DNA of 64,000 nucleotides from Alcanivoracaceae bacterium. GTDB lineage: Bacteria; Pseudomonadota; Gammaproteobacteria; Pseudomonadales; Alcanivoracaceae. Shown here piece after piece: positions 1 to 64,000 of this stretch. Numbering within the stretch: the first letter of the stretch is position 1; the number at the start of each line of letters is the position of its first letter. The translations under genes and the position numbers were made by a program. The notes under the pieces were generated by a model. It saw nothing but the letters and a program-made list of their open reading frames with translations, had not been told where the DNA came from and made no database searches. The stretch lies in the NCBI GenBank assembly GCA_002706085.1, contig PAJO01000034.1:28212-92211 (forward strand), read 5' to 3'.

Positions 1-267
1 ACCCGCCACTTCCCGCCCCAGGCCCTCAACAGCAACACCTTTGGCGCCGTGCGCCTGCTGGTGGCACTGAACAAGGACGGCAGCATCAAGGAAACCCGCG
101 TACTCCAGTCATCCGGCCACAAGTTCCTGGACCAGGCTGCCGTGCAGAGTGTACGCCTGGCCGCCCCCTTCGATCCGTTCAGCGCCGAAATGCGCCAGAA
201 CATGGATGTACTGGAAATCATCCGCACCTGGAAATTCGACAGTAACCGGCGGGTCTCGTCGAAGTAA
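1..267 (+). CDS. TonB-family energy transducer, C-terminal part (5' end outside window)
   Basis: The frame is open from base 1 and stops at 265-267, giving 88 visible residues. They match the C-terminal TonB domain: a VRLLVALNKDG strand, then ETRVLQSSGHKFLDQAAVQSVRLA and a final IIRTWKF strand. This domain contacts the TonB box of outer-membrane receptors and passes on proton-motive-force energy. The proline-rich linker and membrane anchor lie upstream of the window. A TonB-like gene next to algH and ruvX is the arrangement known from Pseudomonas, where gshB usually precedes it. An internal ATG at 49 is in frame but is not the start. Confidence 0.85.
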   Translation, partial: TRHFPPQALNSNTFGAVRLLVALNKDGSIKETRVLQSSGHKFLDQAAVQSVRLAAPFDPFSAEMRQNMDVLEIIRTWKFDSNRRVSSK

Positions 268-272
268 CACCG

Positions 273-429
273 GCAAGCTACAAGCTACAACGCGGGGAAC
301 CATCCGGAGCCATTCCGCAAACGCACGCGCCGCGCCGCAGCCATGTGCCGATCTTTGGACATTGCAGCGCGGAGTGCCAATCTTGCAATCAACTCCGCCC
401 TGCTTTCGTGTTGTAGCTTGAAGCTTGCA
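273..429. repeat. Heptad-armed inverted repeat, CAAGCTN family (copy 1)
   Basis: Left arm 273-294 and right arm 408-429 are inverted copies of about 22 bp with two mismatches. Each arm reads as 7-mers of the type CAAGCTN followed by CAACRCG at the loop side. The 113-bp loop contains CAGCGCGGAGTGCC at 365-378, a motif shared with other copies in the window. It fills the space between the TonB-like stop and algH. Confidence 0.8.
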
Positions 430-459
430 GCCCCTCCCCCGGCGCCGGATACTGTCCCC

Positions 460-1020
460 ATGGACGAGACAACCCTGAAACACCAGTTGCTGGTGGCCAT
501 GCCGCAAATGGCCGACCCCAACTTCGAACATTCAGTAACCTATATCGTTGAGCACAGCAGCGAGGGAGCCATGGGGCTGACCCTCAACCGCCCGGTGCAG
601 ATCAGTCTCGGCGATATTCTTGCCGACATGGATATCGAGATCGAAGTGCCGCCGTCTGAACGACACCGCGTCGTGGCCGGTGGCCCAGTGCAACAGGAAG
701 CCGGCTTCATCCTCCACGCGGCCAGCACCCATTGGCAGTCCAGCATCCTGCTCAGCGATGGCCTGATGCTCACCACCAGCCGCGACATCCTCGAAGCCAT
801 CGCCATCGGCGAAGGCCCGGAGCAGTCACTGGTGTGTCTGGGCTATGCGGGCTGGGAAGCCGGACAGCTGGAACAGGAACTGGTCGAAAACGCCTGGCTC
901 AGCACCCCCGCCAGCCGCGAACTGATCCTCGACACCCCCTTTGAACAAACCTGGCATGCTGCCGCCGCCCGTATCGGCGTGGACATGAGCCTGATTGCAA
1001 CCCAGGCAGGACACAGCTGA
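460..1020 (+). CDS. algH: YqgE/AlgH family protein
   Basis: The 186-residue protein is the usual length for YqgE/AlgH (DUF179). It opens with LKHQLLVAMPQMADPNF and carries the family blocks HSSEGAMGLTLNRP and VVAGGPVQQEAGFILH. The ATG at 460 was chosen because the homology starts there; an upstream in-frame ATG at 343 would translate the preceding repeat. AlgH was named for an effect on alginate regulation in Pseudomonas, but its biochemical role is unknown. It sits between the TonB-like gene and ruvX as in Pseudomonas. No clear Shine-Dalgarno sequence is visible, so the start is slightly uncertain. Confidence 0.9.
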   Translation: MDETTLKHQLLVAMPQMADPNFEHSVTYIVEHSSEGAMGLTLNRPVQISLGDILADMDIEIEVPPSERHRVVAGGPVQQEAGFILHAASTHWQSSILLSDGLMLTTSRDILEAIAIGEGPEQSLVCLGYAGWEAGQLEQELVENAWLSTPASRELILDTPFEQTWHAAAARIGVDMSLIATQAGHS

Positions 1021-1042
1021 CATGCCCTCTTGCACCCTAGGG

Positions 1043-1120
1043 GCCATGCTTGCATGGCGAAAAACGCTCTGAGGCACACGCCCAAATCAAAACCTTTCGC
1101 CATGCAAGCATAGCTCCTAC
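1043..1120. repeat. GCCATGCTTGC-type inverted repeat between algH and ruvX
   Basis: Arms 1043-1062 and 1095-1114 are 20-bp inverted copies with one mismatch, separated by 32 bp. The right arm runs into GCTCCTAC, a tail also found at 59476-59510 and 24961-24980 and in the GTAGGAGC-type elements. This resembles paired REP sequences of gammaproteobacteria. Confidence 0.75.
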
Positions 1121-1144
1121 AGCCTTAAATACCTGACTCGTACT

Positions 1145-1546
1145 ATGATTCTAGCGTTTGATTACGGCACACAAAAAATCGGCGTGGCCAGCGGCAACGA
1201 ACTGCTGGGTACCGCCTCGCCCCTGAAAGCCCTGCCTTGCAAGAACACCCAACCTAACTGGGATGACATCGCTGCCCTGTTGAAAGAATGGGAGCCTGAG
1301 GCGTTGGTGGTGGGCTTGCCTTTGAACATGGACGGTACTGACAGTGAATCCACTGCCCGGGCAAAGAAATTTGCCGGCCGCCTGAAGGGTCGCTTTGGCA
1401 TGAAGGTCTGGTTGGTAGATGAGCGTCTCACGACTCGTGAAGCGCGCGAGCGAACCGGCATTCAAAAAGCTGACAGCCGGGTGGACTCCATGGCAGCAGT
1501 GATTATTGCCGAAGGGTTTTTAAGCGAGGGCGGCCAGCCGGTCTAG
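1145..1546 (+). CDS. ruvX: RuvX/YqgF, putative pre-16S rRNA nuclease
   Basis: The 133-residue protein has the RNase H-like fold signature of YqgF: an N-terminal FDYGTQKIGVASG carrying the first catalytic Asp, VVGLPLNMDGTDSE in the middle, and VDERLTTREA near the C-terminus. Family members mature the 5' end of 16S rRNA. Length and start fit the family, although the ribosome binding site before the ATG at 1145 is weak. It probably belongs to the algH transcription unit despite the repeat between them. Confidence 0.95.
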   Translation: MILAFDYGTQKIGVASGNELLGTASPLKALPCKNTQPNWDDIAALLKEWEPEALVVGLPLNMDGTDSESTARAKKFAGRLKGRFGMKVWLVDERLTTREARERTGIQKADSRVDSMAAVIIAEGFLSEGGQPV

Positions 1547-1558
1547 CGGTTGGCGTAG

Positions 1559-1588
1559 GGCGGAAATTGGCGTTAGCCAATCTCCGCC
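1559..1588. terminator. Hairpin between convergent ruvX and yceI
   Basis: GGCGGA and ATTGGC (1559-1571) pair with GCCAAT and TCCGCC (1576-1588) around a small loop. It lies between two convergent stop codons and could end transcription from both sides, but there is no U-run, so it may instead be a REP-like repeat. Confidence 0.5.
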
Positions 1589-1603
1589 GTAGCAGAAGCC
1601 CTG

Positions 1604-2194
1604 TTACTTCTTGATCCCTTCCACCGAGATAATGATCTCTACGGTCTCAGAGGCCGGGCCAAGATTCTTGGTGATGCCGAAGTCCGCCAACTTCAATGTG
1701 GTACTGGCTTCCAGGCCCATGCGGTAACCGCCCCAAGGATCATCGCCGTAGCCAATGAGTTTGGCATCCAACGTCACCGGCTTGGTGACGCCGTGCAGGG
1801 TGAAGTCACCGGTGATTTTGGCGGTCTTGTCGCCGGTTTTTTCAATACTGGTGCTCTGGAAGGTGGCGGTGGGGTACTTGTCCACATCCAGGAAGTCGTC
1901 ACCGCGCAGGTGCTTGTCACGCTCGGCATGATTGGAATCGACACTGGCGGTCTGGATGGTGGCCTGGACACTGCTTTTTTCCGGATTGTCAGCATCCACA
2001 GTGAAAGTGCCATTGAAGTCATTGAAGCGGCCATACAACCAGCTGTAACCCAGGTGGGAAATCTTGAACATGACAAACTGGTGTGCGCCTTTCTTGTCGA
2101 ACTGATAGGTGCCGCCAGGTTCGGCAAAAGCCAGGGTACTGAGCATCAGGGCGGCGGTGGCCAGGCCCGCTTTTTTCATCAGACTTACCATCAT
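1604..2194 (-). CDS. yceI: YceI family periplasmic lipid-binding protein
   Basis: The 196-residue protein has a signal peptide ([19 protein letters not shown]) and then the YceI beta-barrel. Visible blocks are [61 protein letters not shown], and a C-terminal repeat of the same strand type. YceI proteins bind isoprenoid or long-chain lipids in the periplasm; the ligand here cannot be read from the sequence. The ATG at 2194 is preceded by GGAGAG and overlaps the stop of the upstream cytochrome b561 gene, so the two form an operon. This yceI/cytochrome pairing is common in proteobacteria. Confidence 0.93.
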
Positions 2195-2778
2195 TGTGAC
2201 TCTCCAGGTGATGACGGGGTTGGGTGTCGCGGCGACAGTCCCAGCATACGGCGCAGGGTATCGTCACGATCAAGAAAATGGTGTTTGAGCGCGGCCAGGG
2301 CATGCAGCCCCGCCAACACGATAAGGCTCCAGACAGCGACTTCATGAATATCGCCTGCGATGTCTTCCAGCCCGGATTGATGCCCGGTAAGGGAGGGTAC
2401 CGAAAACCCGCCAAACACCGACACCGATGAACCATCCGCACTGCTGATCAGGTAACCGCTAAACATCGCCACAAATAACAACAGGTACAGGGCCCAATGG
2501 GCGAGATGAGCCAACAGGGTTTCCCAGCGCTGGTGGGTTGGCAGGGATGCCGGGGGAGGGGATAACCATCGCCAGAGCAATCGCACCAGCATGACCGCAA
2601 ACAACAGAATCCCAATGCTGCGATGGATATCCGGGCCGTTGCGATACCAGGGGTCGTAGTAGCCCAGGTCCACCATCCACAGGCCCAGCGCAAACAGGCC
2701 GATCACTGTGGCGGCCACCAGCCAGTGCAGGCCAATGCTGAGCCAGCCATAGCGTGTACGGTCATTGCGTATCGGCAT
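2191..2778 (-). CDS. Cytochrome b561 family membrane protein
   Basis: The protein of about 195 residues has four predicted membrane helices and the di-heme histidine pattern: [10 protein letters not shown] in helix 1, [11 protein letters not shown] in helix 2, and [27 protein letters not shown] in the last. It should move electrons from the quinone pool or superoxide across the inner membrane. The ATG at 2778 is preceded by AGGGA at good spacing; a GTG at 2799 would add seven residues. It is translationally coupled to yceI. A second, unlinked b561 gene lies at 43990-44520. Confidence 0.9.
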
Positions 2779-2986
2779 CCTGCTTTCCCTATCCCTCACC
2801 GTCGTCCCGTCTTTGGTTGGAGCCGTTCAGACGGCACAAGTTTCAACACTGTACAAAACTTACCGTGAGGGACCGGGTGACTCCCATCCCAAAAAACTGA
2901 AGGGTTTGATCGGATGGTTAGTGATGAGGGTGGCTGCGGGAGATCCTTGGGTGTCCTGCAGCCGCTCACAGGCGCTACGCGATAGA

Positions 2987-3055
2987 GTGGGAGCGGTCGT
3001 TCGACCGCAATGGCCACGCTCGGGCCTTTGTTCGCAGTGGAACCACCGGTCCCAC
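2987..3055. repeat. Paired REP-like element upstream of pyrR
   Basis: GTGGGAGCGGTCGTTCGACC at 2987-3006 and an inverted, diverged partner at 3031-3055 form a pair. The left arm is itself a hairpin (GCGGTCG/CGACCGC). The form resembles the GTGGGAGC REP doublets of Pseudomonas. Confidence 0.6.
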
Positions 3056-3137
3056 CGTTCGAGAGGAAAGCTTTGCCTTTCAAAACCCGTATCTCGCAAC
3101 TCGCGCCTGATCAGGCTTTATTCTTTGCACAACAGAG

Positions 3138-3169
3138 GCCATGCTTGTCTTTCGCCATACAAGCATGGC
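3138..3169. repeat. Short inverted repeat, GCCATGCTTGC type
   Basis: GCCATGCTTGT at 3138-3148 pairs with ACAAGCATGGC at 3159-3169 around a 10-bp loop. It is the same sequence family as the element at 1043-1120. It overlaps two in-frame ATGs (3141 and 3165) that could be mistaken for the pyrR start. Confidence 0.65.
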
Positions 3170-3203
3170 ACCTACCGTCAGTATAGATTTTCTGGAGAGC
3201 CCC

Positions 3204-3707
3204 TTGAGTTGGGACGAACAACAACTACAGACACACCTCAGCAGCATGGCCGCAGCCATTGATGCCCACTTTCACGGCCGCAGCCCGTTGCTGGTAGGCA
3301 TCGAATCCGGCGGCGCCTGGGTCGCCACCGCACTGAACAACAAACTGGCCAAGCCGCTGCCCATGGGCACCCTGAATCCAGCCTTCTACCGGGACGACTT
3401 CGATACACGGGGCCTGAAAGCCACAGTCACCCCTTCCAAGCTGCCCTTTGATGTGGATGGCCAGCACATTTTGCTGGTGGATGATGTGCTGATGACCGGC
3501 CGCACCATACGTGCAGCCATGAATGAACTGTTCGATTTTGGCCGCCCGGCGTCCATCAGCCTGGCAGTGCTGTTTGATATCGGCCACCGGGAATTGCCGA
3601 TTCGTGCCGATATTTGTGGCGAAACTTTGGCATTGCCCCCCCATCAACGGGTAGAATTACGCGGGCCCGCCCCCCTTGTGGCGGAGATACGAGACACAAT
3701 GGCCTAG
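3204..3707 (+). CDS. pyrR: PyrR, pyr operon regulator / uracil phosphoribosyltransferase
   Basis: The 167-residue phosphoribosyltransferase-fold protein has the PRPP-binding loop HILLVDDVLMTGRT and the LVGIESGGAWVA block near the N-terminus. PyrR binds PRPP/UMP and regulates pyrimidine genes, and in some species makes UMP from uracil. I chose the TTG at 3204 because GGAG lies six bases upstream and the N-terminal length then matches pseudomonad PyrR; the ATGs at 3141 and 3165 fall within a repeat. It heads the pyrR-pyrB-pyrC' cluster. A 268-bp gap to pyrB is filled by an inverted-repeat element. Confidence 0.9.
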   Translation: MSWDEQQLQTHLSSMAAAIDAHFHGRSPLLVGIESGGAWVATALNNKLAKPLPMGTLNPAFYRDDFDTRGLKATVTPSKLPFDVDGQHILLVDDVLMTGRTIRAAMNELFDFGRPASISLAVLFDIGHRELPIRADICGETLALPPHQRVELRGPAPLVAEIRDTMA

Positions 3708-3709
3708 GT

Positions 3710-3967
3710 CTGTTATCAGTTTCCTGGGCCGCCGTGTTGCGCCGTAAATAGCGCCAGGCAAGGCGCGAGGAGTGATGTTTGGTTTATCCAAATGAACGAC
3801 GAGCAACACGGCATGGCGCTATTTACGGCACAACCCGAAGGGCCGGGTCCCTTTTTCCGCAATACGGTGTTGCCGTTCGCTTATGTAGAATAACTACACG
3901 GTGCTCACGGCGCCTTGTCTTGCGAAAAAACTGCCACCGGCACGGTGGCCCAGGAAACTGATAACAG
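3710..3967. repeat. Nested inverted-repeat (MITE-like) element between pyrR and pyrB
   Basis: Outer arms 3710-3736 and 3941-3967 are 27-bp inverted copies with one mismatch. Inside, a second pair (3736-3756 and 3814-3834) of 21 bp contains GCCGTAAATAGCGCC and its complement with about one mismatch. The inner half AGGCAAGGCGCGAGGAGTGA (3756-3775) also resembles the complement of AAGGCGCCGTGAGCACC read from 3924 leftwards, so the element looks like two diverged copies of one unit head to head. It starts 3 bases after the pyrR stop and ends 8 bases before the pyrB ATG. GGCCT occurs at both edges (3701-3705, 3967-3971), a weak hint of a target duplication. Confidence 0.75.
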
Positions 3968-3975
3968 GCCTCCGA

Positions 3976-4977
3976 ATGACGCTTGCGCCATCCTCCCGCG
4001 TACAACTTACCGACGACGGTAAGCTTCGCCATTTCCTCACCACCGAGCACCTCCCCCGTCCCCTGTTGGAAGACATCCTTGATACCGCCGCCAGTTTTGT
4101 CGATGTGGGTGGACGGTCCATCAAGAAGGTGCCGCTGCTGCGCGGCAAGACCGTGGTGAATCTGTTCTTCGAATCGAGTACCCGTACCCGCAGCACCTTC
4201 GAGCTGGCTGCCCAGCGCCTGAGCGCGGACGTACTCAACCTGGACATTGCCAAGTCGGCGACCAGCAAGGGCGAAACCCTGCTCGATACCCTGCGCAATC
4301 TGGAAGCCATGGCCGCCGACATGTTCGTAGTGCGCCACCAGGATTCCGGCGCACCGTTTTTTATCGCCAACGAGGTCACCCCCAATGTGGCCGTGATCAA
4401 CGCCGGCGACGGGCGCCATGCCCACCCGACCCAGGCCATGCTCGACATGTACACCATTCGTCACTACAAGGGCGGCTTTGCCGGCCTGAAGGTGGCCATT
4501 GTCGGCGATATCCTGCACTCCCGAGTGGCCCGCTCCCAGGTCCACGCCCTGAATGCGCTGGGGGCCGAAGAAGTCCGCCTGATCGGCCCCAAAACCCTGT
4601 TACCCGTGGATGCCGAAGCCCTGGGCGCCACTGTTTTTACCGATATGGCCCAGGGCCTCAAAGAGGTAGATGTGGTCATTATGTTGCGCCTTCAAAAAGA
4701 GCGCATGGACTCTGCCTTGCTGCCCAGTGAAGGGGAATTCTTCCGGCTGTACGGGCTCAACAACGACAAACTGCAATTCGCCAAAGAGGACGCCATCGTG
4801 ATGCATCCGGGCCCCATCAACCGGGGGGTGGAAATCGCGTCAGAGGTGGCTGACGGCCCCCGCTCGGTGATTCTCAACCAGGTCACCTTCGGGATCGCCG
4901 TGCGGATGGCGGTCATGTCCATGGCGATCAGCGGTCAGGACAGCGTGGCCGCACAAGGAGGCGCCCATGGCAGCTAA
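3976..4977 (+). CDS. pyrB: Aspartate carbamoyltransferase catalytic chain
   Basis: The 333-residue protein matches PyrB. The carbamoyl-phosphate site [21 protein letters not shown] is intact, followed by [33 protein letters not shown] and [13 protein letters not shown]. It makes carbamoyl-aspartate, the second step of pyrimidine synthesis. The ATG at 3976 gives the pseudomonad length; an in-frame ATG at 3901 lies inside the upstream element. The 3' end overlaps pyrC' by 11 bases, which suggests coupled translation and equal amounts, as needed for the large PyrB-PyrC' enzyme complex known from Pseudomonas. No strong ribosome binding site is visible next to the element edge. Confidence 0.96.
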
Positions 4978-6247
4978 GGCCAATATCCTGATCCGCAAAG
5001 GTCGGGTGATCGACCCCGCCTCTGGTCGCGATGATGTGGCTGACCTGTTGATCGAAAACGGGCGCCTGACACGTATCGGCGCCAGTCTCGACGCCCCCGG
5101 TGCCGACATTATTGAAGCGGACGGCCATTGGGTGTTGCCAGGTCTGGTGGATGCCTGTGTGCACCTGTCGCTGCCAGGCAGTGGTCGCACTGGCGACATC
5201 GCCAGCGAAACCCGCGCTGCCGCTGCCGGTGGTATTACCCACATGGCGGCCCAGCCCGATTGCGGACCGGTCGATTCCACTGCGGTGGTGCGCCTGATTC
5301 GCGAACAGGCCGGGCAGGCGGGCTTTGCCCGCATTATGCCCATCGCGGCCATGACCCAGGGGCTGCAGGGTGAACAGCTGGCGGAAATGGCCACCCTGGC
5401 CAAGGCGGGCTGTATTGCTGCCGGTAATGCCGGGCGCCGTATTGCCAGCGCCCTGGTGCTGAAACGCTGCCTGGAATATGCCGCCACCTTCGATATGCCC
5501 GTCATGTTCCGCCCACAGGACTCGGCCCTCAGTGCCGGCGGTTGCGCCCATGAAGGGCCCGTGGCCACCCGTCTGGGGCTGCCCGGCATCCCGGCCATCG
5601 CTGAGAGCGTCGATTTGTCCCGGGATCTGCTGCTGGTGGAAGCCACCGGGGTGCGTGCGCACTTTCAACAGATTTCCAGCCTTCAGTCCCTGCGCTTATT
5701 GCGGGAAGCCAAGCAGCAGGGCCTGCCGGTGACGGCCGATGTCAGCATTCAGCATCTGCTGCTGGACGAATCCGCACTGGAAGGCTTCAACAGCCACTGC
5801 CACGTGATCCCCCCGCTGCGCAGTGCCCAGGACCGCGAAGCCCTGCTGGAGGCAGTCGCCGACGGCACCATCGACGCCATTTGCTCCCAGCACACCCCTA
5901 TCGGTTCGTCCAGCAAGGCGGCACCGTTCCCGGCAACCCGGCCAGGCATGGCTGGCGTGGATACCCTGCTGTCACTGGTACTGGAACTGGTGGACGAGGG
6001 CAAGCTGAGCCTGACCCGGGCACTGGATGCAGTCACCGCCGCGCCGGCACGCTGCCTGGGTATTCAGGCAGGTCAGCTGGAAACCGGTCGCCCGGCCAGC
6101 CTGTGTGTGGTGGATGCGCAAAGCCGCAAGGATTATGGCGAACACTGGCTATCCGCCGGCAACAACTCGCCGTGGCGCCGCGCGGTACTGAAAGGCAATG
6201 TGAAGCTCACCGTATGCCAGGGCAAGGTCAGCTGGCTGACCGACTGA
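4967..6247 (+). CDS. pyrC': PyrC' (PyrX), inactive dihydroorotase-like partner of PyrB
   Basis: The 426-residue protein has the amidohydrolase fold of type I dihydroorotases. The metal-binding motif normally written DxHxH reads DACVHL here ([14 protein letters not shown]), so the first metal His is Cys. In Pseudomonas the same kind of degenerate protein, PyrC', has no catalytic activity but is needed to assemble the dodecameric aspartate carbamoyltransferase. SQHTPIG remains near the third metal site, while the usual catalytic DHAPH-type block is altered. The overlap with pyrB supports a structural role. A separate active PyrC should exist elsewhere in the genome (inference). Confidence 0.93.
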
Positions 6248-6252
6248 ACCGA

Positions 6253-6282
6253 GCGAGCGCGGCGGCCGCAAGCCGCGCTCGC
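6253..6282 (+). terminator. Hairpin after pyrC'
   Basis: GCGAGCGCGGC (6253-6263) pairs perfectly with GCCGCGCTCGC (6272-6282) around an 8-base loop, six bases after the pyrC' stop and before the convergent tetR stop. The stem is strong but no U-run follows. Confidence 0.6.
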
Positions 6283-6296
6283 CGCCACACCCGGCC

Positions 6297-6992
6297 TCAT
6301 TCTTCCCCGGCAAGCGCCATGGGAAACCCCATCAACAGCTGCATGGTGCTATCCGCCGAGCGGTAACGGTCTTTCATCTCCTGAAGATGGTCACGGGCCT
6401 CACCGCGCAGAAAAGGCTCTTCCAGACAGATAATCTGGTAGATGCCGTGGCGCATCAGCCCTTCGTCCAGGGCTTCATCGCTGGCCGCATCCGGGCGCAA
6501 ACCGTGCACCAGCGCCGCCCAGGTGGACATGATGATCCAGGTGTTCACCATCAGCCCCTGCAGCTGTTCCTCATCGACCTCGATAATGCCACTGCTGCGC
6601 AATTCCTCGTAAATCACCGTCCCGCGAACCAGTACCGCCTGCACAAAACGGTGGTAGCTGGCGGCCAGCTGTGGGTCCGCCTGCAGGAAGTGGGACAGGT
6701 CCCGGTGAAAAAAGCGGTACTGCCACATGGCCGCCAGCAACCCTTCGAAATAGTACACCTTCACCCGCCAGCTCAGCGGTCCCTGAGGCGCTTCAAGCAG
6801 TTGCAGCAACTGCTGCTGATAGCGATCGAACAACCCAGCCACAATCACTCCCTTGTTACGGAAGTGGTAGTACAGGTTGCCCGGGCTGATGCCCAGCGCC
6901 TCGGCAATGTGATTGGTGGTCACGTTGCGTTCTCCCTGCTGGTTGAACAGGGCCAGGCTGGTTTCGAGGATACGGTCTTTAGTGCTGGTCAT
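6297..6992 (-). CDS. TetR-family transcriptional regulator
   Basis: The 231-residue protein has an N-terminal helix-turn-helix (ILETSLALFNQQGERNVTTNHIAEALGISPGNLYYHFRNKGVIVAGLFDRY) and a long alpha-helical effector domain. The ATG at 6990-6992 is the first codon that keeps the DNA-binding domain at the N-terminus; an upstream extension would run backwards into the divergent gene. It is divergent from an aldehyde dehydrogenase gene, and the 171-bp gap contains a perfect 18-bp palindrome at 7034-7051, the likely operator. I infer that it represses itself and the alcohol/aldehyde oxidation genes, perhaps released by a long-chain ligand. Confidence 0.88.
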   Translation of the reverse strand: MTSTKDRILETSLALFNQQGERNVTTNHIAEALGISPGNLYYHFRNKGVIVAGLFDRYQQQLLQLLEAPQGPLSWRVKVYYFEGLLAAMWQYRFFHRDLSHFLQADPQLAASYHRFVQAVLVRGTVIYEELRSSGIIEVDEEQLQGLMVNTWIIMSTWAALVHGLRPDAASDEALDEGLMRHGIYQIICLEEPFLRGEARDHLQEMKDRYRSADSTMQLLMGFPMALAGEE

Positions 6993-7033
6993 TATGGGCC
7001 AAAGGTCGACGTTTACAGAAGCGCTGTTGACTC

Positions 7034-7051
7034 TTAGAGTAATTACTCTAA
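7034..7051. promoter_or_regulatory. 18-bp palindrome, likely TetR operator
   Basis: TTAGAGTAATTACTCTAA is a perfect dyad in the tetR/aldehyde dehydrogenase gap. It follows TTGACT (7027-7032), a plausible -35 box, and the A-rich stretch at 7049-7055 could be the -10, so a bound repressor would cover the promoter spacer. Confidence 0.7.
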
Positions 7052-7163
7052 AAATCGATTCAAGATTAATTTTTAGGCGGTAGCGAACCGGACTTTGCCG
7101 TGGGCTACCGGCAGCCATCTTATACAAAACGGTCACAACAATTGAACTCGGGAGGCGAAGACC

Positions 7164-8606
7164 ATGGTCGCCGAAGTGAAAGAACTGCAGCAGAACAATA
7201 CTGAAATCCAGCGCATGCAGCGCATTTTTGATGCCCAGAAGGCGGCCTACCGCCAGCATCCCTATCCCACTGCCGAACAGCGTATTGACCTGATCAGCCG
7301 CATTCGCCCCATGCTGGTGGACCACCAGGATGCCTGGGCCAATGCCATCAGCGCGGATTTCACCAACCGTGCGGTGGACGAGACCAAGCTGGCCGAGATC
7401 ATGATTACCCTGGAAGGCCTGAAGTACACCACCAAGCGACTGCGCAAGTGGATGAAGCCCAGCAAGCGTCATGTCAGCGCCCTAAGCTGGCCCGGCAAGA
7501 CCTGGGTGGAATACCAGCCGCTGGGTGTGGTGGGCATCATGGTGCCCTGGAACTATCCGATTCAGCTGGCCGTCGTACCGCTGATCACGGCGCTCGCCGC
7601 CGGCAACCGGGTGATGGTGAAAATGAGTGAAGCCACTCCCCGCACCGGCGCGCTGCTGGAGAAGCTGATTGGCGAATTGTTCCCGGAAGACCAGGTCGCC
7701 GTCATCAACGGTGAAGTGGACGTGGCCCAGGCCTTCTCCCAGCTGCCCTTCGACCATCTGCTGTTCACCGGCTCCACCGCGGTGGGCAAACATGTGATGC
7801 GTGCCGCCGCCAATAATCTGACGCCGGTGACCCTGGAACTGGGCGGCAAGAGCCCCTGCATCATCGGCCAGGATTTCCCCATGAAGGACGCCGCCGAACG
7901 GATTGCCTTCGGCAAATGCCTGAACTCCGGCCAGACCTGTGTCGCCCCGGATTACATTCTGTGCCCGGAACATCGCATGGATGAATTCATCGAGGCCTGG
8001 AAAGCCCAGGTGGCGCAGTCGTACCCGACCATGGTGAACAACCCGGACTTCACGGCCATCGTCAATGAGCGTCAGCACAGCCGCCTCACAGGCTACATTC
8101 AGGAGGCTCGCGAAAAAGGCGCCACGGTGATCGAGATCAACCCTGCCAACGAAGATTTCACCGGCAGCCAGAAGATCCCTCACACCATGGTGCTCAATGT
8201 CACCGATGACATGCGCATTGCCCAGGATGAGATCTTCGGCCCGCTGATGATTGTCGTGCCCTACAAGACACTCAATGAGGCCATCGAGTACGTCAATGAC
8301 CGCCCCCGTCCGCTGGCGTTGTACTACTTCGACTGGAACCAGGACAACTGCGACCAGGTGCTCAAGCACACCCATTCCGGTGGCGTCTGCCTCAACGACA
8401 CCATCTCGCATGTGGGCGTGGATGACATTCCGTTTGGCGGTATCGGCCCCTCCGGCATGGGGGCCTACCACGGCCCGGAAGGTTTCCAGACCTTCTCCAA
8501 GGCAAAAGGGATTTACAAGAAGGGCAAGTTCAACGCCACCAGGTTTATCCTGCCGCCTTATGGCCGGGGCATGCACAAGTTCATGTTCAAGCACATGCTG
8601 AAATAA
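7164..8606 (+). CDS. NAD(P)-dependent aldehyde dehydrogenase (coniferyl aldehyde dehydrogenase type)
   Basis: The 480-residue protein has the full aldehyde dehydrogenase fold. VVGIMVPWNYPIQL is the cofactor-binding start, FTGSTAVGKHVM the nucleotide loop, Glu225 lies in ELGGKSP, and the nucleophile Cys259 in NSGQTCVAPDY. C-terminal EIFGPLMIVVPY and FGGIGPSGMGAYHG are the usual end blocks. The lack of a Gly/Gln-type BADH motif and the C-terminal basic tail recall coniferyl or fatty aldehyde dehydrogenases; the real substrate is not readable. A good ribosome binding site (GGGAGGCG) precedes the ATG. It is followed by a Tat lipoprotein and a GMC oxidoreductase, so it probably oxidises the aldehyde that the latter makes. 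Confidence 0.93.
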   Translation: MVAEVKELQQNNTEIQRMQRIFDAQKAAYRQHPYPTAEQRIDLISRIRPMLVDHQDAWANAISADFTNRAVDETKLAEIMITLEGLKYTTKRLRKWMKPSKRHVSALSWPGKTWVEYQPLGVVGIMVPWNYPIQLAVVPLITALAAGNRVMVKMSEATPRTGALLEKLIGELFPEDQVAVINGEVDVAQAFSQLPFDHLLFTGSTAVGKHVMRAAANNLTPVTLELGGKSPCIIGQDFPMKDAAERIAFGKCLNSGQTCVAPDYILCPEHRMDEFIEAWKAQVAQSYPTMVNNPDFTAIVNERQHSRLTGYIQEAREKGATVIEINPANEDFTGSQKIPHTMVLNVTDDMRIAQDEIFGPLMIVVPYKTLNEAIEYVNDRPRPLALYYFDWNQDNCDQVLKHTHSGGVCLNDTISHVGVDDIPFGGIGPSGMGAYHGPEGFQTFSKAKGIYKKGKFNATRFILPPYGRGMHKFMFKHMLK

Positions 8607-8630
8607 TCCTGGAGCCGACCGCAGGACACC

Positions 8631-8663
8631 ACGTCATCCCGGCGCACCCGGGGTGACGTTTTT
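8631..8663 (+). terminator. Rho-independent terminator after the aldehyde dehydrogenase
   Basis: ACGTCATCCCGG (from 8631) pairs with CCGGGGTGACGT (to 8659) and is followed by five Ts. It separates the aldehyde dehydrogenase from the next two genes, which may therefore have their own promoter in 8664-8757. Confidence 0.75.
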
Positions 8664-8757
8664 CACCTTGTTATTAACCGTTTATGGCTTGTTCGTCCTG
8701 TGGATTTATTCAAAGCTGGTCTCCACTACCAACACTAACAACAAACAAGAGTGCGCT

Positions 8758-9291
8758 ATGGATCAGGGAATCAACCGTCGCGGCTTCCTCAAATTGGGCG
8801 CCTTTGGCAGCGCCATGCTCGCCACCGGCTCCGGGCTCGCCCTGCTGAGTGGCTGCGCCAGCAATGATGGCCCAGCGACGGGCTACCGCTACTTTCGTCA
8901 GCAAGACATCGAACTGCTCACCCCGTTGGTTGGCGTGGTCATGGGCCCGGCGCTGGCCGCGGTCAACGCGTCTGCCGAAGATGGCATGAAGGCCTATGAC
9001 GATCTTCTGGAAGGAGCCATGCCCGGCACACGGGCGACCTTGTTCCAGTTACTGGATCTGCTGCAATTGGGCGCCGCCCGCTGGTTTCTGACCGGCACCT
9101 GGGCAAGCTTTGCCGAGCAAAGTGACGAGCAACTGCAACAGACCCTGGCCGACTGGTCAGCCAAGGAAAACAGCATTGCCCGCATGGCCCTCAAGGGCCT
9201 TACCCAGCCAATGCACATGGCCTGGTATGTGAAACCGGAGGCCGCGCGCAGCACCGGCTACCCCGGCCCGCCAAAGAAAATACTTGCCTGA
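8758..9291 (+). CDS. Tat-exported lipoprotein, putative small partner of the GMC oxidoreductase
   Basis: The 177-residue protein begins with a twin-arginine signal (NRRGFLKLGAFGSAML) followed by a lipobox-like LALLSGC, so it should be exported folded and lipidated. The remainder is helical, with no cofactor motif that I can see. Small Tat-targeted proteins next to GMC-type dehydrogenases (gluconate 2-dehydrogenase subunit 3 type) act as chaperone or export partners; I infer the same here. ATG 8758 was chosen because the Tat motif then falls at residues 7-12; the upstream ATG-less extension from 8653 overlaps the terminator. The gene ends 31 bases before the GMC gene. Confidence 0.75.
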   Translation: MDQGINRRGFLKLGAFGSAMLATGSGLALLSGCASNDGPATGYRYFRQQDIELLTPLVGVVMGPALAAVNASAEDGMKAYDDLLEGAMPGTRATLFQLLDLLQLGAARWFLTGTWASFAEQSDEQLQQTLADWSAKENSIARMALKGLTQPMHMAWYVKPEAARSTGYPGPPKKILA

Positions 9292-9322
9292 TTGTCTGCC
9301 AGCCAAATAACAAGGATTAGCC

Positions 9323-10936
9323 ATGCAGGACCTCAGTTCTCTCCCGATCAAGGTGTCCGATCCGTGGAAAGACCCCGCCGCCAATGGCTGGGACGTGATC
9401 GACGGCCGAACCATTCACGACAACCGCACCCTGGAAGCCGATGTCGTCATTATCGGCAGTGGTGCCGGTGGCGGCGTCAGCGCCGAAATTCTCAGCCAGC
9501 AAGGCCTGAAGGTCATCATCGTCGAGGCCGCCCGGCTGAAAACCTCTGACCAGTTCAACATGGACGAAGGCGAGGCCTACCGCGACCTGTATCAGGAAGG
9601 CGCCATGCGTGCCACCAAGGATGCCGGCATGACCATCCTGCAGGGAAGGGCAGTGGGCGGCACCACCGTGGTCAACTGGACCAGTTCTTTCCGCACCCCT
9701 CACGAAACCCTGAATTTCTGGCGCGATCGCTACGGCGTGGACGGGCTCGACCGGGCGTCCCTGGATCCCTGGTTTGCCAAAATGGAGCAGCGCCTGAACA
9801 TCGAAAAGTGGATCATGCCCCCCAACGCCAACAACGATGTGCTCAAGCGCGGTTGCGATGCCAAGGGCTGGCATGTGGATGTGATCCCCCGAAATGTGAG
9901 CGGCTGCTGGAACATCGGCTACTGCGGCATGGGCTGCCCGACCAATGCCAAGATGTCCATGCTGGTCACCACCCTTCCGGAAGCGCTCAACCAAGGCGCT
10001 ACCCTGATCCACAGCGCCCAGGCACACCAGCTGGTGATTGAGGGTGACACGGTCACCGGGGTGATCGTCCATCCCCTGCAAAACGACAAACAGCCCACTG
10101 GCGCCACGGTCACCCTGAAGGCCCGTGCCGTGGTCACCGCCGGTGGCAGCATGCAGAGCCCGGCGTTGCTGTTACGCTCTGAGGCGCCGGACCCCAAGGG
10201 GCTGGTCGGCACACGGACCTTCCTGCACCCCACCAATTTTGCCTACGGCATTTACGACAAGGAGATCGCTCCTTACTACGGTGCCCCGCAATCCATGTAC
10301 TCCGATGAGTTTGTCTTCAAGCATGGAGTCGACGGCCCGGCAGGCTACAAGCTGGAAATGATGCCCATGCATCCTGGCCTGAATACGGCGCTGGTCGGCG
10401 GTTACGGCATCGATGCACGACAGCAGGCGGAACAGTTGCCCAACCTGGCCGCGTCCATCGCCCTGCTTCGCGACGGCTTCCATGAAGACAGCCAGGGCGG
10501 CCGTGTAGAACTGCGGGACAATGGCGAACCGCTGCTGGACTACCCGGTGAATGACTACCTGCTCGACGGCACCCGACGTGCCCATCTGACCATGCTGGAA
10601 ATGCAGTTTGCGGCGGGCGCCAAACAGGTTCGGCCAGGGCACCACGATGCCCCGTACTACAAAAGCTGGAAGGAAGCCAAAGCCGGCATAGCCAGCCTGG
10701 ACTATGCGCCCACCATTACCGGCCTGGGCAGCGCCCATGTGATGGGAGGCTTAACCATGGGTCAGGATGACAACCACTGCACCGTTAACAGTGACGGCAG
10801 CTACAAGTACCTGAATGGCCTGTACGTCATTGATGGATCGGTGTTCCCCACCAGCCTCGGGGTTAACCCACAGCTCACCATCTACGGCATCAGTGCCCGC
10901 AACGCGACACGACTGGCGGAAGCACTCAGCGTGTGA
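9323..10936 (+). CDS. GMC-family FAD-dependent oxidoreductase (alcohol or choline dehydrogenase-like)
   Basis: The 537-residue protein has the FAD Rossmann motif ADVVIIGSGAGGGVSAEIL at about residues 39-57, the second GMC block GRAVGGTTVVNWTSSFRTP, and a C-terminal GSAHVMGGLTMG...VIDGSVFPTSLGVNPQLTIYGISARNATRLAE that supplies the active-site histidine region. CGMGCPTNAKMSML matches the cysteine-containing stretch of membrane-linked GMC dehydrogenases. It should oxidise an alcohol to an aldehyde. AAGGATTAG provides the ribosome binding site. It has no signal peptide and may travel through Tat with the preceding lipoprotein. Together with the aldehyde dehydrogenase it forms an alcohol-to-acid pathway, consistent with alkanol use in a hydrocarbon degrader (inference). 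Confidence 0.92.
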   Translation: MQDLSSLPIKVSDPWKDPAANGWDVIDGRTIHDNRTLEADVVIIGSGAGGGVSAEILSQQGLKVIIVEAARLKTSDQFNMDEGEAYRDLYQEGAMRATKDAGMTILQGRAVGGTTVVNWTSSFRTPHETLNFWRDRYGVDGLDRASLDPWFAKMEQRLNIEKWIMPPNANNDVLKRGCDAKGWHVDVIPRNVSGCWNIGYCGMGCPTNAKMSMLVTTLPEALNQGATLIHSAQAHQLVIEGDTVTGVIVHPLQNDKQPTGATVTLKARAVVTAGGSMQSPALLLRSEAPDPKGLVGTRTFLHPTNFAYGIYDKEIAPYYGAPQSMYSDEFVFKHGVDGPAGYKLEMMPMHPGLNTALVGGYGIDARQQAEQLPNLAASIALLRDGFHEDSQGGRVELRDNGEPLLDYPVNDYLLDGTRRAHLTMLEMQFAAGAKQVRPGHHDAPYYKSWKEAKAGIASLDYAPTITGLGSAHVMGGLTMGQDDNHCTVNSDGSYKYLNGLYVIDGSVFPTSLGVNPQLTIYGISARNATRLAEALSV

Positions 10937-10953
10937 CTCGCGTTTACCGGCAA

Positions 10954-10990
10954 GCCCCGGAGACAACGCCCCGCGCCTTGTCTCCGGGGC
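10954..10990. terminator. Hairpin after the GMC oxidoreductase
   Basis: GCCCCGGAGACAA (10954-10966) and TTGTCTCCGGGGC (10978-10990) form a perfect 13-bp stem with an 11-base loop. It stands between convergent genes; there is no U-run. Confidence 0.65.
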
Positions 10991-11053
10991 CCGGCAGGCT
11001 CAGTGCACAAAGGGCACCGCAAAGGGCCTTCATCCCGGCGGGACCGGCAACCC

Positions 11054-11308
11054 CTACCAGAACGTCACCACCGCACCCCAGATCACACCCCCGACACCGA
11101 TCGGGGCCGTGAAAATCATCAGCCAGTGGCACATGAACAGCGTGTAGAGCACACCACTGATATCCACACCTGCCACGAAACAGGGCTCAGCTTCGGCGGC
11201 ATCCAGCCGTGCGCCTTTCAACCGGGCAATGCCACTGCCCAGCAGCGCCAACCCCAATGGGGCAAAGCCAATCACCACCAACACCGTCACCCACTGTGCT
11301 GTGCTCAT
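11054..11308 (-). CDS. Small membrane protein, function unknown
   Basis: The 84-residue protein has two or three hydrophobic segments: WVTVLVVIGFAPLGLALLGSGIA near the start and ISGVLYTLFMCHWLMIFTAPIGVGGVIWGAVVTFW at the end. I recognise no family. It ends the merR/membrane protein/membrane protein series with 7 bases between it and the preceding stop, so the three are probably one operon. Confidence 0.6.
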   Translation of the reverse strand: MSTAQWVTVLVVIGFAPLGLALLGSGIARLKGARLDAAEAEPCFVAGVDISGVLYTLFMCHWLMIFTAPIGVGGVIWGAVVTFW

Positions 11309-11315
11309 GTTGTCC

Positions 11316-11804
11316 TCATCTCGCGATCCCCGAAAAACACACGGACAAATCCGGCGTCAATTTTGGCAGAAGATTACCTGCCCACACCCAGCCTTGCGCC
11401 GACAAACCGCACACCAACAACACAACCATGAAAAACAACGCCGGGCGCAAACGGGCCCGCCGGCCGTACACATAACGGGTCGGGCGCAACACCTTTTCTC
11501 CTGGCAGGGGGAACTGCCCGAGCCGCCAGGTGCGCCAGCTTCGTCGCCCTTCCAACAACACCACCACGACCACCAGCGAAGCGGGCAAGCCCACTAACAC
11601 GCCATAGATCACCAGCGTCAACCCATTGATACCCAGGTATTCATGGCAGTGGGCAAGGGGCACAACCGCGTCGAACCAGGGCAGGAAAATTTTTGTTGTC
11701 AGCAACAATAACGGCACCGCCCAAAGCAACGTCAGCAACAGCATCCGCCAACGCTCACGCAACGTATATTGTGGAGCAAAACCCGACGGGGGCCGTTTAT
11801 TCAT
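11316..11804 (-). CDS. Membrane protein, function unknown, coupled to MerR regulator
   Basis: The 162-residue protein has hydrophobic helices MLLLTLLWAVPLLLLT, LTLVIYGVLVGLPASLVVVVVLL and ALFFMVVLLVCGLSAQGWVWA, with a basic loop between the second and third. I do not recognise a family. The ATG at 11804 overlaps the last codons of merR by 8 bases, indicating translational coupling; an ATG at 11825 is a less likely start. Confidence 0.65.
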   Translation of the reverse strand: MNKRPPSGFAPQYTLRERWRMLLLTLLWAVPLLLLTTKIFLPWFDAVVPLAHCHEYLGINGLTLVIYGVLVGLPASLVVVVVLLEGRRSWRTWRLGQFPLPGEKVLRPTRYVYGRRARLRPALFFMVVLLVCGLSAQGWVWAGNLLPKLTPDLSVCFSGIAR

Positions 11805-12174
11805 GAATGATCTGCCCATGCTCACGGGCCTGCTGCTCCAACCGCGCTTGCTCTTTGCCCAGCAGAGCGCTGAGCTGTCTGAGTTCGCGGATTCGCGCCT
11901 TCACGGCCGCCCGCTTGCTCGCCATCAACCTCGCCCCCTCAGCACAGTTGATACTGTCTGCCCGCAATGCATCCAGCACGTCGCGAATTTCCCGCAGGGT
12001 GAAACCCAGCCCCTTGAGCTGGGTCAACATGGCCACCCGCTCCACCGCCTTTTCCGGATAATCCCGGTAGTTATTGCCGCTGCGAGAGACCTCCTGCAGT
12101 AGTCCTTCTTTTTCGTAATAGCGAAGCGTATCCCGGCTTACACCGGTGCGAGCTTCCAACTCGGCAATTCGCAT
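11797..12174 (-). CDS. MerR-family transcriptional regulator
   Basis: The 125-residue protein has the MerR helix-turn-helix and wing: MRIAELEARTGVSRDTLRYYEKEGLLQEVSR, then LTQLKGLGFTLREIRDVLDAL and a long dimerisation helix. It lacks the paired cysteines of metal sensors such as CueR or ZntR; a single Cys lies in DSINCAEGARL, so the signal is unclear. The ATG at 12174 fits the family start. A typical MerR-type promoter with a 19-bp spacer lies in the divergent gap and points toward the epimerase gene, which I infer is its target. Confidence 0.88.
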   Translation of the reverse strand: MRIAELEARTGVSRDTLRYYEKEGLLQEVSRSGNNYRDYPEKAVERVAMLTQLKGLGFTLREIRDVLDALRADSINCAEGARLMASKRAAVKARIRELRQLSALLGKEQARLEQQAREHGQIIHE

Positions 12175-12211
12175 CGGACACCCTCCCTGTCTCAGTGGCT
12201 GAAGGTCGTGC

Positions 12212-12242
12212 TTGACCTTGGAGCTTACTCCAGCCTTTAGGG
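12212..12242 (+). promoter_or_regulatory. MerR-type promoter with long spacer
   Basis: TTGACC (12212-12217) and TAGGGT (12237-12242) are separated by 19 bp. The spacer holds the dyad CTTGGAGCTTACTCCAG (12217-12233), close to classic MerR-family operators. It drives rightward transcription into the epimerase gene at 12288. Confidence 0.75.
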
Positions 12243-12287
12243 TGACAACAGACCCCACCCATCACACACTGCAAGGAGCCTGACCCA

Positions 12288-13340
12288 ATGACCATTCTGG
12301 TTACCGGTGCCACCGGTTTTATTGGCCGCCATGTCTGCGCCACACTGACGAGCCAACAGCATCATGTCGTTGCGCTACTGCGGGACCCGACCACACAACT
12401 GCCCACATTGAAGCAACAGATTCGCCAGCTTGGGGGTGACGAACACGCACTCAGCGCCGTAAAAGGCGACCTGGACGAGACCTCGCTGGGGCTGCAGGGC
12501 CCGTTACCCGCGCTGTCCGCGATCGTACATCTGGGCGCCCGTTTTGCCTGGCAGCTCGCCATGGCAGTAGCCCGGCGCACCAACGTGGCGGGCAGCCTGG
12601 CGGTAGCGGAACTGGCCAGACAACAACAATGCCGGCTGGTGTTCATCAGTGGTTTCATGCTCGAAAACCACGCGCATCTGGCTCGATTGGGGATCGATAC
12701 CCAACCTGGAGGAAAGACCGAATGGCCCAGTGTCTACACGCGGGCTGGCGGTTACGAAGCCAGCAAGCTGGAAGCGGCCATACGGGTACGGGAGTTTGCC
12801 CGTCAACACCAGCTGGACATGGTAGAAATCCAGCCGGCGACGGTGTCCGGTCACAGCCAACGCGGAGAACTGGACCCCCAGCAACCGCTTTACCAGCTGA
12901 TTGCCAACCTGCACACCGGCCGGTTGGCGATGATCCCGGGGAGTCAACGCCACTGGTTGCCGCTGGTCTGCGTGGACGGGCTCGCCGAGCTTATCGCCCT
13001 TGCCTGTGTTGACCCACAGGCCCCTGCACGACTGCTCGCGCTGGATCCAAACACGCCATCACTGGGCGGGCTCCTGCAACACTGTGCGGCAGCACTGGGA
13101 CGTAAACCGCCCCGCCACTATATGCCGATACCACTGTTGAGAGGATTATTACGGCTGCCCGGGTTACCACGGTTAATGAATACCTGGCCGGAAGCCTTGC
13201 ACTTCATTCAGACAACCCGGTTCGATACACGGGCCAGCAGCGACTACATGAAACAGCACGGGTTGGTGCACCCGGACACGGACGAGGTGCTGACTCTCTG
13301 CGTGCAGCACTTTTTGTGCTGCACGCAGCGCGAGCATTAG
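12288..13340 (+). CDS. NAD-dependent epimerase/dehydratase (extended SDR) family protein
   Basis: The 350-residue protein opens with the Rossmann motif TILVTGATGFIGRHV. An acidic KGDLDE follows, and the active-site region reads YEASKLEAA, close to the YxxxK catalytic signature. IHLGARFAW and FISGFMLENH are standard extended-SDR blocks. The substrate cannot be told; members act on nucleotide sugars, flavanones or aldehydes. A MerR-type promoter precedes it. The last 14 codons coincide with a strong hairpin (13300-13327). Confidence 0.85.
   Translation: MTILVTGATGFIGRHVCATLTSQQHHVVALLRDPTTQLPTLKQQIRQLGGDEHALSAVKGDLDETSLGLQGPLPALSAIVHLGARFAWQLAMAVARRTNVAGSLAVAELARQQQCRLVFISGFMLENHAHLARLGIDTQPGGKTEWPSVYTRAGGYEASKLEAAIRVREFARQHQLDMVEIQPATVSGHSQRGELDPQQPLYQLIANLHTGRLAMIPGSQRHWLPLVCVDGLAELIALACVDPQAPARLLALDPNTPSLGGLLQHCAAALGRKPPRHYMPIPLLRGLLRLPGLPRLMNTWPEALHFIQTTRFDTRASSDYMKQHGLVHPDTDEVLTLCVQHFLCCTQREH
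13300..13327. terminator. Hairpin inside the 3' end of the epimerase gene
   Basis: GCGTGCAGCAC (from 13301) and GTGCTGCACGC flank a TTTTT loop. The whole structure is coding, ending 13 bases before the stop. The downstream gene is convergent and overlaps by 4 bases, so the hairpin could slow transcription from both directions. Confidence 0.5.
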
Positions 13341-13912
13341 CCGTCGCGACGCAGCACAAAGAAGAAAGGCTGCTTCATGCCTTTCAGGTCCATGATGCCG
13401 AGCACGGTATTATCATCCACCTTGCGAAAGACATCATTGATGGGCAGGTTGTCGTACACCATGGTCGCGGTGGGCTTGCCGCGGTAGGTGGTCATGCGCA
13501 GACGGGCAGCAGACTTGTTGCCGGACAGCAGGGGAATCAGGGTTTGGAACATGGACCCTGCGGCATCGGTTTTCAGGAAGGTGAGCTTGTCCAGCAGGCC
13601 GAGGCCCGGCATGGCCAGCAGCGGCTTGACGCTGGACAGCTCGCCGTTGCGTTTGCGAAACACCAGCGGGGGCACATGCTCGGTGGTGTCGAAACGCTTG
13701 CCGTGCCAATGGCAACGCTCAAGCATACCGTCCATGGGGTGGCCAGTCTCAAAACCTTCCCCTTTCCACGCCCCCAGCATGAAATCGGTCTCCACCGGCT
13801 CCAGTGCATCGAAAATCGCCAGGGCTTCCTCACTGCTTGTGCCGGTCTGTTGTGCCTGGGCAAATCCCGTCACGGCATTATCGTGTGCCATTTCACTTTG
13901 GGTGGCGGCCAT
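13337..13912 (-). CDS. GXWXG / DUF4334 domain protein
   Basis: The 191-residue protein has the N-terminal GXWXG signature (LGAWKGEGFETGHPMDG) followed by a DUF4334-like domain (KPLLAMPGLGLLDKL, TTYRGKPTATMVYDNLPINDVFRKVDDNTVLGIMDLKG). The family function is not established; the fold is thought to bind small hydrophobic ligands. AAGGAG lies six bases before the ATG at 13912, which decides the start against the ATG at 13933. Its stop overlaps the convergent epimerase gene by 4 bases. Confidence 0.88.
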   Translation of the reverse strand: MAATQSEMAHDNAVTGFAQAQQTGTSSEEALAIFDALEPVETDFMLGAWKGEGFETGHPMDGMLERCHWHGKRFDTTEHVPPLVFRKRNGELSSVKPLLAMPGLGLLDKLTFLKTDAAGSMFQTLIPLLSGNKSAARLRMTTYRGKPTATMVYDNLPINDVFRKVDDNTVLGIMDLKGMKQPFFFVLRRDG

Positions 13913-14104
13913 GCTGAACTCCTTGGTATGCATTCACAGTTGGCTCCAACCTAGAAGCCAAACTTGGCAGACACCAGAAAAGTCAGCGAATTGTCAGGCA
14001 GGGCGGGTTACCAAAAAGATCAGAATTGACCGTTACTATCATTGGCGGGCAAATAGCGGTCCGGGCGCGGACCTGTGTGCGTCCCGGCGATGCCAAGACA
14101 TCCC

Positions 14105-14138
14105 GAAAAAAGAGCCGCCGGCATGGGAGTGCCGGCGG
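14105..14138 (-). terminator. Rho-independent terminator of the GTPase/Roadblock operon
   Basis: Read on the minus strand, CCGCCGGCA and TGCCGGCGG form a 9-bp stem with a 6-base loop, followed by CTCTTTTTT. It lies 19 bases after the last gene of the operon. Confidence 0.8.
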
Positions 14139-14156
14139 TAACACGAGACAGAAAAC

Positions 14157-14516
14157 TTACAGCTCCAGCGAGCTTTCCACTTCCTGACAGGCTCGACGAG
14201 CCAGTGCCAGATTCGACTTGGCCTTATCCAGCACCAGGTAGATGAACAACCCTTCCTTCGAAGACACCGGTCGGATGATGTGATACTGGGTACCGAGGGT
14301 AATCAGAATGTCCTCGATCTTGTCGTTCAGCCCCAGAGACTTCATGGTTTTCATCTTCGCACGCACCACTTCGGTGTTACCTGCGGCAGCCAGCTCCAGA
14401 TCCAGACCCGTCCCCTGCTGCCCCAGAACCATACCGCTGTTGGCATCCACAATAGCGGTACACATTGCACCATCGGGTTCCAACAGGGCCGCCATGCTGT
14501 CTTTTACATTCGCCAT
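14157..14516 (-). CDS. Roadblock/LC7 domain protein (second copy in operon)
   Basis: The 119-residue protein is a single Roadblock/LC7 domain: AIVDANSGMVLGQQGTGLDLELAAAGNTEVVRAKMKTM and DILITLGTQYHIIRPVSSKEGLFIYLVLDK. These proteins dimerise and act on small Ras-like GTPases, as MglB does for MglA. It is the last gene of a four-gene operon, 38 bases after another Roadblock gene, and is followed by a clear terminator. No membrane segment or signal peptide is present. Confidence 0.88.
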   Translation of the reverse strand: MANVKDSMAALLEPDGAMCTAIVDANSGMVLGQQGTGLDLELAAAGNTEVVRAKMKTMKSLGLNDKIEDILITLGTQYHIIRPVSSKEGLFIYLVLDKAKSNLALARRACQEVESSLEL

Positions 14517-14554
14517 AATACTTCTCCTAAAGAAAGGCTTTTTTCTACGTAGAT

Positions 14555-14965
14555 TCAGGATTGGTTACCCAGTTTCTTGCTTAACTCTTCACAGCAGGTT
14601 TTGGCTCCCCAAAGAAGCTGCCCAAGCAAAGAGGCATCATTCGCCACCACGGCAAGTGCCATGGGGGGTTCAAGATTCGGAATTTTCATAACGGCCACGA
14701 CACCCTCGTCAGACTCCACGATCAGGCGGCTGCATTCAGAGATGCCCGCTTCCTTGGCAATCGCCGAACTGATCGCCGCCAGCGAACTTCCCATGGCCGC
14801 CAGACGGCTGGCACTTTTCTTGTCCACTTGCAGTGCAGCCACTTCGAAACCATCGCTGCTCAACAACACCGCCGAGGTCACCCCCTTGGTACTGTCACTG
14901 AAAATTTTCAGCTGTTTTTCGGCCATGCTGATGGCTGTCTTGCTGATAACGGATCCTGCTTTCAT
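14555..14965 (-). CDS. Roadblock/LC7 domain protein (first copy in operon)
   Basis: The 136-residue protein shows the Roadblock pattern AVLLSSDGFEVAALQVDKKSASRLAAMGSSLAAISSAIAKE followed by LIVESDEGVVAVMKIPNLEPPMALAVVANDASLLGQLLW. The set is like those seen in actinobacterial conservons (CvnB). It overlaps the GTPase gene by 4 bases (ATGA type), indicating coupled translation. It differs clearly from the downstream Roadblock protein, so the two may form a heterodimer. Confidence 0.88.
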   Translation of the reverse strand: MKAGSVISKTAISMAEKQLKIFSDSTKGVTSAVLLSSDGFEVAALQVDKKSASRLAAMGSSLAAISSAIAKEAGISECSRLIVESDEGVVAVMKIPNLEPPMALAVVANDASLLGQLLWGAKTCCEELSKKLGNQS

Positions 14966-15513
14966 GCTTCCGCCAACCCCAGTTCGTTAACTTCAATCTG
15001 ACAAAGCAGTGCCTCTACCAGAAGCAGCACATCGTCTTTTCTGCGCACATCCACAGACAACACCGGCGGGTTGATATTGCGTTCCACCAGCGCTTCAGTG
15101 ATGGCATCCACAGTGAAAAAGTCGTCATCGGACAACCGGCCCACACCGATCACCATGGGCATGCTGCCACCCTCCCAGAAGGCATCCACAAAGGTAGAGA
15201 GATGCTCATCCAGATCCGGATGCTGACCATTTAGAAGCACAATCACTCCCGCCGCATTGTTGGCCAGGATCGGCCACATGAAACGGAAGCGCTCCTGGCC
15301 TGGGGTGCCGTACAAACGCACACCGCTGGCACCGGGAATATCGATATGACCGTAATCCAGTGCGGCCGTAGTCAGCTCCTTGTCACACTGCTCAAGATCG
15401 GTATTCACCACGTCGGTGGAGACACATTCCTGATCACTCAGCGCGGTGATTGCGGTGGTTTTTCCTGCGCCCATCGGGCCGGTAAAAATGATTTTGAATT
15501 CGCCGTCCGTCAT
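14962..15513 (-). CDS. Small Ras-like GTPase, CvnD/MglA type
   Basis: The 183-residue protein has a P-loop (FTGPMGAGKTTAITAL) and a switch II written YGTPGQERFRFMW, which matches the COG2229/CvnD group, where the usual Asp of DxxG is replaced. The base-specificity motif NKxD is not recognisable; the equivalent region reads VIGVGRLSDDD, so guanine preference is uncertain. Roadblock proteins encoded next to it are the expected regulators. The gene sits 2 bases after the unknown 327-residue protein and overlaps the next gene. A role in polarity, surface motility or signalling is inferred only from relatives. Confidence 0.87.
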   Translation of the reverse strand: MTDGEFKIIFTGPMGAGKTTAITALSDQECVSTDVVNTDLEQCDKELTTAALDYGHIDIPGASGVRLYGTPGQERFRFMWPILANNAAGVIVLLNGQHPDLDEHLSTFVDAFWEGGSMPMVIGVGRLSDDDFFTVDAITEALVERNINPPVLSVDVRRKDDVLLLVEALLCQIEVNELGLAEA

Positions 15514-15515
15514 CG

Positions 15516-16499
15516 CTAAGCACTCAATCCCAATCGACTGCGCAGTCCCTTGATCAGGCCCCCGAAGCGGCTACCCCACGCCTCATCGGTGGCGTCAGTC
15601 ACTGCCTGTAAATCGGCCTTGTCATAACGCATCAGGCCACTCATTGCGCAGGCATTGATAAAACGGTCAACGTCATCTCCCGCCGCCTGCGAGAGAGCCA
15701 GCACCTGCTCACGGCTAAGCGCCTTTTTCGTCAACAGGGCGCACAGGGTAAGATCCGAACGGCTCTTGGCCAGGCTGCCAAAGCTTGGCCAACGCAGCAG
15801 CTGGAATGCGCTATCAGAGCTGATCCAGGAGGAAAGGCCGGCAGGCAGATGGGGCGTTACTAACCAGCTCATGGCGAACAGGGAACATGCCACAGCGCCT
15901 TCGGTCGCAGGGGCATTACAGGCCCGAAGCACACCGGGACGAATGTTGTGATGCATCATGCGTTTGAGGAGTGCCGGGTCTGCCATGAAACGACGGCTAC
16001 GGGCATCCAGCCACAACTCCCCCTCATCGCTTTGTGCGACATACCAATGCGCTGAAGCAGGCACCTCACCGTAGAGCAGATCGTGGAGGCTGTTCCAGAA
16101 CTCACCCACATCCGCCACGTTGCTGGAAGGTGTCGCTCCAGAAGACGTTTTCTCGGTTGGGGAGACAGGTTCTGCACGGACTGCCCCAAGCAGCGTAGAG
16201 ACATCTTCCAGAACACTGAGTAACTGCATGACACGAAAGGGGTGTTGCAAGACAAAAGAGGAAGAGGGTTTTTGCTCGTTGTGGTGATAAACAATGATGC
16301 GGGGCTTGCTGGAGTGATCCCAACGCCGGGTTTCATCGGTGCTTTCGTTGGCCACCATCAGTACATCCGCCGAATCCGGATCGCTGAGACTCCAACTGAT
16401 CCCGGAGCGCCCATCCATGATTTTCAACATGGATAAACAGGCACTGGCCGTGTCATCCCCCAAACCTACAAATCCAAGCCGCTGCTGCTTCATCGTCAT
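15516..16499 (-). CDS. Unknown protein leading the GTPase/Roadblock operon
   Basis: The 327-residue soluble protein has no family that I recognise. Its first 110 residues alternate like a Rossmann or degenerate receiver domain (RLGFVGLGDD, SADVLMVANES, KPRIIVYHHN, QHPFRVMQLLSVLEDV), without the phospho-acceptor pattern. A central region carries AHWYVAQSDEGELWLDARSRRF. The C-terminal part (LTLCALLTKKALSREQVLALSQAAGDDVDRFINACAMSGLMRYDK) looks like a winged-helix or helical-bundle domain. It is cotranscribed with the GTPase and may be its effector or input protein (inference). Confidence 0.8.
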   Translation of the reverse strand: MTMKQQRLGFVGLGDDTASACLSMLKIMDGRSGISWSLSDPDSADVLMVANESTDETRRWDHSSKPRIIVYHHNEQKPSSSFVLQHPFRVMQLLSVLEDVSTLLGAVRAEPVSPTEKTSSGATPSSNVADVGEFWNSLHDLLYGEVPASAHWYVAQSDEGELWLDARSRRFMADPALLKRMMHHNIRPGVLRACNAPATEGAVACSLFAMSWLVTPHLPAGLSSWISSDSAFQLLRWPSFGSLAKSRSDLTLCALLTKKALSREQVLALSQAAGDDVDRFINACAMSGLMRYDKADLQAVTDATDEAWGSRFGGLIKGLRSRLGLSA

Positions 16500-17482
<983 letters not shown>

Positions 17483-17485
17483 AAA

Positions 17486-17636
17486 GCAGCTGCGAGCTAT
17501 GAGCCTTGAGCTACGAGAAGAGCAAAAAGCGGAGGCACCCTCAGCCCACTGCCAGTCTGCACTGCTTGAGAATGGCAATAGCCCGCAATCCGCTTACGGT
17601 TTTACTCGTAGCTCAAGGCTCATAGCTCGCAGCTGC
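17486..17636. repeat. Heptad-armed inverted repeat with 32-bp perfect arms, YGAGCTN type
   Basis: Arms 17486-17517 and 17605-17636 are exact reverse complements over 32 bp, separated by 87 bp. The arm splits into 7-mers: GCAGCTG, CGAGCTA, TGAGCCT, TGAGCTA, then CGAG. The unit sequence differs from the CAAGCTN copies, yet the period is the same. It lies between coaD and ggt. Confidence 0.85.
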
Positions 17637-17692
17637 CATAACAACAACGCCGGACACTGCTCACCAACACCGGCCTTCAAGGAGGACCCCCC

Positions 17693-19402
17693 ATGCGCTA
17701 CCTGATCCCTCTACTGTTGCTGCTCACACTGACCGCCCAGGCCGCGGGCCCAGGCAAAAATGCCGTGGCCAGTGCGCATCCGTTAGCCACTGAGGCCGGC
17801 CTGGAGATCCTGGATCAGGGCGGCAACGCCTTCGACGCCGCCGTCGCCGTCGCCGCCGCTCTGGCGGTGGTCGAGCCCTATTCCGCGGGCATGGGCGGTG
17901 GCGGTTTCTGGCTGCTGCATCGTCAAAGCGACCAGTTCCAGACCTTTGTGGATGCCCGCGAAACCGCTCCCGGCGCCGCCTCCGCCACCATGTATCAGGA
18001 CAAGGACGGCAACGTCATGCGTGACTGGGCGGTGAACGGCCCCAGCGCCGCTGGCATTCCCGGCCAGGCGGCTGCCTTTGTGCATCTGGCCAGTCGCTAT
18101 GGGCGACTGCCGCTCAGCACCACCCTGGCGCCCGCCATCACGCTGGCACGGGACGGCTTTGCCATCGACCCCCATTACCGCAAGTTGGCTGGCTACCGTG
18201 AAGAGGTGCTCAACCGGTTCCCGGACGCCGCGGCCATCTTCCTGCACAACGGCAAGGTGCCGCCCACTGGCCATGTGATCAAACAGGCTGATCTGGCCCG
18301 CGTGCTCACGGCCATCGCTGAGAACGGCAAGGCCGGCTTCTATCAGGGAGACGTTGCCCGGCAACTGGTCGAGGGGGTTCAGCAGGGCGGCGGCATCTGG
18401 ACATTGGATGATCTCGCCAACTACTCGGTGGTAGAGCGCCCCCCCACGGTCAGCCACTTTCGGGGCGGACGCATCGTTTCGGCACCGCCACCGTCTTCCG
18501 GGGGCATTGTCATGGGCAACGCTCTCAACATCATCAGCCAGTTCAACGACGGCCATACCGGCGACATGACGCCACACATCGCCATCGAGGCCATGCGGCG
18601 CGCCTATCAGGACCGGGCCCGCTATCTGGGCGATCCCGACTTTGTGGATATGCCTGTGGATAAGCTGTTGAGCACGGAATATGCCCGCCAGCGCGCCGCC
18701 AGCATCACTCTCGACAAGGCCACCCCCAGCAGCAGTCTGGGCAAACCGGTTGGCGTGGATGAGGGAACCCACACCACCCACCTGTCGGTACTCGACAGCG
18801 AGGGCAACCGGGTCGCCGCCACGCTCAGCATCAACCTGCCATTTGGCAGCGGTTTTGTGGCCCCCGGCACCGGCGTCCTGCTCAACAACGAAATGGATGA
18901 TTTCTCCGCCAAGCCCGGCAGCCCCAATGCCTACGGTCTGGTCGGCAGCGAGGCCAATGCCATCGCGCCCGGCAAACGCCCGCTGTCCTCCATGACGCCC
19001 ACCTTTGTGGAGTTCGACGATCGCATTGCCATCCTCGGCACCCCCGGTGGCAGCCGCATTATTTCCATGGTCATGCTCGGTGTGCTGGAAGCGGCCAATA
19101 ACCAGCCCGTCGAAGATTGGGTGGGCAGGGTGCGGTATCACCACCAGTACCTGCCCGATGAAGTTCAGGCAGAACCCGCGTTTGTCGGCAGCGAGGAAGC
19201 CAAACAGCTGATGCTGCTGGGCCACAAGGTCGTCTCTACCGGCCGGGATTATGGCGATATGCATGCCATCCTGTGGCGAACCGACAGCAACGAACTGACC
19301 GCGGCAAGCGATCCCCGCGGGATTGGCCAGGCGACCGTACGGGCGCCGGCCAGCGCCCCGGCACCCTCTGACGACACCCACAAGGAAGGCAGCGCACCGT
19401 GA
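17693..19402 (+). CDS. ggt: Gamma-glutamyltransferase
   Basis: The 569-residue protein has a signal peptide (MRYLIPLLLLLTLTAQAA) and then the Ntn-hydrolase fold of GGT. The autoprocessing and nucleophile threonine lies in GTHTTHLSVLD; NLPFGSGFVAPGTGVLLNNEMDDF and RPLSSMTPT line the glutamate pocket. It cleaves gamma-glutamyl bonds of glutathione in the periplasm. GGAGG precedes the ATG. The final TGA overlaps a GTG start of the next gene. Length and motifs indicate a complete enzyme. Confidence 0.96.
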   Translation: MRYLIPLLLLLTLTAQAAGPGKNAVASAHPLATEAGLEILDQGGNAFDAAVAVAAALAVVEPYSAGMGGGGFWLLHRQSDQFQTFVDARETAPGAASATMYQDKDGNVMRDWAVNGPSAAGIPGQAAAFVHLASRYGRLPLSTTLAPAITLARDGFAIDPHYRKLAGYREEVLNRFPDAAAIFLHNGKVPPTGHVIKQADLARVLTAIAENGKAGFYQGDVARQLVEGVQQGGGIWTLDDLANYSVVERPPTVSHFRGGRIVSAPPPSSGGIVMGNALNIISQFNDGHTGDMTPHIAIEAMRRAYQDRARYLGDPDFVDMPVDKLLSTEYARQRAASITLDKATPSSSLGKPVGVDEGTHTTHLSVLDSEGNRVAATLSINLPFGSGFVAPGTGVLLNNEMDDFSAKPGSPNAYGLVGSEANAIAPGKRPLSSMTPTFVEFDDRIAILGTPGGSRIISMVMLGVLEAANNQPVEDWVGRVRYHHQYLPDEVQAEPAFVGSEEAKQLMLLGHKVVSTGRDYGDMHAILWRTDSNELTAASDPRGIGQATVRAPASAPAPSDDTHKEGSAP

Positions 19403-19800
19403 AGCCGGTGATTCACATCAGCGTGTCGATCCAGTGCTCCGCACAGCAGGTGTACGACTTTGCCTCAAACCCGGCAAATCTGCCGCTCTGGGCAGCCGGC
19501 CTTACCCAGGCGGAACTGGTGCAGGACGGCGACACCTGGATTGCCCAGGCCCCCTTCGGCCGGGCACGAATCCGCTTCGCTGAGCGCAATGCCTATGGGG
19601 TGATGGATCACGCAGTAGAAATGGACGACGGGCAGGTGGTGTACAACCCCCTGCGCGTGGTGCCCAATGGCGACGGCAGCGAATGCACCTTTACCCTGTT
19701 TCGCCGTGACGACATGGACGATCAGCAGTTCCAGGCAGATCACGACGCGGTGGTTGCAGACCTGCAAACCCTGAAGCGTCACCTCGAAAGCCGGTACTGA
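19399..19800 (+). CDS. SRPBCC family (polyketide cyclase-like) protein
   Basis: The 133-residue protein opens with the typical START-like strand HISVSIQCSAQQVYDFASNPANLPLWAAGL and ends with an amphipathic helix (DHDAVVADLQTLKRHLESRY). SRPBCC proteins bind hydrophobic ligands; the function here is unknown. The GTG start at 19399 overlaps the ggt stop, so expression is coupled. A second SRPBCC gene is found at 21123. Confidence 0.82.
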   Translation: MKPVIHISVSIQCSAQQVYDFASNPANLPLWAAGLTQAELVQDGDTWIAQAPFGRARIRFAERNAYGVMDHAVEMDDGQVVYNPLRVVPNGDGSECTFTLFRRDDMDDQQFQADHDAVVADLQTLKRHLESRY

Positions 19801-19962
19801 GAACAGGGCGACCACGGCCCATGATTTCAGTCTACGCCCCATAAACACTTTCGGCTCTGTCGCCATGAGTACAACACTGACAACGGTCACTGTTTCGCGT
19901 TAGCGTTTGCAGCAGAACACCTTGCCGCTTTCACCCATCCGGCCCCATGGACAGGAGCAGTT

Positions 19963-21000
19963 ATGACTTGCTTTACCGGCACACACCTACCGCTGATCCA
20001 GGCGCCCATGGCCGGCGTGCAAGACTGGCGCCTGGCCGCCGCCGTCAGTGAGGCTGGCGGCCTGGGCTCCTTGCCCGCAGGCATGCTGACCGCCTCACAA
20101 TTGGAAGAACAACTCACTGCGCTGACCCAAGCCACCCGGCAGCCCTGGAACGTAAACTTCTTCTGTCATACGCCCCCGGCCAGCGATCCGCAGGGGGAAC
20201 AGCGCTGGGCCCACGCACTACGCCCGCTTTATGACACCTTTGGTGCCGACCCGTCAGCCATTCCTGACGGCCCTTCACGCCACCCCTTCGACGCAGATGC
20301 GGCCTGGCTGGTAGAACAGTTTCGCCCGGCGATGGTGAGCTTCCACTACGGCTTGCCCGACAACGCCCTGCTGGAGCAGGTAAAGGCCTGCGGTGCGCAA
20401 GTCATCTCCAGCGCGACCACAGTGGAAGAAGCGCTATGGCTACAGCATCACGGCGCCGATGCGATCATTGCCCAGGGGCTTGAAGCAGGCGGTCACCGCG
20501 GTCATTTTCTCAGTGACGACCTGACACGGCAGCAAGGCACACTGGCGTTGGTTCCACAGGTGCGCGAGGCCGTGACGGTCCCGGTCATTGCCGCAGGGGG
20601 GATTGCCACCCCGCAAGGGGTCAGTGCGGCGTTTAGTCTTGGCGCCGATGCCGTTCAGGTGGGTACCGCCTATCTGCTGTGCCCGGAAGCCACCACCAAA
20701 CCGGTTCACCGCGCCTGGCTGCAAAGTGATCGAGCCAGGCATACCGCACTGACCACCGCGTTTTCCGGTCGCCCAGCGCGCGGTATGGTGAATCGTTTGA
20801 TGGAAGAGCTTGGCCATTTCCCGCCACAGGCGCCCGTTTTTCCGCTGGCAGGCAATGCCATCGGGCCCCTGCGGGCTGCGGCAGAAGCCGCTGGCAGTGG
20901 CGATTGCTCCCCGTTATGGGCCGGGCAGTCCGCCAGCTTGTGCCGTGAAGAAAGCGCTGCCGTTATTACCCGTTGGCTGGCCAACGGATGTCCAACCTGA
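19963..21000 (+). CDS. Nitronate monooxygenase family protein
   Basis: The 345-residue TIM-barrel flavoprotein has LPLIQAPMAGVQDWRLAAAVSEAGGLGSLPAGM at the start, VISSATTVEEALWLQHHGADAIIAQGLEAGGHRGHF with the conserved histidine, and VIAAGGIATPQGVSAAFSLGADAVQVGTAYL for FMN phosphate binding. Family members oxidise alkyl nitronates such as propionate-3-nitronate. CAGGAG lies 6 bases before the ATG. The 162-bp gap upstream shows no other feature. Confidence 0.92.
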   Translation: MTCFTGTHLPLIQAPMAGVQDWRLAAAVSEAGGLGSLPAGMLTASQLEEQLTALTQATRQPWNVNFFCHTPPASDPQGEQRWAHALRPLYDTFGADPSAIPDGPSRHPFDADAAWLVEQFRPAMVSFHYGLPDNALLEQVKACGAQVISSATTVEEALWLQHHGADAIIAQGLEAGGHRGHFLSDDLTRQQGTLALVPQVREAVTVPVIAAGGIATPQGVSAAFSLGADAVQVGTAYLLCPEATTKPVHRAWLQSDRARHTALTTAFSGRPARGMVNRLMEELGHFPPQAPVFPLAGNAIGPLRAAAEAAGSGDCSPLWAGQSASLCREESAAVITRWLANGCPT

Positions 21001-21122
21001 ACATCGCCCCGAACACCGACACACTGCTATGGCCCGAACTAACCTTGCGACCGTATGGCCAGCGTTCAGAATCAACAGCCTGTATAGGGCCCGGTTCGGG
21101 CCAGAGCTAATGTGGAGCCAGC

Positions 21123-21542
21123 ATGCAACGTATCGAGATTTCCAAAACCTTCCCCTTTTCCGTGGACAAGCTGTTCAACTTTCTCAGCGACCACGAAAAC
21201 CTGGAGCTGATTTTCGCCCCGGCCAAGATTCAGCGTATCAAGGAGGGCAAGGACAGCCCCAACGGAGTGGGCTCCACCCGTAACATGAAAATCCTGATCG
21301 CTCCGGCCTTCCACGAAACCGTTACCCGGGTCGTGCCCAACGAACTGATCGAGTACACGATCACCAAAGGCAGTCCGCTGAAGAATCACAAGGGTGTGAT
21401 GCGTTTTTCCGACACCGGTACGGGCGGCAGCCGACTGGATTACACCATCGAGTTTGAAGGCAAACTGCCGCTGATCGGCCCCATCATCAAGGCAGGTCTG
21501 GACCAGGGCATCCGTCGCGGTCTCAATAAACTGAAGTTGTAA
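21123..21542 (+). CDS. SRPBCC family protein
   Basis: The 139-residue protein starts QRIEISKTFPFSVDKLFNFLSDHENLELIFAP and contains GVGSTRNMKI, ETVTRVVPNELIEYTITKGSP and GGSRLDYTIEFEGKLPL, the usual strands of ligand-binding SRPBCC proteins, ending in a basic helix (GIRRGLNKLKL). The function is not established. It stands between nitronate monooxygenase and the decayed antiporter gene. Confidence 0.85.
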   Translation: MQRIEISKTFPFSVDKLFNFLSDHENLELIFAPAKIQRIKEGKDSPNGVGSTRNMKILIAPAFHETVTRVVPNELIEYTITKGSPLKNHKGVMRFSDTGTGGSRLDYTIEFEGKLPLIGPIIKAGLDQGIRRGLNKLKL

Positions 21543-21594
21543 TTCACCCTTCAGTCCCGAGCAGTTAGCGCCCTGCCTGTCAGGGCGCCCCCTC

Positions 21595-22810
21595 TCAACG
21601 ATCCCCGCCCGACAGCAACGATTCCAGCTCTTCGCGACCCTTGCGGTTGGTCTCGACCAGCATGTCCATGTCCCCCCGATATTCGATCTGTTCTCGCAAC
21701 AGCCGCTCATCAAGATCCTTGAAGCTGCGCACCAGATCCAGGGCGGTAGACTCTGGCACCCCCAACTGCATCAAGGTAACCCTGGCCGACAACAGAGCCG
21801 ACTCAAACGTTTCACGAATCACCTGGTCTACACCCAATTCATGGAGACGGTAGGCGTGATAACGGTCCCGTGCGCGCGCGACGATGGTCACCGCAGGGAA
21901 ATGCTGTCGCACCAGTTCCACGGCTTTCAATGAGTCCTCCACATCGTCCACCGCCAGCACCAGTACCCGGGCGTGGTCGAGCCCGGCATTACGCAACAGG
22001 TCCAGCCGGGTGACATCACCGAAATACACCTCATTGCCATAGCGCCGCAACAGGTCAATCTCGTCCGGGTCCGAGTCCAGCGCGGTAAACGGGATATTGC
22101 GCCCCACCAAGATTCGCGCGGTGATCTGGCCGAAACGGCCCAGCCCAGCACCACCATCAAGGCGCTGGCACTCATCAGCTCCGGGTTGCGCAAGCGGGCC
22201 AGCTTTCCCAGCCACGGGTTCAGCACATAACGTCCCGCCAGCACCATTGCAATCAGGGCCGCCAGCCCGGCCAGTAATTGTGGGCTGTCGTCACCGGCCT
22301 GGGTGCCCGCCAGCACCGGCAGCAGTAGCAGAATTGGGATGACGGCCAAGTCCTGGAACAACAGAATCGAAAACGCCGACCGCCCCTGGGGGGTGCCAAG
22401 CTGATTGGTTTCCACCAGCATCTGAACCACAAAGGCCGTGGATGACAGCGCCAGCGTCGCGCCAATGGCAAGACTCTGAGGAGCACCGAACCCGAACAGC
22501 ATAAAGGCCCCTGCCAGCAACAGCGCACTCAGCACCATCTGCGTCGCTCCGAGCCCCACTAACCTGTGTCGTTGTGCCCACAGCTGTTGCGGCGCCAATT
22601 CCAGCCCCACCACAAACAGCATCAACACCACGCCCAGCTCAGCAAAGTGCAGGACATCCGTCCCCCCCCCACTCACCAACCCCAATGGCCCACCGCGATC
22701 CCTGCCGCCAGATACCCCAGAATGCTGCCAAGACCCAGCCGCTGAAACAGCGGTAGCAGGATGAGGGTGGCGCCCAATAACACCAGTGCCTGCGAGAAAA
22801 ATCCGTCCAC
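21595..22810 (-). pseudogene. KefB/KefC-type monovalent cation:proton antiporter, frameshifted and internally deleted
   Basis: Three pieces of one antiporter lie in order on the minus strand. VDGFFSQALVLLGATLILLPLFQRLGLGSILGYLAAGIAVG (from 22810) changes frame near 22685 into GLVSGG..DVLHFAELGVVLMLFVVGLEL. The membrane part continues to PELMSASALMVVLGWAV, where at about 22140 the other frame takes over directly with LGRFGQITARILVGRNIPF, the TrkA-N NAD-binding domain. Several membrane helices normally found between these (roughly 200 residues) are missing. A missing C near 22687 would explain the first shift; deletion between short GCTGGGC repeats would explain the second. It is almost certainly non-functional as a transporter, though the C-terminal TrkA-N part remains an intact frame. 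Confidence 0.85.
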
Positions 22811-22993
22811 GTTGTTCTCCCGATTATCCAGCTGCTGATGCTACCGGATTTCGCTGTCAGCGGTTGGATTATGCCGACACCGGATTACCCGATTTCTCCG
22901 CACCAACCAGAAACACAATGCGCACCATTATTGATCACTAACCCCCCAAGCCTTACCATTCCCGCTCTTTTAATGCCCGCATATGGTGCGCCA

Positions 22994-23587
22994 ATGAGCG
23001 AACAGACAGATCAGGTCCGCCAGCAGCTGGTTGGCGGGCTGCTGAGGCAGCTGCACCTTGAAGTGCTAAGTCAGCGCTTCAATCCACGACTGGTGCTGGC
23101 GGCCTTCAACCTGGTCAACGGCGGACTCAGCATTGCCCTGATCGCCATGGTCGCGCTGGTGACGCAGCAGGCTTTTATCTTTCCCTCCCTCGGCGCCACC
23201 GCCTTTCTGCTGTTTCATGTGCCCACCGCTGATGCGGCATCGCCGCGCAATGTATTGTGCGGACACATTATCGGTGCACTGTGTGGCTGGGCCTCCCTCT
23301 GGCTGTTCGGTCTGCACGATGCCCCTGCCGCCTTTATTACCGGCGTAGAATGGTCCCGGGTCGCCGCCGCAGGACTATCGCTCGGGCTCACCAGTGCGCT
23401 GATGATTCTCTTTCGAGTGGCACACCCGCCTGCCGGCGCCACGGCCCTGATCGTCTCGCTGGGTTTGATGCACGAATTACAGCAACTGCCGATCCTGGTC
23501 AGTGCCGTGGCCCTGCTGGTCGCGCAGGCATTCGTTATCAACCGCCTGGCCGGTATTCCCTATCCTGTGTGGGGCGGCAAGCCCTGA
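22994..23587 (+). CDS. HPP family membrane protein
   Basis: The 197-residue protein has four hydrophobic segments and the name-giving motif pattern: IFPSLGATAFLLFHVPTADAASPRNVLCGHIIGALCGW and FRVAHPPAGATALIVSLG. Some HPP proteins move nitrite or other small anions in plastids and cyanobacteria; the substrate here is unknown. The ATG at 22994 follows the cleaner N-terminus (MSEQTDQVRQQLVGGLLRQL); earlier in-frame ATGs extend into the antiporter upstream region. Confidence 0.85.
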   Translation: MSEQTDQVRQQLVGGLLRQLHLEVLSQRFNPRLVLAAFNLVNGGLSIALIAMVALVTQQAFIFPSLGATAFLLFHVPTADAASPRNVLCGHIIGALCGWASLWLFGLHDAPAAFITGVEWSRVAAAGLSLGLTSALMILFRVAHPPAGATALIVSLGLMHELQQLPILVSAVALLVAQAFVINRLAGIPYPVWGGKP

Positions 23588-23599
23588 CACCTTACATTT

Positions 23600-23618
23600 G
23601 TAATGAGAATGATTGGCA
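23600..23618 (+). promoter_or_regulatory. Probable Fur box
   Basis: GTAATGAGAATGATTGGCA resembles the 19-bp Fur consensus GATAATGATAATCATTATC, with matches concentrated in the left and central parts. It lies 62 bases before the PepSY-type gene start, so iron repression of that gene is likely. Confidence 0.6.
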
Positions 23619-23679
23619 TCTGTGCTAGGCTCCGCGTCACCCAGACAGGCTTTATCGCGGACTTTCCAGGTAATTTCTC

Positions 23680-24939
23680 ATGCGCTCGCTGCTCGTTGTC
23701 CTTCATCGCTGGTTCGGCCTCTTCATTGCCGTCTTCCTGATCATTGCCGGGCTTACCGGCGCAATCATTTCCTGGGACCACGAACTGGACGAATGGCTTA
23801 ATCCTCACCTGTTCGAGAGCCAGAGCGAAGGCGAACCGCTGCCCATGCTGGAGCTGGTCAAGATCGTGGAAGCGGACGACCCCCGTGTCCGGGTCAGTTT
23901 CTTCCCGCTGGCCGCCGAGCCCGGCCACAACGCAGAGATCTGGGTGGATGCCCTGAAAAACCCGGACACCGGCAAGCGCTATGAACTGGACTACAACCAC
24001 GCCTTTGTGGATCCGGTCACCGGCGAGATCGTCGGCAAGCGCGAGTGGGGCAAGATTTCCCTGCATCCGGAACACCTGATGTCATTCCTCTACAAACTCC
24101 ATTATTCCCTGCACATTCCGGAATGGCGGGGCATTGATGAGTGGGGCGTGTGGTTGATGGGGGGTGTCGCGCTGGTCTGGTTGTTCGATACCTTTATTGC
24201 CATGGCCCTGACTCTGCCGCGCCGTCGACGCACCGCCAACGCCGGCGGCAAAAGCTGGATGCAGCGCTGGAAACCGGCCTGGATGATTCGCCGCGGGGCC
24301 GGGCCCTACAAACTGAATTTCGATCTGCACCGGGCCGTGGGCCTGTGGGTATTCGGGCTGTTGCTGCTGCTGGCCTTTACCTCGTTCTCGCTGAACCTGT
24401 ACCGGGAAGTCTTCTACCCGATCATGTCCACGATTTCCGAAACCACCCCGGGCCCCTTCATGAAACGCGCCCCCACGGCCCTGCATGACCCGGTGGAGCC
24501 AGAGGTATCCTGGCCGCAACTGTTTGAACAGGCCCGCGCAGAAGCCGATAACCGTGGCTGGGACGAGCCCATTGGCGATACGTTCTATAGCGACAACTTC
24601 GCCATCTTTGGGGTGCGTTTTTACTTCCCCGGGGAAGACCACGACAGCGGTGGCATGAAAGTGAAAAGCCTGTACTACGACGGCAACACCGCTGAGCTGC
24701 TGGGTGACGAAGTCCCCTGGACCGGCACCGCCGCCGACGTCTTCAACCAGCTGCAGTTCCCGCTGCACTCCGGCCGTATCGCCGGCCTGCCCGGTCGTAT
24801 CATCATTTCCATCATGGGCATCGCTGTCGCGATGCTGTCGATCACCGGGCTGGTGATCTGGTGGAAGAAACGCAAGGCGAGAGTGACAAGCAAGCGCAAG
24901 AAGCAAGCCGCTGCGCTGGCCGCGAATCCGGCATCCTGA
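23680..24939 (+). CDS. PepSY-associated TM helix protein, probably iron-regulated
   Basis: The 419-residue inner-membrane protein starts with MRSLLVVLHRWFGLFIAVFLIIAGLTGAIISWDHELDEWLNP, the typical HRWxGL helix of the PepSY_TM family, and has further helices at WGVWLMGGVALVWLFDTFIAMAL, LWVFGLLLLLAFTSFSLNL and IISIMGIAVAMLSITGLVIWWKKRK. Such proteins accompany siderophore receptors and are proposed to act in ferric-siderophore reduction or uptake. The Fur-box-like site upstream supports an iron role. The C-terminus is highly basic. A related protein is encoded at 35406-36776. Confidence 0.88.
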   Translation: MRSLLVVLHRWFGLFIAVFLIIAGLTGAIISWDHELDEWLNPHLFESQSEGEPLPMLELVKIVEADDPRVRVSFFPLAAEPGHNAEIWVDALKNPDTGKRYELDYNHAFVDPVTGEIVGKREWGKISLHPEHLMSFLYKLHYSLHIPEWRGIDEWGVWLMGGVALVWLFDTFIAMALTLPRRRRTANAGGKSWMQRWKPAWMIRRGAGPYKLNFDLHRAVGLWVFGLLLLLAFTSFSLNLYREVFYPIMSTISETTPGPFMKRAPTALHDPVEPEVSWPQLFEQARAEADNRGWDEPIGDTFYSDNFAIFGVRFYFPGEDHDSGGMKVKSLYYDGNTAELLGDEVPWTGTAADVFNQLQFPLHSGRIAGLPGRIIISIMGIAVAMLSITGLVIWWKKRKARVTSKRKKQAAALAANPAS

Positions 24940-24981
24940 TAATCGCGTCGCCGTCCCTTTGCAGGAGCTATGCTCCTACAT

Positions 24982-25019
24982 AAAAACAAAAACCCCCGCA
25001 GTGCGGGGGTTTTTGTTTT
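24982..25019. terminator. Bidirectional rho-independent terminator
   Basis: AACCCCCGCA (24991-25000) pairs with TGCGGGGGTT (25002-25011), with A-rich sequence before and T-rich sequence after. It serves the PepSY gene on the plus strand and the convergent CsgG-like gene on the minus strand. A short hairpin GCAGGAGCTATGCTCCTACA (24961-24980) precedes it and resembles the repeat tails. Confidence 0.85.
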
Positions 25020-26313
25020 ACCACTGGATCGGCGCGTCAGACGATCCCGGGGTGGCAGGCTGGCCGGCGGGTTGGGCCGCCGGGTTATTGGCCTGCTTGT
25101 CCGGGCGCACCCGGTCACCCACCTTGAGCGGGCTGCTGGCATCACCTTCGATCACGGCAATCCCATAATCCGGACGGATTTCACTCACTTTGAGTGTGGC
25201 CAGTGCAGCGCCTTCCATCTTGATGGTCATGCCGGTGTCCGGATCTTTCATTTCTCCGGCAGGCCGATACACCTTCATCAGCGCATCCTGCTCCAGGCGC
25301 CCTTCACCCTGGGTGAGGAAGACCGTGCTGCCGTCTACCTTGATCACCTGAACCGGGTAGAGCACGTCCGTGGCATCCCCGGCGATGGCCCGGGCAATTT
25401 CCGGGTACATCACATCGGCAAGGCGCTCAGGATGATTACGGTCATCAATGTTCAACTGGCGGGCCACTTCGCGAATTTCCGCTTCAGACTTGTCCCACAC
25501 ATACAGGTCACTCCACAGTATTTCTGTCGTCGTGGTATCGATCAGACGATAACGCACCCGTACATAGGGCTCATAACCGCCCATCTTGGCACCGTAGAAT
25601 TCCCGCTCGCTGTCACCAATCTGGAAATCTTCAATGGTCCCTACCAGCAACAGGTCTGCCCCTTTGCGCTGGCCCAGGCGAGCCATTTCTTCCGGGGCAA
25701 TGCTACCGGACGCCACCACACCCAGCTCCTTGTCGACATCAGACAAGTAGGCTCGGTCCAGCACCCGGAAACGGCCTGATTGAGTGAAGGCCATGGACAG
25801 GTTTTCCGCCAGATCCCGCTGTACTTCCGAGGCGGAAACCTTGACGTCGCCCAGGTCATAACTGGCGGCACGGGTATCAAAGGTCGCAATGGCAATACCG
25901 GGAAGATGAGAGCGGTCCGGCCCAATGGACTTGGGACGCAAGATATCGGCCTGGATATCCGCCTGCCACATGCCGTCGTCCACCTGCTTCACAGACTGCA
26001 CCTGATAGGTCTTGATGTTGCCCATGGTCGGCAGTTGGGGCTCTGGCACCGAGGTTTCCTTACCCATCCAGGTGGACACATCCCCTTGCTGCTGAATCAC
26101 CCACTCGTACACATCCGTACGGAAGTTGGGATCCACCGCCAGGGTCACACCGCCTCCCTGACGCACCGCCGCCACCAGCGCATTGGTCATGGCCTGCTCG
26201 GGGTTGTCGCCAAACCCGCGGGCCGTGACGGACACCGTTTCGGTCAGCGCATGGCTTGCCGTTGAGCACATCGCCAGCAAGAGAAACAGTGGAGCAAATA
26301 GACGTTTGAACAT
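25018..26313 (-). CDS. CsgG/LpoB-related periplasmic protein
   Basis: The 431-residue protein has a signal peptide (MFKRLFAPLFLLLAMCSTASHA) and a CsgG-like domain: TARGFGDNPEQAMTNALVAAVRQGGG near the start, FRVLDRAYLSDVDKELGVVASGSIAPEEMARLGQRKGADLLLVGTIEDF and VRYRLIDTTTTEILWSD in the middle. A C-terminal segment (QVIKVDGSTVFLTQGEGRLEQDALMKVYRPAGEM) looks like a flagellar-FlgT-like or SH3-type domain. The CsgG fold forms outer-membrane secretion pores or binds partner enzymes; the role here is unknown. The ATG at 26313 begins the signal peptide and has GGAGG upstream. It is last in a four-gene envelope operon. Confidence 0.82.
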   Translation of the reverse strand: MFKRLFAPLFLLLAMCSTASHALTETVSVTARGFGDNPEQAMTNALVAAVRQGGGVTLAVDPNFRTDVYEWVIQQQGDVSTWMGKETSVPEPQLPTMGNIKTYQVQSVKQVDDGMWQADIQADILRPKSIGPDRSHLPGIAIATFDTRAASYDLGDVKVSASEVQRDLAENLSMAFTQSGRFRVLDRAYLSDVDKELGVVASGSIAPEEMARLGQRKGADLLLVGTIEDFQIGDSEREFYGAKMGGYEPYVRVRYRLIDTTTTEILWSDLYVWDKSEAEIREVARQLNIDDRNHPERLADVMYPEIARAIAGDATDVLYPVQVIKVDGSTVFLTQGEGRLEQDALMKVYRPAGEMKDPDTGMTIKMEGAALATLKVSEIRPDYGIAVIEGDASSPLKVGDRVRPDKQANNPAAQPAGQPATPGSSDAPIQW

Positions 26314-26401
26314 GTGACCTCCTTGTTCTGACGGGCGATATTCGCACCGCGGGATACCAAAGAGACCACAGAGCTCACCGTATAGTTTCCCGGTAGGCTC
26401 C

Positions 26402-26431
26402 GCGGGCTCTAGCAACCAGGCGTTAGCCCGC
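26402..26431. terminator. Hairpin between lpoB and the CsgG-like gene
   Basis: GCGGGCT (26402-26408) and AGCCCGC (26425-26431) form a short stem just after the lpoB stop. It may reduce readthrough to the CsgG-like gene; no U-run is present. Confidence 0.4.
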
Positions 26432-26434
26432 TAC

Positions 26435-27025
26435 TTACATTCCGAACAGACTTTTCTTCTGGGTCTTGCGGATTTCTTTCTCGTTCGCCCACTCGATGAT
26501 GCCGGTCTGGATGTTCATCAGCTTGAGGGTGAACTTGTAGTACACATCCTTGGTGCTGCCTTCACGCTTCACAATGGAAGAGAAGTTACCGTACATCATG
26601 AACTCGGCACCGATCTGACGACCCATCTGCGCAGCGGTGTTTGGATCCACCAGGCCGGATTCGCTCTGGTAGTCCAGCTGCTCACGCACGCTTTCCACCT
26701 TGGTCATGTCCACGAAACGGAACTTGCCCGAGTTAAGCAGTTTGGACTGGATGGTGTCGGTGATGGACTCAGTGTCGATGTGTTCGGTGGTCTTGTTCTT
26801 GATGCTGTCCACAAACACAACCGGACGACGGCTCTGGGTCAGCTGTACGATGGGCGGGAACACCAGCATGTCATCGACCATCTTGCTGGCAATCATCTGC
26901 AGGTCCGTTGAACCGAAATCGGTATTCACGGTTTCACGGGCCTGGGCATCGCCGTAGTCCACGGTGGAACAGCCGGACAGCGCCACAGCGGCACCCAGCA
27001 TGATCATGGTTAGTACACGTCGCAT
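26435..27025 (-). CDS. lpoB: LpoB, penicillin-binding protein activator lipoprotein
   Basis: The 196-residue protein has a lipoprotein signal (MLGAAVALSGCST) and the LpoB/CsgG-N-like domain: MIASKMVDDMLVFPPI, RRPVVFVDSIKNKTTEHIDTESITDTIQSKLLNSGKFRFVD, MGRQIGAEFMMYGNFSSI and ANEKEIRKTQKKSLFGM at the end. LpoB stands in the outer membrane and activates the peptidoglycan synthase PBP1B in E. coli. CAAGGAGAC lies upstream. It follows the ycfL-like gene, matching the ycfL-lpoB order of E. coli. Confidence 0.93.
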   Translation of the reverse strand: MRRVLTMIMLGAAVALSGCSTVDYGDAQARETVNTDFGSTDLQMIASKMVDDMLVFPPIVQLTQSRRPVVFVDSIKNKTTEHIDTESITDTIQSKLLNSGKFRFVDMTKVESVREQLDYQSESGLVDPNTAAQMGRQIGAEFMMYGNFSSIVKREGSTKDVYYKFTLKLMNIQTGIIEWANEKEIRKTQKKSLFGM

Positions 27026-27066
27026 TCTTGTCTCCTTGTTCCTTTTAGTCTCTCAAACGCGAGAGG

Positions 27067-27465
27067 TTATTCCTGTACCCAGATTTCAAAGCGCACGGCC
27101 GACGGGTTCGGGGCGATGGCCTTGATATTGTTCTGGCTGCGACCGGCCATCACCACCTGCCGCCAGGGTTGCGCTTCCGGCTGCAGTTCAAAGCCGTCGG
27201 CGTCAAAAAACTTCACCTTGTACTGAAAATCGAGCTGGAATTTCCAGTCGTTTTCCAGCGTGGCCTGCATGTAGAGCAGGTCTCCCACCTTTTTCTGCTT
27301 CAGGTCAGGCACGGAAATACGGCTGGAAAGCAGGCTGTTATTGGAATAGACCCTGGTAACCGTCTCTCCGTTCTCATCCACTTCCAGCTGCCCCATGTTG
27401 CTGGCCGAACAGGCCGTAAGAAGCAGCGCTACCAGCAGCGCCATCAATGGGCGGAATATCGTCAT
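27067..27465 (-). CDS. YcfL family lipoprotein (DUF1425)
   Basis: The 132-residue lipoprotein has a signal ending in LLLTACSAS and then the YcfL domain (LLSSRISVPDLKQKKVGDLLYMQATLENDWKFQLDFQYKVKFFDADGFEL...RSQNNIKAIAPNPSAVRFEIWV), an immunoglobulin-like beta sandwich. The function is unknown, but it is a steady neighbour of lpoB. Its start overlaps the preceding COG3014 gene by 4 bases, so the two are coupled. Confidence 0.88.
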   Translation of the reverse strand: MTIFRPLMALLVALLLTACSASNMGQLEVDENGETVTRVYSNNSLLSSRISVPDLKQKKVGDLLYMQATLENDWKFQLDFQYKVKFFDADGFELQPEAQPWRQVVMAGRSQNNIKAIAPNPSAVRFEIWVQE

Positions 27466-28829
27466 AAGGGTCCCTCCTGAACGGGTAACACGCGAGTTAT
27501 CAAGCGGCCGGGAATGGCCACGGCATGGATCACGGTGAGGCCCCGGTCTACTACCGGTACTGTCAACGTAGCATTGCCCTGAGGGGTGCTCAACAACAAG
27601 GTGTGTTCACCGGGTTCCAGGGTAAAACGGGTGGCCTGGGCATAGGCGGGCAACGTCAGCCAGCTGCGCTGGTCGGCCTGCTCACTGACCAGGTTATAGA
27701 TCTGGGTGCTCAGAGAGCCTATCAGACCGAAATTGTCGTTGGCCTGCTTCTGCACATTGTATTTGGCAGTGGCTCGCAGCGTCTGGCGTACCAGCATGCC
27801 GGGCATGCGTTCCTTCAGGTCCTTGGCTGCCAGGGCGCCCACATCCGCCAGCACCTGGGTTTCTCCCAACGGCTGGCTGGCACTGTCCAGCACCCGCAGG
27901 GTATTGGGCATGGGTTTGTCAGCCAGAGCATAGGTGGGGAAGGCGACGGAGAACAGACCATGCACGGTGGGGATTGGCAGACTGAACTCCTGACGGGGCT
28001 GGACGAAACCCTGCTCATAGATGACCGCGACCATGCCACCGTCGACCTTGCGGCGTTTCATTCGGTTGGAAACGCGCTCCACATCTTCCTTGAGCATGGT
28101 CGAGGAGGAGTGGATCTCCAAGGCTTTCTTGTAATCCACCAGGGCGTCGTTGTATTCGCCGTGAGCTTCCCAGAACAGGGCGGAAAGATAAAAGGTCCAG
28201 GCATTCTGGAAGCTGGCCTTTACATCGCCGGCCACCGCATTGAGCCCTTCGAAATAGCCATCAAACTGATTCAGATCGATGCTGTTTTCGTCAGCGTCTT
28301 CTTCCGCCTTGGCGATTTCCTTGTCGCGCTTGTTGGCGGCCACCTGCTGCTCAAGTGCCGCGGCGCGCAGTTCCACCGAGGTACCGGTGGCATCGCCGGC
28401 CGCCCAATAGTTGAGCGCCTGATATGCCCGAGTGAAGATCCGCTCGTAATCAGGTGCCACATAAGGGCGGGCATTGTCATTGGTTAGCATGGCCGTGCCG
28501 GTCGCCGCGAGGGAAGACACCTGGATTTTGGCGCTGGCATCTTCCTTGTCGTATTCCGCCACCGCACTGGCAAAGGCGTTGCGACTGGCCTCAGGCTGAT
28601 CGGTCAGCTGGCTGACACGACCCAGTTCCTGAAAATACAGTACACCATCCCCCCCGGCGGTGGACTGTTCCAGTTTGCCCAGTACTGCCGGGTTGGGCGT
28701 CTCGCTGGCCAGCGAGGTTTTCCATTTTTGTGCCTGGCTGGGATACGACACGAACAACGAGTTGGTCGCACATCCCGACAGTGCTGCTAGCAGCACCAGC
28801 GCCAGCCATCCCTTGGCTAGACTCATCAT
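27462..28829 (-). CDS. COG3014-type lipoprotein
   Basis: The 455-residue lipoprotein has a signal ending in LLAALSGCATN. Its N-terminal half is rich in helices with TPR-like spacing (YFQELGRVSQLTDQPEASRNAFASAVAEY, NDALVDYKKALEIHSSSTMLKEDVERVSNRMKRRK). The second half has beta-rich segments (MVAVIYEQGFVQPRQEFSLPIP, EPGEHTLLLSTPQGNATLTVPVVDRGLTVIHAVAIPG). Genes of this kind co-occur with ycfL and lpoB in many gammaproteobacteria, but the function is unknown. The two adjacent ATGs at 28829 and 28826 are both possible starts; the ribosome binding site is weak. Confidence 0.82.
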   Translation of the reverse strand: MMSLAKGWLALVLLAALSGCATNSLFVSYPSQAQKWKTSLASETPNPAVLGKLEQSTAGGDGVLYFQELGRVSQLTDQPEASRNAFASAVAEYDKEDASAKIQVSSLAATGTAMLTNDNARPYVAPDYERIFTRAYQALNYWAAGDATGTSVELRAAALEQQVAANKRDKEIAKAEEDADENSIDLNQFDGYFEGLNAVAGDVKASFQNAWTFYLSALFWEAHGEYNDALVDYKKALEIHSSSTMLKEDVERVSNRMKRRKVDGGMVAVIYEQGFVQPRQEFSLPIPTVHGLFSVAFPTYALADKPMPNTLRVLDSASQPLGETQVLADVGALAAKDLKERMPGMLVRQTLRATAKYNVQKQANDNFGLIGSLSTQIYNLVSEQADQRSWLTLPAYAQATRFTLEPGEHTLLLSTPQGNATLTVPVVDRGLTVIHAVAIPGRLITRVLPVQEGPL

Positions 28830-28852
28830 TTCCCGGTTGGTCCCCAAAATGT

Positions 28853-28893
28853 AAAAAGCCGAAGCAGGCAAGGTAGCCCGACTTCGGCTTTTT
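28853..28893 (-). terminator. Rho-independent terminator of serA
   Basis: AAAGCCGAAG (28855-28864) pairs with CTTCGGCTTT (28882-28891), with Ts or As on either flank. On the minus strand it follows serA by 50 bases and directly precedes the lipoprotein operon. Confidence 0.85.
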
Positions 28894-28942
28894 GTCGAGC
28901 AGGTCACACTCCACCCGCCCGATTACTGGCACTTCCTGTCAA

Positions 28943-30172
28943 TCAGAACAGCACGCGGGTACGGATAGTGCCCTCGATAGTGCGCAGTTTGTCCAGCGCC
29001 AGCTGGCTGTACTCTTTATTGACGTCGATCACCACATAACCAATGTCTTCATTGGTCTGCAGGTACTGACCACAGATGTTGATGCCATTCTCGGAGAAAA
29101 TGGTGTTGATCTGGGTGAGTACGCCGGGCACGTTCTTGTGAATGTGCAGCAGGCGGTGCATGTCCGGGTGGGCCGGCAGGGCCACTTCCGGGAAGTTCAC
29201 CGCACCCAGGGTGGCGCCGTTATCGGAGTAACGGGCCAGCTTTTCGGACACCTCGGTGCCGATGTTGACCTGGGCTTCCTGGGTCGAGCCACCGATATGC
29301 GGGGTCAGGATCACATTGTCGAATTCGCGCAGCGGGCTGACGAACTCGTCATCATTACCTTTCGGCTCTTCCGGGAACACGTCGATGGCGGCACCCAGCA
29401 GATGGCCGTCCTTCAGCGCTGCCGCCAGGGCATCAATGTCCACCACCTTGCCGCGAGCGTAGTTGATCAGGTAGCCCTTGGGTTTCATGGCGCGAATCTG
29501 CTCTTCCTTGATCATCCAGCGGGTGTCAGCAGTATCCGGCACATGCAGGCTGACCACGTCAGACTGACCCAGCAGGTCGTTCAGGTTGCTGACCTGCTCG
29601 GCATTACCCAGCGGCAACTTGGGAATCACGTCGTAGAACTTCACCTTCATCCCCATGGATTCAGCCAGCACCGACACCTGCGCGCCGATATTGCCGTAAC
29701 CCACGATACCCAGGGTCTTGCCACGAATTTCGTAGCTGTCCTTGGCCGACTTGAGCCAGCCGCCACGGTGGGCAGAGGCGTTCTTCTCGGGAATGCCACG
29801 CATCAGGTTGATAGTGTGGGCAATCACCAGCTCGGCCACGGAGCGGGTGTTGGAGTAGGGGGCATTGAACACCGGAATACCGCGCTTCAGGGCCGCCTTC
29901 AGGTCCACCTGGTTGGTACCGATACAGAAGCAGCCGACACCAATCAGTTTCTCCGCCGCAGCAAACACCTCTTCGGTGAGCTGGGTGCGGGAGCGGATAC
30001 CAATAAAATGGGCATCCTGGATCTTGTCCGTCAGATCGCTGCCAGTCAGGGCGGTGGGCAGCAGTTCCACGTTGGTGTAGCCGTGTGCCTTCAGGTTTTC
30101 CACGGCATTTTCGTGGATGCCCTCGAGCAGGAGAACGCGGATCTTGTCCTTCTCAAGAGAAGTATCGGCCAT
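28943..30172 (-). CDS. serA: D-3-phosphoglycerate dehydrogenase
   Basis: The 409-residue enzyme starts serine synthesis by oxidising 3-phosphoglycerate with NAD. Visible features are the N-terminal substrate domain (GIRSRTQLTEEVF), NAD-binding GIVGYGNIGAQVSVLAESMGMKVKFYD, catalytic HIGGSTQEAQ, and a C-terminal ACT domain (HIHKNVPGVLTQINTIFSENGINICGQYLQTNEDIGYVVIDV) for serine feedback. The length equals the E. coli protein. ATG 30172 places MADTSLEKDKIRVLLLEGIHENAVE at the start. It is divergent from a D-2-hydroxyglutarate dehydrogenase, a pairing known to be functional in Pseudomonas. Confidence 0.97.
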   Translation of the reverse strand: MADTSLEKDKIRVLLLEGIHENAVENLKAHGYTNVELLPTALTGSDLTDKIQDAHFIGIRSRTQLTEEVFAAAEKLIGVGCFCIGTNQVDLKAALKRGIPVFNAPYSNTRSVAELVIAHTINLMRGIPEKNASAHRGGWLKSAKDSYEIRGKTLGIVGYGNIGAQVSVLAESMGMKVKFYDVIPKLPLGNAEQVSNLNDLLGQSDVVSLHVPDTADTRWMIKEEQIRAMKPKGYLINYARGKVVDIDALAAALKDGHLLGAAIDVFPEEPKGNDDEFVSPLREFDNVILTPHIGGSTQEAQVNIGTEVSEKLARYSDNGATLGAVNFPEVALPAHPDMHRLLHIHKNVPGVLTQINTIFSENGINICGQYLQTNEDIGYVVIDVNKEYSQLALDKLRTIEGTIRTRVLF

Positions 30173-30315
30173 GATTGAAGTCTCGGTAGCCTGTGAAATG
30201 GGCGCGTATGTTAACATAGCGCGCTCAAATTGAGAGCAACCCGGCAGTCGGATTGCTCAAGTTGTCGTGAGAACGCCTCAAGATCGTGCGTTTTACCCCG
30301 CTCAGGAGACCCTTG

Positions 30316-31710
30316 ATGACCGCCCTTGCCCATGCCGCGCTGGAGCAACTGACTGATTTGCTTGGCAAACGCCTGCTCACCGATCCGGACAGCGCCGAGC
30401 GCTACGGGGTCGACTGGACCAAGGTGTGGGCCCCGGCCCCCTGTGCCATCGCGCTGCCGGAGACCATCGAGGAAGTGCAGCAGATCGTGGAAATCGCCAA
30501 CGAGCACGGCCTGCACCTGGTGCCGTCCGGTGGCCGCACCGGCCTGTCTGCCGGGGCCGTGGCGGCCAACAATGAGCTGGTGGTGGCCTTCGATCGCATG
30601 AACAAGGTGCTGGATTTCAACGAATTCGACCGCGCTGTCACCGTGCAGCCCGGCGTGGTCACCCAGCAGCTGCAGGAATTCGCTGAAGAAAAAGGCCTGT
30701 TCTACCCGGTGGATTTCGCCTCCGCCGGCTCCAGCCAGATCGGTGGCAACATCGGCACCAACGCCGGCGGCATCAAGGTGATCCGCTACGGCATGACCCG
30801 CGACTGGATCACCGGCCTGAAAGTCATCACCGGCAAGGGTGAACTGCTGGAACTGAACAAGGGGCTGATCAAGAACGCCACCGGCTACGACTTCCGTCAC
30901 CTGTTTATCGGCTCTGAAGGCACCCTGGGCCTGGTGGTGGAAGCCACCGTCAAACTCACTCGCCAGCCGAAAGACCTGACCGCCCTGGTACTGGGCGCGC
31001 CGGGCTTCCGCGAAGTGATGAGCATCCTGCATGCGTTCCAGCAGGACATCGACCTGACCGCCTTCGAATTCTTCTCCGACAAGGCCATGGCCCACGTACT
31101 GGCCCACGGCGTGCCGAAACCCTTCGACACCGAGTGCCCTTTCTACTGCCTGCTGGAATTCGAACAGCTCTCCGAGCAGGTGGGCGAGCAGGCCATGGCC
31201 ATCTTCGAGAAATGCGTGGAAGAAGGCTGGGTACTGGACGGCGTCATGAGCCAGTCCCTGCAACAGCTCGATCAGCTGTGGCAGCTGCGTGAGCGCATCT
31301 CCGAATCCATCGCCCCGCACACTCCGTACAAGAACGACATCTCCGTGAGCATCGCCAAGGTGCCGGACTTCGTGGAAGACGTGGACACCGTGGTGCAGGA
31401 CGCCTACCCGGATTTCGAAATCGTCTGGTTCGGCCACATCGGCGACGGCAACATGCACCTCAACATCCTCAAGCCGGCGGACCTGGCCAAAGAAGACTTC
31501 TTCGCCAAGTGCAACAACGTCTCCAAGTGGGTGTTCGAGATCGTGGAGAAGTACAACGGCTCCATCTCGGCCGAGCACGGCGTGGGCATGACCAAGAAAC
31601 CCTACCTGGAATACTCCCGCAGCCCGGAAGAAATCGCCTGCATGAAAGCCGTCAAGCAGGTGTTCGATCCCAACAACATCATGAACCCCGGGAAGCTGTT
31701 TGATGTTTGA
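30316..31710 (+). CDS. FAD-linked D-2-hydroxyglutarate dehydrogenase
   Basis: The 464-residue protein has the FAD_binding_4 domain (LHLVPSGGRTGLSAGAV, GVVTQQLQEFAEEKGLFYPVDFASAGSSQIGGNIGTNAGG, LFIGSEGTLGLVVEATVKL) and the C-terminal FAD-oxidase domain with the metal or substrate site HIGDGNMHLNI and SAEHGVGMTKKPYL. SerA reduces 2-oxoglutarate to D-2-hydroxyglutarate as a side reaction, and in P. stutzeri this enzyme regenerates 2-oxoglutarate. The divergent position beside serA fits that coupling. ATG 30316 gives a start consistent with the family. Its stop overlaps the next gene. Confidence 0.9.
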   Translation: MTALAHAALEQLTDLLGKRLLTDPDSAERYGVDWTKVWAPAPCAIALPETIEEVQQIVEIANEHGLHLVPSGGRTGLSAGAVAANNELVVAFDRMNKVLDFNEFDRAVTVQPGVVTQQLQEFAEEKGLFYPVDFASAGSSQIGGNIGTNAGGIKVIRYGMTRDWITGLKVITGKGELLELNKGLIKNATGYDFRHLFIGSEGTLGLVVEATVKLTRQPKDLTALVLGAPGFREVMSILHAFQQDIDLTAFEFFSDKAMAHVLAHGVPKPFDTECPFYCLLEFEQLSEQVGEQAMAIFEKCVEEGWVLDGVMSQSLQQLDQLWQLRERISESIAPHTPYKNDISVSIAKVPDFVEDVDTVVQDAYPDFEIVWFGHIGDGNMHLNILKPADLAKEDFFAKCNNVSKWVFEIVEKYNGSISAEHGVGMTKKPYLEYSRSPEEIACMKAVKQVFDPNNIMNPGKLFDV

Positions 31711-32404
31711 TGATGCCATCACCCTGAACCGCGACGACGATGGCTACGTGCACCGCTGGATCGACGGCTCCCCCATTGATATCCCGGTAGGCAAGGTCGT
31801 GTGCGTGGGTCGAAACTACGTCGACCACGCCCGCGAGCTGGGCAACGAGGTACCGGAATCCCCAATCCTGTTCATGAAGCCGGCCACTGCCCTGGCCAGC
31901 CTGCATGAACCGGTGGTAATCCCGACAGGGCAGGGGCCGGTGCATCATGAAGTGGAAATGGTGGTGCTGATCGGCAAACGCATCCGCAAGGAAACCGATC
32001 TGGAGAACATTCGCTTCAGCATCGCCGCCTACGGCGTCGGTCTGGATCTGACCCTGCGGGCACTGCAAAACCAGCTAAAGGAAAAAGGGCTCCCCTGGGA
32101 ACGGGCCAAGGCCTTCGACGGCGCCGCCCCGGTATCCGGCTTTATCGATGCCCGCGGCATCTCCGTGCGCCAGAACCTGGATGTGACCCTGGAGATCAAC
32201 GAGGAAGTGAAACAACACGGCCACACCGGCCTGATGCTGTTTCCCACCTTCGAACTGCTGGCCGAAATCAGCCAGACCTTCACTCTGGAACCCGGCGACG
32301 TGGTCTTCACCGGCACCCCCGCCGGCGTCGGCCCGCTGAACAGCGGCGACAAGTTCACTGCTCGACTGGGCAACATCATTCAGGTGTTCGGCACCGTCAC
32401 CTGA
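31703..32404 (+). CDS. Fumarylacetoacetate hydrolase family protein
   Basis: The 233-residue protein has the FAH fold: KVVCVGRNYVDHARELGNEVPESPILFMKPATAL, metal-binding HHEVEMVVLIGK, KAFDGAAPVSGFI, and FELLAEISQTFTLEPGDVVFTGTPAGVGPL. Relatives are oxaloacetate decarboxylases/tautomerases or acylpyruvate hydrolases (YcgM/FAHD1 type). The ATG at 31703 overlaps the end of the upstream gene by 8 bases, so the pair is cotranscribed; a link to 2-oxo-acid clean-up is inferred. Confidence 0.92.
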   Translation: MFDDAITLNRDDDGYVHRWIDGSPIDIPVGKVVCVGRNYVDHARELGNEVPESPILFMKPATALASLHEPVVIPTGQGPVHHEVEMVVLIGKRIRKETDLENIRFSIAAYGVGLDLTLRALQNQLKEKGLPWERAKAFDGAAPVSGFIDARGISVRQNLDVTLEINEEVKQHGHTGLMLFPTFELLAEISQTFTLEPGDVVFTGTPAGVGPLNSGDKFTARLGNIIQVFGTVT

Positions 32405-32405
32405 G

Positions 32406-32576
32406 CGTAGGAGCGTCGCTTGCGGCGCGATTCCACGACCAGGATCAAAAGCGTTCTCACCACAGAGGGCAAAGAGGTCACCGAGAAAACAGGTTTTCAC
32501 TCTGTGTGCTCTGTGACCTCTGTGCTAAATATCGTTTTTCAGATTTGGGTATCGCGCCGCGAGCGACGCTCCTACG
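32406..32576. repeat. GTAGGAGCGTCGC-type inverted repeat
   Basis: Arms 32406-32431 and 32551-32576 are 26-bp inverted copies (GTAGGAGCGTCGC followed by GCGGCGCGAT). The loop has its own inner pair: CACCACAGAGGGCAAAGAGG at 32459-32478 against a diverged complement at 32500-32526. The arms match those at 57911 and 60179, but the loop differs. Confidence 0.8.
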
Positions 32577-32648
32577 GAAAGGGGGAGGCTTGAATCGGGC
32601 TTTTCCCGGAAATCCGTGATGAACCCAATATAAACCCCCTGAAAGCAC

Positions 32649-33767
32649 TCAAGGCAGCCAAGCCTGCACTACGCAAGCAACAACATAGCGCGTATTACGT
32701 CCTCCACCCGGCAATTTCTCAAGGCATCCTTTTTCCAACAAATCCGCCAGATCCCGGGTCGCGGTTGCCTTGCTGACTTTGGCCAGAGACTGGTATTTGC
32801 GCGCGTTGATACCGTGCTCAAATTCTTCGCCTGCAGTATCCAGTAACCGGTTAAGCACCTTGATCTGGCGCTCGCTCAAGACGGTGGTGGCATGGCGCTG
32901 CCAGAAGCGGGTTTTATCCAGCACCCAGTCGATGCTTGCCAATGCATCTTGCAAGGCCGCTTCCAGTGTTTCCAGAAACCAGACCAGCCAGCCGGTGATA
33001 TCCAGCTCACCTTTCTGGGTTTGCTCAAGGTGATCATAGTAGGCGCTGCGCCTTGCCATGATGGCGGCGCTGAGGGAATAGAAACGCACAGACTGACGTT
33101 CTGCCTGTGCAAGAGCCCGGTCGGTTACCGCGCGGGCCAGTCGCCCGTTGCCGTCGTCAAAGGGATGCAGGGTAACCAACCACAAGTGCGCCACGCCTGC
33201 TCGCGTTAACGCATCCATCTCAACCGGCGGCTGATTGAACCAGTCCACAAACGCTGCCAGCTCTTTCTCCAGCCTGTCGCGAGGCGGGGCTTCGAAGTGC
33301 ACCTTACGCCCTGAGACCACTTGCATGGGCTGTTCACCACGCAAGCTGCCGATATTGATGTTAGCCAGCGACACTGCGCCTTCGGGGAACAGCATGGCTT
33401 GCCAATGGCAGAGCTGTTCGAGCGACAAGGCGGTATCCGGCTGACGGGTGGCTTCCAGCAGCAATGCCACCAGCGAATCCGAAACCGGAGTAGCGCGGTT
33501 CACCACGCCAGCCTGCTCCAGGCCCAACTGCCGGGCCACCGAAGAACGCACGGAGCCCACGTCCAGATGCTCGCCTTCGATTTCACTGGTGCGGATGGCA
33601 TTCTGAATCAGGGCGTCCATCTCCACCTCCAGATCTGCCTGTTCTGGAGTAGCTTCAGCCCGACCCAGTAACCGCCCCTGCAGCAGGCGAATATTGTCGA
33701 GCCAGGGCTTTAGCTTGCTCGCATCCCAGCGGAAATGGGGCCAATCCGGTTGTTCCCAGATATACAT
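32649..33767 (-). CDS. Fic/DOC family protein with internal inhibitory helix and winged-helix C-terminus
   Basis: The 372-residue protein has an N-terminal DUF4172-like region (MYIWEQPDWPHFRWDASKL). Next comes an inhibitory motif TSEIEG at residues 60-65 fitting [ST]xxxE[GN], the Fic core with HPFDDGNGR at 201-209, and a C-terminal helix-turn-helix-like part (VLSERQIKVLNRLL...KYQSLAKVSKATATRDLADLLEKGCL). Fic proteins transfer AMP or related groups to target proteins; the Glu of the inhibitory helix keeps the site off. No antitoxin gene is adjacent, which fits a class with internal inhibition. The C-terminal domain could bind DNA and regulate its own gene; a matching operator candidate lies directly upstream. 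Confidence 0.93.
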   Translation of the reverse strand: MYIWEQPDWPHFRWDASKLKPWLDNIRLLQGRLLGRAEATPEQADLEVEMDALIQNAIRTSEIEGEHLDVGSVRSSVARQLGLEQAGVVNRATPVSDSLVALLLEATRQPDTALSLEQLCHWQAMLFPEGAVSLANINIGSLRGEQPMQVVSGRKVHFEAPPRDRLEKELAAFVDWFNQPPVEMDALTRAGVAHLWLVTLHPFDDGNGRLARAVTDRALAQAERQSVRFYSLSAAIMARRSAYYDHLEQTQKGELDITGWLVWFLETLEAALQDALASIDWVLDKTRFWQRHATTVLSERQIKVLNRLLDTAGEEFEHGINARKYQSLAKVSKATATRDLADLLEKGCLEKLPGGGRNTRYVVACVVQAWLP

Positions 33768-33829
33768 GAGCCGAATAACCTGCTTTTTTGGATCATATTG
33801 TGAGCCGATTATGCATCAGATTCGGCTCA
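33767..33829. promoter_or_regulatory. Three TGAGCCGA half-sites upstream of fic
   Basis: TGAGCCGA occurs at 33767-33774 and 33801-33808, and its complement TCGGCTCA at 33822-33829. The last two make a 29-bp dyad (33801-33829). All lie in the fic promoter or start area, so an autoregulatory operator is plausible. Confidence 0.55.
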
Positions 33830-33926
33830 TTAACCAACCCTGGCTCTGGATTTCGGCAACCTCGGTCTCTACCCCGTTGCCCCCCCCTACAGCAGGTAAC
33901 CCGCCTTTCCATTCAACTGACCTGCG

Positions 33927-35270
33927 TCAGAAACCCCACGCGCTGTCAGATTTCTCTGGCTCTTCCCAGCTCACACCATTGTCGCGAAGATAGCGAAGCA
34001 GGGGCCCATAACCCTTGCTGGTGGCGGTCTTGATGGCATAGTTCGCCCAGGTGTCCAGGTCGGCCCCGGCCTCGTGCAGCAGCTTGACCATGTGCGTGTA
34101 GCCCATGTCGGCCGCGTAGGGCAGTGCTGAATTCAATGCCTTTAGTGGCGGATTTTCGGTTTTCAGGTGCTGCTCCAATGCCGCCGCGTAACCGCTTTCA
34201 CAGAGCTGTCGCAAGGTCAGCGAGCCCGCTGAAAACTGTTCCCGTTTCACCTCTTCATAAAAGGGCAGAACATCAAACCGGAAACGGGGCGGGTGGCCGT
34301 ACAAGGCGACAAAATGACGGATGAAGGTCAGCAAGCCTCGTCGATGGTTGGCGTAGCGCTTTAACAGCGACACGGCATCCTGTGTTCTGCCGGTGACCAG
34401 GGCCCGCAAGAGGTAAGGCTCGCTTTCTATCGCCACCGCCAGTCGATCATCGAGCAGGGCAGCGATGGCGGCCTGTTCACCCTGGGCTTCACGAAGGTAG
34501 CGAAACTGTCGCTCTGTGAAACCCAGCATCACGCCGGGCGCCAAAAACGGTTTCCACTCTGCGCCAGCAATAAAATGGTAGCGAGCCACCGCTTGCTGCA
34601 CGCTTGGGGGCTGCGGAGCAAAGCTTTCGTCAAACAATGACAACAGAGTCGATTGCGGATCACGGCCCCGCTGTTTTTCCTGGTAATCGCTGCCGGCACG
34701 AAACAGCTCATTGTCATACAGGGCGCACAGCTCTTGCTCCGCCAGCAAACCGCTTTTGACATAACTGCGCAGCAAAGCCACCGGGACTTTGTCCATGACG
34801 TCGACAATGCCTTGTGGCTTTAACCGGAAGGCTGCCAGACAGTCACGATCCAAAGAGGCCTGCAACCCCTGCACCAGCACCGCAATAAAATCATTCGGCG
34901 AGCCAATCAGCGCGCCATGCAGCTGCTGGATAAACTCGGATGCCGCCAGTCGCATCAGGTCATCCCGCTCCGACAAAGTCCAGCTCTCGACAATCTCCGC
35001 GTCGGACAACAGCACATACTCCAGCGTGCTGAAACTGGATGCCCCGTCATGGTGACCCTCTTCATGAACATGCGCGATCTGACTATCGTCATACGACACG
35101 CGATGCAGATAACGGTGCGTCGGCTTGAGAAAGCCCGCGATATAACTGGCTCGGGTGGCCAGAATGCCGGATTGGCTGGCCAGGTCACCGAACAAGTCGC
35201 TGCTATGGGAAGGCGATTCTGTACAGAGGGTCTCGCAATCTGAAAGGTGATACGCCGAATACTGGCCCAT
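33927..35270 (-). CDS. Ankyrin-like repeat protein, function unknown
   Basis: The 447-residue soluble protein has no signal peptide or membrane segment. The C-terminal 80 residues look like degenerate ankyrin repeats (NPPLKALNSALPYAADMGYTHMVKLLHEAGADLDTWANYAIKTATSKGYGPLLRYLRDNGVSW). The first part has no family that I can name; HVHEEGHHDGASS is a His-rich stretch and many Leu-rich helices follow. It stands alone between fic and the TonB receptor operon, with 134 bases to the next gene. It could be an intracellular or secreted interaction protein, but nothing nearby says which. Confidence 0.75.
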   Translation of the reverse strand: MGQYSAYHLSDCETLCTESPSHSSDLFGDLASQSGILATRASYIAGFLKPTHRYLHRVSYDDSQIAHVHEEGHHDGASSFSTLEYVLLSDAEIVESWTLSERDDLMRLAASEFIQQLHGALIGSPNDFIAVLVQGLQASLDRDCLAAFRLKPQGIVDVMDKVPVALLRSYVKSGLLAEQELCALYDNELFRAGSDYQEKQRGRDPQSTLLSLFDESFAPQPPSVQQAVARYHFIAGAEWKPFLAPGVMLGFTERQFRYLREAQGEQAAIAALLDDRLAVAIESEPYLLRALVTGRTQDAVSLLKRYANHRRGLLTFIRHFVALYGHPPRFRFDVLPFYEEVKREQFSAGSLTLRQLCESGYAAALEQHLKTENPPLKALNSALPYAADMGYTHMVKLLHEAGADLDTWANYAIKTATSKGYGPLLRYLRDNGVSWEEPEKSDSAWGF

Positions 35271-35405
35271 GCTGATTCCATTTTTCTGCCGCAGTGAATC
35301 CGGTTAGATGGACAGCCATCGCATTTTCACCGGTGCCGTTCATCTTCCCGTTAAGGAGATAACAGCGTCAATGCGCAGAGGGAAACCGCAGTGCTCCTGC
35401 GGGCG

Positions 35406-36776
35406 CTAGGGTGTTGCGCGCCGTGGCAGACAGACATCCACTGCGATCATCACCAGCATGGCCAGTGCCGACAGAGGGAACATCAACGCCACCAGCAACA
35501 TGACAGTCCCCACCGCAAGGGCGGGCTTTGGGGGCGCCGAGGGTGCAGCACGGCGAGTTTGGCGTTTCCACCAGAGCATGCCTCCAGTGACAATCAATGC
35601 CAGAATCAGGCACACAAACAGCAGGTTCAGCCACCAGTTCCACGGCCCCAGATCACCCTGATGAAAAGGAATCGACGCGGCCATGGCCTTGCCCATGGCG
35701 GGGTAATCGGCAAAGCGGATCTGTTTCAGTATTTCACCATTACCCGGATTCAGGTGCAGGATGCGCTCGTCCAACGGGTTGTTGATATCGCCGGCAATGG
35801 TGGTGGCCGACAGGGTCCAGACGCCGCGTTCGCCCTGTGGCCCACCCTGTGGAAAGTGCACGCGAAAGTGTTCGAAGCCCTGCTCACCGGCCCGCTTGAC
35901 CACCGCATCCAGATCCAGCGGCGAAGGGCCTGATGATCCTTGCGGCAGGGGCGTCTGCTCCACGGCCCAGGGCACCCGATGCAGACCGTGCTCGTTCATG
36001 CTGGCGTGATCCATCGCCGGCGCTGGCTGACTTTCCGGCAGCTCAAAGCGCGTGCCAGGCAGGGAGCCCCAGGGCTGCACCAGCTTGCCACCCCAGATGC
36101 TGGTCCAGGCCATGCCGGAGATCAGAAAGAACAGCAGTGGCACCGCTATCAGCCAGCCAAGACTCAGGTGCCAGCGCCGCCAGGCAGCACGATTGGCCAG
36201 CGTGCGGGTGGGGATGAGTGCCCGCCAACCCTTGTTCGGCCAGGCTAGATACAGGCCAGTGACGATCATCAATACCGCCAGGCCAGCGGCCATTTCAATC
36301 AACAGCTCGCCGGTACGGCCAAGATAGAGCGTGCCATGCCACTGCTTCACCATGGCGTAGACACTATCCGCCGGGTCCATGCTACCCAGCAATTCCCCGG
36401 TGTAGGGATTCAGGTGCGCCACGGTACTCGGTGCACCATGCCCACCATGACCTCCGCCATGACCGCTCTGTAACGAGAAACGCGCGGCCTGATCCGGTTG
36501 TTGTGGTGGCAGATAGAGCTTCACCATGGCATGGGGGTATGCCTCGCGCACTGTTTGCAGCAGTACCGACGCGGGCACCAGGTTTTCCCCGGGCTCCACC
36601 ACCAACAGCTTCTGGTTCAGGGCGTTATCCAGAGGCTTGCTCAACAGCATCAATGCACCACTGCCCGCCAGCATGAACAGGAAAGGAATCACCAGCATCC
36701 CGATCAGGAAATGCCAGCGCCACACAGCCGCATGGAAGCGGCCGGGGCGGGTTGAAGAGGGCGCAGAGGCGGTCAT
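35406..36776 (-). CDS. PepSY-associated TM helix protein downstream of a TonB receptor
   Basis: The 456-residue inner-membrane protein has RFHAAVWRWHFLIGMLVIPFLFMLAGSGALML at the start, a second helix near LLIEMAAGLAVLMIVTGLYLAWP, a third at LSLGWLIAVPLLFFLISGMAWTSIW, and two near the end. Between helices 1 and 2 is a His/Gly-rich run (SGHGGGHGGHGAPS), and later PAMDHASMNEHG; such His/Met clusters may bind metal. Its gene starts 22 bases after the receptor stop, so both are one operon and probably serve uptake of one metal or chelate. The substrate is not determined. Confidence 0.85.
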   Translation of the reverse strand: MTASAPSSTRPGRFHAAVWRWHFLIGMLVIPFLFMLAGSGALMLLSKPLDNALNQKLLVVEPGENLVPASVLLQTVREAYPHAMVKLYLPPQQPDQAARFSLQSGHGGGHGGHGAPSTVAHLNPYTGELLGSMDPADSVYAMVKQWHGTLYLGRTGELLIEMAAGLAVLMIVTGLYLAWPNKGWRALIPTRTLANRAAWRRWHLSLGWLIAVPLLFFLISGMAWTSIWGGKLVQPWGSLPGTRFELPESQPAPAMDHASMNEHGLHRVPWAVEQTPLPQGSSGPSPLDLDAVVKRAGEQGFEHFRVHFPQGGPQGERGVWTLSATTIAGDINNPLDERILHLNPGNGEILKQIRFADYPAMGKAMAASIPFHQGDLGPWNWWLNLLFVCLILALIVTGGMLWWKRQTRRAAPSAPPKPALAVGTVMLLVALMFPLSALAMLVMIAVDVCLPRRATP

Positions 36777-36798
36777 GGTGATCCGTTCCTGATGAGTA

Positions 36799-38892
36799 CT
36801 AGAAGTCGAAGCGCACGCCGGCGTAGAACGAGCGCGGCTCGCCCGCCTGCAGAATCGCGGCAGTACCCGCTGTCGCCGGATTGCTCAAATCGTTGCGCGC
36901 ACTCACATTGGCCACATAGGCTTCGTCTGTCAGGTTGCGGCCTTCCAGGTAGACTTCCCAGTTGCCACGGTTCAAGCCCGTGCGCAGGCCCAGTAATTCA
37001 TAGCCGTCAACGTTGTAGCTGTTAGCAAAATCTGCGTAGCGATCGTCGACAATGTCGAAGGTAGGGCCGGCATAGAAACCGTTGGCATGGCGGTACATTA
37101 CCTCGCCCTTAATAAAGAATTCAGGGGCTACCGGCAGCTGGTTGTCGCCATAGAGCGGATCATTGTCGAAGGTGAAATCATTCCAGGTCATGCTCAGTAG
37201 CGGCGCGATACGGTGGTCGCTGTTGCCCAGCGCAATGCTGGCACCAACCAGGGCTTCCACACCGGCATGGATGGTGTCATCCACATTGGTGGCCAGACTG
37301 GTGCCCGTGGCATTGGGGTCATCCAGAGACAGGATTTCGTCTTCGATCTGCGCGTAGTAGACGGTGAATTCCCAGTTCCATTCGCTGGCCTGACCCAATG
37401 GCGCAGAGCCACGGGTGCCGACTTCAGCCACCTTGCCCTGCATGGCATCCAGCGCTTCGTCGCTGGCAGAGACGTCATCTTCCAGTTCGTAAAGGGTCGG
37501 GGCTTCAAACAACTTGCTGACGCTGGCGAACAGTTCGCTGCGATCTGCCAGCTGGTAAATCACGCCAACGCGAGGGTTGATGGAATCGAAGTCTTCTTCC
37601 GGGTTGCGCTCCGCACCACTGGAAACGGTCACGTTGCGCACTTCGCGGTTACCGGTTACTGCCTGGGCCCCATATACCAGCGACCAACGCTCGGCAAAGT
37701 GCCAACGATCCATGGCAAACACTTCCAGGTTGTCTGCCTTGTTATCCACCTTGGTAGACAGCGCACCACGAACCCCACCACTATGCTGATAGTTGCCGCC
37801 TTTCACGCGGGTTTCGCCATAGTTCAGGCCCAGCAGCAGGTCATGATTGCCCAGTTTTTTGTCGTACCGAATGGTGGTGCCGAAAGTCGTCTGATCATTA
37901 TCGATCAGCAGGCTGAAGAACGGGTTCTGGACGATCGGGTGATAGAGCGACTGGTCTTCGAATGAAAAGCCCACCACCAGACTGCTGGTGTCACTCAGGT
38001 TCCACGCGGTGCGGTTGGCAACACGCCACTTCTCCACATTCTTGAGGAAGTTACCGGTCTCGTTGGCGGCACCAGCCTGGTACGGGTCCGCATCGAACTG
38101 GCCCTGAGTCAGGGAGCCCGCCAGTTCCTGGTCATTGTCCACGTAAGTCAGATAGAGGCGGTTCTCAACGCTGTCGCTAATCTGCCAACCGGTATTGGCA
38201 TAAACACCACTGCGTTGCTGCTCCTGATGGGCTCGAAAGCCGTCGTAGCTGCGTTGCTCCACGGTCACCAACGCATCCAGATTGCCGTGAACTGTACCGC
38301 CCGTCACGCTGTTCTGTACCGTGCCATGGCTACCCGCACTAAGGTAGGCCTGGTTATCGGTGGTACGCGCGGTGGGGCTGATAAAATCGATGGCCCCACC
38401 CAGGGTGCTGGCGCCATAGGTCATGGCGTTAGCACCACGGGCAATCACCGCATAGCGGGCCGCCAGCGGGTCGATAAAGCTGTTGTGGTTGTTGCCATCC
38501 GCCGCCGTCACCGGCAGGCCATCGATCATCAGCTTGACGCCATTGCCATCATAGTTGACCGAATCCAGATTGGAGCCGCGACTGGACAGGAAGGTGCCGT
38601 CCCCGGTGCTGCCGTCTGCGGTCCACATGCCCGGCACATACCGCAGCATGTCGCCCAGCGTGGCCACATTGCGCTCTTCCAGATCTTCCGCCTCGACCAG
38701 CGTTACCCCACCCGGCGTCAGCGCCAGTTCTCGTTGCAGGCCCGCGCGTTCCTTTTGCGCTTCGGAAACCGGTTGCTCCTGGACCGTGATCGGTGCCAGT
38801 TCGTTAGGGGCATTTTCTGCCGCAATGGCCGCAGCGGGCAGAACAATAACGACGCCGCCAAGCGTCACAAGGCGGGCGGTAGATAAACGCAT
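36799..38892 (-). CDS. TonB-dependent outer-membrane receptor
   Basis: The 697-residue protein has a signal peptide (TLGGVVIVLPAAAIAA), a TonB-box-like ELAPITVQEQPV, a plug domain (GGVTLVEAEDLEERNVATLGDMLRYVPGMW, VKLMIDGLPVTAADGNNH, ARGANAMTYGASTLGGAIDFISP) and a 22-strand barrel ending in FYAGVRFDF with terminal Phe. It should import a metal complex or similar ligand. No convincing Fur box is seen in the 255 bases upstream, unlike the PepSY gene at 23680. The following PepSY gene supports a siderophore or metal role. Confidence 0.92.
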   Translation of the reverse strand: MRLSTARLVTLGGVVIVLPAAAIAAENAPNELAPITVQEQPVSEAQKERAGLQRELALTPGGVTLVEAEDLEERNVATLGDMLRYVPGMWTADGSTGDGTFLSSRGSNLDSVNYDGNGVKLMIDGLPVTAADGNNHNSFIDPLAARYAVIARGANAMTYGASTLGGAIDFISPTARTTDNQAYLSAGSHGTVQNSVTGGTVHGNLDALVTVEQRSYDGFRAHQEQQRSGVYANTGWQISDSVENRLYLTYVDNDQELAGSLTQGQFDADPYQAGAANETGNFLKNVEKWRVANRTAWNLSDTSSLVVGFSFEDQSLYHPIVQNPFFSLLIDNDQTTFGTTIRYDKKLGNHDLLLGLNYGETRVKGGNYQHSGGVRGALSTKVDNKADNLEVFAMDRWHFAERWSLVYGAQAVTGNREVRNVTVSSGAERNPEEDFDSINPRVGVIYQLADRSELFASVSKLFEAPTLYELEDDVSASDEALDAMQGKVAEVGTRGSAPLGQASEWNWEFTVYYAQIEDEILSLDDPNATGTSLATNVDDTIHAGVEALVGASIALGNSDHRIAPLLSMTWNDFTFDNDPLYGDNQLPVAPEFFIKGEVMYRHANGFYAGPTFDIVDDRYADFANSYNVDGYELLGLRTGLNRGNWEVYLEGRNLTDEAYVANVSARNDLSNPATAGTAAILQAGEPRSFYAGVRFDF

Positions 38893-39147
38893 GAGGTCAT
38901 TCCCCAGAAGTAATCAACAGTGGCGGCGCGCATTCTAGGGGAGGGCAGAGTCGCCGCCCATGTGGCATATCGCCGCACGGCAAGACAGCATGAGGCCCAC
39001 TGTGTACCCGTTGCATTGTCAGTAGTGACAGGCACACTGTGTTACACGCACCCCAGCTTTTAGCGGCCGCTCACGTCGCCACGCTTCTGGCCAGGTATTT
39101 CTTTCAGCACAACGTCATTCGACCGTTGCATGAGGAGTTACCGCGTT

Positions 39148-40632
39148 ATGTCCTCCAATATGGATCTCGCCAACCGTCCAGATTACGACCAGGTAATCCA
39201 GGATATCGCCGACTATGTGATCAACTTTGATATTCAGTCCCAAGAGGCCATGGATACCGCCCGTAACTGTCTGATTGACACCCTGGGTTGTGGTTTGCTG
39301 GCTTTGCGCTTTCCCGAATGTACCAAGCACCTGGGCCCACTGGTGCAGGGCACCCTGGTCCCCAACGGCGCGCGCGTACCTGGGACGTCGTTCAGTCTCG
39401 ACCCGGTGAAAGCCGCCTGGGACATCGGCTGCATCATTCGCTGGCTGGATTTCAACGACACCTGGCTGGCTGCGGAGTGGGGCCATCCTTCGGACAATCT
39501 GGGCGGCATTCTTGCTGTGGCCGATCACCTGTCCCAGCAGCGGCTGGCCAACGGCCAGGCGCCGCTGATCATGAAGGATGTGCTGGAAGCCATGGTCAAA
39601 GCCCACGAAATTCAGGGGGTGCTGGCGCTGGAGAACAGCTTCAACCGTGTCGGCCTGTGCCATGTGTTGCTGGTACGGGTGGCCTCCACCGCCGTGGTCA
39701 CCCATATGCTGGGCGGCGACCGCGAGCAGATCATGGCGGCCCTGTCCCAGGCCTGGGTCGATGGCTCGTCCCTGCGCACCTATCGCCATGCCCCCAATGC
39801 CGGCTCACGCAAATCCTGGGCCGCAGGCGACGCCACCTCCCGCGCCGTGCGCCTGGCCGATATGTCCCTGCGCGGCGAAATGGGCATTCCCAGCGTGCTC
39901 ACCGCCCCGCAGTGGGGCTTCTACGATGTGTCCTTCAGCCACACCAACAAGGACCTGGCCCTGAAACCGGAAGGCGAGCGCGAGTTCAGCTTCCAGCGGG
40001 ACTACGGCACCTATGTGATGGAAAACATCCTGTTCAAGATCAGCTTCCCGGCGGAGTTCCACTCCCAGACCGCCTGTGAAGCTGCGGTGACCCTGCACCC
40101 GCAGGTGAAAGACCGGCTGGACGAAATCGAGCGTATCGTCATCACCACCCACGAATCCGCCATCCGTATCATTTCCAAGCACGGCACCCTGGCCAACCCG
40201 GCGGACCGCGATCACTGCATTCAGTACATGACGGCAGTGCCGCTGATCTTCGGCAACCTGACCGCAGAGCACTATGAAGACAGCTTCCACGCCGCCAACC
40301 CGTTGATCGACACCCTGCGCGAAAAAATGGAAATCGTGGAAGACGAGCGTTACACCCGCGAATACCTGGACCCGGACAAGCGCTCTATCGCCAATGCCAT
40401 TCAGGTGTTTTTCAAGGACGGCAGCCACACCGAACAAGTGGCGGTGGAATACCCCATCGGCCACCGCCGCCGCCGTGAAGAAGGCATCCCGGTGCTGGAG
40501 GAGAAGTTCAAAAGCAACCTGGCGACCCGCTTCCCGTCCGGCCGCAGCGACGCAATCTTTACGCTGTGCAAGGACCAGAAGACTCTGGAGAGCACCCCGG
40601 TGAATGCCTTTATGGATATGCTGGTGATTTAA
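39148..40632 (+). CDS. prpD: 2-methylcitrate dehydratase
   Basis: The 494-residue protein matches the MmgE/PrpD family across its length: [91 protein letters not shown] and [21 protein letters not shown]. It dehydrates 2-methylcitrate in propionate breakdown. ATG 39148 follows GAGGAG; an ATG at 39130 is in frame. It is not next to prpB or prpC, which usually form one cluster, so the other genes must be elsewhere. Confidence 0.93.
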
Positions 40633-40675
40633 GGACGACGGGAGTGGCATATGCCGCTCCCGTCAAACACCCCCA

Positions 40676-41626
40676 TCAACACACTTCGATTACAACCTTG
40701 CCCCGGCAACGACCGCTACGGTTGCGCTCATAGGCCGCTTCGCTGTCTTGCAGGGGAAAGACACTGTCGATAATGGGGGTCAGGGCACCCTGTTCGACCA
40801 TCTCCGCCAGGGTATCCAGATCTTCGCGGTAGGATTCCACCACCACGGTGCCGGCCTTCTTGCCGAGCAGACGGTAGAACGGCGTGGCCACCATGGACGC
40901 TCCCTGGCCACCGGTGGAAATAAAGTGCCCGTGCTTGCCCAGCAATGCCTTGCAGGTCAGCGGTGTTTCATAAGAGGTCACATCGAACACGATGTCGAAC
41001 TCGCCAGCGGTCTTGCGGTAGTCCCCCTGGGTGTAATCAATCAGGGCGTCAGCACCGAGCTCACGGACGAAATCCAGATTGCGGGTACTGCACACCCCGG
41101 TGACATGCAGCTTCATCTGCTTGGCGATCTGTACCGCCAGCGTGCCGACCCCGCCGGAGGCGCCAATGATCAACACGGACTTACCCGCCTTGGCACCGCC
41201 CTTGCGCAGCCCCTGCAGGGCGGTCAGGGCGGCTAGCGGCAGGGAGGCGGCTTCATTAAAACTGAGGCCCTTGGGTATCTTCGCCACCCGATGCTGGCTG
41301 ATGATCGCCTGCTCGGCGAGCGAGGCGGTACGCAGCCGCATGTCCATGCCATAAACCGCATCACCGATTTCGAAATGACGTACATTGCGGCCTTTGGCTA
41401 TCACCACGCCGGCCAGGTCATCACCAAAGATAGGCGGCAGACGCTTGATTCCCACCGGGGTCGCGGCCACGGCCAAGTGGTAATTGAGCTTCCAGTCCTT
41501 GGGATTCACGGATGCCGCATGCACCTGTACCAACACATCATCCGGCCCCGGCTGTTGCGGGGCATCGGTCTCGGTCAGGGTCAGTTTGGCGTTCAGGCCC
41601 CAGCCTGTGGTGACGATGGCTTTCAT
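40676..41626 (-). CDS. Zinc-independent MDR oxidoreductase (quinone oxidoreductase-like)
   Basis: The 316-residue protein has the medium-chain dehydrogenase fold: VLVQVHAASVNPKDWKLN, IFGDDLAGVVIAKG, and nucleotide-binding SVLIIGASGGVGTLAVQIAKQMKLHVTGVCS. The cysteine and histidine zinc ligands of alcohol dehydrogenases are missing, pointing to an NAD(P)H-dependent quinone or enone reductase. It is convergent with prpD, 43 bases away. Confidence 0.9.
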   Translation of the reverse strand: MKAIVTTGWGLNAKLTLTETDAPQQPGPDDVLVQVHAASVNPKDWKLNYHLAVAATPVGIKRLPPIFGDDLAGVVIAKGRNVRHFEIGDAVYGMDMRLRTASLAEQAIISQHRVAKIPKGLSFNEAASLPLAALTALQGLRKGGAKAGKSVLIIGASGGVGTLAVQIAKQMKLHVTGVCSTRNLDFVRELGADALIDYTQGDYRKTAGEFDIVFDVTSYETPLTCKALLGKHGHFISTGGQGASMVATPFYRLLGKKAGTVVVESYREDLDTLAEMVEQGALTPIIDSVFPLQDSEAAYERNRSGRCRGKVVIEVC

Positions 41627-41733
41627 GGACAGCTCCGTGATGACAATTCGGTGCCCAGCTTAACAAAGCCCTGCGCGCAGGGGAGGGTCCGATAACGCCA
41701 AGGGGAGGGCGGGATTGTGTCAATGGAGCTGCA

Positions 41734-41876
41734 AGCCGCAGGCTTCAAGCTACAACGCGAATCAGTGTGAGTACCGGTTTTGACGCCAGGGCGCGCGCCC
41801 ATGCCACCAGCGCGGAGTTCGGACTCACAAGCCGTCACCGTCCTTACCCCGTGTTGCAGCTTGTAGCTTGCGGCTG
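41734..41876. repeat. Heptad-armed inverted repeat, CAAGCTN family (copy 2)
   Basis: Left arm 41734-41759 and right arm 41850-41876 pair with about five mismatches. The left arm ends CAAGCTACAACGCG. The loop carries CAGCGCGGAGTTCGG at 41808-41822. The right arm stops 2 bases before the arfB stop codon. Confidence 0.75.
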
Positions 41877-41877
41877 T

Positions 41878-42294
41878 TCACCCCGGATCGATCTTGCCAC
41901 GCAGGGATTTGATCTGGCCGCGTTTGGTCTTGTTGTCCATGCGGCGCTTCTTGCTACCCAGGGTCGGGCGGGTGGGTTTACGCTTTTTCTGCTCTACCGT
42001 CACGCTCTGGATTAACTGGGCCAGCCTTGCCAGCGCGTTTTCCTTGTTTTTTTCCTGGGTGCGAAACTGCTGGGCCTTGATCACCACCACACCATCGCTG
42101 TTGATGCGCTGATCACTCAACGCCAACAGCCGCTCCTTGTAGACGTCCGGCAATGAGGAAGCACGGATATCAAAACGCAGATGAATGGCACTGGAGACCT
42201 TGTTCACGTTCTGGCCACCACTGCCCTGGGCACGAATGGCCTGCAGGTCGATTTCGTTTTCGGCGACGGTAAGGTTTCGGGTGATATACAGCAT
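41878..42294 (-). CDS. arfB: ArfB (YaeJ), alternative ribosome-rescue peptidyl-tRNA hydrolase
   Basis: The 138-residue protein has the release-factor catalytic motif AIRAQGSGGQNVNKVSSAIHLRFDI and a very basic C-terminal tail (KKRKPTRPTLGSKKRRMDNKTKRGQIKSLRGKIDP), which enters the empty mRNA channel of stalled ribosomes. The ATG at 42294 gives the family's short N-terminus (MLYITRNLTV); an earlier in-frame start would translate repeat sequence. It lies between two heptad-armed repeats. Confidence 0.95.
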   Translation of the reverse strand: MLYITRNLTVAENEIDLQAIRAQGSGGQNVNKVSSAIHLRFDIRASSLPDVYKERLLALSDQRINSDGVVVIKAQQFRTQEKNKENALARLAQLIQSVTVEQKKRKPTRPTLGSKKRRMDNKTKRGQIKSLRGKIDPG

Positions 42295-42334
42295 GGGCTT
42301 ACTGTAGCGGGTGCAGGGAAAGAGAGACAAGCCT

Positions 42335-42466
42335 CAAGCCGCAAGCTTCAACACGAAGGCAGGTCTGTACACCGTCTTTTGCCCGGACTCCGCGCTGGTG
42401 GTGTGGGCGCGGTGTCGGACGTTAACGTTGGTACGCAGAATGATCCGTGTTGAAGCTTGTAACGTG
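42335..42466. repeat. Heptad-armed inverted repeat, CAAGCTN family (copy 3)
   Basis: Left arm 42335-42355 (CAAGCCG, CAAGCTT, CAACACG) pairs with right arm 42446-42466. The loop carries the shared motif on the minus strand, CCGGACTCCGCGCTG at 42383-42397, so this copy is oriented opposite to copies 1 and 2. It ends 11 bases before the stop of the SPFH gene. Confidence 0.75.
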
Positions 42467-42477
42467 TAGCGTGCTTC

Positions 42478-43830
42478 TTATTTCTTCACATCCCGGTCGT
42501 AGCTGAGACGCTTGGCCGCATCCAGAGTGAGCATTTGCATGAAGGCGCGGGTTTCGCCATCAGAGCCTGTAGGCGTGCCGCCCTCACCGCCACCGAATAC
42601 ATACTGTGGCACCTTGCGGTTGGCGAAAGCCTGCGCCCAGATTTTCTGGATTTCGATTTCCGCATCCAGTTTCTGCGCCAGGGCGTTATCCGCCTGCAGC
42701 ACGGCTTTCTTCTGGTAGGCTTCCGCGTCAGCCAGGGTACGACGGGTTTCCGCTTCGATACGGGCTTTTTCCAGCTGGATCTGCGCGGTCTGTTTCTCGA
42801 TTTCCGATTGCTCTTTCTGTTTCTGGGCTTCGGTAATGGCCAGCTGCTTTTCCGTCTCTGCTTCGGTAGTGCGCTGGATCTGATCCCCCTTGGCCTTGGC
42901 CTGCCGTTCTGCCACTTCACGCTCCCCGCGGGCAATGGCCAGCAACCGCTGCTCTTCTTCCTGAACCCGTTGCTCACGGGCGATGGCGCGGTCGGCGGAC
43001 GCCTTCTGTTTCAGTTGCATGCGCTCGACAAAACGCTGGTTGGGATCCATCTGTGTCACACGGGCTTCCACCACGGAGACGCCGTAATCGATAAACCGCT
43101 GGGATTTACGCAGTGGAATACCGGTGTCATCCAGCATCTTGCGCACCACGAAGATTACCTTGCTGTCATCTCCGTAATCCTGCTGATCCGTGCCCATGGC
43201 AACGTTGGCAGAGCCCTTGATGTCACCGACGCGTTTCTGGCTGACTTCTTCACGACGCACGATATAGATGCCGTTGATCATCTGGTTTTCGAATTCGGTA
43301 TTGAATTCGGTACGGCCACCGGAGTAGTACTCTTCGGCGCTCATCAGTGAAGCGTTGGCCTGCAGGGTTTCCTTGAAGGCCGGAATCAGGGCCGTGCGCA
43401 ACAGGTTTTCCGGGGTGCGATATTCATGGGCCAGGCGCAGGAAGGTGTCCTGGTCCGTGGGAATGGTAAAGCGCACCGTGGCCTGGGCATTGGCATCCAC
43501 CTGATCCAGGAACATGATGTTCTGTGGCGGCAAGGCAGCGGATGTTTCCGAGTGTTCGACTTCCACATAATCCAGCGTTTCACTGCCGCCGCGCACGGCC
43601 TGTACCGTCAGGGCGCGCTTCCAGGAGTTCCAGCGCCCGAAGAAGAAGAACTGATACCCCACATCGCTGACCACATGTTCCTGACCCAGAATGGTCCGCA
43701 CGTGATACACATATCCCGGTTCGGCATAGAAGATGGACTTGTTCGCTACCACCAGCAAGACCAGTGCCCCAACGATACCCCCCAGCAGTCCCTTGACCTC
43801 AAATACCCCTTTGAGTCGTTCCATAACCAT
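42478..43830 (-). CDS. SPFH/band 7 domain membrane protein
   Basis: The 450-residue protein has one N-terminal membrane segment (LLGGIVGALVLLVVANKSIFYAEPGYVYHV), then an SPFH domain (QATVRFTIPTDQDTFLRLA, GIYIVRREEVSQKRVG), then a long coiled coil (EQRVQEEEQRLLAIARGEREVAERQAKAKGDQIQRTTEAETEKQLAITEAQKQKEQSEIEKQ...). SPFH proteins assemble into membrane cages or microdomains, like HflK/C or prohibitins. No protease gene accompanies it. It belongs to a form with an extended EAR-rich helix and a Gly-rich end (VFGGGEGGTPTG). Confidence 0.88.
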   Translation of the reverse strand: MVMERLKGVFEVKGLLGGIVGALVLLVVANKSIFYAEPGYVYHVRTILGQEHVVSDVGYQFFFFGRWNSWKRALTVQAVRGGSETLDYVEVEHSETSAALPPQNIMFLDQVDANAQATVRFTIPTDQDTFLRLAHEYRTPENLLRTALIPAFKETLQANASLMSAEEYYSGGRTEFNTEFENQMINGIYIVRREEVSQKRVGDIKGSANVAMGTDQQDYGDDSKVIFVVRKMLDDTGIPLRKSQRFIDYGVSVVEARVTQMDPNQRFVERMQLKQKASADRAIAREQRVQEEEQRLLAIARGEREVAERQAKAKGDQIQRTTEAETEKQLAITEAQKQKEQSEIEKQTAQIQLEKARIEAETRRTLADAEAYQKKAVLQADNALAQKLDAEIEIQKIWAQAFANRKVPQYVFGGGEGGTPTGSDGETRAFMQMLTLDAAKRLSYDRDVKK

Positions 43831-43989
43831 GATTTTTCCCCAGTACTTTTTATTAAAGGGCGCATTCTAAAGCGCCCTCCGGGGAAGGATAGTGGTCAAT
43901 GTCTTAAATTGCGGATTTCAATCCGTTCCTGGAAAACCTGATCCGGGTCAGGGCGACTGCCAAGGGAGTGGAAAGAGCTCGTCCAGCCG

Positions 43990-44520
43990 TCATTTACCCC
44001 ACATGCGCGGCAGCACATTGATCTGGCCGGGTTGGTGACGGTGCACAAAGGCCATGGCGATGTGACCGGCGATCATGGCCAGCAGTACCCACCCCAACTC
44101 CCCATGAAGCAGTGATCCCAGATCCACCATCCAGTCGATCTTGTCACCGCCACCCGACATCAGCGCAATACCAAACGGATCAAAGGCGCGGCCGGAGCCA
44201 TATTGTCGCAATAGTGCCAACGCAGGGACCAGCAGCAGCAACGCATAGAGGCCAAGGTGACCCAGTTTGGCAGGCAGGTTGATGGAGGGCGGGCGGCTGG
44301 CCAGGTTCTTCAGGGCCCACAGCAGGCGGACCACAATCAGGATCATCAGGACCAGGCCCAGAGGTTTGTGGGTCGGCCAGAAAAAGGCCTCGAACGCACT
44401 GTCTTCAAACCCATAATGCGCAATGGCCGACAGGAACTGCCAGGCAATCAGCAATGCCATGCTCCAGTGCAACAGGCGAGAGACGGTTCCGTAACGTTCA
44501 GTGGTGTCCTGGCTGGCCAT
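43990..44520 (-). CDS. Cytochrome b561 family membrane protein
   Basis: The 176-residue protein has four membrane helices with RLLHWSMALLIAWQFLSAIAHYGFED, THKPLGLVLMILIVVRLLW, LGHLGLYALLLLVPALALL and LLHGELGWVLLAMIAGHIAMAFVHRHQPG, giving the paired heme ligands of cytochrome b561. It is a paralogue of the protein at 2191 but has no yceI beside it. An electron shuttle between quinone and an unknown acceptor is likely. Confidence 0.9.
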   Translation of the reverse strand: MASQDTTERYGTVSRLLHWSMALLIAWQFLSAIAHYGFEDSAFEAFFWPTHKPLGLVLMILIVVRLLWALKNLASRPPSINLPAKLGHLGLYALLLLVPALALLRQYGSGRAFDPFGIALMSGGGDKIDWMVDLGSLLHGELGWVLLAMIAGHIAMAFVHRHQPGQINVLPRMWGK

Positions 44521-44647
44521 TGGCTTGCTCCTGATTGACGGTTCAAATTCAAGATACTGTCAGCCAAATGTGCAGGCAATATGGACCTGCATTCCCTACG
44601 CTCTTACTGCCTTAACCGCAACGGTCTGCCAGGCTGCTGCAGGACCG

Positions 44648-45904
44648 TCACGTCACCGGCACCGCAAAGTGCAGCATCACGTGCACCTGCAATTCCCCTA
44701 CCAGGAACCCCAGTAACGCGCCAACGGTAATCAGAATCCACTCGTCCTGTTGAAAAGCCGGCCGCAGGAGCCCCTCGAACTCTTCCTCGGTTAGCTCCTG
44801 CATCTTGTTGACCAACAGGTTCTTCAGGTCCATGGCTTCTTCGGCATAGGCTTCCATGTGGCTCAGGGTTTCCGGCAGCGCTTCCATGACCTTGTCGGCC
44901 ACCGACCGTTTCATTTCCTGGTATTTGGTGCTGCCCACCGCAAACACCACCAGCGGCTTGGCCAGACCGGCCTGTTCGTCCAGGGTGCGTTGTACCTGTT
45001 TTTGTACCAGGCCAAACAAGCGATCCGACAACGGCCCCTTGAGAATCGCTTCAATCACCGCCGCCGGGGTGACAATCTCGCTGGCCACCAGTTCACCGTA
45101 ACGGGCGGCCACCTGTTTGCGCCGTTTCAGGAACAGGCCCTGCCATTCGAACAGGCCCAGGTAGCGCACCGGTTGCTTGGGATTGAAGATCATCTTCAGT
45201 GCCAGCCAATCGGTGAACCAGCCGGTGAACAACCCAAACAGCGGAATCACCCAGACATTATGGGTCAAGGCCCAGACCACGGCCTGAACAATACCGATGG
45301 CAAACCCAAACCAGATACCGGAATTGCGGATAAACTTGAACTCCACATGACCGGCTTCCAGGAACACCCGGTTGAGCAGTTCCTTGTCCCGCACCAGGGC
45401 ATTGATGACCAGATCCTTGAGGTCGAACACCCGGTGAATATTGCTTTTGATATCCTCCATGATCTGCTCGACCATGTGCGGTGCTTCTTTCTGGATGCGC
45501 TGAATCACCAGCCGTTTCACCGATTCCGGAGCAGACTCCCACAGGCCCGGCTGGTACTCCGCCGCAACCTGACGGGTGATGTCGTCCACTGAGCGAATCA
45601 GCGGATCGCGAATTTCTTCCGCCACCCGATGCGGGTCGAGCTTGTTGAAAACATCCTCCGGCTTGAGCAGCCGTTCCATCATCAGGTCACAGGCGATGCT
45701 GGCCATGGTGGCCGCCTTGCGCGGAACAATGCCCTGCCAGCCCAGAAACGGGCGGATACCCATAAAACTGAGCGGCTTGAACATCATCTTGATGGCCACC
45801 ACCTTGGTGCCATAACCAATCGCCGCGGCCACGAAGGGCATGGACAGATACAACAACCAGTTAGCCTGGATGTCTGCAAGAATCAGGTCGATATCGGTAA
45901 TCAC
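44648..45904 (-). CDS. DUF445 family membrane protein
   Basis: The 418-residue protein begins with WLLYLSMPFVAAAIGYGTKVVAIKMMFKPLSFMGIRPFLGWQGIVPRKAATMA, the conserved DUF445 (YheB/YjiN) start, repeated partly as IPLFGLFTGWFTDWLALKMIFNPKQPVRYLGLFEWQGLFLKRRKQVAARYG. Membrane helices are near both motifs and at the C-terminus (ILITVGALLGFLVGELQVHVMLHF). The function is unknown. It starts 4 bases after the preceding gene's stop, so they share an operon. Confidence 0.88.
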   Translation of the reverse strand: MITDIDLILADIQANWLLYLSMPFVAAAIGYGTKVVAIKMMFKPLSFMGIRPFLGWQGIVPRKAATMASIACDLMMERLLKPEDVFNKLDPHRVAEEIRDPLIRSVDDITRQVAAEYQPGLWESAPESVKRLVIQRIQKEAPHMVEQIMEDIKSNIHRVFDLKDLVINALVRDKELLNRVFLEAGHVEFKFIRNSGIWFGFAIGIVQAVVWALTHNVWVIPLFGLFTGWFTDWLALKMIFNPKQPVRYLGLFEWQGLFLKRRKQVAARYGELVASEIVTPAAVIEAILKGPLSDRLFGLVQKQVQRTLDEQAGLAKPLVVFAVGSTKYQEMKRSVADKVMEALPETLSHMEAYAEEAMDLKNLLVNKMQELTEEEFEGLLRPAFQQDEWILITVGALLGFLVGELQVHVMLHFAVPVT

Positions 45905-45907
45905 GCC

Positions 45908-46582
45908 TTACTCCTCATCGCCTGACTGGTCCGCCTCAGCTGGCTGACTGAGCAGGGCCCACATCTGTTGACCCATGGGCCCGAGCCGCAGGGTTTCCCG
46001 GTGAGGTTTCACTTTCGGCCAGTGCGTCTGAAGCCCGGCCATGGCGCGGCGGAAACCGCTGTCGCCTTCCAGCAATTCATAGTCAGTCCGGTTGGCTTCT
46101 TCAAAACCGGTAGCAATCACCCAACCCTGGCTGAACAACCGCTGCAGGTAGGTGCCAATCATGTCGGTGCATTGAATTCCGGCGGCACGACCCACGTTGG
46201 AATGACGGAACAGGATTTGGCCACGGGAAAACCGGCCACCGCTGTACAGGGCCAGCATGGGAAACGCGCTGCCATCAGACAGTGCCGCCAGAATGCGCAC
46301 CTCATCGGCGGTCAGCCCAGCCAGCAACTGGCGCACCAGCATATCTTCCGCCTGATCACGGCTTTGCTCCAGGGACACATCCAACAGCTGATGCAGGTTC
46401 TCCGGGGGGCCGGCCAATTCGCCAGGGGTCTCCAGCGCTTCAAGACGCTGCTTCAGGGTCTGGAGCACATCATGCTCGACCTGATGAAAACGGGCATCCG
46501 CCCGTTGAACCGGGGGCAGTTGCAGCAGCAACTGCTGGAGGCGCGCCCGCAGTCCGGCGGGCGACAAGGAAGATTCTGACAC
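45908..46582 (-). CDS. DUF4393/Abi-alpha-like helical protein
   Basis: The 224-residue soluble protein is mostly helical. The middle reads LTADEVRILAALSDGSAFPMLALYSGG, followed by a two-strand stretch, FRRAMAGLQTHWPKVKPHRETLRLGPMGQQMWALL. The AxLSDG..fP pattern recalls DUF4393, but I am not certain. It is the first gene of the operon with the DUF445 protein and ends in an acidic tail. Its function is unknown. Confidence 0.7.
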   Translation of the reverse strand: MSESSLSPAGLRARLQQLLLQLPPVQRADARFHQVEHDVLQTLKQRLEALETPGELAGPPENLHQLLDVSLEQSRDQAEDMLVRQLLAGLTADEVRILAALSDGSAFPMLALYSGGRFSRGQILFRHSNVGRAAGIQCTDMIGTYLQRLFSQGWVIATGFEEANRTDYELLEGDSGFRRAMAGLQTHWPKVKPHRETLRLGPMGQQMWALLSQPAEADQSGDEE

Positions 46583-46709
46583 GCTGAATCCCTATTGTTA
46601 TTGTGGTGAGGGGTTACAGACCCACTATTATTGTCGAGTGTCCGGGGTTTTGGCCAATTCGCAAGTTACCGTCCGTATGCTTTGCGCAACCTGCGCTGCC
46701 GCTGTGGCC

Positions 46710-48581
46710 TCAGGGGCGCTCACGCAGGGCCAGCACCCGGGTTCGCAAATCCGTGGCGTCAACCTGTTCTGGCGCTACCGGGTGTCCCACCGCCAGTTGG
46801 ATCCGTGACCAGAACCGGCTGGGCAGGCGGGTAAGCGCCTTGCCCCCCTTGTGACTAAAGAAGCTCCCCCACAGCCCGGACAGTGCCATGGGCACTACCG
46901 GTACCGGCGTCTCCCCGACGATCTTCTCGATACCCGCACGGAATTCGTCAATCTCGCCGTCACTGGTGAGTTTGCCCTCCGGGAAGATGCACACGACTTC
47001 GCCAGCGGCCAGCTCTTCGCGGATACGCACAAACGCCTGTTCGTAAATGGCCGGGTTACGGGTTTTGGAATCGATGGGAATGGTTTTGCCGGTGCGGAAG
47101 ATGTAGTTCAACAGCGGCATGTCATAGATCGGTTTGAACATCACAAAACGCACCGGGCGCCGGATCGCCCCGGCCAGCAGCAATGCATCCACGTAACTCA
47201 CATGGTTACACACCAGCATGCATGGGCCTTCTTCAGGAATGTTGTCCATCCCCTCATGCTTCACCCGGTACAGGGTGTGGGTAAGCATCCACACCAACAG
47301 GCGTATCAGGAACTCCGGCACGACGCTGTAGATATAGCTCGCCACCAGTACATTGGTAATGGCCAGCGCCAGGAAAAACTGCGGAACCGTGAGCTCCAGA
47401 AAACCGATCAGCACGATGCCCGCCACCGCCGAAAGGACCATCAACAGGGCGTTGATGATGTTGTTGGCGGCAATGATCCGCGACAAGTGTTTTGGGTTGG
47501 CGCGGTGCTGGATAAACGCAAACAGCGGCACGATGTAGAACCCGCCAAACACACCAATACCGAGCAGGTCGAGCAGCACCCGATAGCCGCCTGCCTGCTG
47601 CAGGAAGCCCGCGATATCCACTTGGCCCGTACCGGCAAGACCGGCATAGGAGAAAAACAGGTCGATACCAAACACACTCAGGCCAATGGAGCCCAAAGGA
47701 ACCAGCCCCAACTCCACCCGCTTGCCGGACAGTTTTTCACACAGGAACGAGCCCAGCCCGATGCCGATGGAGAAAGTCCCCAACAACAGCGCATAGAGAC
47801 CATCGGTGCCGAGCAGATAATCATCCACGTACACTTTCAGCTGAGTGGTATAGGCCGCCCCGAGAAACCAGAACCAGGAGATCCCCAACACACACATCCA
47901 CACCGATTTCACTTCGCGGGCATAGCCAACGATATGCCAGGTTTCCTTGAACAGATTCCAGTTCAGTTTCAGTTCGCCATCCGCCGCCGGAGCGGACGGA
48001 ATTCCCCGGGCCGCCAGATAGCCCAACACCGCCAGCCCGATGACTGCCACGGCCACCACCCCATCGCCGACCCCTTCCATCTTCAGCAGTACGCCGGAAA
48101 TAGAGCCGAGCAAAATGGCCAGAAAGGTGCCCATTTCTACCAGTGCATTGCCGGAGACCAGTTCCTTGTCATCCAGATGCTGGGGAATGATGGAGTATTT
48201 GATCGGGCCAAAGAAAGTGGACTGCAGCCCCATGCAGAACAGCACGGCCAGCAGAAAATACACCGCGTCGAAGAAGAAACCCACCGCCGCCGCAGACATG
48301 ATGCAGACCTCAACGAACTTGATCTTGCGCACCAGGCTGGCCTTGTCGTATTTGTCGGCCACCTGACCAGCCAGCGCCGAGAACAGGAAGAATGGCAGGA
48401 TAAACAACGCGAGGGCCACATTGTTCAGGGTGTTAACACTGAGGCCGGTGACCACACCGGAGGCAATCAGCAGAATCAGCGCCTGGCGAAACACATTATC
48501 GTTAAAGGCCCCCAAAAACTGGGTAAAAAAGAACGGCCCGAAACGGCGTGACGCCAGCAGAGAGAACAACCCTTTTTTCAT
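46710..48581 (-). CDS. MFS transporter-acyltransferase fusion (LplT/Aas-like without ligase)
   Basis: The 623-residue protein joins an N-terminal major facilitator domain of about 400 residues (RRFGPFFFTQFLGAFNDNVFRQALILLIA, the LplT-type start) to a PlsC acyltransferase domain (LVCNHVSYVDALLLAGA with HX4D, RFVMFKPIYDMPLLNYIFRTGKTIPIDS, VCIFPEGKLTSDGEI). In E. coli, LplT flips lysophospholipids inward and Aas re-acylates them; here both steps are in one chain, without the acyl-ACP ligase part. ATG 48581 starts MKKGLFSLL; the longer frame runs into a repeat. The domain pair supports phospholipid repair (inference). Confidence 0.9.
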   Translation of the reverse strand: MKKGLFSLLASRRFGPFFFTQFLGAFNDNVFRQALILLIASGVVTGLSVNTLNNVALALFILPFFLFSALAGQVADKYDKASLVRKIKFVEVCIMSAAAVGFFFDAVYFLLAVLFCMGLQSTFFGPIKYSIIPQHLDDKELVSGNALVEMGTFLAILLGSISGVLLKMEGVGDGVVAVAVIGLAVLGYLAARGIPSAPAADGELKLNWNLFKETWHIVGYAREVKSVWMCVLGISWFWFLGAAYTTQLKVYVDDYLLGTDGLYALLLGTFSIGIGLGSFLCEKLSGKRVELGLVPLGSIGLSVFGIDLFFSYAGLAGTGQVDIAGFLQQAGGYRVLLDLLGIGVFGGFYIVPLFAFIQHRANPKHLSRIIAANNIINALLMVLSAVAGIVLIGFLELTVPQFFLALAITNVLVASYIYSVVPEFLIRLLVWMLTHTLYRVKHEGMDNIPEEGPCMLVCNHVSYVDALLLAGAIRRPVRFVMFKPIYDMPLLNYIFRTGKTIPIDSKTRNPAIYEQAFVRIREELAAGEVVCIFPEGKLTSDGEIDEFRAGIEKIVGETPVPVVPMALSGLWGSFFSHKGGKALTRLPSRFWSRIQLAVGHPVAPEQVDATDLRTRVLALRERP

Positions 48582-48619
48582 TTTTTCGCCTTTTTCTTCC
48601 TTGGTAGGGAGCAGAGTGA

Positions 48620-48765
48620 CAAGTTTCAAGCTGCAAGCTACAACGCGATTCAATCTTACTGCCCTACGGAAAGGTTTGAGCCGCGCCTCAGCATTTCATC
48701 ATCTCGGCGCGGACCGCATTCCTCTCCGCAACGACGACCTGTCCTCGTGTTGCCGCTTGCTACTC
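48620..48765. repeat. Heptad-armed inverted repeat, CAAGCTN family (copy 4)
   Basis: Left arm 48620-48647 splits as CAAGTTT, CAAGCTG, CAAGCTA, CAACGCG. Right arm 48746-48765 is shorter and diverged (CGTGTTGCCGCTTGCTACTC). The loop carries CGGCGCGGACCGC at 48705-48717. The right arm overlaps the tetR stop codon at 48760-48762. Confidence 0.7.
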
Positions 48766-49356
48766 CCCGGCCCAGCTATTCAAATAATGCTGCAATAACG
48801 ACTCAATCATCGCCTGCGCATCCACATCTCCGGCCACGACCAACTTGTCATCCGCGGCCAGCAGGGCAATACCGTGGACGCTGCCCCACAGGGTTCTGGC
48901 GGCCAGGTGAATCTGCGCGGTGTCCTGCTGTTGCGCAAGCTGATCCATGCGGGCTTCCACTTCGCGGAACAGGGTTGCGGTCTTTTCCAGATACCAGCCG
49001 GGTACCGCCGCGGCGTTTTGCATCTGGTGCATGAACACCATCTTCCACAGGGCTGTCTCGTCACGGGCCATGGACACATACACCTGTGCCATGTGCTGCA
49101 ACTGCTCGCGAGGGGCAGGTGATGGACAGTCGATCATGGCTGCCAGCAGTTGCGCCAGGGTGTCCGCATTGGCCTGCAGAATCAGATCGTCCAGATTGGC
49201 GAACACATGGTAAAGCATGCCAGCGGTATAACCGATGCGCTCTGCCACCTTGCGCACACTGAGTTTCTCCAACCCGTGTTCAGCCACAAGGTCCCGTACC
49301 GCCTGTATCGCCAGCGCCTGCAATTCTTCACGGCTGTGTTGGTTACGACGTGCCAC
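48760..49356 (-). CDS. TetR-family transcriptional regulator with WHG domain
   Basis: The 198-residue protein has a TetR HTH (AIQAVRDLVAEHGLEKLSVRKVAERIGYTAGMLYHVFANLDDLILQANADTL) and a C-terminal domain of the WHG type (TLWGSVHGIALLAADDKLVV). Targets are not clear; neighbours are the MFS-acyltransferase fusion downstream and pspA upstream. Its 3' end coincides with a repeat arm. Confidence 0.85.
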   Translation of the reverse strand: MARRNQHSREELQALAIQAVRDLVAEHGLEKLSVRKVAERIGYTAGMLYHVFANLDDLILQANADTLAQLLAAMIDCPSPAPREQLQHMAQVYVSMARDETALWKMVFMHQMQNAAAVPGWYLEKTATLFREVEARMDQLAQQQDTAQIHLAARTLWGSVHGIALLAADDKLVVAGDVDAQAMIESLLQHYLNSWAGE

Positions 49357-49476
49357 AGCAACTCCTGGTTGTTTTTACTTTTGAAGCAGCAGCGCCTGAG
49401 CCGCGGACCTTGAGCACATCAGGATAACGAGCATTCAGCCCTCGTTATCGCTCGGTTCGTGACTCAAGCGGCGCTC

Positions 49477-50178
49477 CTACGGTGCCGTCTGTGCGCCGCG
49501 CAACCCCGCCAGAATCTCTTCTGCCCGACGGCTCTGATGATCGCCGATCCCCGCTTCCGCCATGCGCTGGTCCAGGCTATCGCCGAGACGATCCCCCTGT
49601 AACTGCGCTTCACTCTGCCACAACAGGCGACATTCTTCCTGTCGTTGCTGAATCTGCTGCAGGGTGTGCTGACTGTCGCACAATCGCTGCGCCAGACCGC
49701 GCTGGTCCTGATGACGTTGCCGGGATTCTCCAAACAGGGTTTCCTGGCTGCGCGCCATGGATTGCTCCTGGCGCAGGGCTTTCAGGGTATCTGCTGCCTG
49801 TTTGATAAACGCCTGAAACTCGGTTTTCTGTTGCTCCAGCGTCACGCCCTGCCGGGCAAGGCGGCTTTGCTGTTGCTCCAGATCCGCCAGACGCTTGCCG
49901 ATATCCAACGCCAGGACATCATTCTCTGCCGCCAGGGCCTGGCGAGCCCCCTCCTCATAATGCCGACTCTGTCTGCTCAACTCATCGGCACGACGCTGAT
50001 TCAGTTTCTCTTCCGCCATCAGCCTTGCCAATTGACGGCGCGCGTCACGCAGGGATTGCTCGGTTTCATACAGCTGCTGGTCCAGCAGCAGCATGTCATT
50101 GGCGTTGACGATCTGTTCCATGCTGATACGGGCCTGGCCTCGCATCAGGGTTTTCAGTTTGGTCCATGCTGTTGCCAT
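49477..50178 (-). CDS. PspA/IM30 family protein
   Basis: The 233-residue protein is almost wholly coiled coil, with the PspA/IM30 start (WTKLKTLMRGQARISMEQIVNANDMLLLDQQLYETEQSLRDARRQLARLMAEE). PspA proteins coat and stabilise damaged inner membrane. The pspF regulator and pspBC genes are not nearby; a YiaA/B membrane protein is next in the same direction, as seen in other proteobacteria. GGAGAAC precedes the ATG. Confidence 0.85.
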   Translation of the reverse strand: MATAWTKLKTLMRGQARISMEQIVNANDMLLLDQQLYETEQSLRDARRQLARLMAEEKLNQRRADELSRQSRHYEEGARQALAAENDVLALDIGKRLADLEQQQSRLARQGVTLEQQKTEFQAFIKQAADTLKALRQEQSMARSQETLFGESRQRHQDQRGLAQRLCDSQHTLQQIQQRQEECRLLWQSEAQLQGDRLGDSLDQRMAEAGIGDHQSRRAEEILAGLRGAQTAP

Positions 50179-50197
50179 GGTGTTCTCCTTATTGAAT

Positions 50198-50285
50198 GGT
50201 CTGACGTCGGAAGTCGGACGTCTGACGCTAAACAGGCTTTGTCTTTATCTTTTGTCGTCCGACGTCCGACCTCAGACATCCGACC
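50198..50285. repeat. Heptad-armed inverted repeat, GTCKGAN type
   Basis: Left arm 50198-50226 and right arm 50254-50285 are inverted copies. On one strand both read as 7-mers: GTCTGAC, GTCGGAA, GTCGGAC, GTCTGAC on the left, and GTCGGAT, GTCTGAG, GTCGGAC, GTCGGAC on the complement of the right. The loop is only about 27 bp. The unit differs from CAAGCTN but the 7-bp period is the same. Confidence 0.85.
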
Positions 50286-50289
50286 GTCT

Positions 50290-50562
50290 CTAATCCGTAT
50301 ATTCCTTCAACAATCTTTCCGTCTTCGCCTCACTGATCCGGTTGATCAGACGCCGGGCCTCATGGTCATCGCGCAGGGTCTTGGCAAGGGTGATGGTGGA
50401 GCCGACCACAAACATGATGCCCATCACCAGGTAGCCCTTGATCCACAGGTCAGTGGGTAACCAGACGATGCCCAGCACCATCAACCCCAGGCTGATCCCG
50501 AATGCCGCCTTGACGTAGAACAGCCAGCCCCCGGAGTGTCGTTGAATCGCACTTTCATCCAT
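50290..50562 (-). CDS. YiaA/YiaB two-helix membrane protein
   Basis: The 90-residue protein has two membrane helices (FYVKAAFGISLGLMVLGIVWLP and KGYLVMGIMFVVGSTITLAKTLRD) matching the YiaA/YiaB domain, with the conserved final KTxRD motif, then a charged tail. The function is not known. It lies upstream of pspA in the same direction and is separated from it by the GTCKGAN inverted repeat. Confidence 0.85.
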   Translation of the reverse strand: MDESAIQRHSGGWLFYVKAAFGISLGLMVLGIVWLPTDLWIKGYLVMGIMFVVGSTITLAKTLRDDHEARRLINRISEAKTERLLKEYTD

Positions 50563-50641
50563 GGTGAAACCCTCTTGTTTAACGGTGTTTAATTAAAATG
50601 CCAAACAACTAAACACCGTTCAACAACAAGGATGTTACCGG

Positions 50642-51274
50642 CTATGTCGAGGGGTGTTCAGGGGGCGAACCTGGCCGGCGGCCAATGGGCCGGGCAGGGT
50701 TGCCCGCCACGATGGTCCAGGGGGGAACATCCTTGGTAACCACGGCCCCCATCCCCACCACGGCGTGATCTCCGAGGGTCACCCCGTCCACGATCCCGAC
50801 CCGGGCGCCCACCCAGACATCCTTGCCAATGTGGATCCCCTTTGACGTGACCGGCTGCTCGCGCACCGGACGGTCTGCATGCACACCGTGGTTGAAGGCA
50901 TAAAAGGTACAGTAAGCGGCGATACGGGAGCCGTCGCCGATATGCACCCCGGAGGCCCCCCCTTCCAGAGTCACATGGTGGTTCAGACTGACATTTCGGC
51001 CCAGGCGTACCGGGCCGTGAATGACGCAACCTGCGGCGATCTGGCTGCCATCACCGACGATAATGTCGCGACCTGGCTCGGCCAGCAGCACCGCCTGCGG
51101 CGCCACAAAACAGTCCGTTCCAAAAGTCACCGTTTCCAGCGCCATCCAGCGTTGCTGAAGGGCCTGCTGCCACGGCTCGGCCCAGGCGCGATGCTTCGGT
51201 TTCAACCGGGCATACAGCCAGGGCATATAGGCGAGGCGTTGCTTGTGTTGTTCGCGGTAATCGTCTTCGGTCAT
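50642..51274 (-). CDS. Hexapeptide-repeat acyltransferase
   Basis: The 210-residue protein has left-handed beta-helix hexapeptide repeats (IIVGDGSQIAAGCVIHGPVRLGRNVSLNHHVTLEGG, HIGKDVWVGARVGIVDGVTLGDHAVVGMGAVVTKDVPPWTIVAGNPARPIG), typical of CoA-dependent acetyltransferases of the LacA/NodL group. The acceptor is unknown, perhaps a sugar in the envelope. ATG 51274 gives MTEDDYREQHKQRL; the longer frame reads through a repeat arm. A heptad-armed repeat begins 10 bases upstream of the start. Confidence 0.85.
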   Translation of the reverse strand: MTEDDYREQHKQRLAYMPWLYARLKPKHRAWAEPWQQALQQRWMALETVTFGTDCFVAPQAVLLAEPGRDIIVGDGSQIAAGCVIHGPVRLGRNVSLNHHVTLEGGASGVHIGDGSRIAAYCTFYAFNHGVHADRPVREQPVTSKGIHIGKDVWVGARVGIVDGVTLGDHAVVGMGAVVTKDVPPWTIVAGNPARPIGRRPGSPPEHPST

Positions 51275-51283
51275 AAGGCAGGG

Positions 51284-51435
51284 GCAAGCTTCAAGCTGCA
51301 AGCTGCAAGGCGCGGTCATGCTTATTGAGCCTTGAAAGGCTGTGCCCGCGCAACATTAATTCCATGAATCGCGGCGCAGATCCAATCGATTACAACTCGC
51401 CTGATCCGCGTTGTAGCTTGTAGCTTGCAGCTTGC
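51284..51435. repeat. Heptad-armed inverted repeat, CAAGCTN family (copy 5)
   Basis: Left arm 51284-51314 reads CAAGCTT, CAAGCTG, CAAGCTG, CAAGGCG; right arm 51407-51435 is its complement with three 7-mers and CAACGCG. The loop carries CGCGGCGCAGATCC at 51370-51383. Unlike other copies it lies between two divergent genes. Confidence 0.8.
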
Positions 51436-51503
51436 TCCTGAAAGAAGTGTTTAGCCGCGCGGACGGGTGCAGTAGCATGTCCGCCAAAACAAAGGAGACT
51501 CCC

Positions 51504-52220
51504 TTGAAGACACGACTTTCACTTGTCCCCCTGTTGCTTGTCCTGGCTCTGACCGGGTGTCAGCACATGGAAGCGGTCATGCCCTGGGTCAACGCAGGCA
51601 ACCAGATGGCCAAGGACGCCGGTTACGATACCGAGTCGCGGCTGGTCTCCGGCATCAAGGAAGCCCTGATCAAGGGCACCGATACCGCTGCTGCCCAGCT
51701 GTCCCGCGAAGGGGCCATGAACCTGCAACTGCCGGACGCTGCCCAGCCGGTGGCCAACACCCTGCGCCAGTTTGGCTTGGGCCGTTATGTAGACCAGCTC
51801 GAAACCGCCATGAACCGGGGGGCAGAAAAGGCCGTCGCGGCGGGCGCCCCGGTCTTCAAAAATGCCATCAATTCCATGAGCGTGGATGATGCCCTGGGCA
51901 TTATTCAGGGCGGGGACACCGCAGCCACCACCTATTTCCGCGGGGAGACGGAAGCAAGCCTGCGCCAGCGTTTTGAACCCATTGTGGAAGACAACCTGCG
52001 CAAGACCGGGTTCTATGATCAATACCAGACATTACTGGCGGCCTACGATAAGTTACCACTTACCAACAAGCCGAACCTGGACCTGGAAAAGTACGTTATC
52101 GACACCAGCATGGACCAGCTCTACACCCGCATCGGCGAGCAGGAAACCCAGATCCGCCAGAACCCCTTCCAGCAGGGCAGTGCCCTGATCGGCGCGGTGT
52201 TCGGTGAACAGGCAGAATAA
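51504..52220 (+). CDS. DUF4197 lipoprotein
   Basis: The 238-residue protein has a lipoprotein signal (TRLSLVPLLLVLALTGCQHM) and a DUF4197 domain with SGIKEALIKGTDTAAAQLSREGAMNLQLPDA, NRGAEKAVAAGAPVFKNAINSMSVDDALGIIQGGDTAATTYFRGET and YVIDTSMDQLYTRIGEQE. The function is unknown. The TTG at 51504 is preceded by AAAGGAG at six bases, which decides the start over the ATG at 51477. The gene stands alone between two repeats. Confidence 0.85.
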   Translation: MKTRLSLVPLLLVLALTGCQHMEAVMPWVNAGNQMAKDAGYDTESRLVSGIKEALIKGTDTAAAQLSREGAMNLQLPDAAQPVANTLRQFGLGRYVDQLETAMNRGAEKAVAAGAPVFKNAINSMSVDDALGIIQGGDTAATTYFRGETEASLRQRFEPIVEDNLRKTGFYDQYQTLLAAYDKLPLTNKPNLDLEKYVIDTSMDQLYTRIGEQETQIRQNPFQQGSALIGAVFGEQAE

Positions 52221-52224
52221 GTCG

Positions 52225-52356
52225 CAAGCGACAACGCGGGAATCTTCATCGTGTCTGAAATGCCCTACGCGGACCGAATCAGGAGCGCGGGCAGGGCGGG
52301 CTGCTTAATGACGAGACCCGCCGCGTTGTAGCTTGAAGCTTGAAGCTTGTCGCTTG
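52225..52356. repeat. Heptad-armed inverted repeat, CAAGCTN family (copy 6), unequal arms
   Basis: Left arm 52225-52238 has a single unit (CAAGCGA) before CAACGCG, whereas the right arm 52322-52356, read on the minus strand, has CAAGCGA, CAAGCTT, CAAGCTT, CAAGCTA and CAACGCG. The three extra units suggest slippage or unit gain. The loop has ACGCGGACCG at 52267-52276 and AGCGCGGGC at 52284-52292, related to the shared motif. Confidence 0.75.
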
Positions 52357-52359
52357 CTC

Positions 52360-53088
52360 CTACGCCACCTGCGGCAACGTCAGGCGGGCGAAACGGGCCA
52401 GGATGCTGCTGGCATCCTGACACTCCCGCACATCCTGAAGATGGGTATCCACCTGCTGCTGGGTGAGGCTGTCACCGCTCAACGCCTGCAGGTAGGCACG
52501 CATTACATCAGCGCTGAACTCGGGGTGAAATTGCACCCCCCAGACACACTCCCCGTACCGGAAGGCCTGACAGGCGTCATGAACATTGCTGGCAAGCACC
52601 GTGGCGCCCCTGGGCGGAGTCAGTACTGACTGCCTGTGCACCACTTGTGCCCACGGATGCCCGACGATGGCGCTCAATAAGGGATCGTGATGCCCCGCCT
52701 CGGTGAGCCGCAGGGGCACAGTCCCAACCTCCATTCCCATCGGATTGTCAGCCACTTCGCCCCCCAGGGCATGGGCCAGCAGTTGATGCCCAAAACACAA
52801 CCCCAGCACCGGCATCGCCGGGCTATCCTTCACCAGGCTATATAGCCAGTGGGTCAGGGCCCGCATCCAGGGGGTTTGCTCTGTGACCATGGCATGAGAC
52901 CCGGTAATGACCACCCCGGCCAGCGATGCCGGTTCGGGTAGCGGGTCGCCATGGTGGGCACTGATGACACAGGCAGGGGTATTGCCAAGCCCCGTGTGAA
53001 TCCAGTGGTCAAAGTCCCCATAGTGCTGGCTGATCTGGGGATAGGTGTTGCCGGTCTTGATGATGAGGATGGGCTTGCTGTTATTCAT
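52360..53088 (-). CDS. Class I glutamine amidotransferase (GMP synthase-like)
   Basis: The 242-residue protein has the catalytic triad of class I amidotransferases: Cys98 in MPVLGLCFGHQLLAHALGG and HPE in GVQFHPEF, with ITGSHAMVTE as the oxyanion region. It is a stand-alone enzyme and may be a gamma-glutamyl hydrolase or an ammonia donor of unknown target. It is convergent with DUF4197 and stands between two heptad-armed repeats. Confidence 0.88.
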   Translation of the reverse strand: MNNSKPILIIKTGNTYPQISQHYGDFDHWIHTGLGNTPACVISAHHGDPLPEPASLAGVVITGSHAMVTEQTPWMRALTHWLYSLVKDSPAMPVLGLCFGHQLLAHALGGEVADNPMGMEVGTVPLRLTEAGHHDPLLSAIVGHPWAQVVHRQSVLTPPRGATVLASNVHDACQAFRYGECVWGVQFHPEFSADVMRAYLQALSGDSLTQQQVDTHLQDVRECQDASSILARFARLTLPQVA

Positions 53089-53170
53089 TGCTGGGTACCC
53101 TGAACGACATCCTGTCTTTGACTACTCTCCATCCTTACCCTCAGCAAGGGGCGTACCAACTTTTGAGGGG

Positions 53171-53325
53171 CAAGGGGCAAGGGGCAAGCTACAACGCGAC
53201 TCAAGGCGTTTCTCTTCTCAAATGCACTGCACGCGCCCAGAGATTTCAGCGCGGGGTCACATTCGTGAAAATACACTCATGATTCTGGTTCGTGTTGCAG
53301 CTTGAAGCTTGAAGCTTGTAGCTTG
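53171..53325. repeat. Heptad-armed inverted repeat, CAAGCTN family (copy 7)
   Basis: Left arm 53171-53198 reads CAAGGGG, CAAGGGG, CAAGCTA, CAACGCG. Right arm 53291-53325, on the minus strand, reads CAAGCTA, CAAGCTT, CAAGCTT, CAAGCTG, CAACACG. The loop carries CAGCGCGGGGTCAC at 53248-53261. It ends 6 bases before the tag stop. Confidence 0.8.
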
Positions 53326-53331
53326 CCGCTT

Positions 53332-53895
53332 TCAACTGCACTCACTGTGCCGCGGACAGGTGATGAGGTGGTCATTGACCATGCCCACCGCCTGCATGAA
53401 GGCATAGACAATGGTCGGCCCGACGAACTTGAAACCGGCTTTTTTCAGGGCCTTGCTCATGGCTTCAGCGGTAGGCGTCAGGGCCGGCACCTCGGCAAGC
53501 GTCGCAAAATGGTTGATCGTCGGGGTACCGTCGACAAAATCCCAGAGAAAGCCAGACAAGCTCTGTCCGCGATCACGCATGGCGAGAAAGGCCTGGGCAT
53601 TGCCAATGGTGGCCGCCACCTTGAGTCGATTGCGGATAATCCCGGGATCCGCCAGCAAGGCAGCCACCTTCGCCTCGTCATAACGGGCGATCTTTTCCGG
53701 ATCGAAGCCATCAAAAACCTGCCGATAGTGCTCACGCTTGCGCAGCACCGTGATCCAGCTGAGGCCCGCCTGGGCACCTTCCAGATTCAGGCACTCGAAC
53801 AGGGTCTGATCGTCATATTCCGGAACGCCCCATTCTTCATCATGGTAGCGCTGATAGAGCGGGTCATCCCCGCACCAGGGACAGCGGTCTTTCAT
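53332..53895 (-). CDS. tag: DNA-3-methyladenine glycosylase I
   Basis: The 187-residue enzyme removes 3-methyladenine from DNA. MKDRCPWCGDDPLYQRYHDEEWGVPEYDDQTLFECLNLEGAQAGLSWITVLRKREHYRQVF is characteristic, with the catalytic Glu of DEEW, and HLITCPRHSEC at the C-terminus supplies the other zinc ligands. The length matches E. coli Tag. ATG 53895 is the family start; the gene overlaps the upstream WYL regulator by 32 bases. Confidence 0.95.
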   Translation of the reverse strand: MKDRCPWCGDDPLYQRYHDEEWGVPEYDDQTLFECLNLEGAQAGLSWITVLRKREHYRQVFDGFDPEKIARYDEAKVAALLADPGIIRNRLKVAATIGNAQAFLAMRDRGQSLSGFLWDFVDGTPTINHFATLAEVPALTPTAEAMSKALKKAGFKFVGPTIVYAFMQAVGMVNDHLITCPRHSECS

Positions 53896-54586
53896 CGGCT
53901 TCTCTCTTTTCACACTGTTCGATTTCCAGGGCTTCATAATCCGCAAGCGTCTGACCAGGCATGACCGGATAATGGCTGCCCAGGGTTTGCAGAATGACGA
54001 TCCGGTCGACACGAAAATGCCGAAATGCCCTGCGCAATTCGCACCATCCCACCAGGGTCCAGCAATGGCCCCAGAAATACAGCCCCAACGGCCAAAGCGT
54101 ACGCACACTCTGGGCGTCCAAGGCATCGCGGTAATGAATCTGCACCTTCACTTGATCGGCGATAGCCCGCTGCAGGGGATCGAGCAACGCACCAAGCATC
54201 CTTCGCTCGGGCAAGGCTGGCGCGGTTACCGTCGCTGTCTGCGCCCGTAACCGGGCCGGCACCGCCATGGCGAGTTTTTCCTGAACGGCCTGCAAAACTC
54301 CCGCCTGGCGCTGCCCAGCCCAACCTTGCGCCATGGCCAACCCGGTCAGCAACGCCTGCCATTCCTCGGCACTGAACATCAGCGGAGGGAGTTGATATCC
54401 CTCCAGCAGGGCATAGCCCTTGCCCGCCTGGGCGTAGACCGGCACGCCACTGCCACACAGATGGTCAATATCCCGGTAAATGGTGCGCTCCGACACCTCC
54501 AGGCGCTGCGCCAGAGTCTGGGCCGTGGTCCAGGGGTTGGCCCCGATGATCTGTACGATCTGAAACAAGCGTTCCGCGCGTCGCAT
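53864..54586 (-). CDS. HTH/WYL-domain transcriptional regulator (YafY family)
   Basis: The 240-residue protein has an N-terminal DeoR-type HTH (MRRAERLFQIVQIIGANPWTTAQTLAQRLEVSERTIYRDIDHLCGSGVPVYAQAGKGYALLEGYQLPPLMFSAEEWQAL) and a C-terminal WYL domain (VQIHYRDALDAQSVRTLWPLGLYFWGHCWTLVGWCELRRAFRHFRVDRI). WYL proteins often sense nucleic acid signals and regulate stress or defence genes. It overlaps tag by 32 bases, so both are probably cotranscribed and the regulator may respond to DNA damage (inference). Confidence 0.88.
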   Translation of the reverse strand: MRRAERLFQIVQIIGANPWTTAQTLAQRLEVSERTIYRDIDHLCGSGVPVYAQAGKGYALLEGYQLPPLMFSAEEWQALLTGLAMAQGWAGQRQAGVLQAVQEKLAMAVPARLRAQTATVTAPALPERRMLGALLDPLQRAIADQVKVQIHYRDALDAQSVRTLWPLGLYFWGHCWTLVGWCELRRAFRHFRVDRIVILQTLGSHYPVMPGQTLADYEALEIEQCEKREADERPLSLVRG

Positions 54587-54765
54587 GGTCTTCCCTGTGA
54601 TATGTCGCCTGACGGCCTGCCGGCCGATATCCACACCATTCTACCCGGTGTCTACTGACACCCTGCTGTCAGTAGTTGCGAGAGGCGCAACAGCGGTATC
54701 ACCGCTGCGGACGGCCCGGTATACTTGCGCCTTCGCGGAAAATGTATTGAACAACAGGATTCACC

Positions 54766-55755
54766 ATGGCGGAACAACCGCAGACGGATATCATGACGTT
54801 TCAGGGCCTGATTCTGGCCCTTCAGCAATACTGGGCAGAGCAAGGTTGCGTGGTGGTACAGCCACTGGATATGGAAGTCGGTGCGGGTACCTTTCACCCC
54901 TCTACCTTCCTGCGCGCCATCGGCCCGGAGAACTGGAACAGTGCCTACGTGCAGCCTTCCCGTCGTCCCACCGACGGCCGTTACGGGGAAAACCCCAACC
55001 GGCTGCAGCACTACTACCAGTTCCAGGTGGTCCTGAAACCGTCGCCGGACAACATCCAGGAGCTGTACCTGGGTTCCCTGCGCATGCTGGGTTTTGATCC
55101 GCTGGTCCATGATATCCGCTTTGTGGAAGACAACTGGGAATCCCCAACGCTGGGCGCCTGGGGACTGGGTTGGGAAGTGTGGCTCAATGGCATGGAAGTG
55201 ACCCAGTTCACCTACTTCCAGCAGGTGGGCGGCATCGACTGCTACCCGGTGACCGGGGAAATCACCTACGGTCTTGAGCGTCTCGCCATGTACATTCAGG
55301 GCGTAGATTCGGTCTACGATCTGGTGTGGTCCGATGGCCCCTTCGGCAAAGTCACTTACGGCGATGTGTTCCTGCAAAACGAAGTGGAAATGTCCACGTT
55401 CAACTTCGAGCATGCCAACGTGGAAGAACTGTTCAAGCAGTTCGACCTGTTCGAATCCGAGTCCACCAAGCTGATCGAGGCCGGCCTGCCGCTGCCCGCC
55501 TATGAATATGTCCTGAAGGCCTCGCACACCTTCAACCTGCTGGATGCCCGCAAGGCCATCTCTGTCACCGAACGCCAGCGCTTTATCCTGCGGGTACGCA
55601 CCCTGGCCCGGGCCGTGGCCCAGGCCTACTTCGATGCGCGCCGCACGCTGGGTTTCCCCATGGCCGACGACGCCATTCGTGAGGAAGTGATGGCAGAGCT
55701 GCAAAAGCAGGATGAGAAAGCCGCCAAACAGGCGAACAAGAAGGGGAAGAAATAA
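54766..55755 (+). CDS. glyQ: Glycyl-tRNA synthetase alpha subunit
   Basis: The 329-residue protein is the catalytic subunit of the bacterial tetrameric glycyl-tRNA synthetase. [45 protein letters not shown] is the family start, followed by [31 protein letters not shown]. The basic C-terminal tail (KKGKK) is usual. It overlaps glyS by one base. Confidence 0.97.
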
Positions 55756-57827
55756 TGTCCCGGGATTTGCTGATTGAACTGGGCACCGAAGAGCTGCCCC
55801 CAAAAGCCCTGCCGAACCTGAGTGCGGCGCTCACCGACGAGTTTGTTCGCCAGCTGGATGAAGCAGGACTGAATCACGGTGACGTAGAAAGCTTTGCCGC
55901 CCCCCGTCGTCTGGCGGTACTGGTACGTGGCCTGGACGACAAACAGGCTGACCGTGACATCGAACGCCAGGGCCCGGCCGTACAGGCGGCCTTCGACAAG
56001 GACGGCAACCCCACCAAGGCCGCCCAAGGCTTTGCCGCTTCACTGGGTCTGACCGTGGACCAACTGGGCCGCCAGGACACCGGCAAGGGCGAACGTCTGG
56101 TCGCCAACATTACCGAGCAGGGCAAGCCCACCGTTGAGCTGGTGCCGGAATTCTTTGCCCAGGCCATTCAGAAACTGCCGATCCCCAAACGCATGCGCTG
56201 GGGCAAACGCAAGGTACAGTTTGTGCGCCCCGCGCACTGGCTTGTGGCGCTGTTTGGTGACGAAGTAGTGCCGTTCGAGTTGCTGGACCTGCAATCCGGT
56301 CGCACCAGCTATGGCCACCGTTTCCACGCACCGGGTGCCATCGAGCTGGCCAACGCCGGTGAATACCCGACACGGATGGAAAATGACGGTCATGTGATCG
56401 CTGACTTCAATCGCCGCAAGGCCATGATCGAAGAACAGGCCATTGCCGCAGGCAAGCAGGCCGGCGGCACGGCGCAGATTGACCCTGACCTGCTCAACGA
56501 AGTTACCGCGCTGGTGGAATGGCCTGAAGCCCTCACCGGCAGCTTCGACGAGGACTTCCTGCGGGTCCCCCAGGAAGCACTGATCAGCGCCATGGAAGAA
56601 CACCAGAAGTACTTCTCTGTTCTGGACGCCAACGGCAAGCTGATGCCCAGGTTCATTACCATCAGCAACATCCAGTCCAAGGATGCTGAACAGGTCATCG
56701 CCGGCAACGAGAAAGTGATTCGCCCGCGTCTGGCCGATGCGGCGTTTTTCTACGACAACGATTGCAAGAAGACCCTGGCGCAACACGGCGAGGGATTGGC
56801 CAATGTGGTGTTCCAGCAGCAGCTGGGTACCGTGGCGGACAAATGCCAGCGCATTGGTGCCCTGGCGGCAGTGATTGCCGAGCAGATTGGTGGCGACGCG
56901 GCCCAGGCCAAACTGGCGGGCGAGCTGAGCAAGGCCGACCTGAACAGCGAGATGGTGTACGAGTTCGACACCATGCAGGGCATCATGGGTTACTACCTGG
57001 CCCAGCGTGAAGGCCAGCCGGAAGAGGTCGCCAACGCACTGTACGAGCAGTACCTGCCGCGCTTCGCCGGCGACAGCCTGCCGCAGAGCAAGACTGGCAT
57101 GGCCGTCTCTCTGGCCGACAAGATTGATACCCTGGTGGGCATCTTCGGCATCGGCCAGAAGCCCAGCGGCACCAAGGATCCCTATGCCTTGCGTCGCGCC
57201 ACCCTGGGGGTGCTGCGCATCATCATCGAAAACGGTCTCGCCATTGACCTGCGTGAGCTGCTCGATCAGGCAGGCCAGCAACTTGGCGAACGCATTGATG
57301 CCAGCCAGATCGACGAGGCGTTCGATTTCATCAAGGGCCGTTACCGCGCCATGTACCAGGAGCGGGGCATTGCCACCCCGGTGATCCTGTCGGTACTGGC
57401 CATCGACGACGCCTGCCGCAAGCCACTGGATTTCGACCGACGCGTGAAAGCCGTTGCCGATTTCCAGCAGCGTGAAGAAGCTGCCGCGCTGGCCGCCGCC
57501 AATAAGCGGGTGTCCAACATTCTGGCCAAGCTCGACGGGGAACCGCCCGAAGAGATCGACGGCGCTCTTCTGGAAGACGACGCCGAACAGACCCTGACCA
57601 ATCTGGTCGTGGCCAGCTATGAGCAATCCGAACCGCTGCTGGAGCAGGGTGACTATCAGGGTGTGCTGGAAATGCTGGCCGAGCTGCGTGAACCGGTCGA
57701 TGCCTTCTTCGACACCGTGATGGTGATGGCCGAAGATGAAGCCGTACGCAACAACCGGCTGGCGTTGCTCGCATTCCTGCGTGATCTGTTCCTGAACGTG
57801 GCGGACATCAGTCTGCTGCAAGAGTAA
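55755..57827 (+). CDS. glyS: Glycyl-tRNA synthetase beta subunit
   Basis: The 690-residue beta subunit binds the t[26 protein letters not shown] is the conserved start; IPKRMRWGKRKVQFVRPAHWLVALFGDEVVPFELL and GTKDPYALRRATLGVLRIIIENGL follow. The C-terminal half has the ALBD/HD-like region ending in LAFLRDLFLNVADISLLQE. The start overlaps the last base of glyQ, indicating coupled synthesis of the two subunits. Confidence 0.97.
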   Translation: MSRDLLIELGTEELPPKALPNLSAALTDEFVRQLDEAGLNHGDVESFAAPRRLAVLVRGLDDKQADRDIERQGPAVQAAFDKDGNPTKAAQGFAASLGLTVDQLGRQDTGKGERLVANITEQGKPTVELVPEFFAQAIQKLPIPKRMRWGKRKVQFVRPAHWLVALFGDEVVPFELLDLQSGRTSYGHRFHAPGAIELANAGEYPTRMENDGHVIADFNRRKAMIEEQAIAAGKQAGGTAQIDPDLLNEVTALVEWPEALTGSFDEDFLRVPQEALISAMEEHQKYFSVLDANGKLMPRFITISNIQSKDAEQVIAGNEKVIRPRLADAAFFYDNDCKKTLAQHGEGLANVVFQQQLGTVADKCQRIGALAAVIAEQIGGDAAQAKLAGELSKADLNSEMVYEFDTMQGIMGYYLAQREGQPEEVANALYEQYLPRFAGDSLPQSKTGMAVSLADKIDTLVGIFGIGQKPSGTKDPYALRRATLGVLRIIIENGLAIDLRELLDQAGQQLGERIDASQIDEAFDFIKGRYRAMYQERGIATPVILSVLAIDDACRKPLDFDRRVKAVADFQQREEAAALAAANKRVSNILAKLDGEPPEEIDGALLEDDAEQTLTNLVVASYEQSEPLLEQGDYQGVLEMLAELREPVDAFFDTVMVMAEDEAVRNNRLALLAFLRDLFLNVADISLLQE

Positions 57828-57867
57828 GACGCAACACGCTGCACGCATCAAGCAACACGCAAAACCG

Positions 57868-57893
57868 GGCCGCAGTCACTGCGGCCTTTGTTT
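57868..57893 (+). terminator. Rho-independent terminator of glyQS
   Basis: GGCCGCAG (57868-57875) and CTGCGGCC (57879-57886) form an 8-bp stem with a TCA loop, followed by TTTGTTT, 41 bases after the glyS stop. Confidence 0.8.
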
Positions 57894-57910
57894 ATACACC
57901 CAACACTGCT

Positions 57911-58061
57911 GTAAGAGCGTCGCTGGCGGCGCGATCACAACGTCGTGAGTGACGAAAACGAGTTTCGAAAGATAAAACCCGCAGACCATTCGGTTTCAAG
58001 GTTTTAGAAACTCGTTACCCGTCCCAGGCCAAGGTGATCGCGCCGCCAGCGACGCTCCTAC
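57911..58061. repeat. GTAGGAGCGTCGC-type inverted repeat, copy A
   Basis: Arms 57911-57938 and 58034-58061 are 28-bp inverted copies with one mismatch (GTAAGAGC in place of GTAGGAGC). Reading the minus strand, the loop shares long matches with the loop of copy B at 60179: GATCACCTTGGCC, then GTAACGAGT, AAAACCTT and CTTTCGAAACTCG. Copies A and B are in opposite orientation. Confidence 0.85.
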
Positions 58062-58083
58062 AACTAAGGCACAGGGTTTATTC

Positions 58084-58626
58084 ATGAACAAACTCATCAT
58101 CCTCGACCGCGACGGGGTCATTAACGAAGACTCCGATGCCTACATCAAGACGGTAGACGAATGGGTTCCAATCCCGGGCAGCATCAAGGCCATCGCACGG
58201 CTCAGCCAAGCGGGATATACCGTGGTGGTGGCCACCAATCAGTCCGGGATTGGTCGTGGCTACTATGACGTGGCCACCCTGGATGCCATGCATGCGCGGA
58301 TGCGTGAATTGGTGGCCGCGCAAGGCGGTGAAATGGGCGGTATTTTCTACTGCCCCCACGGCCCGGACGATGGCTGCGACTGCCGCAAACCCCTTCCCGG
58401 TCTAATCGACCAGATTGTTACCGAGTATGGCGATGTCACCGGAGCACCACTGATTGGTGATAGCCTTAGGGACCTGCAAGCGGGAATCGCTCGTCACTGC
58501 CAACCGGTGCTGGTACTCACCGGCAAGGGACAAAAGACCCTGGACAAGGGCCTGCCCGAGACATTGGGTGACGTGGCCATTTTTGATTCTCTTGCCGACT
58601 TTGTTGATCACACCTTGAAGGACTAG
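58084..58626 (+). CDS. gmhB: D-glycero-beta-D-manno-heptose 1,7-bisphosphate 7-phosphatase
   Basis: The 180-residue HAD phosphatase has the nucleophile motif LDRDGVINEDSDAYIK, VVATNQSGIGRGYYD, the zinc ligands CPHGPDDGCDCRKP and a final GDSLRDLQAGI. It removes the 7-phosphate in ADP-heptose synthesis for the LPS core. The ATG at 58084 follows a weak ribosome binding site. PlsC follows after 2 bases. Confidence 0.95.
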   Translation: MNKLIILDRDGVINEDSDAYIKTVDEWVPIPGSIKAIARLSQAGYTVVVATNQSGIGRGYYDVATLDAMHARMRELVAAQGGEMGGIFYCPHGPDDGCDCRKPLPGLIDQIVTEYGDVTGAPLIGDSLRDLQAGIARHCQPVLVLTGKGQKTLDKGLPETLGDVAIFDSLADFVDHTLKD

Positions 58627-58628
58627 GT

Positions 58629-59354
58629 ATGCAGCACGACACACCGTCGCTGTCGATCAAGGTTCGCAGCGCGCTGTTTTTCGTGCTGTATAACCTTGCC
58701 GGAATCATTTACAGCTTTTTCTGCGTCATCGTTGGCTTCTGGCTGCCGATGCGCCCCCGCCATCGTTTTATCAACCAGTGGACTCACCTGACCATGTGGC
58801 TCGACCGCCACCTCAATGGGGTGAAGGTGCAGCTGGAAGGGGTCCATAACCTGCCCGATGCACCTTGCGTGGTGCTCTCCAATCACCAGAGCAGCTGGGA
58901 AACCTTTTTCCTGCAAACGCTCATCTGTCCGCAGACTACCGTGGTCAAACGGGAGCTGTTGTGGATCCCGTTTTTCGGTTGGGGGCTGGCCCTGCTCAAC
59001 CCCATTCGCATTGACCGCAGCAAAGGCAATGCCGCACTGAAATCCCTGCTCAAGCAAGGCAAGGAACGACTGCAACAGGGACTACCGGTAGTCATTTTCC
59101 CGGAAGGGACACGCCAACCACCGGGCACCATCGGTCGCTTCAATCATGGCGGCACCATGCTGGCCTGCCAGGCCGGTGTCCCGGTGGTAGCCATCAGTAG
59201 CAACAGCGGTGATTGCTGGCCCAAAGGCAGCTGGATTCGCTATCCCGGCACCATCACCGTTCGCATCAGCCCCCCGATCGGCACGGAAGGAAAGAAAGCC
59301 CAGCAGGTCACCGCAGAAGTACAGCAGTGGATTCAGGAGCATTATCCGGGGTAG
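58629..59354 (+). CDS. 1-acylglycerol-3-phosphate acyltransferase (PlsC) family protein
   Basis: The 241-residue protein has one or two N-terminal membrane helices (ALFFVLYNLAGIIYSFFCVIVGFWL) and the acyltransferase motifs. The first catalytic block reads NHQSSWETFF, so it is HX4E rather than the usual HX4D. VIFPEGTRQPPG and CQAGVPVVAISSNSG are the later blocks. It transfers acyl groups in phospholipid or related lipid synthesis. It starts 2 bases after the gmhB stop, so both belong to one operon, an order common in gammaproteobacteria next to glyQS. Confidence 0.92.
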   Translation: MQHDTPSLSIKVRSALFFVLYNLAGIIYSFFCVIVGFWLPMRPRHRFINQWTHLTMWLDRHLNGVKVQLEGVHNLPDAPCVVLSNHQSSWETFFLQTLICPQTTVVKRELLWIPFFGWGLALLNPIRIDRSKGNAALKSLLKQGKERLQQGLPVVIFPEGTRQPPGTIGRFNHGGTMLACQAGVPVVAISSNSGDCWPKGSWIRYPGTITVRISPPIGTEGKKAQQVTAEVQQWIQEHYPG

Positions 59355-59715
59355 GGCAGGGCGTTTATTCGGGAAACGTGGGCGGCTAGCAGAACCGGTT
59401 GCCTCGCTTGGGCTCGGTTCGTTATGCGAGTGTTTTGTATAGGCTCTGGAATCCTTACCTCGTTTAGACTCGGATCGCCATGCGAGCATGGCTCCTACAA
59501 AGTGCTCGGGTTATTTATTGGCGCCGAACTCAACGATCTGAAAGGCGTTTCCGTTCTTCTAAAAAACCTGGGAACTATTTTGGGTTTGCCTTTCCAATCA
59601 AGTGTAGCTTGTAGCTGACATCTCACATCTATTTTAACCAAACCCTTATTGCCAACCCTGCTTAAAATAATTAGAGTCGTCGCGCAGTTAAATGACAAAT
59701 CACAAGGGCATAATA
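59355..59715. other. 361-bp intergenic region with repeat remnants before the H-NS-like gene
   Basis: The left half holds diverged repeat remnants: GGCTCGGTTCGTTATGCGAG (59410-59429) and a GCCATGCGAGCATGGCTCCTAC unit at about 59477-59498, single-armed relatives of the element at 1043. The right half is AT-rich (59600-59700) and probably contains the promoter of the H-NS-like gene, with TTGCCA at 59649 and TAAAAT at 59663, at unsuitable spacing for a confident call. TGTAGCTTGTAGCT (59602-59615) is a trace of the CAAGCTN family. Confidence 0.5.
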
Positions 59716-60072
59716 ATGACCATCAATCTTGATGAACTTTCCATCGACGAACTGGAAAAACTGATCAAGCAGGCGGAAGCCGCTCTGGATAAAAAGCGTA
59801 AGGCTGAGCTGAAAAATGCCCAGGCGGTACTGGAGAAGATGGCCAAGGAACTGGGCGTAGATCCTTCTGAACTGCTGAAGGCCAACGACAAGAAAAAGAC
59901 CCCTCGCAAGAAAACGGCTGGCAAGAAAAAAGCAGGGGTACGCAAACCTGCTGCAGTGAAATTCCGCGACCCGAACAACAGCAGCAACACCTGGACTGGA
60001 CGCGGTAAACGTCCGCTGTGGTTGCAGGATGCGCTGGCCAAAGGCGCCAAGCTGGAAGATTTTGCGGTGTAA
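59716..60072 (+). CDS. H-NS-family histone-like protein
   Basis: The 118-residue protein has an N-terminal coiled-coil oligomerisation region (DELSIDELEKLIKQAEAALDKKRKAELKNAQAVLEKMAKELGVDPSELLKA), a Lys-rich linker (KKKTPRKKTAGKKKAG) and a C-terminal DNA-binding motif (KFRDPNNSSNTWTGRGKRPLWLQDALAKGAKLEDFAV) in the TWTGRGxxP form of H-NS. It probably silences AT-rich DNA. ATG 59716 was chosen over 59692 because the spaced AAGGG at 59704 fits it. A terminator follows. Confidence 0.9.
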   Translation: MTINLDELSIDELEKLIKQAEAALDKKRKAELKNAQAVLEKMAKELGVDPSELLKANDKKKTPRKKTAGKKKAGVRKPAAVKFRDPNNSSNTWTGRGKRPLWLQDALAKGAKLEDFAV

Positions 60073-60107
60073 GGCAACGCTGACACGCGACACGCTTGCA
60101 CGCAAAG

Positions 60108-60138
60108 AAAAGCGAACCCATCGGGTTCGCTTTTTTTA
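60108..60138 (+). terminator. Rho-independent terminator of the H-NS-like gene
   Basis: AGCGAACCC (60111-60119) pairs with GGGTTCGCT (60123-60131) around a 3-base loop, followed by seven Ts, 36 bases after the stop. Confidence 0.88.
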
Positions 60139-60178
60139 TGGGTTCATCGTCAATTGACGCAATCAGAATCAGCTTCCC

Positions 60179-60316
60179 GTAGGAGCGTCGCTCGCGGCGC
60201 GATCACCTTGGCCAGGAGCGAGTAACGAGTGTCGAAAACCTTTAAGCCATCAGATCTGCTGATTTTGCCTTTCGAAACTCGCGACTTTGTGATCGCGCCG
60301 CGAGCGACGCTCCTAC
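60179..60316. repeat. GTAGGAGCGTCGC-type inverted repeat, copy B
   Basis: Arms 60179-60206 and 60289-60316 are perfect 28-bp inverted copies (GTAGGAGCGTCGCTCGCGG followed by CGCGATCAC). The 82-bp loop matches the loop of copy A read in reverse. Copies A and B bracket gmhB, plsC and the H-NS-like gene. It lies in the 319-bp gap between the H-NS-like gene and gyrB, which holds no other gene. Confidence 0.88.
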
Positions 60317-60331
60317 GGTGGCGCCGGTTGA

Positions 60332-60363
60332 TAAACAAAGGCCGCAGTCACTGCCTGCGGCCT
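60332..60363 (-). terminator. Rho-independent terminator of gyrB
   Basis: On the minus strand GGCCGCAG and CTGCGGCC pair across 60340-60362, followed by TTTGTTT. It is nearly the same stem as the glyQS terminator. Confidence 0.8.
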
Positions 60364-60391
60364 CGGTTAGGCGTGTTCCCTGTTGCGTTAA

Positions 60392-62818
<2,427 letters not shown>

Positions 62819-63928
62819 TTATTCACTCCCGGTAAGGGATCGAAGCTTGCCATGTTCCACGTGGAACATTTTGCTCTCGATCGCCTGTAAAGCGTTGTTG
62901 TCATTCACGATGGCCGCCCATTGGGGCGTATCCAGCGCGGTTATCAATGTCTGGTGGCCCGTCATCGCCAGGTATTGAAGCAGACGGTGACGGTGCTCTT
63001 CGTCCAGCTCTGCGGCCAGATCATCCACCAGCAGGGTACACACCTTGCCCACTCGCTGTATCAGCGGTAGCTGAGCCAACACCATGCCATACGCCACCAG
63101 CTTGGCCTGACCACGGGACAACCGGTCCCGGGCCACTACCTCACCGATATCAATGCGAATATCCGACCGGTGAAAACCCGCCTGGCTGAACCCCCTGCGG
63201 ATATCGTCTTGCCGCAAGCGCTGCAGCGCAGCAAGAGTGTCTTCGCCTTTTTGGCGCCCGGTCTGCAGCCGTAAACGGATCTTCATGTCCGGCGATAGCA
63301 CGGCCAGGGCGTCATCAAGTCCAGCCTGCAGTTCTTTCAAATAGCTGCGGCGTAACCCTTCGATTCTATCAGAAGTCTGCGCCAGTTGCTGATCCCAAAA
63401 GCCCAATTCCCGCGGGTTTATGCTGCCACTGCGTAAAAGCGCATTGCGTTGCTTCAACGCAGCATTGGCGGTACGCCAGAGGGGCATAAAATCATGTTCC
63501 ACGTGGAACATTCCCCAGTCCATAAAGCGGCGACGCAGAGCCGAAGCCCCAAACACCAAGTCCACGGAGCCGGGATGAAGCGCCAATACCGGAAGCAATG
63601 TGGCCACCTCACTGAGGGCCTTCGGGGTGGCACCATCCAGCTTGATCGCATCAATGCCGCCCGGCGTCCGGCGAACCCCAAGACGGCGAACACTTTCACC
63701 ATCATGCACTTCCGCGTAGAGCGTCGCGGCTTCCGCCCCGTCACGCACAAGACGAGACAGGCGACCACCCCGAAACGAGCGCCCGCCACTGCCAATAAAA
63801 TAGATCGCCTCAAGCAGACTGGTCTTGCCACTGCCGTTATCACCCAGGATTACATTCAGGGAAGGAGACAGGCTGACATCCGCCTGACGGTAGTTACGAA
63901 AATCTCCCAGCTGGAGACGATTCAACAT
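62819..63928 (-). CDS. recF: DNA replication and repair protein RecF
   Basis: The 369-residue SMC-like ATPase has Walker A GDNGSGKTSLLEAIYFIG, the family block DWGMFHVEHDFMPLW at about residue 138-151, ALKQRNALL, the ABC signature RLSRGQAKLVAYGMVLAQ and Walker B LLVDDLAAELDEEHR. It helps load RecA on gaps at stalled forks. ATG 63928 gives MLNRLQLGDFRNYRQADVS. Two perfect parS sites lie inside, both read as MFHVEH in the protein. The second of them (residues 354-359) is in a C-terminal tail. dnaN should follow beyond the window edge, but no part of it is recognised. Confidence 0.96.
   Translation of the reverse strand: MLNRLQLGDFRNYRQADVSLSPSLNVILGDNGSGKTSLLEAIYFIGSGGRSFRGGRLSRLVRDGAEAATLYAEVHDGESVRRLGVRRTPGGIDAIKLDGATPKALSEVATLLPVLALHPGSVDLVFGASALRRRFMDWGMFHVEHDFMPLWRTANAALKQRNALLRSGSINPRELGFWDQQLAQTSDRIEGLRRSYLKELQAGLDDALAVLSPDMKIRLRLQTGRQKGEDTLAALQRLRQDDIRRGFSQAGFHRSDIRIDIGEVVARDRLSRGQAKLVAYGMVLAQLPLIQRVGKVCTLLVDDLAAELDEEHRHRLLQYLAMTGHQTLITALDTPQWAAIVNDNNALQAIESKMFHVEHGKLRSLTGSE
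62853..62868. promoter_or_regulatory. parS site 1 in recF 3' end
   Basis: TGTTCCACGTGGAACA is a perfect 16-bp palindrome matching the ParB binding site. It extends to an 18-bp palindrome with A and T. It codes for MFHVEH at recF residues 354-359. Confidence 0.9.
63495..63510. promoter_or_regulatory. parS site 2 inside recF
   Basis: This is the same 16-bp palindrome as site 1, also with flanking A/T, 642 bp away. It codes for MFHVEH at recF residues 140-145, where the RecF family has a natural WGxFHVE motif. Confidence 0.9.
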
Positions 63929-64000
63929 AAATCCGGATCCTGACCCCGAAGACAGCACTGGCACCAGCGCAAAACAACCGCACCGGCAAACGAATTGGAC

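Follow-up and report, generated by a model that had tools for sequence, protein, structure and literature searches.

Intergenic hairpin elements with arms of four 7-nt units in Alcanivorax: a shared architecture built from several interchangeable words

The 111 bp between two minus-strand genes, yiaAB upstream (50290–50562; PF05360, E = 1.1e-18) and a pspA-like gene downstream (49477–50178; PF04012, E = 1.6e-17), are mostly occupied by an inverted repeat at 50198–50285. Positions are those of the window, the whole 64,000-nt stretch analysed here; its own genome, an Alcanivorax, is G000, and other G numbers denote compared genomes. The left arm (50199–50226, plus strand) reads GTCTGAC, GTCGGAA, GTCGGAC and GTCTGAC, while the right arm (50257–50284), read on the minus strand, gives GTCGGAT, GTCTGAG, GTCGGAC and GTCGGAC. 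All eight units fit GTCKGAN without a mismatch, which confirms the preliminary description of an inverted repeat with four such heptads per arm, and one extra G/C pair carries the arms out to 50198 and 50285. The loop separating the two arrays (50227–50256, assigned to no strand) is short, as had been described, and measures 30 nt rather than about 27. Scanning the window with the four-unit pattern at up to three mismatches gave three matches, against 0.00 expected from 100 dinucleotide-preserving shuffles: the two arms, each with no mismatch, and one shifted right-arm match with three. The repeat lies 4 nt from the stop codon of yiaAB, and an AAGGAG ahead of the pspA-like gene follows 7 nt past its end. 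On the other side of yiaAB, the gap to a hexapeptide-repeat gene holds a palindrome of the TTTAACGGTGTT..AACACCGTTCAA type (50570–50625), which looks like an operator and recurs, by eye, in the 13 genomes read.

If co-transcribed with its neighbours, the repeat would form a hairpin on the minus strand. The gap (50179–50289), taken as RNA in the direction of the genes, folds with -47 kcal/mol (z = -5.19); of the four K positions in the stem, three form 1x1 mismatches. As single-stranded DNA it folds with -24.4 kcal/mol (z = -4.28). An intrinsic terminator was rejected for most copies of the element, since a T-run of at least four follows the hairpin in only two of 20 folds (17 elements). At the window element, terminator prediction made no minus-strand call and one weak plus-strand call (50220–50237), antisense to the genes. 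Rfam gave no match in the window at the gathering score, and a sub-threshold mir-6301 match over the hairpin (22.4 versus 70 bits) was taken as chance. A G-quadruplex was likewise rejected for GTCKGAN, whose consensus unit has no G-tract and at most two consecutive Gs.

The element belongs to a sizeable family. The genome-wide count that had been suggested as a check gave 144 matches to three GTCKGAN units in the window's own genome (up to two mismatches) versus one for the reversed control pattern, distributed, among the matches listed, over at least 41 places (counted by eye). A second word, CAAGCTN, gave 140 matches in the same genome (three units, up to one mismatch; long arrays are counted repeatedly) versus none for its control. 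For the architecture of the family we used 456,708 bp of the own genome, comprising the window and 20 stretches picked around GTCKGAN sites. The 48 GTCKGAN arrays therein form 18 pairs and 12 singles, and all 18 pairs are convergent. Four units make up 27 of the 36 paired arms, three units eight and five units one, a preference for four among arrays of at least three units, the range collected. The innermost unit of an arm is mostly followed by GC. With a looser finder and congeners included, 45 of 48 pairs were convergent and three otherwise. By eye, the window element and that at L160:9687–9758 have the loop end TTTATCTTTTGTC in common, plus the right arm; some copies at least share an ancestry that extends beyond the arms.

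Nearly all copies are intergenic, with 29 of 30 GTCKGAN elements in the 457 kb of the own genome outside any called gene, and 33 of 36 when array midpoints are scored under a looser array definition; upstream of the elements at L159:10014 and 10930 the reading frame, as read from the sequence, seems to stop within the heptads. The 18 paired elements lie between 14 same-strand, two convergent and two divergent gene pairs, as judged by a small in-house hexamer-score caller whose stops are firm and whose starts are approximate. Of the same-strand pairs of the own genome, 12 could be scored, and in all 12 the element is closer to the stop of the upstream gene; two of the 14 (L159:10014 and L163:9840) were omitted because the upstream gene is poorly called. 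When congeners are added and orthologues included, the figure is 33 of 37 (medians 6 and 53 nt). What emerges is a family of dispersed, non-coding, hairpin-forming elements with a variable loop, intergenic and close behind a stop codon.

Such placement behind stops, together with the strength of all 20 folds (-37 to -91 kcal/mol), points to RNA structure as one explanation: a long hairpin behind the stop would protect the upstream mRNA or tune the downstream gene with no protein reader, and tandem heptads would be a cheap way to remain complementary in several registers. Against this, four of the 18 pairs sit between divergent or convergent genes, and the identical word is maintained across unlinked elements. 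The units themselves allow a closer look. Among 51 units that lie between two good units in the own-genome sample, the constant positions were kept in 51 (G1), 47 (T2), 50 (C3), 51 (G5) and 51 (A6) cases, a constancy that is overestimated because the arrays were found via the word, while K4 was G in 30, T in 15, A in five and C in one, and N7 was C in 30, A in nine, G in eight and T in four. No covariation of K or N between paired arms was seen by permutation: the arms agreed in 26 of 72 K cells (permutation mean 30.9) and in 44 of 72 N cells (mean 43.2), in a comparison where good units number only three in eight of the 36 arms. Pairing alone, then, does not determine which sites are kept, nor does it demand that K be almost always G or T. 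Such a pattern is more readily reconciled with recognition of the unit than with plain selection for a perfect stem. Within the limits of array finding, the arms retain their GTC-GA positions, and drift affects the loop, K and N. At L156:16796, G000 and the congener G015 have arms that differ at many sites, constant positions among them.

Other observations lean the opposite way. Transitions on the transcribed strand were wobble-compatible in 32 cases and not in 20, a count, orthologues included, that would suit RNA structure without deciding for it, and changes of word hit both arms together. In six elements from G008, G012 and G007, some of them probably orthologous, position 2 has gone from T to C in every unit of both arms, and these elements supply 24 of the 28 cells where both arms deviate from the consensus. 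We regard RNA structure without a reader as a doubtful explanation.

The period of seven extends well beyond GTCKGAN. A scan of the 456,708 bp, with one random shuffle per period, returned 99 period-7 arrays over threshold versus two in the shuffle. The multiples of seven gave 58 arrays (14) and 23 (21), and no remaining period between 4 and 24 exceeded 16. The outcome named beforehand as telling against the idea, that similar repeats would have arms of random period, was thus not found. Most of these period-7 arrays consist of words other than GTCKGAN, though 20 of the 21 stretches had been picked around it. GTCKGA follows GTCKGA at 7 nt (84 times), 14 nt (51) or 21 nt (18), and at none of the distances 3–6, 8–13, 15 or 16 nt in the same sequence. 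Besides GTCKGAN, the 457 kb hold 11 heptad classes (defined by eye), and in genus sequence seven classes other than GTCKGAN occur as same-class inverted pairs. The 999,960 bp of genus sequence contain 254 period-7 arrays with 66 neighbouring pairs within 250 bp, so that roughly half stand without a partner over threshold. Fifty of the 66 are same-class pairs, and all 50 show the orientation typical of their class: 47 are '+-', and the three that are '-+' all belong to the GCGTG class. Of the other 16, ten join arrays of two, mostly similar, classes; the remaining six include an unclassified array.

The preliminary description had held that three unrelated words share period and inverted arrangement, and had taken this to mean that the period itself matters. 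Several words with a common period and inversion are indeed present, and they number more than three. Their unrelatedness holds only in part, for intermediates link GTCKGAN with GCCKGAN, and CAAGCTN with CAAGTTN and AAAGTTN. That the period itself matters finds partial support: it outlasts the word, but slippage by heptads occurs, and an inverted class of period 9 in congeners means that the arm period is not always 7.

Several other repeats share this sequence space. The period-9 class (CACAGAGNN-like, by eye) lies between REP-like copies, in the gaps of G002 and G005 that match window 57828–58083 and 51275–51533, respectively. REP-like GTAGGAGC or GTGGGAGC copies stand in facing pairs at window 57930–58060, L169:7590–8000 and L041:1140–1320; one such pair surrounds a CGAGTTN inverted repeat and another sits within a GTCKGAN loop. 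CAAGCTN and AAAGTTN elements (window 51285–51435 and similar) have an inner CGCG in common, and a core of ~95 nt with CCGCGCC..GGCGCGG. About 14 copies of a hexamer, AAACCC, run through L159:18203–18289 up to the end of G000 contig C21. Ahead of the gene at 59716, arrays of GTAGCTT/GTAGCTC (window 59355–59715) are long and pure in G008, G012 and G002, short in G000 and absent in G015.

For the yiaAB–pspA gap, 14 genomes including the own one were read. The gap is masked in G010 and has no element in G006; G015 has a remnant and G002 a similar GTCKGAN pair, short palindromic forms stand in G013 and G005, and in G008, G012, G014, G009, G004, G003 and G001 the forms are GCCKGAN-like, mixed or decayed (all forms by eye). 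Occupancy of this site is not stable. Between G000 and G015, for all 12 GTCKGAN sites of five stretches (flank identity 82 to 99.7%), eight elements are kept, two are remnants and two are absent. Where a site is occupied, the word can differ. Between these two genomes CGAGCTN faces AAAGTTN at 17483, as CAAGCTN faces AAAGTTN at 51275, in both cases with neighbouring genes 97–99% identical. At 51274–51500, 13 genomes show, by eye, CAAGCTN (three), AAAGTTN (four), a CAAGTTN-like word (one), a mixed form (one), and REP-like and other sequence (four); the same reading covered the gaps at 52220 and 53089 in part. Period and inversion outlast the word in the sense that an orthologous site can bear different words.

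The words also vary by species. Counts of four-unit GCCKGAN and three-unit GTCKGAN matches, whose unit numbers differ and which long pure arrays inflate, were 0/43 in G000, 0/90 in G005, 0/35 in G006, 0/23 in G009, 0/15 in G010, 0/12 in G011, 0/9 in G015 and 0/0 in G016; 1/3 in G001, 1/2 in G003, 2/45 in G013 and 6/59 in G002; and 148/42 in G008, 117/4 in G012, 41/25 in G007, 20/1 in G004 and 14/0 in G014. The balance between the two words thus differs strongly by species and is not exclusive, G008 and G007 holding both. Further afield, 18 of 57 genomes have three exact GTCKGAN units; counting the own, 15 belong to the same genus and three to two other genera of the family. Contigs of Alcanivorax hongdengensis A-11-3 contain the repeat, and one of them is 100% identical over 8000 of 8000 bases to G005, a genome of the window's own genus. 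A four-unit scan of public genomes yielded at least 117 stretches with GTCKGAN and 123 arrays in them. Only 14 of the 123 are paired with an inverted array no more than 450 bp away among the matches listed (11 of these convergent), and 73 of the 109 partnerless arrays repeat a single unit, i.e. are plain heptamer microsatellites. The GTCKGAN word is widespread, while in this public sample the hairpin form is exceptional outside Alcanivorax.

These microsatellites bear on a mutational explanation, by which polymerase slippage together with template switching at palindromes would yield period 7 with no reader, the arrays being tolerated because they are intergenic. Differences of exactly one heptad separate G000 from G015 at 52221, L163:8544 and L158:1185, and at L156:9624–9669, close to a gene, lies a candidate variable-number locus, an (AACAGTG)n array that is six units (42 nt) longer in G015. 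Congeners carry long pure arrays, and in the flanks of the at least 117 public stretches, a biased sample, period 7 leads with 177 arrays versus at most 48 (periods 5 to 12). Slippage is also the explanation quoted in PMC4692102, so far as its excerpts go. Whole-heptad indels and single-unit microsatellites imply that slippage alone can produce heptads, which counts against a reader factor. It would, however, duplicate whole units, yet successive units differ at K and N and agree elsewhere; nor are the arms copies of each other at K and N, and four units in 27 of 36 arms and convergence in all 18 pairs speak against it as well. On balance a purely mutational origin seems to us unlikely. Period 7 may be set by a protein, by a structure or by slippage of the polymerase.

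Dispersal and turnover raise a further alternative, a selfish non-autonomous element akin to MITEs or REPINs whose heptads would be transposase binding sites with no host function. The copies are dispersed, the GTCKGAN element has the terminal inverted repeats by which MITEs are recognized, some copies share loop sequence, and the 8:2:2 division of kept, remnant and absent sites between G000 and G015 is a presence/absence pattern in close relatives. One of the absent sites, however, has flanks of 98–99.7% identity and shows a block replacement without target duplication; none of the 12 sites was cleanly empty and marked by a target duplication, and mobility stays hypothetical. L159, the one place inspected for this, showed neither an autonomous partner nor a larger gene-carrying unit bounded by GTCKGAN arrays, the gene between its arrays being an ordinary one, and the GTAG tag of REP elements is absent. 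We consider this origin improbable. Apart from these elements, a 306-bp repeat at L156:3481–3786 with inverted ends of ~34 bp looks like a MITE; G015 has over 20 copies of it, complete or partial.

The reading that we favour, tentatively and as possible rather than probable, is one of dispersed hairpin elements read by a postulated trans-acting factor with a 7-nt step. Such a nucleic-acid-binding factor would move along the array in steps of 7 bp or nt and read the constant positions of the unit. The elements would have spread through copying, and copying combined with reading would give each species a uniform word while allowing that word to change, like a dialect, from one species to the next. 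Where transcribed, as presumably between yiaAB and pspA, the hairpin would serve the mRNA as a structure between cistrons or at the 3' end, not as an intrinsic terminator, and may affect mRNA ends or operon balance. A bolder version, to which we give little credence, would have a conserved grammar, with interchangeable heptad-armed hairpins throughout the genus, each word having its own co-evolving protein of 7-bp step, so that dialects shift while sites and geometry stay.

Among known systems, REP palindromes, the targets of RAYT transposases, are likewise dispersed and intergenic (PMC3733652, in part). The present elements differ from them in their heptad arms and in lacking a GTAG tag, which is absent from either end of the window element as read from its sequence; a CGTC there lies inside the heptads and is no separate tag, and separate REP-like GTAGGAGC copies exist in the same genomes. 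The TAACTGA heptamers of marine Beggiatoaceae, as excerpted from PMC4679880, are also intergenic, with two to six units at many places per genome, but are direct repeats (with one indirect set) mostly just before start codons. For a protein with a 7-bp step the best precedent that we found is ParB/Omega of plasmid pSM19035, which requires four contiguous heptads for full activity. Its parS resembles the GTCKGAN arrays in having at least four contiguous 7-bp units and accepts several orientations; it differs in its unit, WATCACW, and in serving as plasmid centromere and promoter sites (PMC9499535, in part). The resemblance is one of analogy, and nothing places the element in such a system; a search for Omega_Repress found none in 17 genomes, yet also none in 14 control genomes, and hence says nothing.

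The closest counterparts are the heptameric intergenic repeats GGGAATC/(GGGANTN)n of Xanthomonas, reported along with GGGGA(C/T)T of Nostoc (PMC4692102, excerpts of which underlie this comparison). Heptamer excess in bacterial intergenic DNA is on record there and is put down to polymerase slippage, whereas the preference for four units is tied to G-quadruplexes, and a function of the four-unit convergent form is still sought. For GGGANTN, 186 and 183 patterns, mostly of four units, were reported; convergent pairs accounted for 70 and 75 cases, 89 and 93% of the patterns were intergenic, and the mean distance was 28 nt to the 5' neighbour and 160 nt to the downstream ORF. GTCKGAN has every tested feature of these repeats except the G-tracts: exact 7-nt tandem units variable at fixed positions, a majority of four-unit arrays, convergent close pairs, a mostly intergenic position nearer the 5' gene, and mostly the same gene pairs in related species with variable sequence. 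Our search of literature titles recognized no paper dedicated to GTCKGAN or CAAGCTN arrays, and one may nonetheless exist. GTCKGAN differs from the Xanthomonas repeats in having no run of three Gs, so that a quadruplex is not possible, and Alcanivorax in having several words per genome and a switch of word at an orthologous site. Here the same four-unit convergent form is built from words incapable of quadruplexes and exchanged at orthologous sites; if these forms are one phenomenon, quadruplexes are excluded as their common cause. Since word and spacing can be varied independently, function and slippage are cleanly separable. Judged by the excerpts of the Xanthomonas report, the kind of element is already known, and what sets Alcanivorax apart is that several interchangeable words serve it within one genus.
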